Origin: Enterococcus dispar ATCC 51266
GTDB taxonomy: Bacteria > Bacillota > Bacilli > Lactobacillales > Enterococcaceae
Reading direction: 5' to 3'
DNA: 64,000 nt
NCBI RefSeq assembly: GCF_000406945.1
Contig: NZ_KE136354.1
Span: 2,614,660 to 2,678,659 of the forward strand
Shown here: one piece after another, positions 1 through 64,000 of the stretch
Layout of the letters: the number at the start of each line of letters is the position of its first letter
How positions within the stretch are numbered: position 1 is the first letter of the stretch
Made by a program: the position numbers and the translations under genes
The notes under the pieces: generated by a model
Told to the model about the DNA's origin: nothing
Database searches by the model: none
Seen by the model: the letters and a program-made list of their open reading frames with translations, nothing else

Positions 1-68
1 TACGTGCTTTGAATACACAACCAACTAAAAATATATCTGTCGTCGAAATTGATAGGTGGAAGGATTAG
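1..68 (+). CDS. 3' end of an unidentified phage gene (partial)
   Basis: An open frame enters from the left edge and ends at the TAG at 66-68, giving a last 21 residues that end in VVEIDRWKD. The stop overlaps the ribosome binding site of the next gene, so it is probably the preceding member of the same prophage operon. Too little is present to assign a family. Confidence 0.5.
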   Translation, partial: RALNTQPTKNISVVEIDRWKD

Positions 69-80
69 GGAGGTCGAGTG

Positions 81-290
81 ATGTATTCACGTCAATTGTG
101 GGGCGCGCAAGTTAGATCCAAAATTTTGAACTATGTACGCGAAAACGGAGAAACAACTAGAAAAGAAATAATTCTGCACTGTGGAAAAGAAGCATCAGGT
201 CAGCTTAATAAGCTGGTACAACAAGGGGGACTGGTGCGCGTGGAAAAAGGCGTGTATCGGTGGCAAGAGATTAAAGTGGAGGTATTTTAA
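81..290 (+). CDS. small phage winged-helix protein
   Basis: The product has 69 residues. A GTG at 78 is also in frame, but the ATG at 81 lies 7 nt behind GGGAGG and is preferred. The segment with ILNYVRENGETTRKEIILHC followed by QLNKLVQQGGLVRVEKGVYRW reads like a compact winged helix: a recognition-helix region and a wing ending in GVYRW. It probably binds DNA. Its stop overlaps the dut start (TAATG at 288-292), so the two are translationally coupled. The exact role is unknown. Confidence 0.6.
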   Translation: MYSRQLWGAQVRSKILNYVRENGETTRKEIILHCGKEASGQLNKLVQQGGLVRVEKGVYRWQEIKVEVF

Positions 291-748
291 TGCAACTAAA
301 AGTAAAACGACTAACAGAAACAGCTATATTGCCAATTAGAGCGCATCAATCGGATGCAGGGTTAGATATTTGTGCGGATGAAGACGTCACGATTAACGTT
401 GGAGAAACAGTTACGGTGTCAACTGGATTGTCTATCGCTATCCCAGAAGGCTACTACGGGCGATTGAAAGGAAGAAGTGGACTGACCGCTAAAACCTTGC
501 TAAGAGTACAAGAAGGCACAATAGACGCTAACTATCGTGGTGAGATTAAGGTAATCTGTGATATTAAAACGAAGGTTTTAGATCGAGTGATAGATGGAAT
601 GATTTATGCGCATAATATATCACTAAAACGCGGCGAACGCATAGCTCAATTAATTATCCAACCTCTCCCAACTGTGGAAGTGGTAGAGGTAGACGAGCTA
701 GACGATACAGACCGTGGCGAGGGCGGCTTTGGGAGTACGGGGGTATGA
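290..748 (+). CDS. dut: phage dUTPase
   Basis: Trimeric dUTP pyrophosphatase of 152 aa; it hydrolyses dUTP to dUMP and PPi and keeps uracil out of phage DNA. All five family motifs are visible in order: SDAGLDIC near residue 21, GRSGLT near 63, the catalytic GTIDANYRGE near 76, RGERIAQLI near 116, and the C-terminal P-loop-like RGEGGFGSTG that closes over the substrate. The length is normal for the family. It sits among early and middle prophage genes and starts inside the stop of the preceding ORF. Confidence 0.95.
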   Translation: MQLKVKRLTETAILPIRAHQSDAGLDICADEDVTINVGETVTVSTGLSIAIPEGYYGRLKGRSGLTAKTLLRVQEGTIDANYRGEIKVICDIKTKVLDRVIDGMIYAHNISLKRGERIAQLIIQPLPTVEVVEVDELDDTDRGEGGFGSTGV

Positions 749-789
749 GGATGAAAGTCGTGATGGCGTATGACTAAGGAGGAACAAAA

Positions 790-1347
790 ATGAAAGTAAG
801 CGAAGCAATCGAGATTTTAGAAAGCAAAGTATTGAGATCAGAAGAAAACTTAAAACATTTCCCCAAAGAAAGCCAAGGTTACGCTGCTAACGAGGCGAGA
901 ATTATCGCATACAACATCGCCATCAACACACTACAGCAATTAGACGAACCACAAGCCGAGAAGGTGGAAGTGCCTGATTTTGTGGCGGAGTGGTACGAAG
1001 AACATAAATATAATCTAGACAATTCGATTTGGGCTTATGTCAGCTCAATTACTCAATTCCATTCACGCGACCTTAAATTAAATGATTTTGAAAAGTGGTT
1101 TTCTGATTTTAACAACGAGCCTATCGAAACCCTCATCAGCATGATGAAAGACGGCTACACCGTCAAGCCTAAGCGGTGGGTGGTTAGGCAGGGCGGCAGT
1201 GAGGTTTGGTACCTCCAAGGTTTCAATAGTTTGGATGGAGATATTGTTAAGCAGTGGTGCAGTCACGAGGGCTGCATTAAATTCACCGACAAAGCCAAAG
1301 CCGAGGCCGCCGCTACGTTGGTTGAGGGGAGCGTGGAGCAAGTATGA
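790..1347 (+). CDS. DUF1642-type phage protein
   Basis: The product has 185 aa and starts at an ATG behind AAGGAGG. The N-terminus (KVSEAIEILESKVLRSEENL) is helical. The middle contains FVAEWYEEHKYNLDN and a tryptophan-rich C-terminal part (PKRWVVRQGG, VWYLQGF), an arrangement familiar from DUF1642 proteins common in Lactobacillales prophages; their function is unknown. Its end overlaps the next start by ATGA. Confidence 0.65.
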   Translation: MKVSEAIEILESKVLRSEENLKHFPKESQGYAANEARIIAYNIAINTLQQLDEPQAEKVEVPDFVAEWYEEHKYNLDNSIWAYVSSITQFHSRDLKLNDFEKWFSDFNNEPIETLISMMKDGYTVKPKRWVVRQGGSEVWYLQGFNSLDGDIVKQWCSHEGCIKFTDKAKAEAAATLVEGSVEQV

Positions 1348-1541
1348 AAAAGCCAATACTAACACACGCAGAGATGGTATATCTAATTAACAGTCTCCGA
1401 AAACAGCAGTATAAGTGGAAGTGTGAAGGCATCGACTTTTTTGAAGAAGGCGAGGAGCTGCTAGAAAATTTTAACGAGGCTGTCAACGCTGCATATCTGA
1501 TCTATGCAGTTTTGATGGAGGAATTGGAGGTAGCGGAATGA
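1344..1541 (+). CDS. small phage protein of unknown function
   Basis: The product has 65 aa and is mostly helical and acidic (EEGEELLENFNEAV). It begins in an ATGA overlap with the DUF1642-type gene and ends with the residues EVAE encoded by a repeated junction cassette. No family is recognised. Confidence 0.6.
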   Translation: MKKPILTHAEMVYLINSLRKQQYKWKCEGIDFFEEGEELLENFNEAVNAAYLIYAVLMEELEVAE

Positions 1542-2014
1542 GCTTATCATATAAAGCAATCATGACGTCCGACAATCAGGACTGGGAGACGCCTCAAGAG
1601 CTTTTCGACAATTTGAATAATGAGTTTGATTTTGAACTAGATGCTTTTGCGTCTGATAAAAATGCAAAATGCAAACATTTTTTTACAGAGCGAGACGATG
1701 CATTTCAACAAGATTGGACTAAGTATAAGTCAATATTTATCAATCCACCGTACACTTCTAAAGTGCAGGATGAAGTTTTGAAAAAGATTAATGATACGAT
1801 TTCTTCTAACTGGATGGGGGTTATAGTTCTCCTTATACCAGCTAGGACAGATACAAAAAGATGGCATGATTACATCTTCAATAAAGCAGACGATATTAGG
1901 TTCATTAAAGGTCGATTGAGGTTTGAAGTAGATGGTATCCCTAGAGGTAGTTCAACCTTCCCTAGTGCTGTAATAGTATATGACCTTAGAAATAAGGAGG
2001 AGGTAGCGGAATGA
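1538..2014 (+). CDS. phage DNA N-6-adenine methyltransferase
   Basis: The product has 158 aa. DWETPQELFDNLNNEFDFEL at the N-terminus, FELDAFASDKNAKC, and the catalytic NPPY at about residue 69 (FINPPYT) match the phage-encoded Dam family, which transfers a methyl group from SAM to adenine N6. A later GSSTFPSAVIVYDL closes the fold. Such genes are usually solitary in prophages, and no matching restriction gene is visible. It starts and ends in the repeated ATGA cassette. Methylation could protect phage DNA or affect expression; the target site cannot be read from the sequence. Confidence 0.85.
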   Translation: MSLSYKAIMTSDNQDWETPQELFDNLNNEFDFELDAFASDKNAKCKHFFTERDDAFQQDWTKYKSIFINPPYTSKVQDEVLKKINDTISSNWMGVIVLLIPARTDTKRWHDYIFNKADDIRFIKGRLRFEVDGIPRGSSTFPSAVIVYDLRNKEEVAE

Positions 2015-2238
2015 ATGGACGACAACAAGTGATTAAAATTGGTAAATATTATTATGTAGAAGACTACAACGCCGGAACAAGTTTAGCTTTGAGTACGAAC
2101 ATTCAAAATGCAAGATGGTTCGATTCATCTATCCCGCAGTACAAAGAACGAATGGGCGATATTTGTTCAAATTACGGCGGCGTAATCCGAGATTTACTTG
2201 ACGAATTACAACCCAATTTAACGGAGGTAGCGGAATGA
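2011..2238 (+). CDS. small phage protein of unknown function
   Basis: The product has 75 aa and starts NGRQQVIKIGKYYYVEDYN. It is beta-rich at the N-terminus with an acidic C-terminus ending TEVAE from the repeated cassette. No family is recognised; neighbours suggest an accessory middle gene. Confidence 0.6.
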   Translation: MNGRQQVIKIGKYYYVEDYNAGTSLALSTNIQNARWFDSSIPQYKERMGDICSNYGGVIRDLLDELQPNLTEVAE

Positions 2239-2435
2239 ATATAAAAGCGACAGTTTGGTTAAAAGACGGGAACAATGCAGAAATCATGCTTCACAATACA
2301 ACATTACAGGCAGAATCCAGACAATATTCGGAAGCTATGAAATATCAAGTTATTTCTCACGATGGTCCGACCAGCATACAACTGATTCCAGTTGAGCATA
2401 TAGCGATGATTAATTTGGAGGAGGTAGCGGAATGA
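2235..2435 (+). CDS. small phage protein of unknown function
   Basis: The product has 66 aa and is predicted largely beta (IKATVWLKDGNNAEIMLHNT, then SIQLIPVEHIAMI). It starts and ends in the repeated ATGA cassette. No family is recognised. Confidence 0.6.
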   Translation: MNIKATVWLKDGNNAEIMLHNTTLQAESRQYSEAMKYQVISHDGPTSIQLIPVEHIAMINLEEVAE

Positions 2436-2851
2436 AATATAAAGGGAAATCTATGATGAGCTTGAATCAAATGGCAGAAATTGGAATTAAATACCAAGGT
2501 GATGGGTATGTTACTGGGTTTCCAATCATTTCTGACAATGATGCTTATATTTTAAATGGCGTGATTGAAGCCAACGAGGAGTATATCGCTATTGAACAGT
2601 GGATACCGGTATTTCCAGAATCATTACAGCCTGTCTCTCCCTCTCTCACCGACGATCAGCAGGTCGTGTTGGAGTGGTTGAAGGAAGAAACGCAGCGGCG
2701 CAGAAATATCCATGCAGCATTATATTGGTTTTATGAAACTAATGTTGAATTAGACCTGATTCCATCTAGCTTATCAGATGTGGAATGGTGCCAAGTCCTC
2801 GCTGCGTTTGCGGAATGGGGCTTGAACTCTTGCCAAAATGGAAACAGTTGA
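2432..2851 (+). CDS. phage protein of unknown function
   Basis: The product has 139 aa. An N-terminal YopX-like or DUF-type beta region (YQGDGYVTGFPIISDNDAYI) is followed by a proline/serine linker (PVSPSLTDD) and a helical C-terminal part (QQVVLEWLKEETQRRRN ... EWCQVLAAFAEWG). It is the last gene linked by the junction cassette. The stop lies against a 10-bp hairpin (2851-2875) with no T-run. Confidence 0.6.
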   Translation: MKYKGKSMMSLNQMAEIGIKYQGDGYVTGFPIISDNDAYILNGVIEANEEYIAIEQWIPVFPESLQPVSPSLTDDQQVVLEWLKEETQRRRNIHAALYWFYETNVELDLIPSSLSDVEWCQVLAAFAEWGLNSCQNGNS

Positions 2852-2902
2852 ACTGTTAAGCAATCCTTAACGGTTCCACCGGTTGCAAACTGACAAACGG
2901 CA

Positions 2903-2931
2903 TTGCATCAACGTTTAGAGTAACTTAAAAT
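2903..2931 (+). promoter_or_regulatory. promoter and structured leader before the 2983 gene
   Basis: TTGCAT (2903-2908) and TAAAAT (2926-2931) are 17 bp apart. The 131-nt gap also holds two hairpins without T-runs: 2851-2860 with 2866-2875, and 2929-2937 with 2955-2963. The promoter would drive the short block that ends with the ArpU-type regulator. Confidence 0.45.
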
Positions 2932-2982
2932 CGTCCGTTCTACCGTTCGATAGGCGGGCGATTCGAGTGAGGGAGGAAGGAA

Positions 2983-3345
2983 ATGGACGAATTGAAAGAT
3001 TTAGAAAGAGAAAACGAACAACTAAAAAAAGAAACGGTTGACCTAGCGAAAGAAGCCGCCGTTAAATCATGGGGCTGTCTATGGAGTTTAGCACTTATGG
3101 TGTTTTCTATCGCATTAGGCGGATTTGTGGCGATGAAACTGTGGAATGGATTGATTGTACCAACGTTTGGCCTTGCGACGTTGAGTTACTGGCAAGCGTT
3201 TGGCTTAGATGTATTCGTTAGCTTTCTGACCGCCAAAATTGGAAATAAGAATGATGGGTACGAGAATAATCAAAAAGCGTATGTATCTATCATAGCCACA
3301 TTGCTATTTTGGGGAATTGGGTCGATCGCAATGATGTTTATTTAG
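2983..3345 (+). CDS. phage membrane protein with N-terminal coiled coil
   Basis: The product has 120 aa and starts behind GGGAGGAAGG. Residues 1-25 (LKDLERENEQLKKETVDLAK) form a short coiled coil. About three membrane segments follow: SLALMVFSIALGGFVAM, FGLATLSYWQAFGLDVFVSF and SIIATLLFWGIGSIAMM. Function is unknown; holin-like behaviour is conceivable, but the gene is far from the lysis genes. Confidence 0.6.
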   Translation: MDELKDLERENEQLKKETVDLAKEAAVKSWGCLWSLALMVFSIALGGFVAMKLWNGLIVPTFGLATLSYWQAFGLDVFVSFLTAKIGNKNDGYENNQKAYVSIIATLLFWGIGSIAMMFI

Positions 3346-3355
3346 GAGGCAGAAC

Positions 3356-3502
3356 ATGACAGTCCAAGAATTAATTAATGAATTAATGAAAATTGAAGAT
3401 AAGTCCATGATTGTGGAAGTCACACAAATGATGGTTGGTGAATACTTCACACACGAATCAGAACGAGTAGAAATTGAAGGGAACACAGTCTATATCTGGT
3501 AG
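3356..3502 (+). CDS. 48-aa phage protein
   Basis: An ATG at 3356 behind TAGGAGG opens a frame for MTVQELINELMKIEDKSMIV and ends NTVYIW, with the stop at 3500-3502. It is compactly packed between two genes with good ribosome binding sites (GGAGGC before, GGAGG after). Function is unknown. Confidence 0.6.
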   Translation: MTVQELINELMKIEDKSMIVEVTQMMVGEYFTHESERVEIEGNTVYIW

Positions 3503-3511
3503 GAGGAAATT

Positions 3512-3607
3512 ATGATTATCAAAATGATTGTAGGAGCGTTGTTTTTCTTAATGACTTTGTTGTTGGGGTATTTGTTAGGAGAAAGATCAGCAAAAGAAGA
3601 TAAGTAG
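3512..3607 (+). CDS. 31-aa single-pass membrane peptide
   Basis: An ATG at 3512 behind TAGGAGG encodes MIIKMIVGALFFLMTLLLGY followed by a charged tail. It is one hydrophobic segment with a short cytoplasmic end. It lies 17 nt before the late regulator start. Its role is unknown. Confidence 0.5.
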   Translation: MIIKMIVGALFFLMTLLLGYLLGERSAKEDK

Positions 3608-3624
3608 AAGTGGGAGGCAGGCAG

Positions 3625-4143
3625 TTGGAGGTTAAAGTTAATGAATTATCAGAAAAACAGCTAGATGAGTTAGCAAAAAAAATAGTAGTGTCGATTCGCA
3701 AAGATAGAGAACAAGAAAAAAAGCTATTTAAAAAAAGAGCTTTTCATAACGCAAAACTTCTAATGACGAATTATCATAAATTGAAAGCACATAGCAACGC
3801 TGTCGAAGAGCACGTTGAAGAAGTGCAAGGGACTTTTTGGGAACATAAGTGGTTGAATCTAGATGTTTTAATGCAAAATAAAGCCAAGTCGGTAAAACTG
3901 ATGAAACATGTAGATATTTGTTTGAAGGCTTATGAAGAGATGTGTAAATCATCAACTAAACCAGAAGATTTGCGAAAATGGCGAATCATTAATAAAAGGT
4001 ATATTGAAGCTCCTTTTTTAAGTGAGGACAAACTAGCAGAACAATTGCATGTGGATCGTTCTACTGTGAATCGAAACTGCAAAGAAGCATTGGCAGATTT
4101 GTCAGTTATATTATTCGGAATCGATATGATGAATGACTGGTAA
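3625..4143 (+). CDS. arpU: ArpU-family late transcription regulator
   Basis: The product is 172 aa from a TTG at 3625, which has GGGAGG (3612-3617) 7 nt upstream; an upstream GTG at 3610 is possible but overlaps that site. The N-terminal half is a basic helix-rich region (KLFKKRAFHNAKLLMTNYHK). The C-terminal HTH resembles sigma region 4 (LAEQLHVDRSTVNRNCKEAL). This layout and the position immediately before the late operon fit the ArpU/LlgA-type regulators of Gram-positive phages, which switch on packaging, morphogenesis and lysis genes. A likely target lies just downstream: an inverted repeat at 4148-4162 in front of a -10 box. Confidence 0.8.
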   Translation: MEVKVNELSEKQLDELAKKIVVSIRKDREQEKKLFKKRAFHNAKLLMTNYHKLKAHSNAVEEHVEEVQGTFWEHKWLNLDVLMQNKAKSVKLMKHVDICLKAYEEMCKSSTKPEDLRKWRIINKRYIEAPFLSEDKLAEQLHVDRSTVNRNCKEALADLSVILFGIDMMNDW

Positions 4144-4147
4144 TCCA

Positions 4148-4191
4148 TGCACAAAACGTGCACACATATGCCACAATTAAAGGTATATAAT
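4148..4191 (+). promoter_or_regulatory. putative late promoter with inverted-repeat operator
   Basis: TATAAT (4186-4191) has no good -35 box at 17 bp. Instead TGCAC-AAAAC-GTGCA (4148-4162) ends just upstream of the expected -35 position. That is the arrangement of an activator-dependent promoter, and the adjacent ArpU-type protein is the obvious candidate activator. The expected start is near 4198. Confidence 0.55.
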
Positions 4192-4197
4192 AGTATT

Positions 4198-4735
4198 ATC
4201 AAAAGTAGCGGGAAACAGACAGAACAGCTATGACATGAGATTTCCTCCTGAAATCAATTTTTGAATGATGGTGTCTGGTTTCCCGTTTTGTCACTGTGGC
4301 GGAAATAGTAGACGCAAGGCATGTGTGCCTGGTTAATGCTTCGGCAACCGTGAGTGGGGCAGTGCCACTCCAGTGACGTTGGGAGGACTTCATAGCATTG
4401 CGTGGAGTATCTGACCCAATAAGGTTGATACAGCACTATAGACCATTAGGCACTGAGCTTGTCCAGTAGGGTGCTGTCAGGACAAGTCAATCTCAAATGT
4501 TGGCTATCTAGTCATAGCCCTGACGTGTAGTTTAAGGAATGGTAAAAACAACTCCACTATCAGGAGTAGATGCAGTGTCGAGAGCTGCCACGTCAATAGC
4601 AACCGATCATTCCCAACCGCCAGGCATGGAAAAACGGTGGGTCCCAGAATGGGGTAGGTTGCTTAATTTGAAATGGTTGCTAACCGGAAACGGTAAGGTG
4701 ACTAAAGGGCATCCGTTTGTGCGGGTGTCTTTTTT
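4198..4735 (+). ncRNA. candidate large structured non-coding RNA of the prophage
   Basis: No credible gene lies between the late regulator and terS. The stretch starts behind a promoter and ends in tandem terminators, and it is packed with pairing: 4209-4221 with 4272-4285 (13 bp, one bulged G); 4239-4244 with 4250-4255; 4318-4321 with 4326-4329; a UUCG-capped stem at 4337-4346; 4352-4357 with 4365-4370; 4458-4464 with 4480-4486; 4502-4507 with 4514-4519; 4551-4555 with 4563-4567; and a GAAA-capped stem at 4683-4694. The size (about 540-570 nt) and Lactobacillales prophage setting are like those of the ROOL and GOLLD giant RNAs, but I cannot confirm membership; a new class or a late leader RNA is possible. 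Confidence 0.65.
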
Positions 4736-4767
4736 AATACATAAGACAGTCTTCGGGCTGTTTTTTT
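4704..4767 (+). terminator. tandem intrinsic terminators before terS
   Basis: The first stem is 4704-4715 with 4722-4733, with a T-run from 4730. The second is 4743-4751 with 4756-4764, capped by TTCG and followed by seven Ts. They would end the structured RNA and separate it from the late operon unless RNA polymerase is made termination-resistant. Confidence 0.8.
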
Positions 4768-4800
4768 ATTTGCATAATTTTAGAGATTGGAGGCGATAAT

Positions 4801-5157
4801 GTGGAATTAAAAAGAATACATCAAAATGCTATCGTGATGCTGTTTGAAGGAGATATGACACGGGCAGAAATCGCCTCTCAACTCCAGATAGCAGAATCAA
4901 CGCTTTACAACTGGCTGAAAGACGATGACTTTAGCAAGGCTTACGATGACCATGTTAAAACGATTATGAGCAAGTCTTCTGGCAAGGCGTTAAACACGAT
5001 GCTTTCTTTACTGTCCGCTAAATCCGAGATGGTAAGGTTTAATGCTGCGAAAGATATCATGGATCGTGGCGGACTGGCACCGATTGACAAGCAAGAGATT
5101 AAACAGGATATCAACTTTGACATCGTGATTGACGATTGGGATGATGACGATGCTTAA
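4801..5157 (+). CDS. terS: terminase small subunit
   Basis: The product has 118 aa from a GTG with GGAGG 7 nt upstream. An N-terminal HTH (MTRAEIASQLQIAESTLYNW) for recognising the packaging site is followed by a helical oligomerisation region and an acidic tail (IDDWDDDDA). It precedes and overlaps terL. The small subunit binds the pac or cos region and hands DNA to the large subunit at the portal. Confidence 0.85.
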   Translation: MELKRIHQNAIVMLFEGDMTRAEIASQLQIAESTLYNWLKDDDFSKAYDDHVKTIMSKSSGKALNTMLSLLSAKSEMVRFNAAKDIMDRGGLAPIDKQEIKQDINFDIVIDDWDDDDA

Positions 5158-5921
5158 AATCAACGATCCCAAGAAAGTGTTTAACAAATATATATACGAT
5201 TGCTTATACGACTACACGCACCCGACAGAAGTCCACTATGGCGGCGCATCAAGTGGGAAATCACATGGAGTAGTGCAAAAGGTAGTTGTTAAGTCGCTAA
5301 AACATTGGGATTACCCAAGACGTGTCCTGTGGCTGAGAAAGGTAGCTGCGACTGTTAAGGATTCTATCTTCCAAGATGTATTGGAATGCCTGTCTACATT
5401 CAAGCTACTGCCATTTTGCAAGGTTAACATGAGCGATTATCGAATAGAGTTGCCAAACGGCGCTGTATTTCTGTTTAAAGGTATGGACAATCCGGAAAAG
5501 ATTAAATCAATCAAGGGAATCTCTGATGTAGTCATGGAAGAGGCGACCGAGTTCACTCTTGACGATTACACGCAATTAACACTACGGACACGGGAAAAAC
5601 GGCATAAGGATAAACAAATCTATTTGATGTTTAACCCGGTTTCTAAAGTCAATTGGGTGTACAAATACTTCTTTGTTAGTAAGCAACCAGACGCGGTTAT
5701 CTATCAAACCACATACAAAAGTAATCGCTTCTTAGATGACAGCGTTAAACGCAATATCGAGCTGTTAGCTCAACGGAACGAGGCTTACTACAAGATATAC
5801 GCACTAGGCGAGTTCGCCACGCTAGACAAGCTGATATTTCCTAAATATGACAGAGCATTATTAAATAGAGGAAGTCCTGCGTTTTCTCGTTTACCATCAT
5901 ATTTCGGTCTTGACTTTGGGT
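5150..5921 (+). CDS. terL: terminase large subunit, exon 1 (ATPase and start of nuclease)
   Basis: This is the 5' part of terL, interrupted by a group I intron. From the ATG at 5150 (ATGs at 5141 and 5144 are alternatives; the start is uncertain and overlaps terS) it encodes 257 codons plus one base. Walker A is GGASSGKS at about residues 31-38 and Walker B VVMEEA at about 127-132. Exon 1 ends in LDFG plus T, so the intron falls directly after the first catalytic aspartate of the RNase-H-like nuclease. Unspliced, the frame runs into the intron for 24 further codons, giving a truncated protein ending NAGCAA. Spliced to 6912-7384 it gives 414 aa, normal for the family. Confidence 0.92.
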
Positions 5922-6080
5922 TAAAATTAGCCCCTTTGCGCAGTAATGTGCATAGAAAATTCAGTGAACCTGTAAATGCAGGGTGTGCAGCCTAAAAAGC
6001 TGCGCTATCGGTGAAAATCTAAGTTATTAGGATATACAAAAGACCCAAAAAAATGTTATAATAATCACGAGGTGGTAAAT

Positions 6081-6740
6081 GTGATTATTTATATGTTTAA
6101 AAATAAAATAAATGGTAAAACATACATTGGGCAAACCATAAGAACATTTGAAGAAAGAACCAGCGAACATTTGAGACACACGGAGACTTGTTTCGACAAA
6201 GCCTTAAACAAATACGGTATTGAAAATTTTGAATATTGTATTATTGATGAAGCTCTATCACTTGATGAATTGAACGCTAAAGAAACTTATTGGATTGCTA
6301 AAACGAACTCTATGATTCCTAATGGCTATAACTTGTGTTTAGGTGGCAACAACACTTGCGGGTATACACACAGGGAGGAGTCGAAAAGAAAAATGAGTTT
6401 GACAAAGAGAAAAAACGGCAGTATGAAAGCTGAGAAAAATCATTATTACGGTAAACACCATACTCTGGAAATCCGAGAGAAAATGAAAAAAGCGTGGACT
6501 CCAGAAAGGAAAAGTAAACTCAGTGAGCAGTCTAAGAGGCTTGACCGGAGCTATCAATTTGTGAGAGTTAGAAACAAAGAAACGGGAGAAATATATAATT
6601 CTGTTAAAGAAGCTGGTGAAAAAACCGGAGTGTTAGCGACACACATTACAAGAGTTTGCAAAGGGAAACGCAAAAGCGCCGGTGGAATCAAATGGGAATA
6701 TGTGGATTCTAATAATAAGACAATACCGAGCCAAGCCTAG
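6081..6740 (+). CDS. GIY-YIG homing endonuclease in the terL intron
   Basis: The product is 219 aa from a GTG at 6081 behind GAGGTGG; a GTG at 6072 and ATG at 6093 are alternatives. The catalytic domain opens with IIYMFKNKINGKTYIGQT, the GIY-YIG signature, followed by the catalytic Arg in EERTSEH and a Glu near AKETYWI. A NUMOD3-like segment (HREESKRKMSLTKR) and a C-terminal NUMOD1/IENR-like DNA-binding module (NSVKEAGEKTGVLATHI) follow, as in I-TevI/I-BmoI-type enzymes. It would cut intron-less terL alleles and spread the intron. The free-standing look is due to the intron; it is inserted between P-helices, not between genes. Confidence 0.92.
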   Translation: MIIYMFKNKINGKTYIGQTIRTFEERTSEHLRHTETCFDKALNKYGIENFEYCIIDEALSLDELNAKETYWIAKTNSMIPNGYNLCLGGNNTCGYTHREESKRKMSLTKRKNGSMKAEKNHYYGKHHTLEIREKMKKAWTPERKSKLSEQSKRLDRSYQFVRVRNKETGEIYNSVKEAGEKTGVLATHITRVCKGKRKSAGGIKWEYVDSNNKTIPSQA

Positions 6741-6828
6741 AAATAGGAAGGTGTAACGACTATCCGTCAAGGAGTAGGGGTGATGTGAAAATCCTCGCCT
6801 CGAAGCGCTGAACAACCTAACAATAATG

Positions 6829-6853
6829 AGAGCCTGCAAAGGGCTCTTTTTTT
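6829..6853 (+). terminator. terminator-like hairpin inside the intron
   Basis: AGAGCC (6829-6834) pairs with GGCTCT (6842-6847) and is followed by seven Ts. It lies between the two strands of the proposed P7, so it is probably also part of the intron fold (P8/P9 region). As an intrinsic terminator it would cut off exon 2 and all later genes. Confidence 0.6.
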
Positions 6854-6911
6854 GTGGTTGAAGATATAGTCTACTCCCCTAATAAATATCGGGAAACCGA
6901 GGGTATACAGG

Positions 6912-7384
6912 ACGTCAACGATCCATCAGCATTTATCCACGTCAAAGTCGATGAGCCAAACAAGACGCTCTACTTTATCGAAGAATACGTCAAGAAAGGC
7001 TTATTAAACGACCAGATAGCTGATGCAGTCACTGCACTAGGCTACGGCAAGGAAATCATTACGGCAGACTCTGCTGAAAAGAAATCCATTGCTGAAATGC
7101 GCCGACACGGCATTAGTCGGATACGAGAGGCTAAGAAAGGCCCTGACTCGATTATCCAAGGCATACAGTTCTTGCAACAGTTTCGACTGGTGGTAGACGA
7201 GCGGTGTGTGAAACTAATCGAAGAATTGGAAAACTACACTTGGACAAAAGACAAGAAGACAAATGAGTACACCAACAAACCAGTGGACTCTTACAACCAC
7301 GTAATTGACGCCACACGCTATGCTGTCGAGTCAATCAATGGCAAAGGCAAAGCGCGGGTTAAATCATTTAAAGGAGGACTTTAA
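6912..7384 (+). CDS. terL: terminase large subunit, exon 2 (nuclease)
   Basis: This is the 3' part of terL after the intron, encoding YVNDPSAFIHVKVDE onward to SFKGGL. It carries the rest of the RNase-H-like nuclease: ITADSAEKKSIAEMRRHGI, with the second acidic residue, and NHVIDATRYAVES near the end, with the third. It ends directly before the portal ribosome binding site. Translation of this exon depends on splicing; an in-frame GTG at 6854 lies inside the intron and is not a genuine start. Confidence 0.92.
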
Positions 7385-8746
7385 TTGCAATTAAAAGACA
7401 TCACGGGAGGGTTAAAGCCTCCGAAAATTATGACGCTTGACCGTGACACGGAAATCACGCCAGCAATCATTAGCAAGTTTATCCGTATCCACCAGATGGA
7501 GCGGTATCGATACAAATATCTGATGGACTGTTATAAAGGCCAAATGGAGATATACGACTACGCAGCCAAAGACAGCTACAAGCCAGATAATCGATTAGTT
7601 GTTAACTTTCCTAAATACATTACAGACACGTTTACCGGCTACTTTAACGGGATTCCAGTCAAAAAGAGCCACCCTGACGAGAGTGTGGCAGAAGTCCTAG
7701 CAAACTTTGACAATCTAAACGACATGGAAGACGAAGAGTCTGAATTAGCAAAAATGGCCTGTGTTTATGGCCGATGCTATGAGTTTATGTACCAGAACGA
7801 ACAGACAGAAACCTGTGTGGTGTACAACTCGCCAGAAGATATGTTTTTGGTCTATGACAATAGCATTAAACAAGAACCACTCTTTGCTGTCCGCTATGGC
7901 TTAGATGATAACAACGTGTTCGAGGGTGAGTATTACGGACCCGATAAAAACTGCAAGCTAACGGGTAGCGAGTCGGCTTTGCAATTTGGCGAGGAGATTG
8001 GCAAGTATTACGATGACTTACCAGTGACCGAGTTTTACATCAATGAAGAGCGCATGAGCGTGTTTGAGTCGGTTATTACGCTATTTAATGCGTTTAACAA
8101 GGCGATTAGTGAGAAAGCTAACGATGTAGAGTATTTCTCTGACCAGTACATTGTCTTTTTGGGGGCAGAGCTTGAAACGGACGATTTAGCTAATATTCGG
8201 GACAATCGGACTATTAATTATTTTGGCAATGGTGCGGAAAACGTAGATGTGAAGTTCCTAGATAAGCCAGATAGCGATAGTCAGACGGAAAACTTACTCG
8301 ATCGTCTGCAAAAGTTAATCTTCCAAACGTCGATGGTCGCGAATATTTCAGACGAGAATTTTGGACAATCATCCGGCACAGCTCTAGCCTACAAACTAGA
8401 GGCGATGTCTAACCTAGCCTTACAAGCCCAGCGGAAGTTCCAATCTGCGATGAATAAACGGTATCGGTTGTTCTTTAGCTTAGCTACAAACGTGCCTGCT
8501 GGTTCTTCTAACGGCTGGAAGGATATTGAGTATACATTTACCCGGAATGAACCCAAAAACATCAAGGAAGAAGCTGAAACAGCTCAAATGTTGATGGGTG
8601 TCACGAGTGAGGAGACAGCTTTGTCTGTCCTCTCTGTGGTATCTGATGTTAAAACGGAAATCGATAAGATTGATGCTGAAAAGCCAAAGACTGGCACGGT
8701 GCCGGTTTATGATTTTGAGAAAGGTCAGAAAGCCGGTGACGAATAA
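7385..8746 (+). CDS. portal protein, SPP1 gp6-like
   Basis: The product has 453 aa from a TTG with AAGGAGG 6-7 nt upstream. The dodecameric portal forms the DNA channel and head-tail vertex. Family-like features are the N-terminal KFIRIHQMERYRYKYLMDCY, VNFPKYITDTFTGYFNGIPV and the C-terminal helical region with SSGTALAYKLEAMSNLALQA. Position after terL and before a MuF-like protein is typical of SPP1/TP901-type head modules. TAATG overlap couples it to the next gene. Confidence 0.9.
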   Translation: MQLKDITGGLKPPKIMTLDRDTEITPAIISKFIRIHQMERYRYKYLMDCYKGQMEIYDYAAKDSYKPDNRLVVNFPKYITDTFTGYFNGIPVKKSHPDESVAEVLANFDNLNDMEDEESELAKMACVYGRCYEFMYQNEQTETCVVYNSPEDMFLVYDNSIKQEPLFAVRYGLDDNNVFEGEYYGPDKNCKLTGSESALQFGEEIGKYYDDLPVTEFYINEERMSVFESVITLFNAFNKAISEKANDVEYFSDQYIVFLGAELETDDLANIRDNRTINYFGNGAENVDVKFLDKPDSDSQTENLLDRLQKLIFQTSMVANISDENFGQSSGTALAYKLEAMSNLALQAQRKFQSAMNKRYRLFFSLATNVPAGSSNGWKDIEYTFTRNEPKNIKEEAETAQMLMGVTSEETALSVLSVVSDVKTEIDKIDAEKPKTGTVPVYDFEKGQKAGDE

Positions 8747-9636
8747 TGAACTCACAAGACTACTGGCGCAAACGTGAAGAGAAATGGATTAAGCAACAAA
8801 TAAAAGAAGATGCTAAGCAATCAAAAGTAATTGCTGAAAAATACCAAAAGGCACTCGACCAAATCGAGAAAGAAATCTCTGCCAACTGGGAACGATTTGC
8901 CGGCAAAGAAGGCGTGACGCTATCTGATGCTAAGAAGATGGCATTAGAGATGGACGTCAAAGCTTTTGCCAGGAAAGCGAAAGAGTATGTAAAGAATAAG
9001 GACTTTAGCAAGACAGCTAATGACGAGTTGCGTCTTTACAACGTCACAATGCGAGTTAATCGCTTAGAACTGCTTAAATCGCAAATAGGACTTGAATTAA
9101 TAGCTTTATCTGATGACATAGACAAATACACTGCTGATACACTCACTAAAACAGGAATTAAAGAGGCAGAACGCCAAGCAGGTATTTTGGGCGAAACGGT
9201 ATTTTCTAATTATAAAGCGTTCGTGGAGTCCGTGGCGTTTGGCAGTTTCCAAGGTGCTACTTTTTCGGAGCGTATCTGGGGCAACAATGGAGCGCTTAAA
9301 GCCGACTTAGACCGACTGCTGATAAGAAGTGTCACGCAAGGCAGAAACCCACGAGAGCTTGCAAGAGAGCTGAGAAACATCTTTGATAGTAGCAAGTACG
9401 AAGCAGAACGGTTGATGCGGACGGAGACTGCAAGAGTGCAGATAGAAGTCCAGAATAAATCGTATCTCGAAAATAACGTGGAGGAGTTTGAGTTTGTAGC
9501 CGAACCGTCAGCATGTGGGTTATGCAGACCATTGGACGGCAAGACGTTTAAAGTGGCAAAAATGGAATCAGGGTTAAACGCTGCGCCAATCCACCCGAAC
9601 TGCCGGTGCAGTACGATGCCTCATGTAAGCAGATAA
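8746..9636 (+). CDS. minor head protein, Mu gpF-like
   Basis: The product has 296 aa. A long charged helical N-terminal half is followed by the phage Mu F (SPP1 gp7) domain: LMRTETARVQIEVQNK, the Cys pair in PSACGLCRPLDGKTF, and PIHPNCRCSTMP at the end. These proteins ride with the portal into the procapsid and may act in DNA entry. Its start overlaps the portal stop. Confidence 0.9.
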   Translation: MNSQDYWRKREEKWIKQQIKEDAKQSKVIAEKYQKALDQIEKEISANWERFAGKEGVTLSDAKKMALEMDVKAFARKAKEYVKNKDFSKTANDELRLYNVTMRVNRLELLKSQIGLELIALSDDIDKYTADTLTKTGIKEAERQAGILGETVFSNYKAFVESVAFGSFQGATFSERIWGNNGALKADLDRLLIRSVTQGRNPRELARELRNIFDSSKYEAERLMRTETARVQIEVQNKSYLENNVEEFEFVAEPSACGLCRPLDGKTFKVAKMESGLNAAPIHPNCRCSTMPHVSR

Positions 9637-9659
9637 ATTTAAATCGAGGAGGTTTTACT

Positions 9660-9809
9660 ATGACAAACCAAAACAGCCCTTGGCAGCCGATGACTCTGCG
9701 TGAGATTGTCGGTCTTTTCGTGTTGCCAATAAAGAAACCACCGGATAGTAGACTGAATACTAATCAGGCAGATAGTGCCGGATTGGTAGGTGGTCCATTA
9801 TCTCGTTAG
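9660..9809 (+). CDS. 49-aa phage protein
   Basis: An ATG at 9660 behind GAGGAGG opens a frame ending GLVGGPLSR. No family is recognised. It sits between the head gene and a terminator-like hairpin. Confidence 0.55.
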   Translation: MTNQNSPWQPMTLREIVGLFVLPIKKPPDSRLNTNQADSAGLVGGPLSR

Positions 9810-9839
9810 CTGTCGTTAAAGCTGAATACAATGAAATTA

Positions 9840-9865
9840 GACCAGCGATATGTTGGTCTTTTTTT
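9840..9865 (+). terminator. intrinsic terminator-like hairpin
   Basis: GACCA (9840-9844) pairs with TGGTC (9854-9858) and is followed by at least seven Ts. It lies between the portal/MuF block and the scaffold/capsid block of one apparent operon. Confidence 0.65.
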
Positions 9866-9909
9866 GTGGTCTTTTTCGCAAAGGTGCAGACCTAAAAGAA
9901 CAACTTGCC

Positions 9910-9966
9910 CGTTTCCCAGAACGGCATAAATGCGAGAATCGTTTCCCAAAACGTTAAATGCGAGAA
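9910..9966 (+). repeat. tandem imperfect repeat in the scaffold leader
   Basis: Two units of 27-29 nt (9910-9938 and 9940-9966) share CGTTTCCCA, an AACG arm and AAATGCGAGAA. Each can form a CGTT/AACG mini-hairpin. The second unit runs into the ribosome binding site region of the scaffold gene. Confidence 0.7.
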
Positions 9967-9981
9967 GAAAGGAAAGTTGTT

Positions 9982-10584
9982 ATGTTTGAAAATAAAGAAC
10001 TATTAATGCCGATGAATCTGCAATATTTTGCAGAACAGGCAGATGACCAAGTAGAAGCGCCAGAAACCAATGTTGAAGAAACTGCCGCGGAAGAAACCGA
10101 GACTGAGGAAAAGCTGGACTCTGAAAAAGTCGTCGAGAAATTGCAAAAACGATTAGCAAGCAAGACTGCTGCGGAAAAAGAAACTAAATCACAACTCGAA
10201 CAAGCGCTATCCCGCATTGAAGAACTAGAAAATGCCGGTAAAAAAGGCGTGAAAGAGTTGTCCGATGAGGAGAAGGCGACCAAAGCACAGCAAGAAAAAG
10301 ACGAAGAGATTGCTAAACTGAAATCTCAAATCAAGATTGCGGAATCCACACAACAAGCTGATGAAGTCTTGAAAGATGCTGGTTTAACAGTCGGAAAAGA
10401 CATTTTAGGCATTGTGGTAGCCGAGGACGACCAACAAACGCTAAAAAACGTCAAAGCGCTAATCAACTACACGCAAGACCAACGATCTAAATGGGAGATT
10501 GCAAGAAACACTGGTTCTACACCTAAAAAAACAACAGGCAAAACGGAAATTGATCCATTCGATGCCGTAGTTGCCAAATACTAA
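9982..10584 (+). CDS. capsid scaffolding protein (DUF4355-like)
   Basis: The product is 200 aa from an ATG at 9982 behind AGAAAGGAAAG; an upstream ATG at 9958 lacks a site. MPMNLQYFAE at the start, a long acidic coiled coil (KAQQEKDEEIAKLKSQIKIA), and a C-terminal basic region before FDAVVAKY fit phage scaffolds. Its place directly before the major capsid gene is decisive. The scaffold would shape the procapsid and then leave. Confidence 0.85.
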   Translation: MFENKELLMPMNLQYFAEQADDQVEAPETNVEETAAEETETEEKLDSEKVVEKLQKRLASKTAAEKETKSQLEQALSRIEELENAGKKGVKELSDEEKATKAQQEKDEEIAKLKSQIKIAESTQQADEVLKDAGLTVGKDILGIVVAEDDQQTLKNVKALINYTQDQRSKWEIARNTGSTPKKTTGKTEIDPFDAVVAKY

Positions 10585-10601
10585 GAAAAGAGGAAATATA
10601 A

Positions 10602-11486
10602 ATGGCTATTAAATATTACACAAAGCAATACGCAGGTATGCTGCCTAATTTATTTGCTAAGAAAGCAGCGTTCTTACGCTCTTTTGGTGGCGCACTGCAA
10701 GTGAAAGATGGTATCTCTCAAAAAGATACGTTCATGGAATTAAAAACATCTGATACAGACGTGGTGATCCAAGCATATTCTACTGATCCAAACGTTGGAT
10801 TTGGTACGAGTACAGGCAATACAAGTCGTTTCGGCCCACGTAAAGAAGTGAAATCCGTTGATGTGGAAGTCGGCTATGAAGCACCTTTAGCAATCAATGA
10901 AGGAATTGATGATTTCACAGTCAACGATATTCCAGAACAAGTAGTTGCAGAACGTTTAGGATTGCACGGTGTAGCATGGGCACAACACGTTGACGGATTG
11001 CTTGGAAAAGCTATCTCTGACAATGCGAGCGAAACATTGACTGGCGAATTGACAGAAGCAGGCGTTACTAAATTATTTGCAGACGCACACAAGAAGTTTG
11101 TTAACAACGGTGTATCTGATGCGATTGCTCATGTGGCATACGTAACAGCAGATGTGCTTAATTTCTTAATCGACTCTGATTTAGCCAAGACGGATAAAAA
11201 CTCATCTGCAAATGTCGATGAACAAACCTTGTACAAATTCAAAGGATTTAACTTGATTGAATTGCCTGACGCTAAATTCCAAACTGGCGAAAATACTTAT
11301 TTTGTTGCTGATAGTGTCGGTGTTGCCGGTGTTGGTATTCAAGTAGCACGAGCAATGGATTCTGAAGACTTTGCCGGCACAGCATTACAAGCGGCTGCTA
11401 AATACGGGAAATACATTCCAGAAGCTAACAAGAAAGCAATCTTGAAAGCTACGTTGACCGAACCAGAAGAAGTACCAGCAGGCTAA
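10602..11486 (+). CDS. major capsid protein
   Basis: The product has 294 aa and starts AIKYYTKQYAGMLPNLF. Alanine- and glycine-rich composition, FAKKAAFLRSFGGALQVKDG and the EEVPAG tail are typical of siphophage coat proteins of the HK97-fold group. The evidence is mostly position: after the scaffold and before the head-tail connector genes. Confidence 0.85.
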   Translation: MAIKYYTKQYAGMLPNLFAKKAAFLRSFGGALQVKDGISQKDTFMELKTSDTDVVIQAYSTDPNVGFGTSTGNTSRFGPRKEVKSVDVEVGYEAPLAINEGIDDFTVNDIPEQVVAERLGLHGVAWAQHVDGLLGKAISDNASETLTGELTEAGVTKLFADAHKKFVNNGVSDAIAHVAYVTADVLNFLIDSDLAKTDKNSSANVDEQTLYKFKGFNLIELPDAKFQTGENTYFVADSVGVAGVGIQVARAMDSEDFAGTALQAAAKYGKYIPEANKKAILKATLTEPEEVPAG

Positions 11487-11496
11487 GGAGGATATT

Positions 11497-11655
11497 ATGG
11501 CTAAGTTTGAAGTAAAGAAGACTTTCCGAGACGTCCACACGAAAGAGTTGTATGAAAAGGGGTCTATCATCGACATGACGGTTAAACGTGCCGGCGAAGT
11601 CGAGAAAAACTTAGACCAATCTTTCTTACAACGTGTGGACGAGAAAAAGAAGTAG
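11497..11655 (+). CDS. 52-aa head-region protein
   Basis: An ATG at 11497 behind AAGGAGG encodes MAKFEVKKTFRDVHTKELYE, ending QRVDEKKK. Small basic proteins of this kind often follow the coat gene in TP901/SPP1-like phages; the precise role (capsid decoration or Rho-like) cannot be told. Confidence 0.65.
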   Translation: MAKFEVKKTFRDVHTKELYEKGSIIDMTVKRAGEVEKNLDQSFLQRVDEKKK

Positions 11656-11663
11656 GTGGTTAA

Positions 11664-11996
11664 ATGGCTACCATTGCAGAAGACGTTAAGAAACTATTAG
11701 GCGGTACGCAAGACGAGAAGCTAGAAGTTATCGAACGGCGAACTGAAAGCCGTCTAGCGTCCATTCTAGGCGTGTCAGAAGTGCCCGTTAGCTTTGAAAC
11801 AATCGTCTATGAGGTAACGGTCAAACGATTTAATCGAATTGGCAACGAGGGCATGCAATCCTACAGCCAAGAAGGTCTTTCTATGGCGTTTCCAGAGTCG
11901 GACTTTGCCGAATACCAAGGTGAGATTGATGACTGGCTAAATGCACAGGAGGACGACGAGGGCGAAGTTAAAAGAGGGAGGTTCCGGCTATATTGA
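11664..11996 (+). CDS. head-tail connector (gp6-like)
   Basis: The product has 110 aa. VKKLLGGTQDEKLEVIERRT at the N-terminus and EVTVKRFNRIGNEGMQSYSQ match the small helical adaptor (gp15/gp6-type) that docks on the portal. Position after the coat protein supports it. The stop overlaps the next start (ATTGA). Confidence 0.75.
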   Translation: MATIAEDVKKLLGGTQDEKLEVIERRTESRLASILGVSEVPVSFETIVYEVTVKRFNRIGNEGMQSYSQEGLSMAFPESDFAEYQGEIDDWLNAQEDDEGEVKRGRFRLY

Positions 11997-12310
11997 GATA
12001 CGACACGAAAGTATTGTTTATCAAAAACAGCGAAGACTCCCACTACGATCCCGACCTTGGTGAGTGGATTGAGGCCGAACCCACCATCACCGCAACTGAA
12101 GCTAACGTGACTGACCTTGGTACAAACAGAAGTATGGCTTTGTTTGGGAGTATTAAGCAAGGGGCTGTAGTCATCAGGACGCAGCCTTTATTTATTGTTC
12201 CAAAGTGGGACGCTATCGATATTGATGGCAAGAGTTATCAACTAACCACCGCCAGACAGCCACTTGACCGAAACAGCTTGATTGTGGAAGAGGTGGTCAA
12301 AGGTGGCTAG
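11993..12310 (+). CDS. head closure / head-tail joining protein
   Basis: The product is 105 aa from a TTG that overlaps the preceding stop. It is beta-rich (IKQGAVVIRTQPLFIVPKWD, IDIDGKSYQLTT) as in gp16-type stoppers. Function is inferred from its place between connector and HK97 gp10-like gene. Confidence 0.65.
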   Translation: MRYDTKVLFIKNSEDSHYDPDLGEWIEAEPTITATEANVTDLGTNRSMALFGSIKQGAVVIRTQPLFIVPKWDAIDIDGKSYQLTTARQPLDRNSLIVEEVVKGG

Positions 12311-12641
12311 GTCTATCCAGATTAAAGGTATCGATAAGCTCCAAAAGAAACTGCGGAAGAACGTCACAATGGCTGATGTTAAGACGGTTGTTCATACAAA
12401 CGGGATTGAGATGAATCGTACGGCATCGAGACTAGCTCCAGTAGACACAGGATTTCTACGGCGGTCCATTGTGTTTGCGATTGCTGATGGTGGTTTAACT
12501 GCTACATCCACAGCAGGAGCTTCGTACAGCCCTTACCTTGAGTACGGTACGCGTTTTATGGCAAAACAACCGTTTATGGCTCCAGCTTACAATCAGCAAA
12601 AAGCTAAGTTTAAATCTGATATGGGGAGGTTGGTTAAATGA
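12303..12641 (+). CDS. HK97 gp10-like tail completion protein
   Basis: The product is 112 aa from a GTG at 12303 that overlaps the preceding gene. [18 protein letters not shown] and [20 protein letters not shown] are the core signatures of the HK97-gp10 family, needed for tail attachment. It overlaps the next gene by ATGA. Confidence 0.85.
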
Positions 12642-13027
12642 TTAAAACACGCGACCAGTCACTCTTTGATGAGATGTTTAAACAGTGCCAATCGTTGGGC
12701 TATGCGGTCTATGATTACAAGCCAATGGACGATGTACCTTATCCGTTTGTAGAGCTAGAAGACAGCCAGACAGTTCATAAGGCTAACAAGACCGATGTTA
12801 AAGGTTCCGTTATTCTTACACTTTCTGTTTGGGGATTGCAAAAGAAACGTAAGCAGGTGTCAGATATGGCATCTGCTATTTTTAACTCTGCTTTGCGATT
12901 AAACGTCACAGAAGGTTATTTCTGGACGCTTAACGTACAAGCTAGTGGAATTACATTAAGAGACGATACAAGCACGAATACGCCTTTAAAACGGGCGATA
13001 GTAACGCTTGAATTTAACATACAATAG
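12638..13027 (+). CDS. tail terminator/completion protein
   Basis: The product has 129 aa. [20 protein letters not shown] and [19 protein letters not shown] followed by APL-type beta strands are typical of DUF3168/gp17-like tail terminators, which cap the tail tube at its head-proximal end. It sits just before the major tail protein. Confidence 0.7.
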
Positions 13028-13040
13028 GAGGAATACAAAC

Positions 13041-13559
13041 ATGGCAGAAGCAGCAAAAGGTATTGACGTCATTTTGCTTTTCCGTTTGCTAGAAGATGCA
13101 ACGAAAGAAGCAGCATTTAAGTTGGCGTTCCAAACCGAACATGAAAATACAAAATCCAAAGATAGTGATAGCGTGGCAACGAAAGACGGCCCTATCCGTA
13201 CTCCAGGCTCACTAGAGTTCGATTTTTCCGCAACGTCTATCTTGTCTATCAACGATCCGTACGTTGACAAATTGGAAGGCGCTTTGGACGATGACAAGTT
13301 GATTGAAATTTGGGAAATCAACCGTGCTGAAAAAGGTACTGACGAAGATGTCGATAAATACAAAGCGACTTATTACCAAGGTTATGTAACGTCCTTTGGT
13401 AAAAATCCAAATGCCGAAGATAGTGTGGAATTGTCGCTTGAATTTGGTATCAATGGTAAAGGCGCCAAAGGCTATGCTACTTTGTCTGCGGAACAAGAAG
13501 AAGTGGTGCAATACGTGTTTAAAGACACCGTGAAAGAAACAGTAACACCAGAAGGTTGA
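13041..13559 (+). CDS. major tail tube protein, TP901-1 type
   Basis: The product is 172 aa from the ATG at 13041 behind AGGAGG. AEAAKGIDVILLFRLLEDA, GSLEFDFSATSILS and YYQGYVTSFGKNPNAEDSVE match the TP901-1 major tail protein family. It is followed immediately by a hairpin and T-run that could lower expression of later genes relative to this abundant protein. Confidence 0.88.
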   Translation: MAEAAKGIDVILLFRLLEDATKEAAFKLAFQTEHENTKSKDSDSVATKDGPIRTPGSLEFDFSATSILSINDPYVDKLEGALDDDKLIEIWEINRAEKGTDEDVDKYKATYYQGYVTSFGKNPNAEDSVELSLEFGINGKGAKGYATLSAEQEEVVQYVFKDTVKETVTPEG

Positions 13560-13567
13560 GTTATTAA

Positions 13568-13597
13568 GGGTTAGCGATGCTAGCCCTTTTTATTTTT
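13568..13597 (+). terminator. intrinsic terminator/attenuator after the tail tube gene
   Basis: GGGTTAGC (13568-13575) pairs with GCTAGCCC (13579-13586) across a GAT loop, followed by TTTTTATTTTT. It is well placed to set the ratio of tail tube to tail assembly proteins. Confidence 0.75.
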
Positions 13598-13619
13598 GTC
13601 AAATTAGGAGGAAAACATA

Positions 13620-13961
13620 ATGGAATTAACAATCAACGATAAAGATTACAAGTTTATTTTCGGCTATGGATTTTTAAAAGAACTTAACAAGAAAAACAAG
13701 ATTAATGCACAAGGTATCGCTGTGAATGCTGGTATTGAAGCAGTAGCAACTAATTTAGCAAGCGGCGATATTGAAACGTTAGTTGATACTTTACGTATCG
13801 CAAACGCGACAGAAACGCCTCGTGTAAGTGAGAAGGCATTAGCTCAATTCATTGAAGAAAATGGAGCAGACGAATTATTTGATGATGTTTTTGAAGAGTT
13901 AAAAAAGTCGGCATTTACCAAGAAAAAAGTAACGGGAATTTTGGAGCGGATGGAAGCGTAA
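13620..13961 (+). CDS. tail assembly chaperone, upstream frame (gpG-like)
   Basis: The product is 113 aa from an ATG behind GGAGG. It begins MELTINDKDYKFIFGYGFLK and ends VTGILERMEA. Small acidic protein located between tail tube and tape measure; the next frame can be reached by -1 slippage, giving a longer G-T type fusion. Such chaperones coat the tape measure during tail assembly and are absent from the virion. Confidence 0.82.
   Translation: MELTINDKDYKFIFGYGFLKELNKKNKINAQGIAVNAGIEAVATNLASGDIETLVDTLRIANATETPRVSEKALAQFIEENGADELFDDVFEELKKSAFTKKKVTGILERMEA
13901..13907 (+). promoter_or_regulatory. -1 ribosomal frameshift site
   Basis: A AAA AAG in the zero frame is a canonical slippery heptamer. 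The -1 frame is open from 13895 and runs to 14311. A second, less canonical possibility is G AAA AAA at 13922-13928. Confidence 0.65.
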
Positions 13962-14311
13962 AGCCGGAACAAACATTTGAAGAAATCTATGAAGAAATTC
14001 AACTGAATTGTATTCGATATTTTGGGATTACTGATTTTTTGATGATTAAAAGAATGACTATCGAAGAATACCAAATTCGTATGAAAGCGTACAGCCTTAG
14101 ACAGTTAGATGAAGAGTATAAATTGCATAAACTAGCCTGGCAAATAAATCAAGCACAAGCTGCAGATAAAAAAGGCAAAGCAGTATACCGACGTTTTGAT
14201 GACTTCTTTAATTTTAAAAAAATGGAGCAGCGTATTTTAGGAACAAGACCCGAAGACGAAGTTTTGAAAGATAAAAGTCTGAGTGACATGATGCTCAAAT
14301 CAAATAAGTAG
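13907..14311 (+). CDS. tail assembly chaperone, downstream frame (gpT-like)
   Basis: This frame lies -1 relative to the preceding gene and is open from 13895. It contains KPEQTFEEIYEEIQLNCIRY and then ATGs at 14042 and 14054 without a ribosome binding site. Acidic and helical, ending DMMLKSNK. Lack of a start signal, the -1 relation and the slippery site argue that it is made only as a fusion with the upstream chaperone. Confidence 0.75.
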   Translation, partial: VGIYQEKSNGNFGADGSVKPEQTFEEIYEEIQLNCIRYFGITDFLMIKRMTIEEYQIRMKAYSLRQLDEEYKLHKLAWQINQAQAADKKGKAVYRRFDDFFNFKKMEQRILGTRPEDEVLKDKSLSDMMLKSNK

Positions 14312-14327
14312 GAAAGGAGGGTGATCT

Positions 14328-17300
14328 ATGGAAAGTTATAGTGTAGAAGCTGTCCTTTCTGCTGTTGATAAAGGTTTTTCCAGTTCTATGCGAGGAGCAG
14401 AACGTTCTTTAGGTGGGCTGCAATCTGCTGCAGGTAAATCTACTGCATCAATTGGTAAGATTGCTGCCGGAATTGGTGTTTTTAAAGCTGTTAGTGCAGC
14501 AGGTAATTTTGTTACTAATGCTATTTCTGGCTTATCCGGAGAACTAGCCCAAGGTTCAAAAACTTGGAAAACATACACCGGAAACATGGAAAATTTGGGT
14601 AAAAGCAAAAAGGAAATTGCTTCTGTTAAAAAAGAATTAATGGATTATGCGACTCAAACTATCTACTCTGCTTCTGATATGGCTACGACTTATAGTCAAT
14701 TAACAGCAGTAGGTATTAAAGGTTCTAATCAACTAGTTAAAGGTTTTGGTGGTTTAGCAGCAGCGGCAGAGAACCCCAAACAAGCCATGAAGACATTGAG
14801 CCAACAAGCAACGCAAATGGCGGCTAAACCAGCTGTACAATGGCAAGACTTCAAACTGATGTTAGAACAAACGCCAGCTGGTATTGCGGCTGTTGCAAAA
14901 GAAATGGGTATGTCTACTGCCGAAATGGTAAAGTCTGTTCAAGATGGAACAATTAAAACAGAAGATTTCTTCAACGCCGTAAAAAAGGTAGGGACAAACA
15001 AAGCGTTTTCCAAAATGGCTACGCAGTATAAATCTGTCGATGAAGCTATGGATGGGTTACAGGAAACCATTACAAATAAACTTCAACCTGCCTATGATAA
15101 ATTTTCACAATTTGCAATAGACGGGATAGAAAAAGTAATTGAGGTTGTCGACAAATTAAATTTTGATAAATGGATTGGTGATATTAACTCTGTTGATGAT
15201 CTAATTCAAAAAGTAATGCCGACGCTTGCTAAATTCGGTTCGGTTTTAGGAGCTGGTGTTTTAGCTTCCGGCTCGGCTCCATTTTTAGAAAAAATGCCTA
15301 GCATATTTTCTAGTGTGGCAGATAAAGGGAGTTTAGCTGCTAAATCAATTGGCAATATAGCAGAAAAAGCAAAAGAATTAAGCGGTAAAGCCAATTTGAC
15401 TAATTTCGCAAAAGGATTTGAAACTGCTAGAACTAAATTGGGTGGTTTTAAAATCGGAATGTTAGACGTAGGAGAAGTTTTCGATAATGTTGACAATACT
15501 ATTCTAAAAACAAGTAGCAAATTGATTAGCTTAAGCGATGAATTTCCTGAACTAGGTAAAGCAGCTAGTATTGCTGGGAAAAGCTTTGGCGGAATCTCCA
15601 CCGGTCTTGAGACGGCAACAAGTGTAGGAACAACTGTCTTAAGTGGATTTATGAGTTCTATTACGTCAGTAGTCGGTATCGCTCTTAAATTAATAGCTCC
15701 TGCCGCTATTATTGGCGTAGTCTTAGCAGGTTTTGGTTTAGCAATGGACCAATTCGGAACTCAAATCAATAGCTTTATTCAAGATGTAGCGGTTAAAGGA
15801 CCGCAAGTTATTAGTGGTTTTGCTGATGGGATTATCTCAAATTTACCTCGTCTAATTGGTTTAGGCGCTGAAATGGTCACAAATTTACTAAATGCTATTG
15901 CTGCTAATATTCCAGTAATTTTAACCAAAGGTGTGGAGATTGTAGTTACGCTTATTCAAGGTGTGTCTGATGCTATTCCACAACTAATTCCAGCGGCTTT
16001 AAACGTAGTAACCGCATTATTGAACGGGATTATTTCAAATGCGCCTAAGCTCCTAATGGCTGGTATGAACTTGTTATTAAGTTTAGTAGATGGAATCGTT
16101 CAAAACCTGCCGTTAATTATGCAATCGGCAGTATCCATTATCGTTAACTTAGTTACAACGATAGTTAGTTATTTACCACAAATTTTAAGTGTTGGATTCC
16201 AAATTCTCATGACTTTAGTAACGGGAATTATTAAAATGCTACCCGTTTTAATTCCTGTTGCTGTACAAGCTATTACGACGCTTATAGATGGTTTTGTTTC
16301 TATGCTTCCGGTAATCATCGATATGGCCTTAACACTCGTTCAAACGCTATTAGAAGGGCTTGTAAATAACCTACCGATGATTTTAGAAGGTGCAGTTCAA
16401 ATTATTCAAGCCTTGGTTCAAGGTTTGGTGGATAGTTTGCCACAAATTATATCTATGGGAATCCAAATAATTATCATGCTTGTTACATCAATTATTCAAA
16501 TGCTGCCAAGCATTCTATCTGCAGGTTGGGAAATTGTAAAATCGCTTGCGACTGGTATTTTGGAGGCAATACCAAACGTGTTACAAGGTGCATGGGATGG
16601 AATCAAAAACGGTTTTGGCAGTCTTTGGGATACCATTACTGGAAAATCTAAAGATACGAGTGCAAAAACCGCTGCGGATATGAGTGCCGCAACGTCGTCA
16701 ATGCAAACTAGTTTAGATACATTTGCTAGTGGAGCGACTGCTAGTTTGTCAGGTCTGAATACAAATGCTAGCGGAATTACTGGAGATTTATCAAGTAATG
16801 TTATTGGTGACTTTGGTACGATGGCTAGCAGGAGTGGTGCTTATGCAACTGATTTAGAGGGGAATGTAGTAGATGCTACAAACTCATTAAGCAAGCTTGG
16901 GTCAGTTGATGTAAAGACGTTACAATCGAATGCAATTGATTCATTCGGAAATATGAAATCAAAAGGCTCAAGTTCTGTACAATCATTAGAAGCGTCTGTA
17001 ACAAGTTCTTCTAGCAAAGCGTCGTCAACCGCTACAAATAACTATAACAAGATGGCAACTGGCGTTAACCAGTCAATGTCTAAAATAAACACAAATACTA
17101 CTAATTCATTGAATAAAATCAATAGCACTGCAAATAGTTCAATGTCTAAGTTTAATTCTGTAATAAGAAGTGGATTTAATTCTGTACAGTCAACTACTAG
17201 AAGTGCTATGAATTCAGTTTCAAATACTGTTACATCCGGTATGGCTAGAGCTGTATCTATCGCTGCTTCAAGAGCCAATTCATTAGCAAGTGTTTTTCGC

Positions 17301-17819
17301 GGACTACATGGTTCAATGTATTCATCAGGCGTGTATGCAATGAGCGGTTTAGCAAGCGGTATTAATGCTGGCGCTGGAAGTGCAATAGCAGCAGCAAACA
17401 GTGTAGCTAATCGTGTTGCTTCAACTATTAACCGAGCGCTTAAAATTCATTCTCCATCTCGTGCGACAGAGGAGTCTGGGGAATTTACTACTGAAGGTCT
17501 TGAAGTTGGGATGTTAAACCGTCTTAGAAATGTGGCGAATGCAGCTCGAAGTGTAGCACAAACAGTCACAGATAATCTATCCATGCAGTCTAGATTTGAC
17601 AGTGAACTGGCTTTTTCTGGTTCACCTTATAATTTAAACTTGAATACAAGCAGAAACAGAGTGGGTCAAAATGTTAGCGATATGAACACAAGACCTATTC
17701 GAATTACACTTATTTCAGAACTAGATGGACGAGTGATTGCGCAAGGCACTACTCCATATATCGATGCGGAAATGCAAAAAAGAAATATACGATTAAGCAG
17801 ATTATCGGGTGACCGTTAG
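14328..17819 (+). CDS. tape measure protein
   Basis: The product has 1163 aa behind AAAGGAGGGTG. The N-terminal quarter has the tape measure N-terminal domain (WKTYTGNMENLGKSKKEIAS, TQTIYSASDMATTYSQLTAV, KLMLEQTPAGIAAVAKEMGM). Residues roughly 500-740 are tandem hydrophobic repeats of about 20 residues with LP and GI/GL motifs (GLVNNLPMILEGAVQIIQAL), typical of membrane-inserting segments. A Ser/Asn-rich region and a C-terminal domain (INRALKIHSPSRATEESGEF) follow. No peptidoglycan hydrolase domain is visible. Length sets the tail length, about 170 nm by the usual 1.5 A per residue rule. Confidence 0.92.
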   Translation: MESYSVEAVLSAVDKGFSSSMRGAERSLGGLQSAAGKSTASIGKIAAGIGVFKAVSAAGNFVTNAISGLSGELAQGSKTWKTYTGNMENLGKSKKEIASVKKELMDYATQTIYSASDMATTYSQLTAVGIKGSNQLVKGFGGLAAAAENPKQAMKTLSQQATQMAAKPAVQWQDFKLMLEQTPAGIAAVAKEMGMSTAEMVKSVQDGTIKTEDFFNAVKKVGTNKAFSKMATQYKSVDEAMDGLQETITNKLQPAYDKFSQFAIDGIEKVIEVVDKLNFDKWIGDINSVDDLIQKVMPTLAKFGSVLGAGVLASGSAPFLEKMPSIFSSVADKGSLAAKSIGNIAEKAKELSGKANLTNFAKGFETARTKLGGFKIGMLDVGEVFDNVDNTILKTSSKLISLSDEFPELGKAASIAGKSFGGISTGLETATSVGTTVLSGFMSSITSVVGIALKLIAPAAIIGVVLAGFGLAMDQFGTQINSFIQDVAVKGPQVISGFADGIISNLPRLIGLGAEMVTNLLNAIAANIPVILTKGVEIVVTLIQGVSDAIPQLIPAALNVVTALLNGIISNAPKLLMAGMNLLLSLVDGIVQNLPLIMQSAVSIIVNLVTTIVSYLPQILSVGFQILMTLVTGIIKMLPVLIPVAVQAITTLIDGFVSMLPVIIDMALTLVQTLLEGLVNNLPMILEGAVQIIQALVQGLVDSLPQIISMGIQIIIMLVTSIIQMLPSILSAGWEIVKSLATGILEAIPNVLQGAWDGIKNGFGSLWDTITGKSKDTSAKTAADMSAATSSMQTSLDTFASGATASLSGLNTNASGITGDLSSNVIGDFGTMASRSGAYATDLEGNVVDATNSLSKLGSVDVKTLQSNAIDSFGNMKSKGSSSVQSLEASVTSSSSKASSTATNNYNKMATGVNQSMSKINTNTTNSLNKINSTANSSMSKFNSVIRSGFNSVQSTTRSAMNSVSNTVTSGMARAVSIAASRANSLASVFRGLHGSMYSSGVYAMSGLASGINAGAGSAIAAANSVANRVASTINRALKIHSPSRATEESGEFTTEGLEVGMLNRLRNVANAARSVAQTVTDNLSMQSRFDSELAFSGSPYNLNLNTSRNRVGQNVSDMNTRPIRITLISELDGRVIAQGTTPYIDAEMQKRNIRLSRLSGDR

Positions 17820-17831
17820 TCTGCTTTTTTA
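17796..17831 (+). terminator. terminator-like hairpin at the end of the tape measure gene
   Basis: AGCAGA (17796-17801) pairs with TCTGCT (17820-17825), with an inner CGG/CCG helix, followed by Ts. It overlaps the tape measure stop codon. Confidence 0.55.
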
Positions 17832-17842
17832 GGTGGTGCAAA

Positions 17843-19378
17843 ATGTACAATTTTAAAGATACAAATGATAAAAAAGTTGCTGAGGCATCGCTTCCAGCAG
17901 AAGCCATGAACTGGGATGGTGTGTTTTTAGAAAAAATAATTCCTGGTTATAGAACATTGGCAGTGGAAGGTAGAGAAATAGCAAATACAGAATTTAAGAC
18001 TACAGAAATTGATGCCTTTGATGGTTCTACGATAGTTACAAAAAAGAATAGCTCTAGAATTATTACTGTATTTTATCAACTTATTTCAAAAAATAATGCT
18101 GAATTTAGAGAACGATTTAATAAATTAAATACGATATTAAGTAAAAAAGAAGCTAAGTTTTATTTCAACGATGAAGCAGATAAGTATTTTGTGGGAATTA
18201 AATCAAATGCAACGCAGGTTCCTACTGGTCGTAATTCTATTACTTCTAGCTATGATATTTACTGCGCTGATCCGTACAAGTATTCTGTTATTCCAAAGCA
18301 ATTACAAGCTAATCTGAATGAAGGAATCTTGAAAATGCAGGCGAATAATGAAGGGGCAGAAACCGCAGAATTATCATTTAAAGCGACTATGACTGATGAT
18401 AATGGCTTTCTTGGTGCTGTGGGTCCGCTGGGTGCTATGGAATTCGGAAATATTGCGGAAGTTGACGGCTATGTTGATATGGCGGAAACTGTTTATAACG
18501 ATCAAATGGTTCCTTCTGATGCTTCTAAGTGGACTGCTAACGGAGGGTACATTGAATGGGCTACATCTAACGGAGGCCTACCAAACAAAATTCAAGGATC
18601 GTTTAGTTGGACTGGTGAGACAGCTAAAGCGACAAATTTTGGCACAGCCTATAATGACAACCGTTGGTATGGACCTACTCTTGCAAAAACTATTAAAGCT
18701 AAAACTTCTGATGGAAAAAGTGATGGTAACTTTGTTCATCGTTTTTGGTTAAATCACAAGTCCAAGAAAAAAGCACGTTGTGTGGGTCGCCAAGAGGTCA
18801 ATCTATCTAACGGGAAAGACCCGATTGCAACTTTTGTCATTTACGATGATAGCTCAAATTCAGTCCGAACGTGTCTTGAATTTACATTATTTGGTATCAA
18901 ACAAGTGAGAATTGTAGCGGACACCGATTTTCAAGAGTTTTACGGTACCGTTGAAATTATGAAGGTTGACAACGAAATTACGTTTAAGGTGTATAACATG
19001 GATACTAAAAAGACACTTACAAAAACGTATTATGACGAACGTTTAAGTACAGCTAAAATAACTCATACGACATATTGGTGCGCACGATTTATGAATTTAC
19101 CAATTTGTGACATGAGTTTAAATTATTCATTCTTTCAATGGATTGGCTCGCAAAGCTTTGTTGATGTGCCGAATAGATATTCCACAGGCGATGTACTGCG
19201 TTATGATGGCTCAACTGGCAAATTCTATGTCAATGATACTTTGACGATGAACGACATCATCATTGGTTCGACAGATTTAAAAATTCCGCCAGGGAATTGG
19301 GCGGTAGAGTTTTATTATTCTGATTTTGGCAAGACGCCGCCAAATATTGTAGGAACGTTAAGAGAAAGGTGGTTATAA
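17843..19378 (+). CDS. distal tail protein (Dit) with large insertion
   Basis: The product has 511 aa, about twice a classical Dit. The N-terminal part (EKIIPGYRTLAVEGREIANT, FYQLISKNNAEFRERFNKLN) is the siphovirus tail-component domain, and the last 75 residues (YSTGDVLRYDGSTGKFYVND, LKIPPGNWAVEFYYSDF) are the usual Dit end. Between about residues 215 and 430 lies an extra beta-rich module (WTANGGYIEWATSNGGLPNK, NFVHRFWLNHKSKK) that looks like a carbohydrate-binding lectin fold, as in 'evolved' Dits that bind cell-wall sugars. Binding is inferred. Confidence 0.82.
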   Translation: MYNFKDTNDKKVAEASLPAEAMNWDGVFLEKIIPGYRTLAVEGREIANTEFKTTEIDAFDGSTIVTKKNSSRIITVFYQLISKNNAEFRERFNKLNTILSKKEAKFYFNDEADKYFVGIKSNATQVPTGRNSITSSYDIYCADPYKYSVIPKQLQANLNEGILKMQANNEGAETAELSFKATMTDDNGFLGAVGPLGAMEFGNIAEVDGYVDMAETVYNDQMVPSDASKWTANGGYIEWATSNGGLPNKIQGSFSWTGETAKATNFGTAYNDNRWYGPTLAKTIKAKTSDGKSDGNFVHRFWLNHKSKKKARCVGRQEVNLSNGKDPIATFVIYDDSSNSVRTCLEFTLFGIKQVRIVADTDFQEFYGTVEIMKVDNEITFKVYNMDTKKTLTKTYYDERLSTAKITHTTYWCARFMNLPICDMSLNYSFFQWIGSQSFVDVPNRYSTGDVLRYDGSTGKFYVNDTLTMNDIIIGSTDLKIPPGNWAVEFYYSDFGKTPPNIVGTLRERWL

Positions 19379-19381
19379 TTC

Positions 19382-22300
19382 TTGAAAATATATGTAATGA
19401 CGAAAGCTGATGAAACTGTAGCTATTTTAGATAACTCAATTTCTGGCGCTCTCCATTATTTTGATGATGAATTCCACAGGTATTTAGAATATGGTAGGGG
19501 TACCTTTGACTTATCTATTGCCAAAAAACACGCCATGTATTCTAATGCTTCAACTGGTACAGAAGATGATTTTCAATATCTAAAAGAGAATCATTTTTTA
19601 GTTTTTCGATATAAAAACAAAGACTACAAATTTAAAATTCGGCGTGTCGAGGAAACTGAAACTTCGTTACGCCTTTTTTGTGAGGATTTGTCGTTCGACC
19701 TCATAAATGAAGAACGTGGACCATACAAAGCGGATAAAGCATATCCTATTTCAAAATATGTTAATGATTGTTTAGTAGATTCCGGTTACGAAATTGGGAT
19801 TAATGAGTTCACTAAAAACGAGCGTACTTTAGAATGGGAAGGCGATCAAACTGTTTTAAAACGATTGCTATCAATTTGTAATAGCTTTGAAGCTGAAATC
19901 GAATTTGAAACGATACTGAATGATGATCGCACTGTCGATAAGCAGTTAGTGCATTTGAGAAAGCGCGTTGGGATGGATCACCCAGATGTTGAGCTTAAAT
20001 ACGGTCGTGATGTCTCAAGTATTCGCCGTAATGTGGATGTTACAGAATTAATCACAGCCATCAAACCACGCGGTCATGAAGAAGACGGCAAAGTTACAAC
20101 AATCGCGAATGTAGAAAAAGAAATCAAAGATGAAAATGGTAACGTAGTTTTCTATACTAAAAAGGGTTCGGAATACATCTGTGCGCCGATGGCTAATCAA
20201 GAGTATGGGAACCCAAAACGAAAAGGCGGAGGCTACATTGTTGGCCAATTTAGTTATGATACTAAATCAGATACAGAGCTTTTTAATCGTGCGCTAACGG
20301 AGTTAGAAAAGAAATGTGTGCCGGCTTACGAGTTCGAGATTGAAGGATTTTATGACATCGATATTGGCGACACTATAAGAGCAATTGATGAAGGATACAA
20401 TCCAATTCTTTTGCTAGAAGCTCGAATTAGCGAACAGACAATCAGTTTTAGTGACCCAACGAAGAACAAGACAGTCTACTCAAATTATCGAATTTTACAA
20501 AACAAAGTCAGTCAGTCACTTTTAGATCGAATTGATGAAGTCAAAAAATACGCAGAACAAGTAGCTAAGACGTATATTTTTTCTATTAGCAATGTCGGTT
20601 CACCAATGTTTAAAAACGGTGAAGGCGAAGTAATCTTCACAGCCAAGATTGAAAAAAACAATCAAGACATCACGGCCGAATTCACGAAATTCAACTGGAT
20701 TAAGCAAAACAAAGATGGCTCGCTGGATACAATCTGGAACGCAGCTCATCAAAGTATTGGAAAGTCAATTACCGTTAAACCGGAAGATTTTGAAGATACG
20801 GCTACGTTTAGTTATGAAGCATTGCAAGACGATTTGGTTGTTGGCGGTGCAAGTGGCGTTGTGACTAAAGTTTATGACGGTGAAAACGGTAAAACTCCAG
20901 TTAAGGGTATAGATTACTTTGATGGAGAACCAGGTACTAATGGTCTTTCTGCTTATCTGCATATACGATACTCGCAAAACTCAAACGGGAATCCCATGAC
21001 AGAAAATCCAGTAAATGCTAAATACATTGGTGTTCAAGCGTCTCAAAATCCTAATCCTTCTACTGTGCCCGCAGACTACATGTGGGCTGAATTTAAAGGC
21101 CAAGATGGTATTCCTGGTGAACCAGGTGCAAATGGACAAACTAGCTATCTGCATATCAAATATTCAAATGATGGTGGACAAACGTTCACTGGCAACGGCG
21201 GGGAAGATGCAGGATCTTGGATGGGTCAATATGTTGACTTCACACAAGCTGATAGCACGGATGTTAAAAAGTACGCATGGTCAAAAATCAAAGGCGAGGA
21301 TGGAAAAAAAGGAGATAAAGGCGACCCTGGCAATCAGGGTATCCCTGGTGAGCCAGGTGAGAATGGTAAAACGCCATATACTCACTACGCTTATGCGTGG
21401 AGCGCTGATGGAACGGATAGGTTTACGGATACGTATCCTAATGAGAATTTGTTAAGTACAGGCATTGTTACAGAAAAATCGTGGATAAATACGGATGGAA
21501 GCATTCAAGAGCTTGCAAATGGCTTTATTACTAATTTCATACCAGTATCATATGGAGATATTTTTACACTTACTCAAGTTGATACACAAGCTACAGTTGG
21601 TGCTGTTGCCCTATATGACACAGATAAACAATTTCTGTCTCGTGCATTTTCAAGCAACGCGAGCATTTTTAACTTTAAAATAAATAATGCAAGTGCTGCG
21701 TATATGCGCATCACTGAAAAATCTTCTACAGGAACCTTAAAAAAAGGTATTAAACTTGAAGTAGGAGATAAACAAACAATCTACACTCCCTCACCATCAG
21801 ACGATTTTGAAAACGCCTATCCAACCTATAGTGGCACTTACACGGACTACACAGCGCAAGACAGTCAAAACCCTGCAGACTACACGTGGAGCCGTATTTT
21901 AGGTGATAGCGGACAAGATGGCGTTGGCATTGCTTCAACAGCAATTACTTACCAAGCGTCATCAAGCGGAACTACAGCGCCAACTGGCACCTGGTCAACT
22001 ACTATTCCAAATGTGCCAGCAGGCCAATTTTTATGGACTAAGACAGTTACAACTTATACAAATAATACTAATTCAACTGCTTATACAGTCGCAAAAATGG
22101 GTTCAGATGGTAAACCTGGTAGCAATGGCATTAGCGTATCATCTGTGGTGGAAGAATATTACGTTTCCACTTCACCAACTAGTCAAGCAGGCGGCGCATG
22201 GTCAACTACAGTCCCTAATAATGCTGATCCCAACAAGTATATTTGGCGCAGGCTAAAGACAACTATGTCGGACAGTACAGTAACGTATACTAATCCTGCA

Positions 22301-23257
22301 TTGATTCAAGGTATGACAGGTATTTATCCGTACATTGGCCCAACGCAGCCAGCTAACCCCAAAGAAGGCCAGCAATGGTGGAAATCTGACAGTAGCGGCA
22401 ATATCACTGACTTTAGGGTTTACAAGTCTGGCTCATGGCAGGGTCAAACAATTCAGCAGTCAGTATTGAATATTATTGAGTTAAATGCTGTGACCATTAC
22501 TGGTAGCACTATTACAGGGACAAAAATCAATGGCGGTGTTATTAGTGGGGCCGAAATGCATAGCGGCTTCTATACACTAACTTATAAAGACGCTCCACTT
22601 TATATTCCTGGATCGGAAGAAAAGATTTATGGTAATGGGACAATGTTTATTAGCTTAGGGGAGATATCTGATTCATGTACTGTTTACAAAGAAGGCAGTA
22701 CAGTCCCTCTCTATGATACCTTTATGCACCTTAAACACAATCGGATTGTATTTTTTAAAAATGCTCCTGCGCCGAGTTATCAAAGACTAAAGCAAGTAGA
22801 AATTGGTTATGATGGCCTTTATATACAAAATAACGAAGATTTTCCGGGTTATTCGCCAGCGAAATTAACCTATCAAGATTTGATGATTCTGCCTGAATCT
22901 AGTATGCAAAGTTATGGGGAAGATTGGGCAGCTTATTCGACTGACAATCCTCCAAGAGCGAGCAGGCAAGGTAGACAGGTACAACTATCTGGAGCATTTA
23001 GAAATTTAAGCAATTTAGCTGGAGGTACTACTAGCATAACAATGGGAACATTGCCGGTAGGTTTTAGACCTAAAGCAAACTACACCACCATCGCTAAAGG
23101 TTCATCTGCTTTAATCTTTATGTTGATTGTTAGAGCTAATGGCAATATTGATTGCGCATATATTATGGGACCAAATGGGAACACATATGGATTTCCTGCA
23201 GTAGCGGCAGGATCAATTTTTAACATCTCCTGTTCCTTTGTTGCTGCAGATATTTAG
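19382..23257 (+). CDS. tail-tip protein: tail-associated endopeptidase-type domain and receptor-binding region
   Basis: The product has 1291 aa from a TTG behind AAAGGTGG. Residues 1-390 match the prophage tail (Tal) N-terminal domain (FRYKNKDYKFKIRRVEETET, YEFEIEGFYDIDIGDTIRAI). Collagen-like Gly-X-Y runs occur near 572-586 (GQDGIPGEPGANG), 637-663 (GDKGDPGNQGIPGEPG), 840 and 906. They alternate with beta modules of a repeated kind (SYLHIKYSNDGGQTFT, TYTDYTAQDSQNPADYTWSR). The C-terminal part (EDWAAYSTDNPPRASRQGR) resembles a phage head-binding or sugar-binding tail fibre end. It would contact the host surface and open the envelope. Confidence 0.85.
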   Translation: MKIYVMTKADETVAILDNSISGALHYFDDEFHRYLEYGRGTFDLSIAKKHAMYSNASTGTEDDFQYLKENHFLVFRYKNKDYKFKIRRVEETETSLRLFCEDLSFDLINEERGPYKADKAYPISKYVNDCLVDSGYEIGINEFTKNERTLEWEGDQTVLKRLLSICNSFEAEIEFETILNDDRTVDKQLVHLRKRVGMDHPDVELKYGRDVSSIRRNVDVTELITAIKPRGHEEDGKVTTIANVEKEIKDENGNVVFYTKKGSEYICAPMANQEYGNPKRKGGGYIVGQFSYDTKSDTELFNRALTELEKKCVPAYEFEIEGFYDIDIGDTIRAIDEGYNPILLLEARISEQTISFSDPTKNKTVYSNYRILQNKVSQSLLDRIDEVKKYAEQVAKTYIFSISNVGSPMFKNGEGEVIFTAKIEKNNQDITAEFTKFNWIKQNKDGSLDTIWNAAHQSIGKSITVKPEDFEDTATFSYEALQDDLVVGGASGVVTKVYDGENGKTPVKGIDYFDGEPGTNGLSAYLHIRYSQNSNGNPMTENPVNAKYIGVQASQNPNPSTVPADYMWAEFKGQDGIPGEPGANGQTSYLHIKYSNDGGQTFTGNGGEDAGSWMGQYVDFTQADSTDVKKYAWSKIKGEDGKKGDKGDPGNQGIPGEPGENGKTPYTHYAYAWSADGTDRFTDTYPNENLLSTGIVTEKSWINTDGSIQELANGFITNFIPVSYGDIFTLTQVDTQATVGAVALYDTDKQFLSRAFSSNASIFNFKINNASAAYMRITEKSSTGTLKKGIKLEVGDKQTIYTPSPSDDFENAYPTYSGTYTDYTAQDSQNPADYTWSRILGDSGQDGVGIASTAITYQASSSGTTAPTGTWSTTIPNVPAGQFLWTKTVTTYTNNTNSTAYTVAKMGSDGKPGSNGISVSSVVEEYYVSTSPTSQAGGAWSTTVPNNADPNKYIWRRLKTTMSDSTVTYTNPALIQGMTGIYPYIGPTQPANPKEGQQWWKSDSSGNITDFRVYKSGSWQGQTIQQSVLNIIELNAVTITGSTITGTKINGGVISGAEMHSGFYTLTYKDAPLYIPGSEEKIYGNGTMFISLGEISDSCTVYKEGSTVPLYDTFMHLKHNRIVFFKNAPAPSYQRLKQVEIGYDGLYIQNNEDFPGYSPAKLTYQDLMILPESSMQSYGEDWAAYSTDNPPRASRQGRQVQLSGAFRNLSNLAGGTTSITMGTLPVGFRPKANYTTIAKGSSALIFMLIVRANGNIDCAYIMGPNGNTYGFPAVAAGSIFNISCSFVAADI

Positions 23258-23266
23258 AGGTGAAAA

Positions 23267-23554
23267 ATGACAGATAATCAGAAGAGATTTAAAGAATTAT
23301 ATATTAAAGATTGTATAAATGGATCTGGTAGGATGGGCAATGAACTGTTAAAACTTTTTGATGAAGTGTTGGCAGAATTTAATGATAATTCTGATGATAT
23401 GTCAACGTTCATACAGTCGATTATTGATGAACACACACCACCAGAACCTAATGAACTTGAAAAATTAAAACAGGAAAATGCAGAGCTTCGTCAGCGTCAA
23501 GAGATGTCTGAAGAGGCTCTTTTACAATTGTCAGACATGATTTTGTCAAAATAG
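23267..23554 (+). CDS. phage tail-region protein with coiled coil
   Basis: The product has 95 aa behind AGAGGTG. It is acidic, with a C-terminal coiled coil (NELEKLKQENAELRQRQEMS). Position between tail fibre and lysis genes suggests a tail accessory or chaperone role; no family is recognised. Confidence 0.6.
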   Translation: MTDNQKRFKELYIKDCINGSGRMGNELLKLFDEVLAEFNDNSDDMSTFIQSIIDEHTPPEPNELEKLKQENAELRQRQEMSEEALLQLSDMILSK

Positions 23555-23569
23555 AAAGGAGATTTTATT

Positions 23570-23710
23570 ATGTATTCAGCTTTAGAAATGCTATACGCCA
23601 CACATGTGATTGAGGGCAAGCGAACGATTGAAAGTGTTCCCGCTTTGATCCGTGAAAATGTTGCTTTAATTGTCAACGATGCAAAAAAGCAAGAAGAAAC
23701 AGAGCGATAA
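23570..23710 (+). CDS. 46-aa CD1375/XkdX-like small protein
   Basis: An ATG at 23570 behind AAAGGAG encodes ALEMLYATHVIEGKRTIESV followed by PALIRENV. This short pattern after the tail genes is common in Firmicutes phages (XkdX/CD1375-like). Function is unknown. Confidence 0.7.
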   Translation: MYSALEMLYATHVIEGKRTIESVPALIRENVALIVNDAKKQEETER

Positions 23711-23726
23711 AATATTTGGTAATTGG

Positions 23727-23760
23727 GACAATCGGTTTTATCGCCGGTTGTCTTTTATTT
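23727..23760 (+). terminator. terminator-like hairpin before the lysis genes
   Basis: GACAATCGG (23727-23735) pairs with CCGGTTGTC (23744-23752), followed by TTTTATTTT. Confidence 0.65.
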
Positions 23761-23781
23761 TGAAGCAAAGAGGGAATGTAG

Positions 23782-24189
23782 ATGGTAGTGTTGGATCAGA
23801 TTAACGAATTTTTCAGGCAGTATTTTGGCGTTGGCTTGATTGGAGGAATTCTCTTTGCAGGACGGCAGTTTTTGAAACTCTATAAGGAGATTAAAAAGCG
23901 TAACGATCAGCTAGACGAATTGCTAAAAGGCCAGACAGAATTAGACACGCGACTGGACGCTTTGGAGGTGCAAGGCAATCTCCGTCAAGAAGCAAGCCTA
24001 GCCAGTCTCCACGACCGAATTTATGCATCGTACGAAGTCATATTAAAACGTGGAGCGGTAACGATGAAAGAACTAAACAACATGAGCCATCTGTGGAAAG
24101 CCTACAGTGGGCTCGGAGGAAACGGTACAGGACATGCGATGTATGAACGCATCTGTGCCATGCCTGTAATCGAGAAGGAGGAAGAATAA
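23782..24189 (+). CDS. membrane-anchored protein of the lysis cassette
   Basis: The product has 135 aa. A possible membrane segment (FGVGLIGGILFAGRQF) at residues 15-32 is followed by a coiled coil (EIKKRNDQLDELLKGQTELD) and a C-terminal part with MSHLWKAYSGLGGNGTGHAM. It lies immediately before the holin. It resembles the membrane-associated proteins that precede holins in lactobacillales phages, but the activity is not known. Confidence 0.6.
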   Translation: MVVLDQINEFFRQYFGVGLIGGILFAGRQFLKLYKEIKKRNDQLDELLKGQTELDTRLDALEVQGNLRQEASLASLHDRIYASYEVILKRGAVTMKELNNMSHLWKAYSGLGGNGTGHAMYERICAMPVIEKEEE

Positions 24190-24192
24190 CAA

Positions 24193-24408
24193 ATGCCAAA
24201 ATTTAAATTAACAGATGAACAATATGCAGTAATTAAATGGGCTGTTGGACTAGTTATGCCCGGCTTAGGAACGTTATTTGCAGTGATTGGAAAAACGTTA
24301 AATTGGCCCTTCACAGAAGATGTGCTGACTATTTGGACTGCTTTTACGGCCTTTTTAGGAATGATTCTTGGAGTGTCTAGTTATCACTACAATAAGGGGG
24401 ATAAATAA
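24193..24408 (+). CDS. phage holin
   Basis: The product has 71 aa with two membrane segments (IKWAVGLVMPGLGTLFAVIG and IWTAFTAFLGMILGVSSYHY) and a short charged end (NKGDK). The pattern is that of small holins of Gram-positive phages, such as the Dp-1/phiLC3 kind, and the endolysin follows directly. It permeabilises the membrane to release or activate the endolysin. Confidence 0.82.
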   Translation: MPKFKLTDEQYAVIKWAVGLVMPGLGTLFAVIGKTLNWPFTEDVLTIWTAFTAFLGMILGVSSYHYNKGDK

Positions 24409-24409
24409 T

Positions 24410-25177
24410 ATGTCATATACATTTAATCGAGAGTTTGCTTTGGCAGCGAATGAAGGTTCTAGTCAAAAAGCACAAAATTTATATGTAATTGCTCATGAAA
24501 CTGCAAATCCTACCGCTACTGGGCGCAACGAAGCGACATTTATGAAGCGGAATTGGCGAAACGCATATACGCAATTTATTATTGGTGATGGTGGAATTAT
24601 CTATTTAATTGGGGAGCCTGGCTATGTTGCTTACGGTGCGTTGTCCGCTAATCCATATTCGCCTGTTCAAATTGAATTGCAACATACGAAAGATAAAACG
24701 ATGTTTCAAAAAAATTATGCAGCTTATATCTGGTTAATCCGCTGGGCTTGCAATAAGTATAATATTCCTAAAACGTTAGATGCTGGAAAAGCAGGAACAA
24801 AAGGAGTTAAATCTCACAAGTGGGTATCAGATAATATTGAAGGTGACCACCAAGACCCCTATAGCTATTTAGCTAGTATGGGAATCAACAAAGCACAATT
24901 TGCTAAAGATATTGCGAATGGAGTGAACCAATCGGTGAACACGACTAATAATACACGTAAAAGACAGACAGTTAACGTTTACTGGTTCACTTATGGGTCA
25001 TCCGGTCATAAAGCGGTCATTGACTATTGTAAAAAATATGGCTGGAGCTATAAAGAAGAACGCAATAAGAATAGTGTCAAAATTAAAATTGGAACGTTCA
25101 ACCAAAACTCTGATAATAAATTTGCTTTAGAAAAATGGTTGGCAAATAAAAATTATAATTATGATGTAACCATTTAA
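24410..25177 (+). CDS. endolysin, N-acetylmuramoyl-L-alanine amidase
   Basis: The product has 255 aa from an ATG at 24410. The amidase_2-type catalytic domain covers about residues 15-165: YVIAHETANP with a metal-ligand His, YTQFIIGDGGIIYLIGEPGY, IELQHTKD, and VSDNIEGDHQDPYSYLASMG with the second His and Asp. A linker (NQSVNTTNNTRKR) leads to a C-terminal domain of about 70 aa (TVNVYWFTYGSSGHKAVIDY) that probably binds cell wall. No signal peptide. An in-frame GTG at 24935 with GGAG 11 nt upstream could give the C-terminal domain alone. Confidence 0.88.
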   Translation: MSYTFNREFALAANEGSSQKAQNLYVIAHETANPTATGRNEATFMKRNWRNAYTQFIIGDGGIIYLIGEPGYVAYGALSANPYSPVQIELQHTKDKTMFQKNYAAYIWLIRWACNKYNIPKTLDAGKAGTKGVKSHKWVSDNIEGDHQDPYSYLASMGINKAQFAKDIANGVNQSVNTTNNTRKRQTVNVYWFTYGSSGHKAVIDYCKKYGWSYKEERNKNSVKIKIGTFNQNSDNKFALEKWLANKNYNYDVTI

Positions 25178-25184
25178 AATTAAA

Positions 25185-25222
25185 AGCCCTGGTCTCTTAG
25201 TTGAGGTCAGGGCTATTTTTTT
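25185..25222 (+). terminator. terminator at the end of the late operon
   Basis: AGCCCTG (25185-25191) pairs with CAGGGCT (25208-25214), with further inner pairing, followed by ATTTTTTT. Confidence 0.85.
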
Positions 25223-25240
25223 GCAATTTTTTTTACATTC

Positions 25241-25285
25241 ATAGTATATTTCGCTTTACTATAATAGTAAACCGTGCTATACTAT
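25241..25285 (+). promoter_or_regulatory. promoter inside a 45-bp two-fold symmetric operator
   Basis: TTTACT (25255-25260) and TATACT (25278-25283) are 17 bp apart. TTTACTATAATAGTAAA (25255-25271) is a perfect palindrome around base 25263. A second pair, ATAGTATA (25241-25248) and TATACTAT (25278-25285), is centred on the same base. Four similar half-sites therefore cover the -35 and -10 boxes, as expected for repression, most simply autorepression by the HTH protein encoded downstream. Confidence 0.75.
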
Positions 25286-25325
25286 ATATGTAGATGAGGG
25301 AAGCACAAAGAAAGGATTGAGTGAA

Positions 25326-25706
25326 ATGACTAAATCAGAAATTTTTAAATTAGCACACACTTGGACGAAGAAAGCTTTTGAAGACAATCGAGCAGAAGGT
25401 TCTTATTTAGCTCATTTTTCTAAATTCTTAAAACGTGCTTACCAAATCGCAAAACAAGCTGTCCCTGAAGATGCAGTTGCATTCGGATCAACCAACACAA
25501 AATTCAAAGGCGTGAAAATTTGGTTTGCTGCAAAAGAATACGGCGTTGGACGCAAAGCTCAACGAGAAGCACAAGGCAAGTTAGCAGTTAAAATGATGAA
25601 TGACGTTCAGGTGCAAAAGGAAACTGAAAAAGCTGTTTTATTAACGTTTAACACAGCGTATGGCGAAAGCAAAAAATGGTTCCCTAAAAGTGTATTAGTA
25701 GCTTAA
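25326..25706 (+). CDS. first gene of a post-lysis two-gene cassette
   Basis: The product is 126 aa from an ATG at 25326 behind AAAGGA (a TTG at 25317 is possible). It begins MTKSEIFKLAHTWTKKAFED, a start recalled from small proteins of plasmids and phages, with SYLAHFSKFLKRAYQ after it, and ends TAYGESKKWFPKSVLVA. Basic and soluble. It lies after the late terminator under its own strong promoter, the usual place for lysogenic-conversion genes. Function is unknown; a toxin-like, anti-defence or host-modifying role is speculation. Confidence 0.6.
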   Translation: MTKSEIFKLAHTWTKKAFEDNRAEGSYLAHFSKFLKRAYQIAKQAVPEDAVAFGSTNTKFKGVKIWFAAKEYGVGRKAQREAQGKLAVKMMNDVQVQKETEKAVLLTFNTAYGESKKWFPKSVLVA

Positions 25707-25729
25707 ATTAAGAATTAGGAGGAAAAATC

Positions 25730-26215
25730 ATGATTTTGAATAAAGAATATTACTATTTAAGTCCATCTGGCAAAAAAGAATTAATTAGCGGTAAAGTTAG
25801 CCCATCTAATCTGAAGCGAGCAAACGTACCAGATAAATTAATAAAAGACTACTCTTTAGCTAATGACAGAGTTCAGACAATATCAGGACTAAAAAATTCA
25901 CCAGGCTATGCCACTGAAAATGGAAAGCTTAAATTCGAATCTGATACCGTAGAAGCAAAGAAAGAATTGAAAGCTGCGCATAAATCCATTGAATATTTTT
26001 TAGAGACACAGCAAATGTTAAATTTTGGCATTATTGACTTTCAAAAAGTTTTAAAACTACTAAACTCTGACGTTTCTGCATATCAAATTGAAAAACATAC
26101 CGGTATCAGCCGTGTGGCAATTGGGAACTTAAAAAACGGAACGTCAGAAGTCTCTAAAATGATTGTTAAGAATGCTTACACACTCAGTGAATATGCTAAA
26201 TCACTTGGAATGTAG
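25730..26215 (+). CDS. HTH protein, second gene of the post-lysis cassette
   Basis: The product has 161 aa behind AGGAGG, 23 nt after the first gene. A C-terminal HTH (SAYQIEKHTGISRVAIGNLK, residues about 117-145, Xre-like) follows a helical middle. The N-terminal 60 residues (KEYYYLSPSGKKELISGKVS) are not recognised. It is the best candidate for the repressor acting on the symmetric operator at 25241-25285. Together the two genes resemble an autoregulated two-gene module. Confidence 0.65.
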   Translation: MILNKEYYYLSPSGKKELISGKVSPSNLKRANVPDKLIKDYSLANDRVQTISGLKNSPGYATENGKLKFESDTVEAKKELKAAHKSIEYFLETQQMLNFGIIDFQKVLKLLNSDVSAYQIEKHTGISRVAIGNLKNGTSEVSKMIVKNAYTLSEYAKSLGM

Positions 26216-26223
26216 GTGAGTTT

Positions 26224-26337
26224 ATGCCGAAAAAATATGATTTAATTGATAAACGATTTGGAAAGTTAGTTGTTAAGGAGGAAGGTAATGCCACGAAGCA
26301 GGGGCAGATGTGGGAAAAAGAAACCATTCGACTTTAA
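26224..26337 (+). pseudogene. truncated AP2/HNH-type phage protein
   Basis: A 37-codon frame starts 8 nt after the preceding stop: MPKKYDLIDKRFGKLVVKEE. This matches the usual start of phage AP2-domain or HNH-associated proteins (K-R-F-G-K-L-x-V), which normally continue through a CDCGN-type motif; here the frame ends in KETIRL after a few residues. A second short frame from 26288 (RBS GGAGGAAGG, 30 aa) overlaps it. The gene appears broken at the right end of the prophage. Confidence 0.5.
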
Positions 26338-26393
26338 TTATACGAACTTACGTTTGTTTTGTAAAGCTAACAGATTATAAGAATGAATTTTCA

Positions 26394-26443
26394 AGGGGCA
26401 ATAAAGGGGCAATAAGTCCGATATAGTCTAAAAATTATCGGAC
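26394..26443 (+). other. presumed attachment (attR) arm region
   Basis: The sequence AGGGGCAATAA is repeated in tandem at 26394-26404 and 26405-26415, directly followed by an inverted repeat (26416-26423 with 26436-26443, 12-nt loop). Such repeats are typical of integrase arm sites, and phage-like genes end here. No core duplication can be checked because attL is outside the window. Confidence 0.3.
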
Positions 26444-26551
26444 TGCCTACTGTTGTGTACCCCTAAAAATAGCCTGATTTTATCGGTTTTCGTGTTCAGC
26501 TGGATATGGTCAAATGGTGTCAATGTAAAAGACGCTGTAAAATAAAAAATT

Positions 26552-26580
26552 GCCGTGATGAAAATCACGGCGTTTTTTTT
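26552..26580 (+). terminator. intrinsic terminator at the prophage/chromosome boundary
   Basis: GCCGTGAT (26552-26559) pairs with ATCACGGC (26564-26571) around a GAAA loop, followed by eight Ts. The preceding short open stretch ending NVKDAVK could be the 3' remnant of a host gene at the insertion site. Between 26338 and 26872 I see no complete gene. Confidence 0.8.
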
Positions 26581-26653
26581 GTATATAAAGAGAGTAGTTT
26601 CTTATAAAAAATAAAGTGAAATGCTAAGGTTGTTGGTATCTCACTTCACAAAC

Positions 26654-26745
26654 GAACTCTCTATAGTAGTAAGTCAAAATCTTAATAAATAGAAGTGCAC
26701 AATTATCAAGGTTTCGTCTTATTGCTTGAGAGTTAAACCTGTTCA
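26654..26745. repeat. dispersed palindromic repeat, copy A
   Basis: AACTCTC (26655-26661) pairs with GAGAGTT (26728-26734), and an inner GTAAG pairs with CTTATTGC. The inner segment (AAAATCTTAA) and the 3' arm (CTTATTGC ... GTTAAAC ... GCTTTTCTTGT) match copy B near 40.7 kb. Confidence 0.6.
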
Positions 26746-26872
26746 ACTCGCTTTTCTTGTTAACTTTTCACGAGGAAAGTTATTATGCGAATTCGGCTAG
26801 TGCTACATAGGCTTTTCAAAAATGAATTTATTTTGTTTTAAGCGCTCATTTTATCTTCAAGATAAGTTTGCG

Positions 26873-27418
26873 TTATTTTGTGGGAGCGAAATAGCGTTGG
26901 GGTAGGCGGCGTAAAATAAAGATGCCCAAAATACCACAAGCGATTGCTTTCATTAACCCCGGGATAATAAAGGGAATAAAACCAGCTTTAAAAGCAGCTA
27001 AGAGTTCCATTCCAGTTCCAAATTTCAACCAGGCTGTTCCAAAGGCTAACGTAACCATGGCGCCGATGATATTTGCAACGACGGCCCAAAAATAATTTTT
27101 TTGCGTGTTATCTAAAATGCTCCCTGTAACTAAGCCATTAAAGATAAAACCAATTAAAAATCCACCCGTTGGTCCGAAAAGTACCCCAAAACCAGCGCTG
27201 CCGCCAGCAAAAACGGGTATCCCAATCAACCCCAAAATAAGATAAATGGTAATAGCCCAAGTACCGGTTTTGGTTCCTAAAATAGTGACGGTTAATCCAA
27301 TGATAAAGGTTTGTAGAGTTAGTGGGATTAAACCAAAAGGAATGGTTACTTGAGATAAAATAGAAATGATACCGGCAAAAATTGCTGCTAATAATTGTTC
27401 TCGTAAAGTAATACGCAT
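26873..27418 (-). CDS. bioY: biotin transporter S component BioY
   Basis: The product is 181 aa from the ATG at 27418 (a GTG at 27427 is possible). About six membrane segments are visible, with the BioY signatures VTIPFGLIPLTLQTFIIGL near the start, GIPVFAGGSAGFGVLFGPTG and GFLIGFIFNG in the middle, and LKAIACGILGIFILRRLPQR at the end. BioY captures biotin and works alone or with an ECF energising module, which is not in this window. A BirA-type operator overlaps its promoter, so it should be repressed when biotin is sufficient. Confidence 0.93.
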   Translation of the reverse strand: MRITLREQLLAAIFAGIISILSQVTIPFGLIPLTLQTFIIGLTVTILGTKTGTWAITIYLILGLIGIPVFAGGSAGFGVLFGPTGGFLIGFIFNGLVTGSILDNTQKNYFWAVVANIIGAMVTLAFGTAWLKFGTGMELLAAFKAGFIPFIIPGLMKAIACGILGIFILRRLPQRYFAPTK

Positions 27419-27455
27419 TTTTTTCACTCGCTTTCGTTAACTCCATTTGCAAATG

Positions 27456-27493
27456 GTTAACCAAATTATATTTCTTGGTTAACGAAAAGTAAA
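27456..27493 (-). promoter_or_regulatory. bioY promoter with BirA operator
   Basis: On the minus strand TTTACT (27488-27493) and TATAAT (27465-27470) are 17 bp apart. GTTAACC (27456-27462) and GGTTAAC (27477-27483) are inverted halves 14 bp apart, covering the -10 box, the known geometry of BirA sites. A third GTTAAC lies at 27436-27441. Confidence 0.8.
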
Positions 27494-27574
27494 GTCTTTT
27501 TTTCTTCTCCCATAAAATTGCAAAATAGCGTATGATACGAAAGGAAAGAAAAATTAAGAAAGGATGACAAGAAT

Positions 27575-28006
27575 ATGAAGCGATTGAAAAAGCAGTTGAT
27601 TTTTATTGTTGGAATTGTAGCGTTGGTTGTTCTGTTACTCTCCTTTTATAAACCCGCCGGAAAATCCGATAGCGTTAAAGAAAGTTATGATCAATCTACG
27701 CGATTTTCTCAAACTGAAATAGCTGCGGCTGCCGAGGTTGTCAAAAGTGGTTTTCCGACTGTCTTTAAAAATTGTCGTTTGGACACATTGGAATTTAAAG
27801 CAGACTTGCAAAAGTATGCACGCTTAAAAACAGAAAAAGAAGCACCGGCAAAAACAGAATACCTGTTATTAACGAGCACTCTATATGTGGGGCCTAACGG
27901 TTATGAAAATTTACGTCCCAATACCTACTACAGAGATTGGTGTTGGTATTTAAAAAGGGTAGATAATAGTCAGTGGCAATTGTATTATTATGGAAACTTG
28001 GGCTAG
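27575..28006 (+). CDS. membrane-anchored protein of unknown function
   Basis: The product has 143 aa. Residues 8-24 form a signal anchor (LIFIVGIVALVVLLLSF); the rest is extracytoplasmic. SQTEIAAAAEVVKSGFPTVF and PNTYYRDWCWYLKRVDNSQW are distinctive: a ~100-residue DUF4829-like domain with a ...WQLYYYGNLG end. RBS AGAAAGGA is present. It is divergent from bioY and has no operon partner. Confidence 0.6.
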   Translation: MKRLKKQLIFIVGIVALVVLLLSFYKPAGKSDSVKESYDQSTRFSQTEIAAAAEVVKSGFPTVFKNCRLDTLEFKADLQKYARLKTEKEAPAKTEYLLLTSTLYVGPNGYENLRPNTYYRDWCWYLKRVDNSQWQLYYYGNLG

Positions 28007-28144
28007 AATTAGATATTTTATGGATGGGCAGTCATTGCGGGGCTGTCTTTTTGTTTGCGTTTAGAATCCGTTAAAAATTTTAAGGGTGGCTTATTTTATG
28101 TAGGCAATATCGTGCACAAGGAATACTTGTAAAGATAAAAAAAT

Positions 28145-28172
28145 ACCACGTCGCAAAAGACGTGGTAAAAGT
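28145..28172 (-). terminator. rpsD terminator
   Basis: ACCACGTC (28145-28152) pairs with GACGTGGT (28159-28166). On the minus strand the stem is followed by ATTTTTT. Confidence 0.8.
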
Positions 28173-28179
28173 AAAATTC

Positions 28180-28791
28180 TTACATTAATTGGTTGTAGAA
28201 TTCAACGACGAATGATTCGTCAACATCAGGTGTCATTTCTTCACGTTCTGGTAAACGAGTTAATGAACCTTCTAATTTTTCATCATCAAAGCTAACGAAA
28301 GCAGGACGTCCGATTGTTGCTTCTAAAGCAGCACGAATTGCTACGTTGTTTTGAGATTTTTCGCGAACACCAATCACTTGACCAACTTCAACGTGGTATG
28401 AAGGGATGTCAACACGTTTGCCGTCAACTGTGATATGACCGTGGTTTACTAATTGACGTGCTTGACGACGAGTAGTAGCTAAACCTAAGCGGTAAACAAC
28501 ATTATCCAAACGTTGTTCTAACAAGATCATGAAGTTAACACCAAGTTTACCTTCTTTGATCCGGCCAGCTTTAACGAATAAGTTACGGAATTGACGTTCG
28601 TTCATGCCGTACATGTGACGTAGTTTTTGTTTTTCAGTTAATTGCAAGCCGTATTCAGATTTTTTGCCGCGGCTGTTAGGGCCGTGTTGACCTGGTGGGA
28701 AAGGGCGACGAGCTAATTCTTTACCAGTTCCAGACAATGAGATACCTAAACGACGTGATAATTTCCATGATGGTCCAGTATAACGTGACAT
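28180..28791 (-). CDS. rpsD: 30S ribosomal protein S4
   Basis: The product has 203 aa and starts [20 protein letters not shown], with the S4 RNA-binding domain ([40 protein letters not shown]). Full length and standard. It is monocistronic here, as in bacilli, with a promoter and a long leader; S4 commonly represses its own gene. Primary 16S binder and translational-accuracy protein. Confidence 0.98.
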
Positions 28792-29007
28792 TTAAAAATT
28801 CCTCCAATAAAATAAATTGTTTTTTGGAGTAAAATAATCCGATGAAAAATTCATATTCGTACAGTTCATCCTTCAATCTTCACCTTTGCAGCCGCGGTTA
28901 CACAATTGAACTGGTAAGCCAGCGATGGACTGGTGACGAGCTATTACTTTTCTGCTGCATTATTTTACACAAAGGTTAGTATACGATAGTTGTCTACTTG
29001 TAGTCAA
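28792..29007 (-). promoter_or_regulatory. rpsD promoter and structured leader
   Basis: On the minus strand AGTCAA (29002-29007, TTGACT) and AGTATA (28978-28983, TATACT) are 18 bp apart, giving a leader of about 180 nt. The leader pairs 28862-28868 with 28907-28913 and 28919-28922 with 28930-28933, as expected of an S4 autoregulatory leader. Between 29008 and 29271 the DNA is AT-rich and I see nothing in it. Confidence 0.6.
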
Positions 29008-29271
29008 GGAAAATTGCCTGCTTTAAAAGAAAATAGAAAGGAATTCAAAAAAGAAATAAATAAAAGAACGGTGTTTATTTATCCGGCTATTTCGCATAAT
29101 CGCTTCTTTTATTACAAGTAATGGAAAAAGTACTCTTTGATGAAACTTTTTTCATTAGCAAAAAAGGTTATTTTGGATTTTAAAAACTAACGATATTTGA
29201 AAAAAAAGATTAGAGCCAATAATTATCTTATCATTTTGCTGCGTACTTTTTCAGAAATTTCCCGAAAGAAC

Positions 29272-29300
29272 TTTACAAAATCAATTTGCCTCTATAAAAT
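29272..29300 (+). promoter_or_regulatory. promoter of the FNT channel gene
   Basis: TTTACA (29272-29277) and TAAAAT (29295-29300) are 17 bp apart, about 45 nt before the start codon. Confidence 0.55.
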
Positions 29301-29344
29301 GAGTGGGTATTTATAATTATTCATTTAAGTAGAGGAGAAAAGAG

Positions 29345-30142
29345 ATGAATCCTGTATCACCGTTATTTTCAAAAATTGACACATCGATTGAAAAGAAAGT
29401 TGACTTAATTCAAGGCAGTTACTTTCGCTATGCGGTCCGCGCAATTTTAGCTTGTTTGTTTTTAGGTTTGGGAACAGCTGTGGCATTTGCAATCGCTATG
29501 AAAGGCGAGCATATCGTGCCGGGCTTAGGTAAAATGTTGTATGCCTTTATGTTCAGTTGGTCACTTGTAATGATTTTGTATTTGAATGCCGAATTAGGTA
29601 CTTCAAATATGTTATATATGACAGTAGGTGTTTATCGAAAACGCTTGAATTTTGGATTAGCCACAAAAATTTTATTTACTTGCATTTTATTTAACTTAAT
29701 TGGTGGCTTAGTAGTTGGCTTTTTAATCGCACAAACAGGACCATTTCAAGGATTAGAACCTGACAATTTCTTCTTTACATCTATTACGGGTAAATTGGAA
29801 AAATCAACCATGCAAATTTTGATTGAAGCAATGTTTGCCAATATTGTCGTAAACACGGCTGTTTTAATCAGTATGCGTATGAAAGATGATGCGGGTAAAG
29901 TTGCAGCGATTATCTTTATCATTTTTATCTTTGCCTTTTTAGGTTATGAACACGTTATTGCAAACTTTCCGGCTTTTTCTTTAGCCTATTTTGCTTCTGG
30001 TGGTGCCATCGAAGGAATGACCACAGGGGCAGTTCTCCACAATCTTATTTGTGCCTTAATTGGGAACTATATTGGCGGAGGTCTAGTCATGGGCTTAGGC
30101 TTTGCGTGGTTAAATAATTCCAAATCCATTTATGTCGATTAA
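29345..30142 (+). CDS. formate/nitrite transporter family protein
   Basis: The product has 265 aa with six membrane segments and a good RBS (AGAGGAG). Family signatures are AELGTSNMLYMTVGVYRKRL, the repeated half FANIVVNTAVLISMRMKDDA, and GYEHVIANFPAFSLAYF with its conserved His. FNT channels are pentamers passing small monovalent anions such as formate, nitrite or lactate. Which one is not visible; in fermenting enterococci formate is likely. Confidence 0.9.
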   Translation: MNPVSPLFSKIDTSIEKKVDLIQGSYFRYAVRAILACLFLGLGTAVAFAIAMKGEHIVPGLGKMLYAFMFSWSLVMILYLNAELGTSNMLYMTVGVYRKRLNFGLATKILFTCILFNLIGGLVVGFLIAQTGPFQGLEPDNFFFTSITGKLEKSTMQILIEAMFANIVVNTAVLISMRMKDDAGKVAAIIFIIFIFAFLGYEHVIANFPAFSLAYFASGGAIEGMTTGAVLHNLICALIGNYIGGGLVMGLGFAWLNNSKSIYVD

Positions 30143-30149
30143 TACTTAA

Positions 30150-30224
30150 CGGTTGTACCAAAGCATAGTGAGTAAATCTTTAATGAAAAGATTTACCGCT
30201 ATCCCTTTGGTACAACCGCTTTTT
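30150..30224. terminator. long hairpin terminator
   Basis: A 14-bp stem (30150-30163 with 30205-30218) carries an inner hairpin (GTAAATCTTT with AAGATTTAC) and is followed by TTTTTT. Confidence 0.85.
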
Positions 30225-30333
30225 TGTTATATAAGTGGAGTTTGTTCTGCCAAACCTTGCGTGTTTATCCAATTGCTTTTACAATGAGGTAGAAAAGTAA
30301 GCAAACGATATGACTTCATCAAAAGGAGATATT

Positions 30334-30990
30334 ATGTCACAATTATCTTTTGTGCCTAACCCAAGTCAAGCTGTTTCAATGGCAAAATATATGAAAAATC
30401 AATTTACTTTTTTAGGTGTCCCAAAACCGATACGGGCACAAGCAGAAAAAGAACTTTTAAAAGAAAGCCAGCAGTGGTCAACAGCTCAATTAGAAACCGA
30501 AATTTTTCATTACTATCAGCGAGATGCGCGGGAATATCAATATTTAGCCATTGACTTGTTTAATCAAAATGTATTGCGGCTAAATTTGGCTGAACTAAAA
30601 AACTATTTACCTTTAATCGCTACTAAAGAGTGGTGGGACAGTATTGATGCTTGGCGCAAAGGCTTTAATGATTACGTTAAAGCCAATCCTGAAACATTAG
30701 CTGAAGTTTTTAGCTGGTTTTATCAGGCAGAAGACTTTTGGTTTAGACGCATCAGTATTAATCTTCAGTTACAAAGCAAGTCTGCAACTGATTTGTTGTT
30801 GCTGGAACAAGCGATATTGTTTGATCGAAAGACAGCGGAATTTTTTATTCAAAAAGCTATTGGATGGTCGTTGCGGGAATATAGCAAAACAGATCCAATA
30901 TATGTTACAAATTTTATTGCCAAAAATAATTTGAGTCGTCTTGCTGCAAGAGAAGGTGGCAAGCATTTAAAGAAAGAGAGTAAAAAATGA
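30334..30990 (+). CDS. AlkD-like DNA alkylation repair protein
   Basis: The product is 218 aa from an ATG at 30334 behind AAAGGAG. HEAT-like helical repeats of the DNA alkylation repair family are visible: LGVPKPIRAQAEKELLKESQ, AREYQYLAIDLFNQNVL, TKEWWDSIDAWRK, EDFWFRRISINLQLQ and FIQKAIGWSLREYSKTDPIY. In AlkD this fold removes 3- and 7-alkylpurines. Followed by overlapping ATGA and the HAD gene. Confidence 0.9.
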   Translation: MSQLSFVPNPSQAVSMAKYMKNQFTFLGVPKPIRAQAEKELLKESQQWSTAQLETEIFHYYQRDAREYQYLAIDLFNQNVLRLNLAELKNYLPLIATKEWWDSIDAWRKGFNDYVKANPETLAEVFSWFYQAEDFWFRRISINLQLQSKSATDLLLLEQAILFDRKTAEFFIQKAIGWSLREYSKTDPIYVTNFIAKNNLSRLAAREGGKHLKKESKK

Positions 30991-31763
30991 AGCGAAAACT
31001 AATTGCCTTTGATATTGATGGAACACTATTAAACAGTCAAAAAGAAGCACTACCTAATACGCTACAGGCACTGGAAAAATTACGAAATGATGGTCATTTG
31101 GTCTTGGTAGCAACTGGACGCAGTCGTTTTTTAGCCCAACCAGTTTTAAAAAAATTGGATTTTCACAATTACATTGTCTGTAATGGATCGGCTGCCTTTT
31201 TAGATCACAAACAAGTTTATAAGCATTTGTTAGATGAAAAGCAATTAACAGATTTCATTACTGAAACGGATCAATTAAAAATTGATACTGCTTTTGTCGG
31301 AATAGATGCGATTCGCCGTCACAGTGATTTTAATGTACCTGTCATGGATGAAGCCATGCAATCTTTTGGTTCTGAGGTACCGGAATTGGATCCGGATTTC
31401 AAAAATCACCAAGAAGTTTATCAAGCACTAGCTTATTATGATGACGCTTATGAAGGGCATTTTGATGAAAAATATCCGGCTTTGCGTTTTGTTCGTTGGC
31501 ATGAAAAGTGTGTTGATGTAATTCCAGAAAATGGCTCTAAAGCTGCGACAATTTTACATTTAGGAGAAACGTTGGGGATTGATACTAGTGACATTATTAC
31601 TTTTGGCGATGGTCAAAATGATAAAGAAATGTTAGCGACAGCAGGAGTTGGTGTGGCGATGGGAAATGCCGCAGCAGATGTAAAGAAAGTGGCCTCTTTT
31701 GTTACGAGTTCAAATGATGAGGATGGTATTTTTAATGCTTTGAAAGAATTAGCATTGATTTAA
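30987..31763 (+). CDS. HAD superfamily Cof-type phosphatase
   Basis: The product has 258 aa. [19 protein letters not shown] carries motif I (DxDGT), LVATGRSR motif II, and [20 protein letters not shown] with [13 protein letters not shown] motifs III/IV, with a C2 cap between. Cof-type enzymes dephosphorylate sugar phosphates or flavin precursors; the substrate is not apparent. It overlaps the AlkD-like gene and is 16 nt before mgsA. Confidence 0.93.
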
Positions 31764-31779
31764 AATGGAGGTGCCAAAA

Positions 31780-32202
31780 ATGAAAATTGCTTTAATTGCC
31801 CACGACCGTAAAAAAGACTTAATGGTTCAAATGACAACCGCCTACAAAGAAATATTGGAAAAACACGAGTTGTATGCTACGGGAACGACCGGACAAAGAA
31901 TTGCTGAAGCGACCGGACTAAAGGTTCATCGTTACAAATCAGGTCCATTGGGAGGCGATCAGCAAATCGGTGCGATGCTGGCTGCCGATGATCTGGATAT
32001 GGTCATCTTTCTACGGGATCCACTAGCGGCACAACCCCATGAACCAGATGTGACGGCATTAATCCGTTTAAGTGATGTGTATGAAATCCCCCTAGCCACC
32101 AATATTGGAACGGCTGAAATTTTAATTCGGGGTTTGGCACTTGGCTTAGCTGATTTTCGGGAGATTGTTCATGAAAATGATCAGCGTCCTCTTTCTTTTT
32201 AA
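31780..32202 (+). CDS. mgsA: methylglyoxal synthase
   Basis: The product is 140 aa from an ATG at 31780 behind GGAGG. It converts dihydroxyacetone phosphate to methylglyoxal plus phosphate, a glycolytic overflow step. Signatures are [53 protein letters not shown], and the catalytic Asp in [15 protein letters not shown]. The upstream HAD gene and this gene probably share a transcript. Confidence 0.95.
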
Positions 32203-32213
32203 TTCTTTTACTT

Positions 32214-32249
32214 AACGTGCTTTGCCACCAAAGGCAAAGCACGTTTTTA
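32214..32249 (+). terminator. mgsA terminator
   Basis: AACGTGCTTTGCC (32214-32226) pairs with GGCAAAGCACGTT (32233-32245) and is followed by Ts. Confidence 0.88.
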
Positions 32250-32440
32250 TCTTACTACTTTGAAATCGTTTGTAGTACAAAAAATATGCGGGAACTTTTG
32301 ATGAAACGATTAAACTATTTGCATTTTACTTAAAGTGTATTTATTTGAAAAAGCTTTGGTTATGTAAAATAAGGAACACTTTTTTTTCGGTGAAAAAACA
32401 ACTATAATAGAGCAAGACATTTAAGAGAAGAGGAAAATTT

Positions 32441-33238
32441 GTGCGGGTATTGTTTATTGGAGATGTTGTAGGTTCATTAGGTAGAGAAACAATTACGGAG
32501 TATGTACCAAAATTAAAGAAAAAGTATCGTCCCCAAGTCACCATTGCCAATGGTGAAAATGCAGCTGGCGGCCGCGGAATTACTGGGAAAATCTACAAAA
32601 AATTTTTACAAGATGGTATAGATGTGGTGACTTTAGGCAATCATACTTGGGATAATCGCGATATCTTTGAATTTATCAGTGATGCCAAAAAAATGATTCG
32701 GCCAGCCAATTTTCCTGCGAAGGCTCCAGGAATAGGGATGGTTTTTGTTAAAGTAAATGAAATTGAACTCGCTGTAATCAATCTACAAGCAAGAGCTTTT
32801 ATGACAGCAATTGATGATCCTTTTACAAAGGCTGATGAATTAGTAGCAGAAGCCAGAAAGCGCACACCTTACATTTTTGTGGATTTTCATGGAGAAACCA
32901 CCAGTGAAAAACAAGCAATGGGCTGGTATTTAGATGGTAAAGTCTCAGCTGTTGTGGGAACCCATACACATGTGCAGACAAATGATGGCCGTATTTTGCC
33001 CAAAGGAACGGCTTTTTTAAGTGACGTTGGAATGACGGGGCCTTATGACGGCATCTTGGGTATGAAAAAAGAAGGCGTTATTGAACGTTTTATCACCGCC
33101 TTACCGCAACGCTTTGAAGTAGTGGAAGAAGGACGTACTATTTTGTCTGCTTGTGTGATTGATATTGATGAAAAAAATGGTCACGCTAAAAAAATTGAGA
33201 CGATTCAAATTTCAGCGGATCGTCCTTTTTATGAATAG
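32441..33238 (+). CDS. ymdB: YmdB-type metallophosphoesterase
   Basis: The product is 265 aa from a GTG behind GAGGAAAA. VLFIGDVVGSLGRE, NGENAAGGRGI, LGNHTWDNRDIF, FVDFHGETTSEKQAMGWYLD and VVGTHTHVQTNDGRILPKGT carry the metal ligands of the family, which hydrolyses cyclic nucleotides (2',3'-cAMP in Bacillus YmdB) and influences biofilm and motility decisions. It neighbours a YlbF/YmcA-type gene and mutSL as in other Lactobacillales. Confidence 0.95.
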   Translation: MRVLFIGDVVGSLGRETITEYVPKLKKKYRPQVTIANGENAAGGRGITGKIYKKFLQDGIDVVTLGNHTWDNRDIFEFISDAKKMIRPANFPAKAPGIGMVFVKVNEIELAVINLQARAFMTAIDDPFTKADELVAEARKRTPYIFVDFHGETTSEKQAMGWYLDGKVSAVVGTHTHVQTNDGRILPKGTAFLSDVGMTGPYDGILGMKKEGVIERFITALPQRFEVVEEGRTILSACVIDIDEKNGHAKKIETIQISADRPFYE

Positions 33239-33247
33239 GAAGAAAAA

Positions 33248-33628
33248 ATGGAAAAATTTGAACCAGAAGTAACAGCTGCGCTAAATGAATTAACCAACGC
33301 ATTAGCTGAAAATGAGATTGTCAAAGATTATCGCAAAATTGCACTAAAGGTGGCGAATAATTCTCGCTTACAAGAGCTAGAAGAAAAAATTAAAGCGGCG
33401 CAACAAGAAGCAGTTCAATTTGCCCATTATGGTAAACCTGAGGCGGAAAAAGCAGCGCTTGCAGCTGCCAATGAATATACTAGAGAATATGAAAATCATC
33501 CTTTAGTTCTCGCCTATCGAGAGAAGCTGACCTTAGCGAACGATCTGTTGCATTTTATAACAGAAAATATTTCTCAAGAAGTAAATCAAACAGTAGAGAA
33601 TTTAGCAGATCAAGCTAAAGAGGATTAA
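33248..33628 (+). CDS. YlbF/YmcA family protein
   Basis: The product has 126 aa and is all helical: ALNELTNALAENEIVKDYRK, LQELEEKIKAAQQEAVQFAH, ENHPLVLAYREKLTLANDLL. In Bacillus the YlbF-YmcA-YaaT complex assists RNase Y in mRNA processing. It follows ymdB by 9 nt and probably shares its transcript. Confidence 0.9.
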   Translation: MEKFEPEVTAALNELTNALAENEIVKDYRKIALKVANNSRLQELEEKIKAAQQEAVQFAHYGKPEAEKAALAAANEYTREYENHPLVLAYREKLTLANDLLHFITENISQEVNQTVENLADQAKED

Positions 33629-33741
33629 AGAGCCAGCTGTAACGCTGGCAAAATTTGTCCAGTCATTTTCAAAATTAAAGTAATACTGACGCTAGAATAA
33701 ATTTTAGTAAAAAATGTGAAATAACTGAAGGAGGAGCTTTC

Positions 33742-36297
33742 ATGCCTCAAAAAACCAAAAATACCCCTATGATGGAACAATATTTAAGTATTAAAGCCAA
33801 TTATCAAGATGCCTTTTTGTTTTATCGATTGGGGGACTTTTATGAAATGTTTTACGATGACGCGATTAAAGCCGCTCAAATCTTAGAGTTGACCTTAACA
33901 AGTCGTAATCGTAATGCAGATGATCCCATTCCCATGTGTGGCATCCCTTATCACGCGGCGCAAGGTTATATTGATACCTTAATTGAACAAGGATATAAAG
34001 TAGCCATTTGTGAACAAGTAGAAGATCCTAAAACGGCTAAAGGCATGGTAAAAAGAGAAGTTGTTCAATTGGTTACACCAGGAACAGTCATGGATGCCAA
34101 AGGGCTGGCTGCAAAAGACAATAATTTTTTGACAGCTTTAAGTTTTAATGGTGAGGAGTATGGTTTTGCTTATGTAGACTTAAGTACTGGCGAACTAAAA
34201 GCGGCGACTTTAGCAGATGAAGAAGCGGTTATAAATGAAGCGAGTGCGCTGCAGACCAAAGAAATTGTGTTTACCAGTGAAATTACAGATGAATTGAAGA
34301 AAACTCTAAAAGAGCGCTTAAACTTGGTTTTTTCAAGTCAATTGGAAATGAAAGAGAACGCAGAATTTCAATTTTTGACGAGTGAATTACACCAAGACAG
34401 CGAAAAAGAAGTCACTGGCAAACTTTTATGCTATTTAGCAGAAACCCAAAAACGCAGTTTAGCCCATATTCAAAAAGCGGAAAGTTATCAACCGGATCAC
34501 TATCTCAAGATGGATTACTATTCGAAGTTTAATTTGGAATTAGCCCAATCCATTCGTACTGGTAAAAAACAAGGAACGTTGTTGTGGTTACTTGATGAAA
34601 CCAAGACGGCTATGGGAGGACGCTTGTTAAAACAATGGTTGGATCGTCCTTTAATTCAGAAAAAACAAATTCATGCCCGCCAAGAAATGGTGCAGTCTTT
34701 ATTGGAGAGTTATTTTGAACGGGCAGATTTGCAAGAAGCATTAACGAAAGTATATGATTTGGAACGTTTAGCAGGGCGCGTAGCTTTTGGAAATGTAAAT
34801 GGTAGAGATTTATTGCAATTAAAAACCTCCTTAGTTCAAGTGCCGCAAATTCGTACATTATTAAATGGTATTAATACTGGCGCTTGGAATAATTTATTAC
34901 TAGATTTAGAGCCACTCGATGACTTGGTGTCGTTAATTGAACAAGCTATTAATGAAGAAGCACCTTTAGCGATTACTGAAGGTAACGTTATTAAAGATGG
35001 TTTTAATGAACAATTAGATCAATATCGTTTAGCTATGCGCAATGGTAAACAGTGGTTAGCAGAATTAGAAGCGACCGAGCGGGAAGCTACTGGCATTAAA
35101 AACCTGAAAGTTGGTTTTAATCGTGTCTTTGGTTACTATATTGAAATTACAAAAGCAAATTTGGGGAATTTAGCAGAAGGCCGCTATGAACGGAAACAGA
35201 CACTAGCCAATGCCGAGCGCTTTATTACACCGGAACTAAAAAAATTAGAGACGCAAATTTTAGAAGCCGAAGAAAAATCCGTTGATTTAGAATACCAACT
35301 CTTTTTAGCCGTCCGAGAAGAAATCAAAAAGGCGATTACACGTTTGCAAAAATTGGCCAAAGCGATTAGCAGCGTCGATGTGTTGCAAAGCTTTGCAACG
35401 ATTGCTGAGCGTTATCAATATGTGCGGCCTAATGTAAATAATAAACAAGAATTAGCTATTAAAGAAGGACGTCATCCAGTGGTGGAAAAAGTTTTGGGCC
35501 ACCAAGAATATATTCCCAATTCGATTACAATGGATCAAGAAACATTAATTCTTTTAATTACTGGACCAAATATGTCAGGGAAAAGCACCTATATGCGGCA
35601 GTTGGCATTGACTGTCATTATGGCGCAAATGGGAAGTTTTGTACCGGCTGAAAGTGCCGACTTACCAATTTTTGACCGTATTTTTACCCGAATTGGTGCA
35701 AGTGATGATTTAATTGCCGGTCAAAGTACCTTTATGGTGGAAATGATGGAAGCCAATCAAGCACTACGTCACGCAACTTCCAACAGCCTTATTTTATTTG
35801 ATGAATTAGGTCGGGGAACGGCAACTTATGACGGTATGGCTTTAGCCCAAGCAATTATTGAATATATTCATAAAGTAGTAAAAGCTAAGACGCTTTTTTC
35901 AACTCATTATCACGAATTGACTGTTTTAGATGAAGCGTTGCCACAGTTGCGCAACATTCATGTCGGAGCAGTAGAAAAAGACGGTGAAGTAGTTTTCTTG
36001 CACAAAATGATGGAAGGGGCCGCCGATAAGAGCTATGGTATTCACGTAGCAAAAATTGCAGGTTTACCAACTGAATTGTTGGAGCGTGCAGCAACGATTT
36101 TGAAACACTTGGAACAAGAACCAACAGTAGGAAATCCAAGTCCACACGTTTCAGAAGAAGTTGAACAAATTTCATTGTTCCAAGAAGTTTCTACAGAAGA
36201 ATTAGGGGTCATTGATACCTTGAAAAAAATTGATTTATTGGATACTACTCCTAGAGAAGCTTTAAATATTTTATATGAATTGCAAAAACGAATTTAG
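33742..36297 (+). CDS. mutS: DNA mismatch repair protein MutS
   Basis: The product has 851 aa behind GGAGGAG. Mismatch-binding Phe-x-Glu is in [15 protein letters not shown], and the ATPase has Walker [19 protein letters not shown] and [20 protein letters not shown] plus the STHYHELT motif. Full length. It recognises mismatches and recruits MutL, encoded 15 nt downstream. Confidence 0.98.
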
Positions 36298-36312
36298 AAA
36301 AGGAGGCAGACG

Positions 36313-38478
36313 ATGGGTAAAATTCAAGAGTTATCTGAACGTCTTGCCAATCAAATTGCTGCCGGTGAAGTGGTGGAGCGCCCTGCTTCGGTAGTAAAAG
36401 AATTAGTTGAAAATGCGATTGATGCAGGATCTACACAAATTGATATTTTAGTCGAAGAAGCCGGACTAAAAAAGATTCAAGTCACCGATAATGGTGAAGG
36501 GATTGCAGAAGATGATGTGAAAAATGCCTTTAAACGCCATGCGACAAGTAAAATTCATAGTCGCGATGATTTATTTCGAATTCGGACTTTAGGATTTCGC
36601 GGTGAGGCATTGCCAAGTATTGCCTCTGTTTCATACGTTACCGTTGAAACGGCGGTCCAGGGTACTACCCAAGGTTCTCTACTGCGGCTAGAAGGTGGAA
36701 AAGTAGTGGAAGATACGCCTGCTCCGTTGCGACAAGGCACTAAAATTACTGTTGAGAATTTATTTTACAATACACCGGCTCGCTTAAAGTACGTTAAGAC
36801 ATTACAAACAGAACTTGCTAATATTGGAGATATCGTCAATCGCTTGGCTCTTAGCCATCCCAATATTGCGTTTCGCTTAGTCCATGATGGTAACAAAATG
36901 TTAACCACAGCGGGAAATGGCGATTTAAAACAAACGCTTGCTGGTATTTTTGGTGTTCAAACCGCTAAAAAAATGTTGGCAATTGAGACAAAAGATTTGG
37001 ACTTTACTGTTCAGGGGTATATTTCTTTACCAGAAGTAACAAGAGCGAGTCGCAATTACATCTCCACTATTATTAATGGACGCTACATCAAAAATTTTGC
37101 GTTAAACAAAGCTATCATTACCGGCTATGGTTCAAAACTAATGGTAGGTCGATTTCCAATTGCCGTTTTAGAAATTACGATGGACCCTTTGTTAGTAGAT
37201 GTAAACGTGCATCCTACTAAACAAGAAGTGCGCTTGTCCAAAGAACCAGAATTAACCAAATTAATTAGTAAAGCGATTAATGATCGTTTGAAAACGGAAA
37301 ATCTAATTCCTGATGCTGGAGAAAATTTAGACTTTAAGAAAAAAATTCCGCGGACAGAACAAGAACAAACCGAGCAATTACAAATGGAACTGCCAAATGC
37401 CGAAAAGAAAAGTAATGGCCTTACCTTTGATCCAAGCAGCGGTAAATTTATTTACCGTAATTCACAGTCTGTGGATAAAGCTGTGGATGACTGTGGACAA
37501 GTTGCAAAAACCCACCATGAAAATCGTAAAGAATCAGCAGAAAAAAGAACAGAAGATAATTTCCCTGAAGGAAAATCCGCCGAAATTCAAGCCGAATTTC
37601 CGCCTACATTCCGTTATCCCCAAGTATCAGAAGATGAAGCGAACTTTTCTTCACTTGTGGATAATCAAACAGCAGATACTCATGTTGCCTCCGGTAAAGC
37701 GGCACAAGAAAACCAAAATGACGAAGTTTTATCACAAGAAGAAAAAGCGGCAGAAATTCAAAGTGAGCAGGATCATCCTGAATTTAGTCTTCATGATCAA
37801 AAAGGGAGTCAGGCTTTGAATAAGGCAATTGCCGCTTTAGAAGCAGAAAAACCTGTTGAACGTTTTCCCCAACTGGAATATTTTGGACAGATGCACGGAA
37901 CGTATCTTTTTGCCCAAAGTAGTGATGGCCTTTATATTGTGGATCAGCATGCCGCTCAAGAACGTATCAAGTACGAATATTTTCGGGAAAAAATTGGCGA
38001 TGTCAGCAGTAATTTACAAGAGTTACTCGTCCCAATCGTGTTGGACTATCCCAACAGTGATGCGATTAAATTACGCGAAAAAAAGGAAATGCTTTTAGAT
38101 GTAGGGATTCAATTAGAGGATTTTGGTGCAAATAGTTTTATTATTCGCGCACATCCAACGTGGTATCCCGCAGGACAAGAGGAAAGTATTACCAGAGAAA
38201 TGATTGATATGTTACTCACTACAGGTAACGTTAGCGTCAAGAAATTTCGTGAAGCGACAGCGATTATGATGAGTTGTAAACGATCAATTAAAGCCAACCA
38301 CCATTTAAATGAATTGCAAGCACGAGTTTTATTGCAAGATTTAACCTTATGTGAAAATCCCTTTAATTGTCCCCATGGCCGCCCGGTATTGATTCACTTT
38401 AGTAATGGCGATATGGAAAAAATGTTCAAACGCATTCAAGATCCTCATCGTTCACCAATGGCTGGTTTGGAAGATTAA
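36313..38478 (+). CDS. mutL: DNA mismatch repair protein MutL
   Basis: The product has 721 aa, on the long side for the family because of a charged, Gln/Glu-rich linker between about residues 345 and 515. The N-terminal GHKL ATPase shows [28 protein letters not shown] and RHATSKI ... [12 protein letters not shown]. The C-terminal domain contains the endonuclease motif [14 protein letters not shown] and [11 protein letters not shown] ... CPHGRP, so it should be a nicking MutL. The linker may carry clamp-binding motifs. Confidence 0.98.
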
Positions 38479-38504
38479 GCTTTTTAATTGAATAAATAAT
38501 TTGG

Positions 38505-38549
38505 AAGTAGCACGAAGATTGTAACGGTAATTTTTGTGCTGCTTTTTGG
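38505..38549 (+). terminator. mutL terminator
   Basis: AAGTAGCAC (38505-38513) pairs with GTGCTGCTT (38536-38544), followed by Ts. Confidence 0.75.
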
Positions 38550-38751
38550 TTGGAAAAAAGATTGTCTGATTTTCACCAGAAATAAAGTCGATATATCGAG
38601 ATGATTGCTGGAGAGAGTAGAACAAGTCATTTTCGCTTTTCATATTGAAAATTTGAAAAATAAGGTTTGTAAATACCGCCAAAGACTGAAGTATTTTTGC
38701 CTATTTTCTGGCATAATGGATAAAAGTCTTATAAAAGAAAGAGTGTAGTGG

Positions 38752-40548
38752 ATGATTGTTGATTTTGTTGTTTTAACGTTGTTGTTTGGTATTGGTATAT
38801 TAACTGTTAATATTTTGATAGCAGTGATGGAAAAAGCAAGTCCCCGTAAAGGCTTGCTCATTCTAACTATTTTTGAGTTATTTGTGATGGCAGGCTTTTT
38901 ATATATTGCGCTACCTAGTAAAAATTTAAGTTCGCTTTTATGGTACAACTTGTGGGGAGCATTTGCGGCTATTTTATTGGCAAGTCTTTACCTGTCGGTT
39001 ATAAAAGCGGGCAAAAAAATACGTAAGAATACGTTGATTTCCACTAAGCGCGCAGATATCTCTTTTGATACAAAATTAGTATCGGCTCAATTGGGGAAAG
39101 TTTTTGCCGCCGTAATGGTGTTGATGGTGCTATTATTTGCTGTTTCTAAAATTAGTGCAATTACATCCATTGATGAGGTTTACTCCTCAATCCCTGCAAA
39201 GACGAAGGAAAAAGCAGAAGTGCTAACTTCAACTAAAGAAACACCAATCGCAATTGCTCCTGATATGGTGAAGCGGAAAATGCTGCAGAAGTTTTCAGTC
39301 ATTCCCAATTCCAATATGTTTACATTAGATGGTATTACTGCCCAGACAATCAATGGTGAGTATGTTTATGTGGCAACTGTGGAATACAATGGCTTTTTCA
39401 AATGGCTTAAATTGGGGGAAGTTCCCGGTTATTTCAAAATTAGTGCCACAGACATCAATGCACAACCTGAATTTGTCAAAGAGTCATTGAAGTACACGCC
39501 TTCCGCCTTTTTTAATCAAGATGCGGGAAGAAAAATTTATGCTGCTTTTCCTGGTTATGCTTCTTATGGAAAAATCAATCTCGAAATTGATGATAAAGGT
39601 ATCCCTTATTATATTCAAACCTTATATAAGGAATATGGGGTCACAGGACTAATGCATTATAATGATTTCAAAACAGCCGTGCTAAACGCACAAACAGGCG
39701 ATGTCAAATTGTATGACAGTAAAAAAGCGCCTGCTTTTGTAGATGCGCCGATTACTTCGGCTGCGGCCAACAGTATGAACGAATTCTTTGGACGCTATGG
39801 GCAAGGCTGGTGGAATCAATTTGTCTTTGGAGCTAAAAAAGATGTCAAAGTCCCAACGGATAATGGTATTTACGCTGCCGGACAAATTACACCGATGCTT
39901 AGTAAAGAAGGACAATTAAATTACTTCACTGATTTTACTAGTGGCGATGATGATCAAGACTCGGCCTTAGGTTACTCATTAATCGATGCTCGCAGTGGAC
40001 AGTTGACATATTACCGCGATTCTGAAGTTGGAATAATGGATAGTGATGGTGCAATATCCATTGCCTCAAAAATTTATCCTGAAAAGAAATGGGATGCTGA
40101 AATGCCAGTTCTTTACAATATTGACGGTGTGCCAACGTGGATTGTCTCGTTAATGGATACAAAAGGCATTTTTAAAAAATATGTTTACATTAATGCAGTG
40201 GATAACGATATTGTGGTGGATGCTGAAAATGCGCAAAATGCGCTGGATGCTTATCGGATTGAACTTGCAACAAAAGGAAGTAATAATAGTAGTACTGAAG
40301 CAGACGCTTTAGCTCAAAAAAGTGGTGTAGTTCAACGCATCGTCGTACTCGCCAATGGCAGCAATACCGTAGTATCCTTTTTATTAAAAGATGATAATAC
40401 TGTGTATAGTGTGAATTCAAACAATAGTCCTTATGCTATTTTTATTAAAGAAGGAGATAAGGTAACTTTTAAAGCTAACGTTACTGCGGATCAAACAGCA
40501 GCCAGTATCCAAGATTTAACAGTTCAAGGACTCGGAACAAAGGAATAA
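38752..40548 (+). CDS. large membrane protein of unknown function
   Basis: The product has 598 aa. Four membrane segments in the first 150 residues (FVVLTLLFGIGILTVNILIA, LILTIFELFVMAGFLYIALP, LLWYNLWGAFAAILLASLYL, VFAAVMVLMVLLFAVSKISA) are followed by about 440 extracytoplasmic residues with regular beta-rich stretches (GEYVYVATVEYNGFFKWLKL, AFPGYASYGKINLEIDDKGI). It may act at the cell surface. No family is recognised; the ribosome binding site is weak. It is a stand-alone gene between mutL and maf. Confidence 0.6.
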   Translation: MIVDFVVLTLLFGIGILTVNILIAVMEKASPRKGLLILTIFELFVMAGFLYIALPSKNLSSLLWYNLWGAFAAILLASLYLSVIKAGKKIRKNTLISTKRADISFDTKLVSAQLGKVFAAVMVLMVLLFAVSKISAITSIDEVYSSIPAKTKEKAEVLTSTKETPIAIAPDMVKRKMLQKFSVIPNSNMFTLDGITAQTINGEYVYVATVEYNGFFKWLKLGEVPGYFKISATDINAQPEFVKESLKYTPSAFFNQDAGRKIYAAFPGYASYGKINLEIDDKGIPYYIQTLYKEYGVTGLMHYNDFKTAVLNAQTGDVKLYDSKKAPAFVDAPITSAAANSMNEFFGRYGQGWWNQFVFGAKKDVKVPTDNGIYAAGQITPMLSKEGQLNYFTDFTSGDDDQDSALGYSLIDARSGQLTYYRDSEVGIMDSDGAISIASKIYPEKKWDAEMPVLYNIDGVPTWIVSLMDTKGIFKKYVYINAVDNDIVVDAENAQNALDAYRIELATKGSNNSSTEADALAQKSGVVQRIVVLANGSNTVVSFLLKDDNTVYSVNSNNSPYAIFIKEGDKVTFKANVTADQTAASIQDLTVQGLGTKE

Positions 40549-40623
40549 AGCAGTCTGTCAGCCAGAAAAACTTTTCTCGCTTTTTCAAAAGCGCTAAACC
40601 ACAGCTTTTGCTTTTAATTGTCT

Positions 40624-40734
40624 AGCATAATGAACGAACACGCTGCGACAATAAGCCAAAATCTTAAGAAATTTGAGGAGCAATTTATTGCGATTGTGTC
40701 TTATTGCTGGCGCGTTAAACGAGTTCATTATGCT
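40624..40734. repeat. dispersed palindromic repeat, copy B
   Basis: AGCATAATGAAC (40624-40635) is a perfect inverted repeat of GTTCATTATGCT (40723-40734). Inner arms AACACGC/GCGCGTT (one mismatch) and CAATAAG/CTTATTG continue the stem. It fills the mutL-side gap between the membrane protein and maf; apart from it I see no gene from 40549 to 40854. Confidence 0.85.
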
Positions 40735-40854
40735 TTTCTTGTGATCGTATTGTTTGAAAGGTTAGAGGAGTAGTTTTAGAATGAACAATTGAGGTTTCAA
40801 ATATAGAATGAGAGATATTTTTTTAAGTGAAGCAAATTAGAGGAGGAGTTTTTC

Positions 40855-41409
40855 TTGGCAATTATTTTAGCATCACAATCACCCAGACGAAAAGAGTTAT
40901 TGGCCCGTTTGGTAGCAGACTTCAAAGTGGAGCCGGCAGATATTGATGAAACTGTAAAAGAAACAGATCGGCCGGAAGAATATGTCATTCATATGGCAAA
41001 GGAAAAAGCGAAAGTCGTGGCTGCAAAGCATCCCCAAGATTTGGTAATTGCCAGTGATACCATTGTTGTCAATCATGGTAAAATTTTGGGCAAACCAAAC
41101 TCTCGAAAAGAAGCTTTTGTGATGTTAAAAGAGATGAGTGGAGGCATGCATCACGTCTATACAGCAGTTGTAATGCGGAAAGGACATCAAATCTTACAAG
41201 AATTAGTTCCAGCTAAAGTTTTATTTTTTGAACTAAGCGATGGGGAAATCAATCGTTATTTGGATACGGGAGAATATGCAGATAAAGCTGGTGCTTATGG
41301 CATTCAAGGCCAAGCAAGTCTATTTGTGAAAAAAGTTGATGGTGATTATTACAGTATTGTCGGTTTTCCTGTTGGTGTAGTGAATCAAATGTTGAAAAAG
41401 ATCATCTAA
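40855..41409 (+). CDS. maf: Maf family nucleotide pyrophosphatase
   Basis: The product is 184 aa from a TTG behind GAGGAGGAG. Family motifs: IILASQSPRRKELLARL, VIASDTIVVNHGKILGKPNS, and YAGAYGIQGQASLFVKKVDG in near-standard form (ADKAGAYGIQGQASLF). Maf proteins hydrolyse dTTP, UTP or modified nucleotides and their overproduction inhibits septation. Confidence 0.94.
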   Translation: MAIILASQSPRRKELLARLVADFKVEPADIDETVKETDRPEEYVIHMAKEKAKVVAAKHPQDLVIASDTIVVNHGKILGKPNSRKEAFVMLKEMSGGMHHVYTAVVMRKGHQILQELVPAKVLFFELSDGEINRYLDTGEYADKAGAYGIQGQASLFVKKVDGDYYSIVGFPVGVVNQMLKKII

Positions 41410-41414
41410 AAAAG

Positions 41415-41487
41415 ATACGCAGCCATTAATGTTGTCTAAATTCAGCGTAAAGCTGAGTTTATGAAACATTAAGAGCTGCGTATTTTT
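41415..41487 (+). terminator. maf terminator
   Basis: ATACGCAGC (41415-41423) pairs with GCTGCGTAT (41475-41483), with inner pairs of ATTAATG/CATTAA and CAGC/GCTG, then Ts. Confidence 0.75.
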
Positions 41488-41549
41488 CAAGCATAAAATT
41501 TCTGCTTTTAAATAGATGGGCGTACTATTTTCTTAAAGGAGTGATTGAT

Positions 41550-41978
41550 ATGAATAAAGAAGAATTGAAAAAACAATTAACACCAGAAGAATATGCTGTG
41601 ACGCAAGAAAATGCAACGGAGCGACCATTTACCGGGAAGTATGATGATTTTTATGAAAAGGGAATTTATGTAGATGTCGTTAGTGGCGAAGCACTTTTTT
41701 CATCAACGGATAAATACGATGCCGGCTGTGGTTGGCCTGCTTTTTCAAAACCAATTGAAAAACGAGGGGTTAAAGAAAAAGCTGATTTTTCCCATGGTAT
41801 GCACCGAGTAGAAGTTCGCAGTAAAGATGCCGACTCTCATTTAGGCCATGTTTTTAGTGATGGACCAAAAGATGCCGGTGGTTTGCGGTATTGCATTAAT
41901 TCCGCCGCATTAAAATTTATTCCTAAATCCGAAATGGAAGCTGCAGGTTATGGCGAATATTTACCACTTGTCAAATAG
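41550..41978 (+). CDS. msrB: peptide-methionine (R)-S-oxide reductase
   Basis: The product is 142 aa from an ATG at 41550 behind [40 protein letters not shown], and the resolving/catalytic end [20 protein letters not shown] with the active Cys in [11 protein letters not shown] are intact. It repairs oxidised methionine (R form). Confidence 0.96.
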
Positions 41979-42044
41979 TCAGCTTTTGTCCTTTGTCAAA
42001 CTATGCTACAATAAGGGGAACGTATGTACAGGAAGGACAAAAAA

Positions 42045-42638
42045 ATGTACGAGTATTTGATTGGTAAAATTACGGGGATTACCCCAGCTTACATTGTTTT
42101 GGAAAATCAAGGAATTGGTTATCAAATTGCTGTGGGGAATCCGTATCGCTTTAAAGAACAAGAAGAGGCAAAAGTATATGTGCAACAGGTTATTCGAGAA
42201 GATACCCATATCTTATATGGTTTTAAAAAATTAGCTGAAAAGCAACTTTTTTTGCGCTTGATTAGTGTTTCAGGAATCGGACCTAAATCGGCTTTGGCAA
42301 TTATGGCCGGAGAAGAGCATACGGGCATGATTAATGCGATTGAATCCGGTGATGTCACTTATTTAACCAAATTCCCAGGTGTTGGTAAAAAAACAGCGCA
42401 GCAAATGATATTAGATTTAAAGGGAAAATTAGGCGACTTATACGATCCGCAATTGAACTTGGAACTCTTACCACAATCTACTGGTAAAATAGCGCTCACA
42501 GAAGCAATGGAGGCCTTAGCAGCTTTAGGCTATAGTGCAAAAGAAGTCAAAAAAGTTGAGAAAACTTTGGCAAATGAAGAAATGCAGACAACAGATGAAT
42601 ATTTACGAGCGGCACTAAAACTTGTGATGAAAAAATAG
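42045..42638 (+). CDS. ruvA: Holliday junction branch migration protein RuvA
   Basis: The product is 197 aa from the ATG at 42045 behind AGGAAGGA (an ATG at 42024 lacks a site). [40 protein letters not shown] and [20 protein letters not shown] (helix-hairpin-helices) are standard. It binds Holliday junctions and loads RuvB, encoded next. Confidence 0.97.
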
Positions 42639-42653
42639 AAAGGAGGAGAAGAT

Positions 42654-43652
42654 GTGACAGAAGAACGGCTTGTCTCACCAGAAAAAGAATCGGTAGAGCA
42701 ATTACTGGAAAAATCATTACGTCCCCAATTTTTGTCCCAGTATATTGGTCAAGACAAAGTGAAACATGAACTGTCTATTTATATCGCTGCGGCTAAAAAT
42801 CGAGAAGAGTCTTTAGACCATGTTTTACTTTATGGCCCGCCTGGATTAGGAAAGACCACCATGGCGATGGTTATCGCCAATGAGATGAATGTAAACATTC
42901 GGACTACGAGTGGACCAGCTATAGAAAAACCCGGCGATCTGGTGGCGATTTTAAATGAATTGGAAGCAGGAGATGTTTTATTTATTGATGAAATTCATCG
43001 ACTGCCCCGTGTCGCCGAAGAAATGTTGTATTCGGCCATGGAAGATTTTTATGTTGACATTATGGTAGGGCAAGGACCAACCGCGCATCCTGTCCACTTT
43101 CCTTTGCCTCCTTTTACCTTAGTAGGGGCTACGACGCGAGCAGGCATGCTTTCTGCGCCTTTGCGGGATCGTTTTGGTATTATTAGTCATTTGGAATATT
43201 ATCGCGAGTCAGATTTACAAGAAATCGTTTTACGTTCGGCTGATATTTTTACTACTGCGATTGTCGAGACTGGTGCACACGAGATTGCCCGGCGTTCGCG
43301 GGGGACCCCGCGAATTGCCAATCGGCTATTAAAACGCGTGCGTGATTTTGCGCAAGTGGAAGCAGATGGTATAATTGATGACAAAATTGCCGCTCAGGCT
43401 TTGCAATTGCTGCAAGTCGATGAAGCGGGGCTTGATTATGTCGATCAAAAATTAATTAAAACGATGATTGAATTGTATGGTGGCGGACCAGTTGGCTTAA
43501 GTACGTTAGCGGTAAACATTGGAGAAGAAACCGAAACGGTGGAAGATATGTATGAGCCTTTTTTAATTCAAAAAGGATTTTTAAAACGAACTCCCCGTGG
43601 GCGAATTGCCACTGGATTAGCCTATGAACATTTTGGTTATCCTTATGAATAA
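42654..43652 (+). CDS. ruvB: Holliday junction helicase RuvB
   Basis: The product is 332 aa from a GTG behind AAAGGAGGAG. Walker [21 protein letters not shown], Walker [34 protein letters not shown] (sensor 1) and [20 protein letters not shown] are complete. It forms the hexameric motor of branch migration with RuvA. Confidence 0.98.
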
Positions 43653-43666
43653 TGGAGTGTGTTGGG

Positions 43667-44233
43667 ATGGCAGTTAATCAAACAAAAGTAAAGATTGCAA
43701 CAGCGTTAATTGAGCTAGTAAAAACAACTGACTATAGTAAAATTAGCGTGCAAATGATTGCCAAAAAAGCAGAAATTAATCGCCAAACCTTTTATTATCA
43801 TTTTGCAGATAAAGATGAACTATTGCGTTATATTTATTACACAGAAGCACTCAATTTCTTAACGAGTGACGAATTATCATTAGCAAACTGGGAAGAACAA
43901 GTGTTGCAAATGCTGCGAGCTATTTATCAGCATCGTGATTTTTATCGCAAAACAGTGGCAGACCGCAAAGAAATTTTAATTCGTGAGTTTTCCAAAATTG
44001 TCGGGCGACTTTTCCGTAAATTATTTGAAGACTTTGATACGGAAAACTATTTATCTGAATCGGATAAAGATTTTTATGGCCATTTTTTCACTTATGGCTG
44101 TAGCGGGGTGTTGTTAGCTTGGATTGAAGATGATTATCCTGTTCCCCCCTTGGAAGTGGCGACACAAATGTTTCGTTTAGCAAAAGATGTTGAATTTTAT
44201 TCGTATCGTTTATATCAGCAAGAAGAACAATAG
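43667..44233 (+). CDS. TetR/AcrR family transcription regulator
   Basis: The product is 188 aa from the ATG at 43667, with GGAG about 8 nt upstream; an ATG at 43652 overlaps ruvB. HTH: ISVQMIAKKAEINRQTFYYH, then FADKDELLRYIYYTEALNF. The ligand-binding part is unspecific (DhaS-like). It follows ruvB closely and precedes a tyrosine phosphatase; the target is not visible. Confidence 0.88.
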   Translation: MAVNQTKVKIATALIELVKTTDYSKISVQMIAKKAEINRQTFYYHFADKDELLRYIYYTEALNFLTSDELSLANWEEQVLQMLRAIYQHRDFYRKTVADRKEILIREFSKIVGRLFRKLFEDFDTENYLSESDKDFYGHFFTYGCSGVLLAWIEDDYPVPPLEVATQMFRLAKDVEFYSYRLYQQEEQ

Positions 44234-44242
44234 GAGGATAAG

Positions 44243-44698
44243 ATGAAACGCATTTTATTTGTTTGTTTAGGCAATATTTGTCGCTCACCAATGGCTGAGG
44301 GACTATTTCGTCAATATACGATTGCAGCAGGCAAAAAAATTAGTGTAGATTCTGCTGCCACCAGTCGTTGGGAAGTTGGCAACCCGCCACATCCGGGCAC
44401 GCAAAAAATTCTAAAAAAGGCTGGAATTGATTTTTCGGCTATGGTTTCACGCCAATTGCAACAAGAAGATTTTTATCACTTTGACTACATTGTAGGAATG
44501 GATAAAGAGAATGTCGCCGATATTTTGGCGGTAGCGCCCCAAGATAAAACTGCTAAAGTAGCTTCTTACTTGTCCGTAGTAGCTGAGAGAAAAAACGAGT
44601 CTATTCCTGATCCTTACTATACGGGGGATTTTTACGAGACAAAACGGTTGATTGAAGTAGGTTTGGCTCCCTGGCTGGAAATTTTGACTGCTGATTAA
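44243..44698 (+). CDS. low-molecular-weight protein-tyrosine phosphatase
   Basis: The product has 151 aa behind TAGGAGG. The P-loop VCLGNICRSPMAEGLF (CX5R) is at the N-terminus and the general acid Asp is in PDPYYTGDFYETK. These enzymes reverse tyrosine phosphorylation of capsule kinases or stress proteins. Confidence 0.94.
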   Translation: MKRILFVCLGNICRSPMAEGLFRQYTIAAGKKISVDSAATSRWEVGNPPHPGTQKILKKAGIDFSAMVSRQLQQEDFYHFDYIVGMDKENVADILAVAPQDKTAKVASYLSVVAERKNESIPDPYYTGDFYETKRLIEVGLAPWLEILTAD

Positions 44699-44769
44699 AC
44701 AATCAAAAAAACTTGTCTTTTTATGGAAATTTGATAAAATATGCTTACTTATTAGAAGGGGTGGCGGCA

Positions 44770-45144
44770 ATGAAAGAAAAAATGAATGTTAAAAAATTCG
44801 GCAATTTCGTGGCCAATACCTCGAATGCCTTATTAAAAGGATTTTTAAGTGATAATATGGATAAAGAGCTACAGCAAAAGATTTCAGTGGAAATGGCTGA
44901 AACTTTAGTCTTGGCTGCCGAAAAAGAAAGTCTTGTGGTTTTACAGTTGGATGTGAGTCAAAATAGCGTCAAATATGAAACAGTTTATGGTTGGATTTTA
45001 AATAAACAATTAAATCCTAATCATTTAATCATGCAACCGCAAAATAAAGAACAGCCTATACGCATGATTCCATTAGAGTCCATCCGGAAGGTCAGTATTT
45101 TGGATAAAACAGGACAACGCACCAGTATTACGCGACAATCATAA
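44770..45144 (+). CDS. conserved protein of unknown function
   Basis: The product is 124 aa from an ATG at 44770 behind GAAGGGG. VKKFGNFVANTSNALLKGFL and ETVYGWILNKQLNPNHLIMQ; ends SILDKTGQRTSITRQS. The fold appears mixed, and no family is recognised. It ends with a terminator. Confidence 0.6.
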   Translation: MKEKMNVKKFGNFVANTSNALLKGFLSDNMDKELQQKISVEMAETLVLAAEKESLVVLQLDVSQNSVKYETVYGWILNKQLNPNHLIMQPQNKEQPIRMIPLESIRKVSILDKTGQRTSITRQS

Positions 45145-45155
45145 AGGGATAATAG

Positions 45156-45187
45156 CTACGCGGCGGATAGCTGGCGTAGTTTTTTTG
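45156..45187 (+). terminator. terminator
   Basis: CTACGC (45156-45161) pairs with GCGTAG (45174-45179) and is followed by at least seven Ts. Confidence 0.8.
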
Positions 45188-45220
45188 TAGGAAATTATAT
45201 GCTTTTTATAAAAAATAAGG

Positions 45221-45300
45221 TCATTACGACAATAAGCTGAAATTTCAAGAAATTGAAGAGTAACTTAGTAAGATTTCGTCTGCTGGCGAGCTGAAGAAAA
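45221..45300. repeat. dispersed palindromic repeat, copy C
   Basis: The segment shares with copy B the order GACAATAAGC, AAAT, AAGAAATT, AGATTTCGTC and TGCTGGCG at the same spacing. The palindrome is more degenerate than in B. Confidence 0.5.
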
Positions 45301-45304
45301 GTTC

Positions 45305-45362
45305 TTTTATCTCTTCTTATAAGAAGAGATAAAAAGGGCCCGTCGCTAGGGAGGCGACGGGC
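45305..45362. other. perfect 30-bp palindrome and adjacent GC-rich hairpin
   Basis: The 30 bases at 45305-45334 equal their own reverse complement. Directly after, GCCCGTCGC (45338-45346) pairs with GCGACGGGC (45354-45362). Read on the minus strand this second hairpin is followed by CCCTTTTT and would be a terminator; read on + it precedes AAGGAG and a four-codon frame (45375-45389). No gene is present between 45145 and 45750. Confidence 0.7.
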
Positions 45363-45496
45363 AAGGAGTTAAAAATGAAAAAGTGTTAGTTAGGGTTGTT
45401 TGTTGGTACACTTATATAGTACAAACCATTTATGAATATTTTGTGAATCAAAGAAGCAAAAATTGGTAAATATCTTTAAAAAAGTATTAAGCAATA

Positions 45497-45649
45497 AAAG
45501 CTAAAGGAACTTACTCAGCTCTTAAGCAATAAGCTGGAATTTTAATAAATTGTTCTTCCGATTTATTTAAAATTTTAGTTTATTGCCGTAGAGAGCTGGT
45601 TCATGTGCTGGACATCTAGAAAAGCGAAAGGAACTTACACAGCTCTTTA
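45497..45649. repeat. dispersed palindromic repeat, copy D, with 124-bp-spaced direct repeats
   Basis: A 29-nt unit (AAAGCTAAAGGAACTTAC...) at 45497-45525 recurs with three changes at 45621-45649. Between them lies a palindrome with CAGCTCT/AGAGCTG and GCAATAA/TTATTGC arms that resembles copies A-C. Confidence 0.65.
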
Positions 45650-45678
45650 TAAAAATCATATCAGTTCTTTACATACAA

Positions 45679-45727
45679 AAAACCTGCTTAACGGATAGAT
45701 GTGGTCTCCGTTAAGCAGGTTTTCTAT
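45679..45727. terminator. bidirectional terminator
   Basis: A 16-bp stem pairs 45679-45694 with 45708-45723, with Ts on both sides; it ends the minus-strand metallopeptidase gene. Confidence 0.85.
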
Positions 45728-45750
45728 TATTATTGGAGTATCATAAGCAT

Positions 45751-46635
45751 TTATAAACTTAAATTATAGGCACTAAATGTATCACCATGGTTTAAGTCGC
45801 CGTATTGATAGCCGCGCTTAAACCAATCAACCCGTTGCTCAGAAGTACCATGAGTAAAACTATCTGGAACCACATATCCTTGTGCTTCTTGTTGCAAGGT
45901 ATCATCGCCAATTTGATTTGCCGCCTGCATCGCTTCGTCAATATCCCCTACTTCTAAAATAGGTTGTCCTTGGTAGGTTTTATTTTCTAAATAACGGGCA
46001 AAACACCCAGCAAAGTAATCTGCTTGTAATTCTAAAGCTACACTGTAGCGATTGTACTGTTTTTCCGAAAGACGGCTACGTAATTGTTCCATTTTGGCAG
46101 AGGTTCCCAACTCATATTGCACATGATGGCCGACCTCATGGGCAATTACATAGGCCATAGCAAAATCTCCGGTGGCACCGAAACGTTGCGATAACTCTTC
46201 TTGAAAACTTAAATCCAAGTAGACTTTTTGATCTCCAGGGCAATAAAAGGGACCCACGGCAGAAGAAGCTTGTCCACAAGCAGAACGGACGCTGCCACTG
46301 TATAAAACTAAGGTTGGATCTTCGTAATCTTGTTGGTATTTGGCATATTCTGTTGTTTTAAATTCACTATTCCAATAATCTTCCAAATGACCAAATACCA
46401 CACTGGCAAACTCTTTTTGATCATCGGTTCCGGTGGGCTGTTGGGCAGTAATTGGACTGTTTTCACTCCCTAAAAGAGATCCTAAGTCAATATTGCCACC
46501 AGAAAAGAATAAAGAAAATAAAACAATCAGTAAGACACCAATGCCGCCCCCGCCAATCAAGCCTCCGGATAGTCCTCCGGAACTGCTACGACGATCTTCG
46601 ACATTCTGACTTTGTCGTCCACCCTTCCAACGCAT
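45751..46635 (-). CDS. YpfJ-type neutral zinc metallopeptidase
   Basis: The product has 294 aa and begins MRWKGGRQSQNVEDRRSSSG. A glycine-rich linker and one membrane segment (GIGVLLIVLFSLFF, about 31-45) precede the catalytic domain with AYVIAHEVGHHVQYELG: His166, Glu167 and His170 form HEXXH. GQASSAVGPFYCPGDQKVYL and ELQADYFAGCFARYLE complete the family signature. It is probably a membrane-anchored protease facing outward; its substrate is unknown. Confidence 0.93.
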   Translation of the reverse strand: MRWKGGRQSQNVEDRRSSSGGLSGGLIGGGGIGVLLIVLFSLFFSGGNIDLGSLLGSENSPITAQQPTGTDDQKEFASVVFGHLEDYWNSEFKTTEYAKYQQDYEDPTLVLYSGSVRSACGQASSAVGPFYCPGDQKVYLDLSFQEELSQRFGATGDFAMAYVIAHEVGHHVQYELGTSAKMEQLRSRLSEKQYNRYSVALELQADYFAGCFARYLENKTYQGQPILEVGDIDEAMQAANQIGDDTLQQEAQGYVVPDSFTHGTSEQRVDWFKRGYQYGDLNHGDTFSAYNLSL

Positions 46636-46657
46636 AAGCGTCCCTCCTTATTTGCGC

Positions 46658-48154
46658 TTACTTATTTTTTTCATTAAAGATTTTGCGTAAACGTTTATAT
46701 AAAATGATATATTGTTCGTCGTCTTGGCCTAACTCCCATAAAAAGAAATTTGAATTTGGTGTTTGATTTTTTATCAATAAAGAAGAACTGATAATCAAAT
46801 CATAATGATCTTGTTTTTGGCTAGCAAAAGTTTCAGCATTAACAAATTTTAAGTCCGACATGAATTGGTAGATACTTTTTACGATTAAGTAGTTATGTTC
46901 AATTGCAACACCGACTTCAACTTTTTTCGCATGCGTCATGGTGTCATAAAGTGGCATTAATACTTGCGTAAAACCATTGACGAGACTATTAATGGTTGCG
47001 TTATTAACAAAAGCATCATAAGGCTCTTTATTGCTTTTATCGACAAAGAAGGTACGGATCTTTCCTTCCATTTCTCGGATTGGCGATTCAAAAACTTGTT
47101 TTGGTCCTAACAAACGTTGGATGGTTGGCATCCGATATTTAATTACATAGTAACCAAAAGTAATATTTAATAAATTTCCTATGACAAGAGGTTGATCTAA
47201 AATAGAAGGATTATTGGTGAATAATTCTTCTTTGGCGAAATGTAAAAATTCTTCTACCAAATTGTCAACAGGATTTGGTTCTTTTTTAAAATCGTGAATA
47301 GTTTGAGCTAAAGTCGGATCGTCTTCTAACGTATAAAAAGGAATGAAATGCGCTAAAAAGAATATAAAACTCGATTCCGCTTTACTTTGACGCGCGGTTA
47401 ATTGATTATCGACTAAAGGATTTAAGCGGGTAAAATCATAATAGTCATTATTTTTCATTAAGCAGTCATAAGCTTTATCGTATTTAACAAAAATACCTTT
47501 TTTAATGCGAAGTAAGAAAATCGCCGCAAAATATTTTAGCTCTAAACTTCCCAAATAAGTACGAGAAAGGGGGAAGTATTCTCCAAAAGCTGCTACCATT
47601 TGGTTCACTTTATCTTCAGATACTTTAAACGGCCAAACGATTCCTCTGGTACCCAGCCAGATTAGATTAAATAAAGCCAAGCGGGCAAGACGTTCATCTC
47701 CAACTATGCCAGCTTCTGTATATGTAAAACGTAAATTAAATGACTTCAAAAAATTTTTTAACTTTTCAATTTTACGCGAGACTGTGGAGCGACTGGAGAA
47801 GTAGCGATCACAAAAGTCTTCAATTGTTGGATTTTCTTCATTGATAAAATATAAAATAAATTGAAATGGAACAGAATTTTGCAACAAATAATAACGATAT
47901 TCATCAATCGTTGCAGTCAAATTCAGACAATTAATTTTTCCCGCTCCAATTAAGAAGCTTTCATGCTCAGGGCGAATCTCACTAATTTCTTTATCAATCT
48001 CCGTTAAATCAATAACGGTTTGTTGGTAATTAAGGTTCATTTCTTGCGCTAGTTCAGCAATTGAATAATTGGGACGACCAATAAACATCATTTTGCGGAA
48101 CAGTTCAAATTTTAATAGCGTTGATGCATCCATCATCAGCTCTTCATATACCAT
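46658..48154 (-). CDS. Mga-like transcription regulator
   Basis: The product is 498 aa from the ATG at 48154, which has GGAGGG 6 nt upstream; the longer frame to 48277 has no site. Two HTH regions are at the N-terminus (YSIAELAQEMNLNYQQTVID; PTIEDFCDRYFSSRSTVSRK). A PRD-like middle and an EIIB-like C-terminal part (YDLIISSSLLIKNQTPNS) complete the Mga/AtxA layout, which links virulence or adhesion genes to PTS status. Targets are not visible. Confidence 0.85.
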   Translation of the reverse strand: MVYEELMMDASTLLKFELFRKMMFIGRPNYSIAELAQEMNLNYQQTVIDLTEIDKEISEIRPEHESFLIGAGKINCLNLTATIDEYRYYLLQNSVPFQFILYFINEENPTIEDFCDRYFSSRSTVSRKIEKLKNFLKSFNLRFTYTEAGIVGDERLARLALFNLIWLGTRGIVWPFKVSEDKVNQMVAAFGEYFPLSRTYLGSLELKYFAAIFLLRIKKGIFVKYDKAYDCLMKNNDYYDFTRLNPLVDNQLTARQSKAESSFIFFLAHFIPFYTLEDDPTLAQTIHDFKKEPNPVDNLVEEFLHFAKEELFTNNPSILDQPLVIGNLLNITFGYYVIKYRMPTIQRLLGPKQVFESPIREMEGKIRTFFVDKSNKEPYDAFVNNATINSLVNGFTQVLMPLYDTMTHAKKVEVGVAIEHNYLIVKSIYQFMSDLKFVNAETFASQKQDHYDLIISSSLLIKNQTPNSNFFLWELGQDDEQYIILYKRLRKIFNEKNK

Positions 48155-48231
48155 AAATATCCCTCCATATTTTGACTCCTTTTTCTCATTGTATCGTTTT
48201 TTGGTCAGGCTGTCAGTTATAAGCACACGCA

Positions 48232-48266
48232 AAAACGCCCCCTTCTTAAAAGAAGCAGGCGTTTTA
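48232..48266. terminator. terminator between the Mga-like gene and brnQ
   Basis: AACGCC (48234-48239) pairs with GGCGTT (48258-48263) with an inner CTTCTT/AGAAG helix and Ts on both sides; on the minus strand it ends nothing upstream of the Mga-like gene, so it probably serves + transcripts or insulates the regulator from brnQ. Confidence 0.6.
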
Positions 48267-48307
48267 TTTATTGTCATTTAAAATAGAAATACAGAGAAAA
48301 TTTATTG

Positions 48308-49660
48308 TTAACTTTCAGCGGGTGCTTTTTTTACAGCTGTCCAAATCAAACCCACAATAAAACCAAGGAGTGCCGGCACAATCCAACCCATTCCCACTTG
48401 GAAAAAAGGGAGGTAATCATTGGCAAAATGAAGTAGGCTTTGAACAGGGGCCAAATTTCTCAAAAATGCTGGGGCGGCGTTTAGTCCGTCTAAAATAGCT
48501 GCAAATAAAGTAAAGTAAGTCGTTAAGCGATAAACACTGGCCCGTTGTTTAAATAAAGGACCAAGTAAAGCAAGGAGGATTAATGTAATTGCCAATGGAT
48601 AGGTAAACATTAAAACCGGAGTAGAAAACTCGATAATTTTCGTTAAACCAATGTTGGCAAACAAGCAAGCTAGTAAGCTGGCACCGGTAACAAAAGTAGT
48701 ATATTTTTGTTGTGGGAACAATTCAACAAACGTTTCTGAAAAAGCTGTAATTAATCCAATTGCAGTTTTTAAACAAGCGATAATGACAATAAAGGCTAAT
48801 AGTATGCTGCCGCCAGTTCCTAAGTAGTGTTTAGCAATTTCTGCTAAAGCCACCCCACCGTTTTCGGAAATGGCAAATTTGCCAAGACTCATCGTTCCCA
48901 TTAAAGAAAGAAGCGTATAAATAATACCCATTAAAAGAATACTAATGAAACCTGATTTAACCGTATCCATGGCAATGGTACTTGGTTTTTTGACACCCAT
49001 ATCTTTTAAAGTGGTGACAATAATAATACCAAAAGCCAATGAAGCTAAAGCATCTAATGTGTTGTAACCCTCTGTAAAACCTGTTAAAAAAGCGTGGTCG
49101 GTATAATTAGCTTGAATTGGTGTTGCGCTAATGCTGCCGATAGGATTTAAAAAGGCTAATAAAATTAAAACGCCTAATAATACTAAAAATAAAGGATTCA
49201 AAAATTTTCCCACGTAATTTAACAATTTAGTTGGTTTGCGGGACAGGGCCCAGGCGCTAATAAAAAATAGTACACTAAAAATTGCTAAGGCTAAAGTAGT
49301 CTGGCTTTTAGCTAAAAAAGGTGCCAAGCCAATTTCAAAAGATGTTGTAGCTAATCGCGGTAAAGCAAAAAAGGGACCGATTACTAAATACAGTAAAATT
49401 GTAAAAATTTTGGCATAGGTTTTATTCACGCGACAAGCTAAATCGTACAATCCGCTACTGCGGGATAAGCCAATTGCTAAAACACCTAAAAAGGGTAGCC
49501 CAATCCCGGTTACAAGAAAGCCCAAGTTGGCGCTAAAAACGTTGGCACCGGCTAATTGCCCCATATGGACGGGAAAAATTAGATTGCCTGCGCCAAAGAA
49601 TAGACCGAATAACATCGAACCGACAAATAAATAATCTTTAAATTGTAACTTTTTTTCCAT
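48308..49660 (-). CDS. brnQ: branched-chain amino acid carrier BrnQ
   Basis: The product has 450 aa with about twelve membrane segments. The LIVCS signature appears at the N-terminus ([20 protein letters not shown]) and in [20 protein letters not shown]. It imports leucine, isoleucine and valine with Na+ or H+. A CodY box lies next to the -35 box of its promoter, so repression in amino-acid-rich conditions is expected. Confidence 0.94.
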
Positions 49661-49773
49661 TTTCCACCTCGAAAATTATAAATTCTATCAATTATTGCGT
49701 ATTATTTTGCGATTGTCTGATTCCCGCTCCCCAAAGCGTGAAATGACAATTCTATTAAGTGATAAGTGTTTCA

Positions 49774-49818
49774 AAAATAACAGAATTGACGGCGATTTTC
49801 AAGAGTTTTCTGAAAGTT
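49774..49818 (-). promoter_or_regulatory. brnQ promoter with CodY box
   Basis: On the minus strand TTGAAA (49797-49802) and TATTTT (49774-49779) are 17 bp apart. AGTTTTCTGAAAGTT (49804-49818) matches the CodY consensus AATTTTCWGAAAATT at 13 of 15 positions and lies just upstream of the -35 box. Confidence 0.65.
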
Positions 49819-49904
49819 TAGCTAGATAATGCCATGAATTGTCCTCTTGGCTAAAAAATGCCGATTATCTATCAGGTGTGCTAAAATAAATTGAGGTGAA
49901 AAAA

Positions 49905-50489
49905 GTGACAAAAGGACGTTTAACGGCTTTTACAGATGGCGTAGTGGCCATTGTCATCACGATTTTGGTATTGGAAATTCGTTTTCCTGCTGCACCAACT
50001 TTAGCATCGCTTTTAGCCATGCGAGATGTTTTAACCGCTTATACGATTAGTTTCATTTTTGTAGCAGTAATTTGGGTAACCCATCATCGGGTAATGAAGA
50101 TGACTGAAAAAGTAGATGATCGTGTAATCTGGGCCAATATTTTTTGGTTGTTTTGGTTAACTTTGTGTCCGGCTGTGACCCAATGGGTTGGGAGTAATCC
50201 GGGGATGTTTTGGCCGGCTTTAGCCTATGTGGTTGTCTATACGATGTGGAGCTTTTCTTTTGGTATTTTAACCAAGCAAATTTTAAAAGCTAATGATGAT
50301 AATACCCGTGGCACACAACTCCTACGTCATGATCGTCGTAGTGGGCTGTCAATGGTAATTAATTTATTACTTATAGCGGCAGTTTTTTGGCATCCTACAA
50401 TTGGGTTATTTGGCCGTTTTATCGTTTCAGCCATCTGGATACCTTCTTATGAAACAGCTGCGAAAATCCAAAATCGTTTGGAAATATAA
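49905..50489 (+). CDS. TMEM175-like (DUF1211) potassium channel
   Basis: The product is 194 aa from a GTG behind TTGAGGTG (a GTG at 49896 overlaps the site). The first helix carries the family signature RLTAFTDGVVAIVITILVLE, and HHRVMKMTEK follows helix 2-3. Bacterial members assemble as tetrameric K+ leak channels. It is divergent from brnQ. Confidence 0.88.
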   Translation: MTKGRLTAFTDGVVAIVITILVLEIRFPAAPTLASLLAMRDVLTAYTISFIFVAVIWVTHHRVMKMTEKVDDRVIWANIFWLFWLTLCPAVTQWVGSNPGMFWPALAYVVVYTMWSFSFGILTKQILKANDDNTRGTQLLRHDRRSGLSMVINLLLIAAVFWHPTIGLFGRFIVSAIWIPSYETAAKIQNRLEI

Positions 50490-50540
50490 GTTTTATTTTC
50501 ATTACGTACACGATCAGGATTTGTTTACATGCGAATAATA

Positions 50541-50588
50541 AAAAAGCGTTCAACCACTGCAAAATCAGTGAGATGAACGCTTTTTTTA
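50541..50588. terminator. bidirectional terminator
   Basis: AAAAAGCGTTCA (50541-50552) pairs with TGAACGCTTTTT (50574-50585) around an inner CACTG/CAGTG hairpin; it serves both the channel gene and the permease. Confidence 0.85.
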
Positions 50589-50602
50589 TAGAAATGGTAC
50601 TG

Positions 50603-51952
50603 CTAAAGCTTATTTTTTTCAAATTTAAAATGATAGATTACCCTTAAAATGACAAACCAAATAGGGGTCACAAGGGCTGCGACACGGGTTTCTTTTGATA
50701 AGAGTAAGACAACTGCTACAAAGAGTAAGAAAGCAAAAATCAGGATATTGCTATAAGGATAAAAAGGCATTTTAAAAGCATGGCTTTTTTTACCTAAGAT
50801 ACTTTTACGATATTTCATGTGAGTGTAGACAAGAATTCCCCAAATAAATAAAAAGCAGGTAGTTGCGACACTCGTAACAATGGTAAAGACTTCACTGGGC
50901 ATGAAGTAATTTAAGATAACGGCGATGAAAATCACTAAAGCAGAAAAGAAAATAGCGTTGCCGGGCACTTGGTGTTTGGTCAATTTTTCAAAAGGTTTTG
51001 GGGCACTCCCTTCTTGAGCCAAAGAGCGGAGCATCCGTCCGGTACTGTAAATTGCACTATTACAAGCAGAAGCAGCTGCAGATAAGACTACGACGTTAAT
51101 GACGGTGGCCGCGGCAGTGATGCCAATATCTGAGAATACTTCCACAAACGGACTCTCACTAGCACTCAAACTATTCCAAGGATAAATAGCCATAATGACA
51201 AATAAAGCCCCTAAATAAAATAAAATGATGCGAATCGGAATATTGTTAATGGCTTCAGGTAAAACTTTTTTAGGATTTTTTGTTTCCCCAGCTACAAGTC
51301 CGACCAATTCAATACCAGCAAAAGCAAAAGTTACCATTTGAAAAGAAAGCACAAAACCGGACATTCCTTTTGGAAACCAACCGCCATGGTGCCAAACATT
51401 ACTAACTTTTACTACTCCAGCAGTAGTTTGATAATGGGTAACAATCATATAAGCACCCACTACAATCAAAGCAATAATGGCCACAACTTTAATTAGAGCA
51501 AACCAAAATTCAAGTTCCCCAAATAAAGATACGGCAATCATATTTAAGGCTACTAATAAAACTAAGGCAATTAATTCCGGTAACCACTGGGGGATTTGGG
51601 GAAACCAGTACCGTACGTAAAGACCAGTCGCGGTTAAATCGGCCATAGCAATAGAAATCCAACAAAACCAATAGGTCCATCCGGTTAGAAAAGCCCATTT
51701 TTTTCCTAAGTATTCTGCAACAAAATCTAAAAAAGAATGCTTATCGGTATTAGATAAAAGTAATTCGCCTAATGAGCGCATAATCAAAAAACAAATACAC
51801 CCTGTAATTAGATAAGCAAATAAAATAGCGGGTCCGGCTAATTGAATTGATTTACCTGCCCCTAAAAACAAACCAGTACCAATCGCGCCTCCAATTGAAA
51901 TTAACTGGACATGACGATTTTTTAAACTGCGACTTAATTCTTGCGATTCCAT
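50603..51952 (-). CDS. amino acid permease (APC family)
   Basis: The product is 449 aa from the ATG at 51952 behind AAAGGA. Twelve membrane segments and the family start HVQLISIGGAIGTGLFLGAG, plus GWTYWFCWISIAMADLTATG and SACNSAIYSTGRMLRSLAQE. Similar to CycA/AnsP/YbxG-type transporters; the substrate is not apparent (D-amino acids, serine or histidine are typical). It is controlled by a promoter whose spacer is a perfect CodY box. Confidence 0.9.
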   Translation of the reverse strand: MESQELSRSLKNRHVQLISIGGAIGTGLFLGAGKSIQLAGPAILFAYLITGCICFLIMRSLGELLLSNTDKHSFLDFVAEYLGKKWAFLTGWTYWFCWISIAMADLTATGLYVRYWFPQIPQWLPELIALVLLVALNMIAVSLFGELEFWFALIKVVAIIALIVVGAYMIVTHYQTTAGVVKVSNVWHHGGWFPKGMSGFVLSFQMVTFAFAGIELVGLVAGETKNPKKVLPEAINNIPIRIILFYLGALFVIMAIYPWNSLSASESPFVEVFSDIGITAAATVINVVVLSAAASACNSAIYSTGRMLRSLAQEGSAPKPFEKLTKHQVPGNAIFFSALVIFIAVILNYFMPSEVFTIVTSVATTCFLFIWGILVYTHMKYRKSILGKKSHAFKMPFYPYSNILIFAFLLFVAVVLLLSKETRVAALVTPIWFVILRVIYHFKFEKNKL

Positions 51953-52018
51953 CAAATTTTCATCCTTTGTAATTGGGGAAATTCCCTCTGAATTTTTTTC
52001 TTGGAGAGTGCTGGCTTA

Positions 52019-52047
52019 ATTTTAGGATAATTTTCAGAAAATTTCAA
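52019..52047 (-). promoter_or_regulatory. permease promoter containing a perfect CodY box
   Basis: On the minus strand TTGAAA (52042-52047) and TAAAAT (52019-52024) are 17 bp apart. AATTTTCAGAAAATT (52029-52043) matches the CodY consensus at all 15 positions and fills the spacer, so binding should block RNA polymerase. Confidence 0.8.
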
Positions 52048-52074
52048 TGTTAGATTGTTATTGCTTTTTTGACA

Positions 52075-52131
52075 AAAAAATACCAACGACTAAAAGTAAA
52101 GGTGTAGAGGAGACTTTTAGCCGTTGGTTAT
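52075..52131 (-). terminator. terminator of the ABC transporter operon
   Basis: ACCAACG (52082-52088) pairs with CGTTGGT (52122-52128) with inner CTAAAAGT/ACTTTTAG pairing, and on the minus strand is followed by ATTTTTTT. Confidence 0.8.
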
Positions 52132-52136
52132 TCTAA

Positions 52137-52883
52137 TTATGCTTCTTTATCTAAAACACGGTGTAAGAATTTTTTCGTTCGTTCTTCTTTTGGATTTCCA
52201 AAAATATCTTCTGGGCAGCCTTGTTCTGCAATAACGCCTTTATCCATAAAAATGACGCGATTAGAGACATCACGGGCAAAATCCATTTCGTGGGTTACCA
52301 CTACCATGGTTAACCCTGTCTGAGCGAGTGCTTTCATTGTTTTTAAAACTTCGCCTACCATTTCTGGATCAAGTGCAGAGGTTGGTTCGTCAAAAAGCAT
52401 GACATCTGGGTCCATTGAGAGGGCGCGGGCAATCGCTACCCGTTGTTTTTGCCCCCCTGATAATTGTGATGGTTTTGCTTCAATGTAGCGGTCCATCCCG
52501 ACTTTTTCCAAGTTAGTTAATGCAATTTTTTTTGCTTCAGCACGATTGCGTTTTAACACAGTCGTCTGTCCGGTAACACAGTTTTCTAAAACATTCATAT
52601 TGCTAAATAAATTAAAGGATTGAAAAACCATGCCTAAATGCGTCCGATATTTTGTCAGACTATAACCGGGGGATAAGACATTTTCCCCTTTATAATAAAT
52701 TTCACCACTAGTGGGTTTTTCTAATAAATTGATGCAACGTAATAAAGTTGATTTACCAGAACCGGATGAACCGATAATGGAAACCACTTCACCTTTAGTT
52801 ACAGAAAAGTCAATATCTTTTAAAACTTCATTTTCTCCAAAGCTTTTTTTCAAATGCTGAATGTCAATAATTTTCTCTGCCAT
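52137..52883 (-). CDS. amino acid ABC transporter ATP-binding protein
   Basis: The product has 248 aa. Walker [21 protein letters not shown], signature [19 protein letters not shown], Walker [16 protein letters not shown]. Polar amino acid (GlnQ-like) ATPase. It is 23 nt downstream of the binding-protein/permease gene, and both lie behind the same riboswitch; lysine is therefore the likely substrate. Confidence 0.95.
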
Positions 52884-52906
52884 GTTTATTCCTCCTAAAA
52901 TTATCC

Positions 52907-54508
52907 CTATTCTTCTGCTTCTAATTCAGCTTCATCAGCTTTGATGTATGATTGTGGCCCATCTATCCGTTTTTCAACTAAACGTAAAATTCGGGAAACG
53001 CTATACGTCATAATCAAATACATAATGCCGACGATAGTAAAGACTGGGAAGAACTTATAGTTCGTTCCGGCAGCAGATGTTCCTTGGAAGAACAAGTCCG
53101 CAACAGAGATAACGCTCAATACGGCGGTATCTTTAATATTGATGACAAATTCATTACCAGTAGCAGGCAAAATATTTCGAATAACTTGAGGTAAGACAAC
53201 TTTGGTCATGGTTTGCCCATGTGTCATCCCGATTGCTTGTGCAGCTTCAAATTGGCCAGGGTCAACTGAAAAAATCCCGCCCCGTACGATTTCAGACATA
53301 TAAGCTCCGGTATTAAAAGATACGATAATAAAGGCTGCTAAGGTTCGGTTTAAATCGATTTGGAAAACTTGTGCCAAACCGTAATAAATGACCATTGCTT
53401 GTACCATCATTGGTGTGCCTCGGAAAATTTCAATATAAACGGACAATAACCAATTAAAGAATTTTTGGAAAATAAATAATACTTTGTTTTCAGCTACTGG
53501 CAGTGAGCGAATAACGCCAATGAGTAAGCCAAGGCTTGTTCCCAAAATGGTACTAACAATAGCAATAAGCAGTGTTAAACCTGCTCCCCGTAAAAATAAA
53601 CCACCGTATTGGTTCCAAATTGTTTTAATATCATGTAAAAATCCGGATTCTTCATCGTTACTATCAGCGGCAGCAGGTTGCTCTTTAATTGCTGCATCCA
53701 TCAATTTGGTACGTTCATCTTCTGAAATTCCCGCCAAAATTTGATTGACTTTTGCAACATCGGAATCGCCTTTACGCATACCAACGGCTACTTGCACATC
53801 TTCAGGGTTGGTTTTAAAGCCTTTATCTTTGGCAAATTCTACCATTGCATAATTTTTATCAACTGATGTTGCGGTAACACCTTCTGGCCGTTCAGAAACA
53901 TAGCCGTCAATGACACCAGAAGAGAGTGCTGCACGCATCGCTGAAAAATTCTTTTGGGCTTGTTCTTTTTGCACACCAGGAATCTGATCAATTACAGTAT
54001 AGTGAAACGTATTTAATTGGGCGGTAAGTTTTGCCCCTTTAAAGTCAGCCAAATCTTTGGCTTTAGCATATTTGCTATCTTTTCTGGTCACGATAACCAA
54101 ATGAGATTCATAGTAAGGATTTGTAAAATCAATTTCTTTTTTACGTTCAGCAGTTGGCGACATCCCGGCGATCACCGCATCGATTTTGCCAGATTGTAAA
54201 GCGACTGGAAGGCCATCCCAATCGGTTTTAACAATTACTAATTTTTTACCTAATCCCGCGGCAACTTTTTTGGCAATTTGGACATCATAGCCACCTGCCC
54301 AAGCTGATTTTTCTCCTTGGATTGGAACAGCACCGTGGGCATCTGTTGTTTGGGTCCAGTTAAAGGGGGCATAACCGGCTTCCATCCCAACTCGAAGTGT
54401 GTCTGATGGTGTTTGGCTATCAGCAGCTGCTGGTGTCGCTGCAAAAGCGACGGTGAAAAAGCTTAAAATAATGGTAAGTAGTGCGGTAACGGAAATTTTT
54501 TTATTCAT
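52907..54508 (-). CDS. amino acid ABC transporter, fused binding protein and permease
   Basis: The product has 533 aa. A signal peptide ([20 protein letters not shown]) leads to an SBP_bac_3 domain (residues about 38-275: [52 protein letters not shown]) and a C-terminal permease ([40 protein letters not shown]). Fusions of this kind are usually labelled glutamine transporters in Lactobacillales. The preceding leader reads as a lysine riboswitch, which indicates lysine or a related basic amino acid instead. Confidence 0.93.
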
Positions 54509-54605
54509 GTTCTGCTCCTTAAAAAGTATTTGACCATACCAACGTAATTTAAGTGGGGCACTTAAAACACGAGAGAGATGAATGGAGTTGCCGCCAGCGA
54601 AAAAA

Positions 54606-54651
54606 TAAAAAAACAGCCGAAATCAGTTCGTATGAAAAGAAATCGGCTGTT
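54606..54651 (-). terminator. riboswitch terminator
   Basis: AACAGCCGA (54612-54620) pairs with TCGGCTGTT (54643-54651); on the minus strand a run of seven Ts follows (54606-54612). It sits between the aptamer and the transporter start, 98 nt upstream of the coding region. Confidence 0.85.
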
Positions 54652-54671
54652 GACAAAGAGCAAAATTCGTC

Positions 54672-54885
54672 GACAAACCTCTCACAAAACATAGCGCAAC
54701 TTAGCAAAAGCTAAGACAGTCCGCCAGGTATTTCCCGTGCGTCCCAACAAATCCGTGAGCAAACACGTGATCCATTTCGGCATCATTCCCTAGGCCTGCG
54801 TCCTAATATTTGCTTACTCAACAGGATTAATGAATGATGCGACCTCTACCTCGGTGACGGAGGTATCTCGTATTCAGTTGATAGT
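54672..54885 (-). ncRNA. lysine riboswitch (L box)
   Basis: On the minus strand the leader reads in order GAGGTAGAGGTCGC (54839-54852), GAGTA, GGGAATGATGCCGAAATGG, GGAAATACCTGGCGG and GAGAGG. This is the order of the conserved L-box blocks: AGAGG-type P1/P2 junction, AGTA, the GGnnnnnnGCCGAAnnGG element, and a CTGG near the 3' end. With the terminator downstream, lysine binding should stop transcription of the transporter. Assignment is from remembered motifs, without a covariance search. Confidence 0.85.
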
Positions 54886-54893
54886 ACACAAGA

Positions 54894-54922
54894 ATTTTAC
54901 GTCAAATTGGATAAGGTGTCAA
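54894..54922 (-). promoter_or_regulatory. promoter of the lysine-riboswitch operon
   Basis: On the minus strand TTGACA (54917-54922) and TAAAAT (54894-54899) are exactly 17 bp apart, placing the start near 54887, immediately before the aptamer. From 54923 to 55128 I see nothing further. Confidence 0.85.
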
Positions 54923-55129
54923 ATTTTTTTACATTAAAATGAAAGAATATACATTATTTTTTGTTAGATGAAAGTTCTTTAATTAAAGCTGTAAACCCCT
55001 GTTTGATAGTGATTGTTGTACTAAAATAAACGAAAATATCTAATCCTTGTTAGTTTTTGTCCATACTTTTTTTAGTTTTGTTTCAGCAAAGATTCATGAA
55101 AATGTATGTATACAATATGCGCACTATAC

Positions 55130-55207
55130 AAAAATACCGCTTAACTGAAATAGTAAAAGACATTTGTTGCCAGTCTTTCGTCACTAATTCAAAAAAGCGG
55201 TATTTTT
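55130..55207. terminator. long bidirectional terminator
   Basis: AAAATACCGCTT (55131-55142) pairs with AAGCGGTATTTT (55195-55206) across an inner AAAGAC/GTCTTT hairpin; Ts lie on both sides. It ends the minus-strand gene at 55218. Confidence 0.7.
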
Positions 55208-55217
55208 AGTGCAATTC

Positions 55218-55514
55218 TTATGCGATACTTTCTTTTGGTTCACGGCCTAATACAGCTTGGATAACAGTTAAGACAAGTAATACGCCGATGATAATATAAA
55301 TCAAGCTTGAGTATTGGGTAATGCCCCAACCCCAGGTGCGATAAATAGCCAAGACGATTGCTTGTACGATAGCAGCAATAACGTTAAAGAAAGCAAATGC
55401 CCATAAATTGCCGTTTTCTTTGCGGGCCAAATAAAAAATAGAAAAGAAAATGCTTAACGCAGCCCATGCGATACATACTAGGATTACGCCCCAATAAATA
55501 ATAAATGGTACCAA
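55218..55514 (-). CDS. small membrane protein of unknown function
   Basis: The product is 98 aa from a TTG at 55514 with GAGGTG 6 nt upstream; a GTG at 55523 and longer starts are possible. Three membrane segments: VILVCIAWAALSIFFSIFYL, FAFFNVIAAIVQAIVLAIY, LIYIIIGVLLVLTVIQAVL. No family is recognised and it stands alone. Confidence 0.6.
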   Translation of the reverse strand: MVPFIIYWGVILVCIAWAALSIFFSIFYLARKENGNLWAFAFFNVIAAIVQAIVLAIYRTWGWGITQYSSLIYIIIGVLLVLTVIQAVLGREPKESIA

Positions 55515-55737
55515 TGGTTTCACCTCGCTTTTACATAAACGCAACTTCTTTGTTACGTTTTTCCCAATGTATTGTATCACGTTTACATGGCGCTGTCATG
55601 AGTTGAAATCATTTTCATTTATCCTGCCGATTTTGGTTAAAAAGAGAAAGGAAAAAAGTACGTAGAGACAATAATTGACGATTGGCGCAGTTTACGCTAC
55701 TTTTAAAAAAGAAAAGTGAGTAGGGAGTGAAGAATAG

Positions 55738-56649
55738 ATGTGGTTTGCAGCGGCATTAATTACAATTTTAGCCTGGGGGACAGCTGATCTTTTTTATAAG
55801 AAAGGCAATGATCCCAATGACCGACATAGTGCCATGAAAACCACAATTATGGTGGGGTTAATTATGGGCCTTCACGTTTTATTTTATTACGTTATTTACG
55901 CCGGTATTCGTTATGATTGGCACAATTTACTTTTATACTTACCTGTGTCAGCAATGTATATTTTGTCCATGGCAATTGGCTATTTTGGCCTACGCTATAT
56001 TGAAGTCTCGATTTCTTCGCCCATCAGTAATTCCTCCGGAGCTGTGACAGCAATTTTAGGATTTTTAATTATGGGCAACAGTGTCAACGGATTACAATTA
56101 GCGGCAATTTTCATGATTTTAATTGGGATTTTATTATTGTCGGTTTTTGAAAAAGAACAAGATGATGCCCAGTTAAAAGCAGAGGGGGTTACCATTGACA
56201 AAAAATACCGTGTGGGTGCAATCGCCATTTTATTTCCTATTTTGTATATGGTTATTGATGGTATGGGAACTTTTCTTGATAGTTATTATTTGGAATATCG
56301 TAAATTAATGCCGGAAGATCAAGCCAATATGAGCTATGAATTAACTTTCTTAATTGTCGCACTGGTGTTGTGGGCATATTTAGAGTGGGTGAAAAAAGAG
56401 CACGTATTTGTCTTTTCCGAAAAAGATAAAGGGTTGGCAGCCATCTTTGAAACGCTAGGTCAATTCTTTTACGTTGGCGCGGTTTCCACGAAAAAAGCAA
56501 TTATTGTTGCACCTTTAATTTCTGCTTATGCCATTGTTTCCGTGATTTTAGGACGTATTTTCTTAAAAGAAAAATTAAAAGCCAAACACTACTTCGTGAT
56601 TGCAGCCATCATGATTGGCATCATGATTTTAGGTTTTTATGATGCATAA
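55738..56649 (+). CDS. EamA/GRP-type transporter
   Basis: The product has 303 aa with about ten membrane segments. The two EamA halves are visible (ALITILAWGTADLFYKKGND; FETLGQFFYVGAVSTKKAI), with SSPISNSSGAVTAILGFLIM typical of the glucose/ribose-uptake-like or drug/metabolite transporter family. Substrate unknown. RBS GGGAGTG. Confidence 0.85.
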   Translation: MWFAAALITILAWGTADLFYKKGNDPNDRHSAMKTTIMVGLIMGLHVLFYYVIYAGIRYDWHNLLLYLPVSAMYILSMAIGYFGLRYIEVSISSPISNSSGAVTAILGFLIMGNSVNGLQLAAIFMILIGILLLSVFEKEQDDAQLKAEGVTIDKKYRVGAIAILFPILYMVIDGMGTFLDSYYLEYRKLMPEDQANMSYELTFLIVALVLWAYLEWVKKEHVFVFSEKDKGLAAIFETLGQFFYVGAVSTKKAIIVAPLISAYAIVSVILGRIFLKEKLKAKHYFVIAAIMIGIMILGFYDA

Positions 56650-56677
56650 AAAAGTCGGTCAACTGATCAACTTTTTT
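56648..56677 (+). terminator. terminator
   Basis: AAAAAAGT (56648-56655) pairs with ACTTTTTT (56670-56677) with an inner GGTC/GATC helix. Confidence 0.6.
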
Positions 56678-56738
56678 CTCACTTTCCAATTACCGCTACT
56701 AATATTTCAAGCGTATAATAAAAGATGAGGTGTTGAAG

Positions 56739-57440
56739 ATGACAGCAATAAATGAAGCTATAGATAAGATTCAAGCAGCACGAAATATTACTTTTTTGAC
56801 CGGTGCCGGCGTTTCTACCCCATCACACATTCCAGATTATCGCTCATTAAAAGGAATTTATGCAGGAATTGATCAGCCTGAGTATTTACTGAGTCATGAT
56901 TGTTTATTACAGGAGCCGCAAAAATTTTATCAATTTATTAAACAACTTTATCATCCAAGTGCTAGACCCAATATTATTCACGAAAAAATAGCTGCACTTG
57001 CAAAAACGAAACCTGTTTGGGTTGTATCGCAAAATATCGATGGCTTACATGATCAGGCGGGCAGCCCAAATGTCGTGAATTTTCATGGTAGTTTATATGA
57101 TGTGTATTGTCGCAAATGTGGGCAGAATATAGCTTGGCAAGACTATTTAATCAGCGATACCCATCAGAATTGCGGGGGGCAACTGCGTTCAGATATTGTT
57201 TTATATGGTGAAGGATTTACAGACGATACAATTACTTGTGCTATCAAAGCGGTAGAACAAGCTGATTTGATTGTGATTGTCGGTACGAGTTTTCAAGTTG
57301 CTCCTTTTAATCAGTTGCTTTATTATCATAAACCACAAGCCGATATCATGGCGATCAATCAGACGGCTCTTGCTATTCAGGAACCGTTTACCATGGTACA
57401 ATGTGCGGCAGAAGATTTATTTCGCGAAATTAAAATCTAG
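56739..57440 (+). CDS. sirtuin, NAD-dependent protein deacylase
   Basis: The product is 233 aa from the ATG at 56739 behind GAGGTG. NAD-binding [31 protein letters not shown] and catalytic His116 (NFHGSL) are present. The zinc site reads C124-x2-C127 and H142-x2-C145, with His in place of the usual third Cys. YGEGF and [11 protein letters not shown] complete the Rossmann part. It removes acyl groups from lysines while consuming NAD and releasing nicotinamide, which is interesting next to a niacin-sensing regulator. Confidence 0.92.
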
Positions 57441-57450
57441 GAGGGTATCA

Positions 57451-58308
57451 ATGGTTAGTGAAAAAGAAAAAATGATTGCCGGTGAGCTTTATTTTTCCGA
57501 AGATCCAGAACTTGTGAGCGAACGCAAATTTGCTAGAGAACAGATGCAGTTGATTAATCACGAATATGATGCTGAGATACGCAGTCAGCTTTTAAAAGAA
57601 TCATTTGGCACAGTAGCAGGAAACATTTATATGGAGCCCACAGTCCAATTTGATTACGGCTATAATATTTCGGTTGGCAAAAATTTCTATGCCAATTTCA
57701 ATTGTGTCTTATTAGATGTTTGTCCGATTACAATCGGGGATAACTGTATGATTGCTCCCAATGTTCAAATTCTAACGGCAACACATCCCTTAAACCCAGT
57801 GAAACGTAATAGTGGCTTAGAAAATGGCAAACCAGTGACCATTGGCAACAACGCATGGCTTGGGGCCGGTTCGATTATTTTACCAGGTGTAGTATTAGGG
57901 GATAATGTCGTGGTAGCTGCTGGGAGCGTGGTGACAAAATCATTTTCAGATAATGTGGTTGTTGCTGGCAATCCGGCTCGTATCATTAAGACAATTACAG
58001 AAGATGGTAATTCAGACAGTTTAGTAAATGCACGTCAAAAAATTGATCAAATTGATCAAGAGTTGACGCGACTATTAGAACAACGAATGGCGGCAGTCAG
58101 CGAAATTGCAGCTTTCAAAAAGAAACAACAGCAACCCGTTTTGGACAGTACAAGAGAAACAGCTGTTTTAAACAAGGTTGTAAAAAATGTTACACAAGCA
58201 GATTATGTGGAAACTATTCGCGCAACATTTGCTGATATCATGAAACATTCTCGTGCATATCAACAACAAAAACTTTCAGAAAGTAGCGAGAAAAATGGAA
58301 GGGAATAA
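57451..58308 (+). CDS. acetyltransferase-chorismate mutase fusion
   Basis: The product is 285 aa from the ATG at 57451 behind GGAGG. Residues 1-185 are a maltose/galactoside O-acetyltransferase: N-terminal Mac domain ([20 protein letters not shown]), hexapeptide-repeat helix with [20 protein letters not shown] (active His) and [10 protein letters not shown]. Residues about 190-280 are a type II chorismate mutase (AroQ): [37 protein letters not shown], with the binding Arg, Arg, Lys, Asp, Arg and Glu positions kept. It would convert chorismate to prephenate. No stop or frameshift separates the domains. Confidence 0.9.
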
Positions 58309-58807
58309 ACGTCGTGACAAAATATTAAATCAACTGCAAAAAGCAGAAAAGCCCATTAGTGCTTCAAAATTTGCACAACAATTTGACGTGAGTCGTCAGA
58401 TTATTGTCGGAGATATCGCACTTATGCGTGCTGCCGGAGTGGCTATTAAGGCTACCGCGCGTGGCTATCTTCTTCAAGGAAAAAGACAAGGAAAATTAAG
58501 CCAGATTGTCGTTCAACACGATGCAACGCAAACCCAAACAGAACTAAGGATTATTGTCGAAAATGGTGGCGAAATCGTAGATGTGATTGTAGATCATGAT
58601 ATTTACGGCGAATTAACGGGAAATTTGCAGATTAAGACGATTGAAGATATCGAAGCATTCATGGAAAAATACCGTAGTTCAAATGCCAGTTTACTTTTAG
58701 AATTAACCAATGGTATTCATCTGCATACAATCGCATATGAAAATGACGAAACACTAATGAAAATTAAAGCCGCTCTTTTAAAAGCAGGCATTTTATATCA
58801 AGAATAA
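58295..58807 (+). CDS. niaR: niacin-responsive repressor NiaR
   Basis: The product is 170 aa from the ATG at 58295, overlapping the upstream gene by 14 nt. An N-terminal HTH_11 ([40 protein letters not shown]) is followed by the 3H domain with its three histidine regions: [36 protein letters not shown]. In related bacteria NiaR represses niacin uptake or NAD salvage genes when niacin is present. Targets are not in this window. Confidence 0.9.
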
Positions 58808-58844
58808 TTTTTATGTAGTTTTTCATTCATCTTTACTTTATGAA

Positions 58845-58892
58845 AAAAATGAACCACCTCAAAGTGAGCTCTTTTGAGGCGGTTCATTTTTT
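58845..58892. terminator. bidirectional terminator between niaR and def
   Basis: AATGAACC (58848-58855) pairs with GGTTCATT (58881-58888), with inner CTCAAA/TTTTGAG, and Ts on both sides. Confidence 0.85.
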
Positions 58893-59456
58893 TTATTCGA
58901 TTACTAAGACGCCTTCTTTTAAGGCAAAAGGATTTTCTTCGTTGATATGATCATAGAACATGACGCCGTTTAAGTGGTCAATTTCATGTTGCACCACGAT
59001 TGCCTCATAATTTTTAAGGCGGCGTTTGTGTTTGACGCCTGCTTCATCGTAATAAGAAACCGTAACGCGAGCGTGGCGCACCACATAACCTGGCACTTCA
59101 CGGTCTACAGATAAACAACCTTCACCTTCACCTAAACAGGCATCCTGGACAGAATGACTTAAAATTTTAGGATTGAACATGACTGTGCTAAGAACAGGTG
59201 TATCATCTTCTGGATCGCTGCTTGGTACATGGACTGCAATCAGACGTTTTGAAATATCTAATTGTGGAGCTGCTAAACCAACGCCACCGCGCAGCTGTAA
59301 TTCTTCAGCTTTTACGGGATCTTGACTATTTTTTAAAAACTCTAACATTTCTTCCCCAAGTTTTTTTTCTTCATCCGTTGGGGGCATCGGTACTTCTTTG
59401 GCAACTTCCCGTAAAGTGGGGTTACCCTCTCTGATGATGTCATTCATCGTAATCAT
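58893..59456 (-). CDS. def: peptide deformylase
   Basis: The product has 187 aa from the ATG at 59456 with GAGGTG 7 nt upstream. [21 protein letters not shown] and [19 protein letters not shown] are motifs I-III with the Cys and two His iron ligands. It removes formyl from nascent proteins. Monocistronic. Confidence 0.97.
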
Positions 59457-59600
59457 TATTATTCACCTCAAAGTTGATTTTCCTCAAAAGTAAGTTTACC
59501 ACAGAATACAAATTGGTGGGAATTTGAAATTTTCTTCTTAAGATTTTACAAAGCTAAAGAAATAATATTTCAAAAAAATAATAAAAATAACGAAAAAAGG

Positions 59601-59649
59601 TTGCGTAAAAATAAAACGTGATGTATACTCCATTGTGTAAGCGATTACT
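59601..59649 (+). promoter_or_regulatory. promoter and cre-like site of the MurNAc operon
   Basis: TTGCGT (59601-59606) and TATACT (59624-59629) are 17 bp apart. TGTAAGCGATTACT (59636-59649), at the transcription start, resembles a catabolite-response element with an imperfect centre; CcpA repression is plausible. A MurR-type operator is not recognised. Confidence 0.6.
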
Positions 59650-59682
59650 GATCATTTTTTCATGAAAGATGGAGGAATCTCA

Positions 59683-60756
59683 TTGTTTGGTTTTTCGATT
59701 TTTTTAAACGAAGCACTATCACAACAGCAAAAAGAATACGTCACTCAAATGGCACAAGCGGGTTTTAAAGGAATCTTTACCTCGTTGCACATTCCAGAAG
59801 ATGATGCCACAAAATACCGTGAGCGCCTAAGTCAATTGGGAAGTTGGTGCCAAGCATTAAATCTCGATTTAATGGTAGATATTTCTGGTAATGCATTAGC
59901 AAAAGCTGGATTTGAGATGGATAATTTATCAGAATTGACAGAGATTGGGGTAACGGGATTGCGCATGGATTATCATATCAGCAATCGACAAATTGCTCAC
60001 TTTAGTCAACAAATGAAAATTGCCTTAAATGCAAGTACGGTTACGCAACAAGATATTGATGAATTAAAAAAAGCGAATGCTAATTTTTTTAATTTAGAGG
60101 CATGGCATAATTATTATCCAAGACCAGAAACGGGCTTAGCCCAGAGTTGGTTTTTGGAAAAAAATCAATGGCTTAAAGCAAATGGTTTCACCATTCAAGC
60201 CTTTGTTCCGGGTGATGCTAATTTAAGAGGTCCACTTTATGAAGGACTGCCCACACTGGAACAAGATCGCCATCAACATCCATTAGCCGCGGCATTATGG
60301 CAAAAAAATGCTGCCGTTGATTTAATTTATATTGGTGATGGTGGTTTGAATGAACGGACAAAAGAACAATTCAAAAGTTTTATAAATAACAACGAAATTT
60401 TATTACAAGTAGAAAATTGCGGAACGGATTATTTTAATTATATTTTAGGTGATCATGTTAATCGCTTGGATGAAGCTGATGCGGTCATTCGCAGTGCCGA
60501 TGCGCGCTTCCGCAAGATTCCGCAAATTAAAGCACAAAATACGGTAAAACGCACTTTGGGGAGTGTGACGGTAGATAATGAAAAATATTTGCGTTATGCT
60601 GGCGAGATTCAATTGTGTCGCAAAGGGTTACCAGCAAATGACAAAGTAAATGTGGTGGCACAAGTAATTGCTGCTGATGAAGATTTAATTTGCCAGATTA
60701 AAGGCGGCATGAAATTCAAATTACAACCAATGGGGGAAGAACATGAGCAAGATTAA
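59683..60756 (+). CDS. mupG: 6-phospho-N-acetylmuramidase (DUF871)
   Basis: The product is 357 aa from the TTG at 59683, 7 nt behind GGAGG, giving [20 protein letters not shown]; an ATG at 59662 has no site. [40 protein letters not shown] and [20 protein letters not shown] are typical of MupG, which splits MurNAc-6P-GlcNAc. It overlaps murQ by 14 nt in a MurNAc recycling operon. Confidence 0.92.
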
Positions 60757-61639
60757 TTTAGAAAACTTAACAACTGAGCGTCGTAATGAAGCAACTTTTG
60801 GTTTAGATGAAATGACCGTTCAAGAAGCTTGTCAAAAAATGAATCAAGAAGATCAAAAAGTAGCAGTCGCGGTTGAAAAAGAATTAGAAAGTATTGAAAA
60901 AGTAGTTGCAGCTACGATTGCAGCTTTCAAAAAAGGCGGCCGTTTAATTTATATGGGCGCTGGAACATCTGGACGTCTAGGTGTGTTGGATGCGGCAGAA
61001 TGTGTGCCCACTTTTGGTGTTGATCCAGAAATGGTAGTTGGTTTAATTGCCGGTGGCGATCAGGCGATGACTGTTGCTGTGGAAGGTGCCGAGGATTCTG
61101 CTGAATTAGGAGCAAATGATTTACACGAATTAAAACTAAATGAAAATGATATGGTGGTAGGGATTGCTGCTAGCGGCCGGACACCTTACGTTATTGGTGG
61201 TTTGGATTATGCCCGTCAAGTTGGTGCTGCCACTGGGACGATTTCATGTAATAAAGATGCTGAAATTTCAAAACATGCCCAATTTCCAATCGAAGTAGAT
61301 TGTGGTCCTGAATTTCTGACCGGTTCTACTCGTTTGAAATCTGGGACAGCCCAAAAGTTAATTTTAAATATGATTTCCACTATCTCAATGATTGGTATCG
61401 GAAAAGTTTATAACAATTTAATGGTCGATGTAAAAGCAACTAATGAAAAATTAGTCGAGCGCTCCAAACGGATTATCATGCAGGCGACAGAAGTAGATTA
61501 TGAAACAGCAGATCACTTCTTTACAGCCGCAGATGAAAATGTTAAATTAGCAATCGTCATGATTTTAACTGACAGTGATAAAGATGTTGCGGCACAAAAG
61601 CTTATTGCAGCCGATGGTTTCGTAAAGAAAACAATTTAA
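60743..61639 (+). CDS. murQ: N-acetylmuramic acid 6-phosphate etherase
   Basis: The product has 298 aa. SIS domain with [51 protein letters not shown] and [19 protein letters not shown]. It converts MurNAc-6P to GlcNAc-6P and lactate. Located between mupG and the PTS gene. An 11-bp stem without T-run (61648-61658 with 61673-61683) follows in the gap to murP. Confidence 0.97.
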
Positions 61640-61733
61640 GTAGTGTTGGGGTTGCATTGTTTCATTGAAAATAATGCAGCTCCTTAATAAGAAAAGTTTT
61701 AAATAATTCATAATTTCAAGGGGGAAAGTTAGC

Positions 61734-63689
61734 ATGGCAAAAGAAGAATTAAGTTTGGAACAGTTGGCAAAAGAGATTTACAAAGGCGCCGGTGGCATGA
61801 ACAATGTTGAAAGCGTTACGCACTGTATGACACGGGTTAGAATGTCTGTCCGTGACCGCGATGAAGTAAATGAAGCACAATTGAAGGCCATCCCAGGCGT
61901 TTTAGGTGTCGTCGATGATGAACAACTACAAGTCATTATCGGTCCTGGCAAAGTCAATAAAGTCGCAAAAGAAATGGCAAGTCAAGCAGGTGTCGCTTTA
62001 GGAGAAGAAATTCCAACTTCAGCTAACGGGAAAGATGCCGTGAATCAAAAAGCGGCCGAAATGAAAGCGGCTCAAAAAGCTAAACAAAAACAGTCACCCT
62101 TTAAAGCGCTTTTAAAAGATATTTCGAATATTTTTGTTCCTATGATTCCAGCATTTGTTGGGGCTGGTTTGGTGGCGGGGATCGCCTCTGTTTTAGCGAA
62201 TATGGTAACTGCCGGCAGACTAGACGCTGCAACATGGCAACAATATATTGATGTTATGAATATTTTGAAAAATGGGATGTTTTCTTTCTTAGTAATCTAC
62301 ACTGGTGTGAATGCAGCACAAGTATTTGGCGCAACACCAACCCTTGGTGGGGTAATTGGTGGGGTTGTAACCTTAACTGGGATGAATCCAGAGGCACCAA
62401 TTATCAACTTGTTTAATGGCCAGCCACTAGCTGCACAACAAGGCGGTATTTTAGGGGTAATTTTTGCAGTCTGGTTACTTTCCAAAGTAGAGAAAAAATT
62501 ACACGATATTGTGCCAGAAGCAATTGATATTATTGTAACGCCAACGATTTCACTTCTTGTCATTGGTTTGGCAGAAATTTTCTTGATTATGCCATTAGCA
62601 GGTTTTATTTCAAACGGTTTAGTTGGCGGAATTAACTGGATTTTAAATGTCGGTGGAGCTTTCTCTGGTTTTGTATTAGGAGCAAGTTTCTTACCAATGG
62701 TTATGTTTGGTTTACACCAAATCTTAACGCCAATTCATATTCAAATGATTGAAGCTACAGGCAGTACGCAACTATTACCAATTTTAGCGATGGCTGGTGC
62801 CGGTCAAGTTGGGGCAGCATTAGCATTGTGGATTCGTTTACGTAAAGATAAAGAATTGACAGAAATGATTAAAGGGGCATTACCAGTTGGTATTTTAGGT
62901 ATTGGGGAACCGTTAATTTATGGGGTTACATTACCATTAGGGAAACCATTTGTTACTGCTTGTATCGGTGGCGGTGTCGGTGGTGCAGTTATTGGTGCTT
63001 TAGGAAATGTCGGCGCGACTGCCATTGGCCCTTCTGGTGCGGCTTTAATTCCGTTAATTGCTAACGGCCATTGGTTAGGTTATATCTTAGGTTTACTTGC
63101 AGGCTACGCTGGTGGTTTTGTGGCAACTTACTTCTTTGGTATTCCTAAAGAAAAATTAGCGGCTGAAAAAATGGCCGAAGAACAAACAACCGTCGCCCCA
63201 GTCCAAACTACTATTTTAGCTGGAGACGCTGCGGCTACAACGGAATTTTTTGCGGTGGCAAACGGAGAAGTAAAACCAGTATCAGAATCAACTGATGCGG
63301 TTTTCTCACAAAAAATGATGGGTGAAGGCTACTTTGTCATTCCTAAAGAAGGTACAATCTATGCTCCAGTAAGTGGTACGATTTCATCTGTTTTCCCAAC
63401 CAAACACGCAGTAGGAATTACGACAGACAGCGGCTTAGAAGTATTGTTGCATATGGGTGTCAATACTGTTGAATTAAATGGAAAACCATTTGACTTGAAA
63501 GTTGCAGAAGGTCAAAAAGTAACACCGGATACGATTGTGGCAGATGTCGATCTTGCTGCTATTAAAGCGGCAGGTAAAGGAACAGACATGCTGGTCTTAG
63601 TCACAAATATGGATAAAGTAAAAAATGAAATTTTAGAAAAAGTGGGGGCAACAGAAGCCAAAACGCCCGTTATGAAAGTAGAAGTATAA
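61734..63689 (+). CDS. murP: PTS EIIBCA, MurNAc-type
   Basis: The product has 651 aa: EIIB (Cys31 in VTHCMTRVR), a ten-helix EIIC (residues about 115-480: [60 protein letters not shown]), a linker, and EIIA ([20 protein letters not shown], active His573 in [11 protein letters not shown]). It phosphorylates its sugar during uptake; neighbours identify it as MurNAc or the disaccharide MurNAc-GlcNAc, giving the substrate of MupG and MurQ. Confidence 0.93.
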
Positions 63690-63715
63690 TTTATTAATTA
63701 TCTATTTAATAGAAA

Positions 63716-63744
63716 GAAACGCGAATTTTCGCGTTTCTTTTTTT
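63716..63744 (+). terminator. terminator of the MurNAc operon
   Basis: GAAACGCG (63716-63723) pairs with CGCGTTTC (63730-63737) and is followed by at least seven Ts. Confidence 0.85.
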
Positions 63745-63896
63745 GAACTCATTTTAGCAATTAATTTGTATTTACTTTTAAAATACTTGTAGAAATTGAA
63801 AAAAAATGGGAAAGTGATAGTAAGTAAATGACAACGAAGTTTTGCTGATAGAAAAAATTTAAGCAAAATGGACTGCAAGATAAGGAGGTCAGAAAA

Positions 63897-64000
63897 ATGG
63901 CCGGAAAAAAATTAACAATTCCCCGCTATCAGCAAATTGCCGTTGATATTGCCGAACGAATTGTTGAAAATCGCTATAAAGAAGGAGAAAAAATTCACGC
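63897..64000 (+). CDS. GntR-family regulator (5' part)
   Basis: An ATG at 63897 behind AAGGAGG opens a frame that runs off the edge after 34 codons: MAGKKLTIPRYQQIAVDIAE, then RIVENRYKEGEKIHA. This is the start of a GntR winged helix (IAxxIxxxI...GxxYxxGEKI). It may regulate the MurNAc operon or an adjacent gene; only part is visible. Confidence 0.75.
   Translation, partial: MAGKKLTIPRYQQIAVDIAERIVENRYKEGEKIH

Follow-up and report, generated by a model that had tools for sequence, protein, structure and literature searches.

The described systems closest to the locus studied here are ROOL, which forms homo-oligomeric RNA cages, GOLLD, another cage-forming RNA, the class-II leucine tRNAs, and tmRNA, which combines tRNA-Ala-like ends with a coding part. 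In passages of the commentary PMC12515178, a suppressor-tRNA precursor fused to the 3' end of ROOL is described as leaving the cage undisturbed, and passages of PMC12286853 describe tRNAs that are sometimes held in the GOLLD linker; related material is found in passages of PMC5593968, PMC7724050, PMC9241854, PMC5643018 and PMC12191101.

The window analysed here is a stretch of 64,000 nucleotides from Enterococcus dispar ATCC 51266, and all coordinates of the locus refer to it. The original prediction placed a large structured RNA between a late regulator gene and terS. The prediction was borne out by folding of positions 4192-4767, which gave -194.3 kcal/mol compared with -169.9 +/- 6.1 kcal/mol for shuffled sequences (z -4.0, none of 100 shuffles as low), and by the flanking genes, which matched phrog_1558 and phrog_36 on one side and phrog_2538 on the other. 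When ten pieces were folded alone, seven were modestly separated from their shuffles (z -1.4 to -3.0) and three 3' hairpins were clearly below them (z -3.9 to -4.4). Pfam and NCBIfam searches with the regulator gene gave no match. The other predicted landmarks were recovered as well: the bulged 5' helix turned out slightly longer than claimed (4207-4221 with 4272-4287, one bulge), UUCG loops were found in module B (4340-4343) and in the second of the two terminators, and the GAAA-capped hairpin lay just before the first. The features are collected in Table 1.

Table 1. Features of the late-leader RNA locus and its flanking genes (window coordinates)
Feature	Position	Strand	Basis
Late transcription regulator gene (putative role)	3610..4143	+	phrog_1558 (unknown function) E 8.8e-50; phrog_36 transcriptional regulator E 9e-5
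Probable operator: TGCAC, TGCAC, TGCCAC words, 11-bp spacing	4148..4175	+	read from sequence
TATAAT -10 box	4186..4191	+	sequence; corresponding places in relatives
Module A, leader hairpin; CUCCU in inner loop (4245-4249)	4207..4287	+	fold
Module B, anticodon-less class-II tRNA-Leu-like domain (TLS)	4290..4377	+	fold, covariance model, pairing statistics
Module C, GGGAGGACUU...GUAUCUGACCC frame, variable inside	4378..4420	+	8 distinct sequences including the window; fold z -2.8
Module D, hairpin	4422..4493	+	4 distinct sequences including the window
Small hairpin; GGAGGUAGCUCC in relatives	4502..4519	+	fold, relatives
Module E, degenerate class-I tRNA-like cloverleaf, drawn by eye	4521..4596	+	comparison with relatives
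Module F, GCAACCGA...GUAGGUUGC frame	4598..4663	+	10-sequence alignment
GAAA-capped hairpin, loop 4687-4690	4674..4704	+	fold
Terminator 1	4704..4735	+	fold
Terminator 2, UUCG loop 4752-4755	4743..4767	+	fold; simple terminator scan
terS, first late gene	4801..5157	+	phrog_2538 E 2.1e-41

The predicted TATAAT box was present; no -35 box accompanies it, and the consensus promoter scan does not list this promoter. In 16 late-promoter stretches chosen by eye from relatives, some of them mutually related, an 11-bp periodicity was observed (z 11.0 at lag 11, not above 1.8 at every other lag tested). The word in the 11-bp tandem repeat varies among phages (window 4148-4175 and 15 relatives) and so do the adjoining regulator genes; a regulator-operator code in the late promoters of these phages is possible. 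The simple terminator scan lists terminator 2 only, terminator 1 being taken from the fold. With a start expected near 4198, the locus would give a non-coding RNA of about 540-570 nt from the phage late promoter, ending at the terminators before terS. The predicted lack of a conserved coding frame held, as each frame contains 7-16 stops over 4192-4735. The largest plus-strand ORF (4539-4799, 86 aa) crosses both terminators, and it is not a kept frame because its register stops at differing places in relatives, after 59 codons in L060, after 36 in L016 and elsewhere in L023, L024 and L015. Two further observations were made in the window: a GIY-YIG homing endonuclease gene, which probably sits in a self-splicing intron, interrupts the large terminase gene (5129-5995, 6072-6740, 6854-7384), and a lysine riboswitch (RF00168, 72.1 bits) lies at 54684-54856 on the minus strand.

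Membership in ROOL or GOLLD, one of the two classifications proposed originally, found no support: cmscan of 4000-4900 at E<=10 listed neither ROOL (RF03087) nor GOLLD (RF02032), only four weak unrelated families. The other proposal, a new class, gained support. Like ROOL, the window RNA is large and structured; unlike ROOL with its one fixed fold, it is a mosaic and has no covariance-model match. With GOLLD it shares being a large phage RNA with a tendency to tRNA company, tRNAs sometimes lying in the GOLLD linker; it differs in lacking a match and in that a tRNA frame itself is a repeated building block. The comparison with tmRNA is similar: both have tRNA-like ends around another RNA, whereas the ends here are tRNA-Leu-like and enclose a variable insert, and ARAGORN finds no tmRNA in the window.

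The window RNA, read against its relatives, is a mosaic of exchangeable predicted folding modules. Six of the 10 genomes searched in the genus and 20 of the 105 in the family had a DNA match; both counts include this genome, and matches outside this prophage span pieces only. Among the relatives read, blocks have constant ends and changing insides, and module B is present in nearly all of them; in L033, for example, a tRNA-Met is there instead. BLAST of the window RNA returned no match among phages and one 66-nt piece among plasmids, likely owing to the mosaic make-up. A pattern scan of genome contigs gave, among the matches listed, three Enterococcus stretches besides mostly chance matches on checking. 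Module A recurs as a 98-nt copy (96% identical) in a further prophage of this genome, with no array downstream; in that natural empty slot (L014 6680-6777) the leader hairpin and terminator alone precede an HNH-like gene. The CUCCU of the leader hairpin is complementary to a Shine-Dalgarno sequence, and by eye similar words recur in relatives' leader hairpins. The place of module E holds a genuine tRNA-Lys or tRNA-Ile in some relatives. In the window, neither ARAGORN nor Rfam tRNA matches module E, and the minimum-energy fold of this piece alone differs from the drawn cloverleaf. The compensatory changes sought for the predicted stems are found in module B; they are weak in module F, where 2 of 22 pairs changed on both sides among 10 sequences. 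Several other module F interiors occur in relatives.

Module B was analysed as a tRNA-Leu-like structure (TLS). In the window its fold comprises a 7-bp acceptor, a 3-bp D stem, a 5-bp arm that ends in a 4-nt loop, then a variable arm and finally a T arm whose 6-bp stem closes a 7-nt loop. It shares with class-II tRNA-Leu the acceptor, D and T arms and the long variable arm; unlike such a tRNA, it carries the 4-nt loop, or elsewhere a foreign insert, where a 7-nt anticodon loop on a 5-bp stem would stand, it encodes no CCA, and TLS are not called by ARAGORN or Rfam tRNA. For the window, ARAGORN reported no tRNA, and Rfam tRNA had no match at E<=10. At the level of sequence and predicted fold, the anticodon of a leucine tRNA is gone from module B, while its acceptor, D and T arms are kept.

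Pattern filters applied to two match sets yielded 83 distinct Enterococcus-type TLS sequences with 31 unlike interior families and total lengths of 88-284 nt; L082 (a chance match) and L128 (likely a true tRNA-Leu) were left out by eye. Conservation of GTCRCTGTGGCGGAAR in the first set, and of the D arm and T loop in the wider set described below, was fixed by the search patterns and is no evidence. Across the 31 interior families 98.8% of the frame cells were paired, compared with 26-49% when the frame was slid by 1-3 positions. Both partners had changed in six pairs, and the observed pairing was reached by none of 1000 shuffles; the sequences here and in the following tests are mutually related, and shuffle counts are not probabilities. 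Subtype T1 was 100% paired (96.5% shuffled, 0 of 1000 as high), and subtype T2, with thin covariation, 97.6% (96.7% shuffled, 7 of 1000 as high). For 13 short TLS copies, four of five measures lay above the shuffles (0, 20, 0 and 0 of 500 as high): 93.2% of cells were paired (0 of 500), 29 cells had both-sided change against 10.0 (0 of 500), and 10 pairs were so changed (20 of 500). The fifth, further pair types, was at shuffle level (265 of 500). The outermost pair of helix 3 was paired in only 4 of the 13 and is unsupported, and the T stem was present in only 23 of the 31 minimum-energy folds. T1 has a D loop bearing GG and a UUCGAUU-like T loop, and T2 has other loops; GG was found in 42 of 42 T1 and 4 of 35 T2 sequences, as expected if the D and T loops touch, although relatedness inflates the count.

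The ancestry of the frame was addressed with the covariance model R1, built from phage copies only and containing no tRNA. In the order, R1 matched in 382 of the 395 genomes; in the phylum, it did so in 372 of 398. At 11 of 16 matched loci, ARAGORN called a tRNA-Leu at the matched place (L390, L392, L393, L395, L399, L402, L407, L408, L409, L411 and L414). At the other five it called no tRNA gene (L389, L394, L398, L383 and L386): L386 is an Enterococcus-type TLS, and L389, L394 and L398 are TLS with another T-loop type, two of the three having acceptor stems quite different in sequence. Behind the TLS of L386, rli28 and RatA matches (960-1273) may by eye mark a type I toxin-antitoxin locus. 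Position 73 was U in 65 of the 83 Enterococcus-type sequences, tRNA-Leu itself carrying A73. The next position was U in all 83, which fits the preference of RNase Z and would suit that enzyme. The structure of module B, its descent from tRNA-Leu and the exchange of its interior are all supported by these comparisons.

TLS were also found next to ROOL. In location the window RNA resembles ROOL, lying in a phage slot between a regulator and terS; the window has no tRNA gene, and some relatives carry tRNAs at the module E place. ROOL was present in 7 of 98 family genomes under stricter filters, this genome not being among them, and six of the seven loci had apparently non-phage neighbours (judged by eye from unscanned ORFs). 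GOLLD was found in none of 105 family genomes, in a search in which no positive control matched. By Rfam, ROOL precedes a TLS in EFP01, L345, L351, L315, L320 and L357, and in L329 by the ROOL motif only. The gap is 13 nt in EFP01 and 10 nt in the other five Rfam-identified cases. These five have the TLS acceptor ATCGCTG or ATTGCTG against CAGCGAT; L315, L320, L357 and L329 share one common TLS sequence. The tRNA island of EFP01 reads ROOL, a T2 TLS, a GAACCUAC...GUAGGUU-frame module, module F and a terminator-like hairpin; module F occurs in seven Enterococcus phage records, of which EFP01 was the one read. A skipping-rope RNA (RF02924) was considered because it stands about 20 nt behind ROOL in L316 (3757-3825, minus strand), in a phage tRNA island; this record was the only one of ten tested that matched, and the candidate was rejected.

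The ROOL motif ACAATAGACG was found within 700 nt upstream of a TLS at 8 loci, two of them one phage, versus 119 loci without it; 23 more had too little upstream DNA, and loci bearing two TLS may be counted twice. Genome G017 contains one prophage with leader, TLS array and terminator and another with leader, ROOL and terminator, the leaders being 93.6% identical over 218 nt and the terminator regions 93.2% over 44 nt. Judged from these sequences, TLS array and ROOL share a slot or are closely linked. The suspicion of ROOL was in this respect a good one, since relatives of the modules follow ROOL elsewhere and ROOL takes their place in one sister prophage.

Neighbouring genes were compared at ten loci, namely nine TLS loci with long flanks and the G017 ROOL locus. 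A phage regulator lay upstream at all ten, and terS downstream at eight, in several families (phrog_509, 51, 2538 and 309); at the remaining two the downstream gene was a methyltransferase gene (L302) or a tail gene (L018). In EFP01, a lytic Herelleviridae phage of Enterococcus, such modules lie in a tRNA island between hypothetical genes.

A wider set came from two IMG/VR scans for the L389-like T-loop type, which gave at least 203 distinct sequences at at least 229 loci. The acceptor was read at a fixed register, pairing not being required; of the 203 distinct sequences listed, 178 paired at 7 of 7 positions, 19 at six and 6 at fewer, the last being omitted from later counts. The 197 others comprised at least 122 different acceptor stem pairs and at least 148 interior families, and ARAGORN called none of the 197 listed. 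Among the 148 representatives listed, the acceptor was 98.8% paired versus 54.5% after exchange between RNAs (maximum 59.3%). Four of the 148 interior families listed had a 5-bp/7-nt anticodon arm after the D arm, and 16 of the representatives had a tRNA gene within 1 kb. Of the flanking ORFs, the scan covered 60 out of 217 on the downstream side, from 22 loci, and 30 out of 91 on the upstream side; its counts are of family members, not of loci. The commonest downstream families were terminase large subunit (5), terminase small subunit (3) and one unknown family (3); upstream we found transcription activator phrog_248 (4), phrog_36 (3), sigma factors (2) and an Alt-like activator (2). Many flanking ORFs belonged to other families. 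Of two queries against named phages, one hit Lactobacillus phages in 28 of 31 records, with query coverage of 80% or more in 4 of the 31, and the other Leuconostoc phages in 13 of 15, with 12 of the 15 at that coverage. Under 40 matches listed, the annotation held no feature in 38, an endonuclease in one, and one record was unannotated. Many phages whose hosts are lactic acid bacteria or enterococci carry TLS-like modules, and from sequence comparison it is safe to say that TLS form a phage RNA family that is widespread and descends from tRNA-Leu. The same holds for the statement that in Enterococcus prophages they belong to the late-gene leader, as one module of mosaic RNAs that share their place or neighbourhood with ROOL.

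As to function, one rather unlikely account is a cis-acting leader of the late operon, in which polymerase would get past the terminators with the help of the folded RNA, in the manner of put RNA in phage HK022, or in which the tRNA-like parts are cut sites that separate leader from late mRNA. The RNA would be the first transcript of the late promoter, with its terminators before terS, and this order recurs; against this, interiors and whole modules vary widely, the second prophage of the same genome has just the leader hairpin and a terminator, and lytic EFP01 has its modules between hypothetical genes. To a decoy function, with tRNA look-alikes soaking up host nucleases, toxins or tRNA-sensing defences, we give little credence. 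Strong variation around a kept tRNA frame does resemble an arms race, and real tRNAs stand at the module E place in some relatives; however, the best-known tRNA nucleases target the anticodon loop, which module B lacks and for which the wider set retains an arm in so few interior families. That the modules are decaying, functionless phage tRNA genes is very improbable: module E does look like a tRNA gone wrong and none of the 83 sequences checked encodes a CCA end, but decay would break the module B stems, which are kept through compensatory change in hundreds of sequences, and the reading is therefore strained. A packaging RNA for terminase, suggested by the adjoining terS, is highly improbable and was set aside because terS families differ between loci; in a lytic Herelleviridae phage the RNA also occurs among hypothetical genes. 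A diverged ROOL or GOLLD, despite similar size, phage slot and tRNA neighbourhood, is scarcely credible when the window has no match at E<=10 and the same library scores the ROOLs in relatives' phages at 246-270 bits.

The account that we favour, tentatively and at a little under even confidence, is a late trans-acting non-coding RNA built as a mosaic of modules, in which tRNA-like frames serve as stable ends for a variable payload. The RNA would be made from the late promoter, stop at the terminators before terS and act in trans late in infection. Its tRNA-like frames, probable substrates of RNase P and RNase Z, may release or display the changing payload; module E would be a second, degenerate tRNA, and ROOL, where present, may be the carrier. 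Most TLS arrays have no ROOL nearby, which we counted against this account. A search for targets of the interiors yielded no usable one in the DNA searched; of two matches outside recognised TLS, one was a cut-off TLS copy and the other was 18 nt long.

In the literature covered, its scope leaving aside most subscription papers and bioRxiv, we did not find such arrays described. An undescribed RNA class may be common to phages of lactic acid bacteria and of enterococci, although we hold this with considerable reserve: a leucine-tRNA frame emptied of its anticodon, which has become a cassette holding hypervariable inserts, is expressed where the late genes begin and in some phages sits on the 3' end of a ROOL cage. 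If this is true, the tRNA frame would amount to a natural tRNA scaffold, and the ROOL cage to a natural carrier. In several Enterococcus phages a tRNA-like module naturally adjoins ROOL on its 3' side, and elsewhere such a module stands without ROOL. Since TLS and ROOL occur apart or interchanged, they should be separately deletable or swappable in prophages, which offers a concrete handle on cage RNAs. The at least 122 paired acceptor versions offer a natural experiment of unusual clarity on which features of the tRNA shape are important without decoding.
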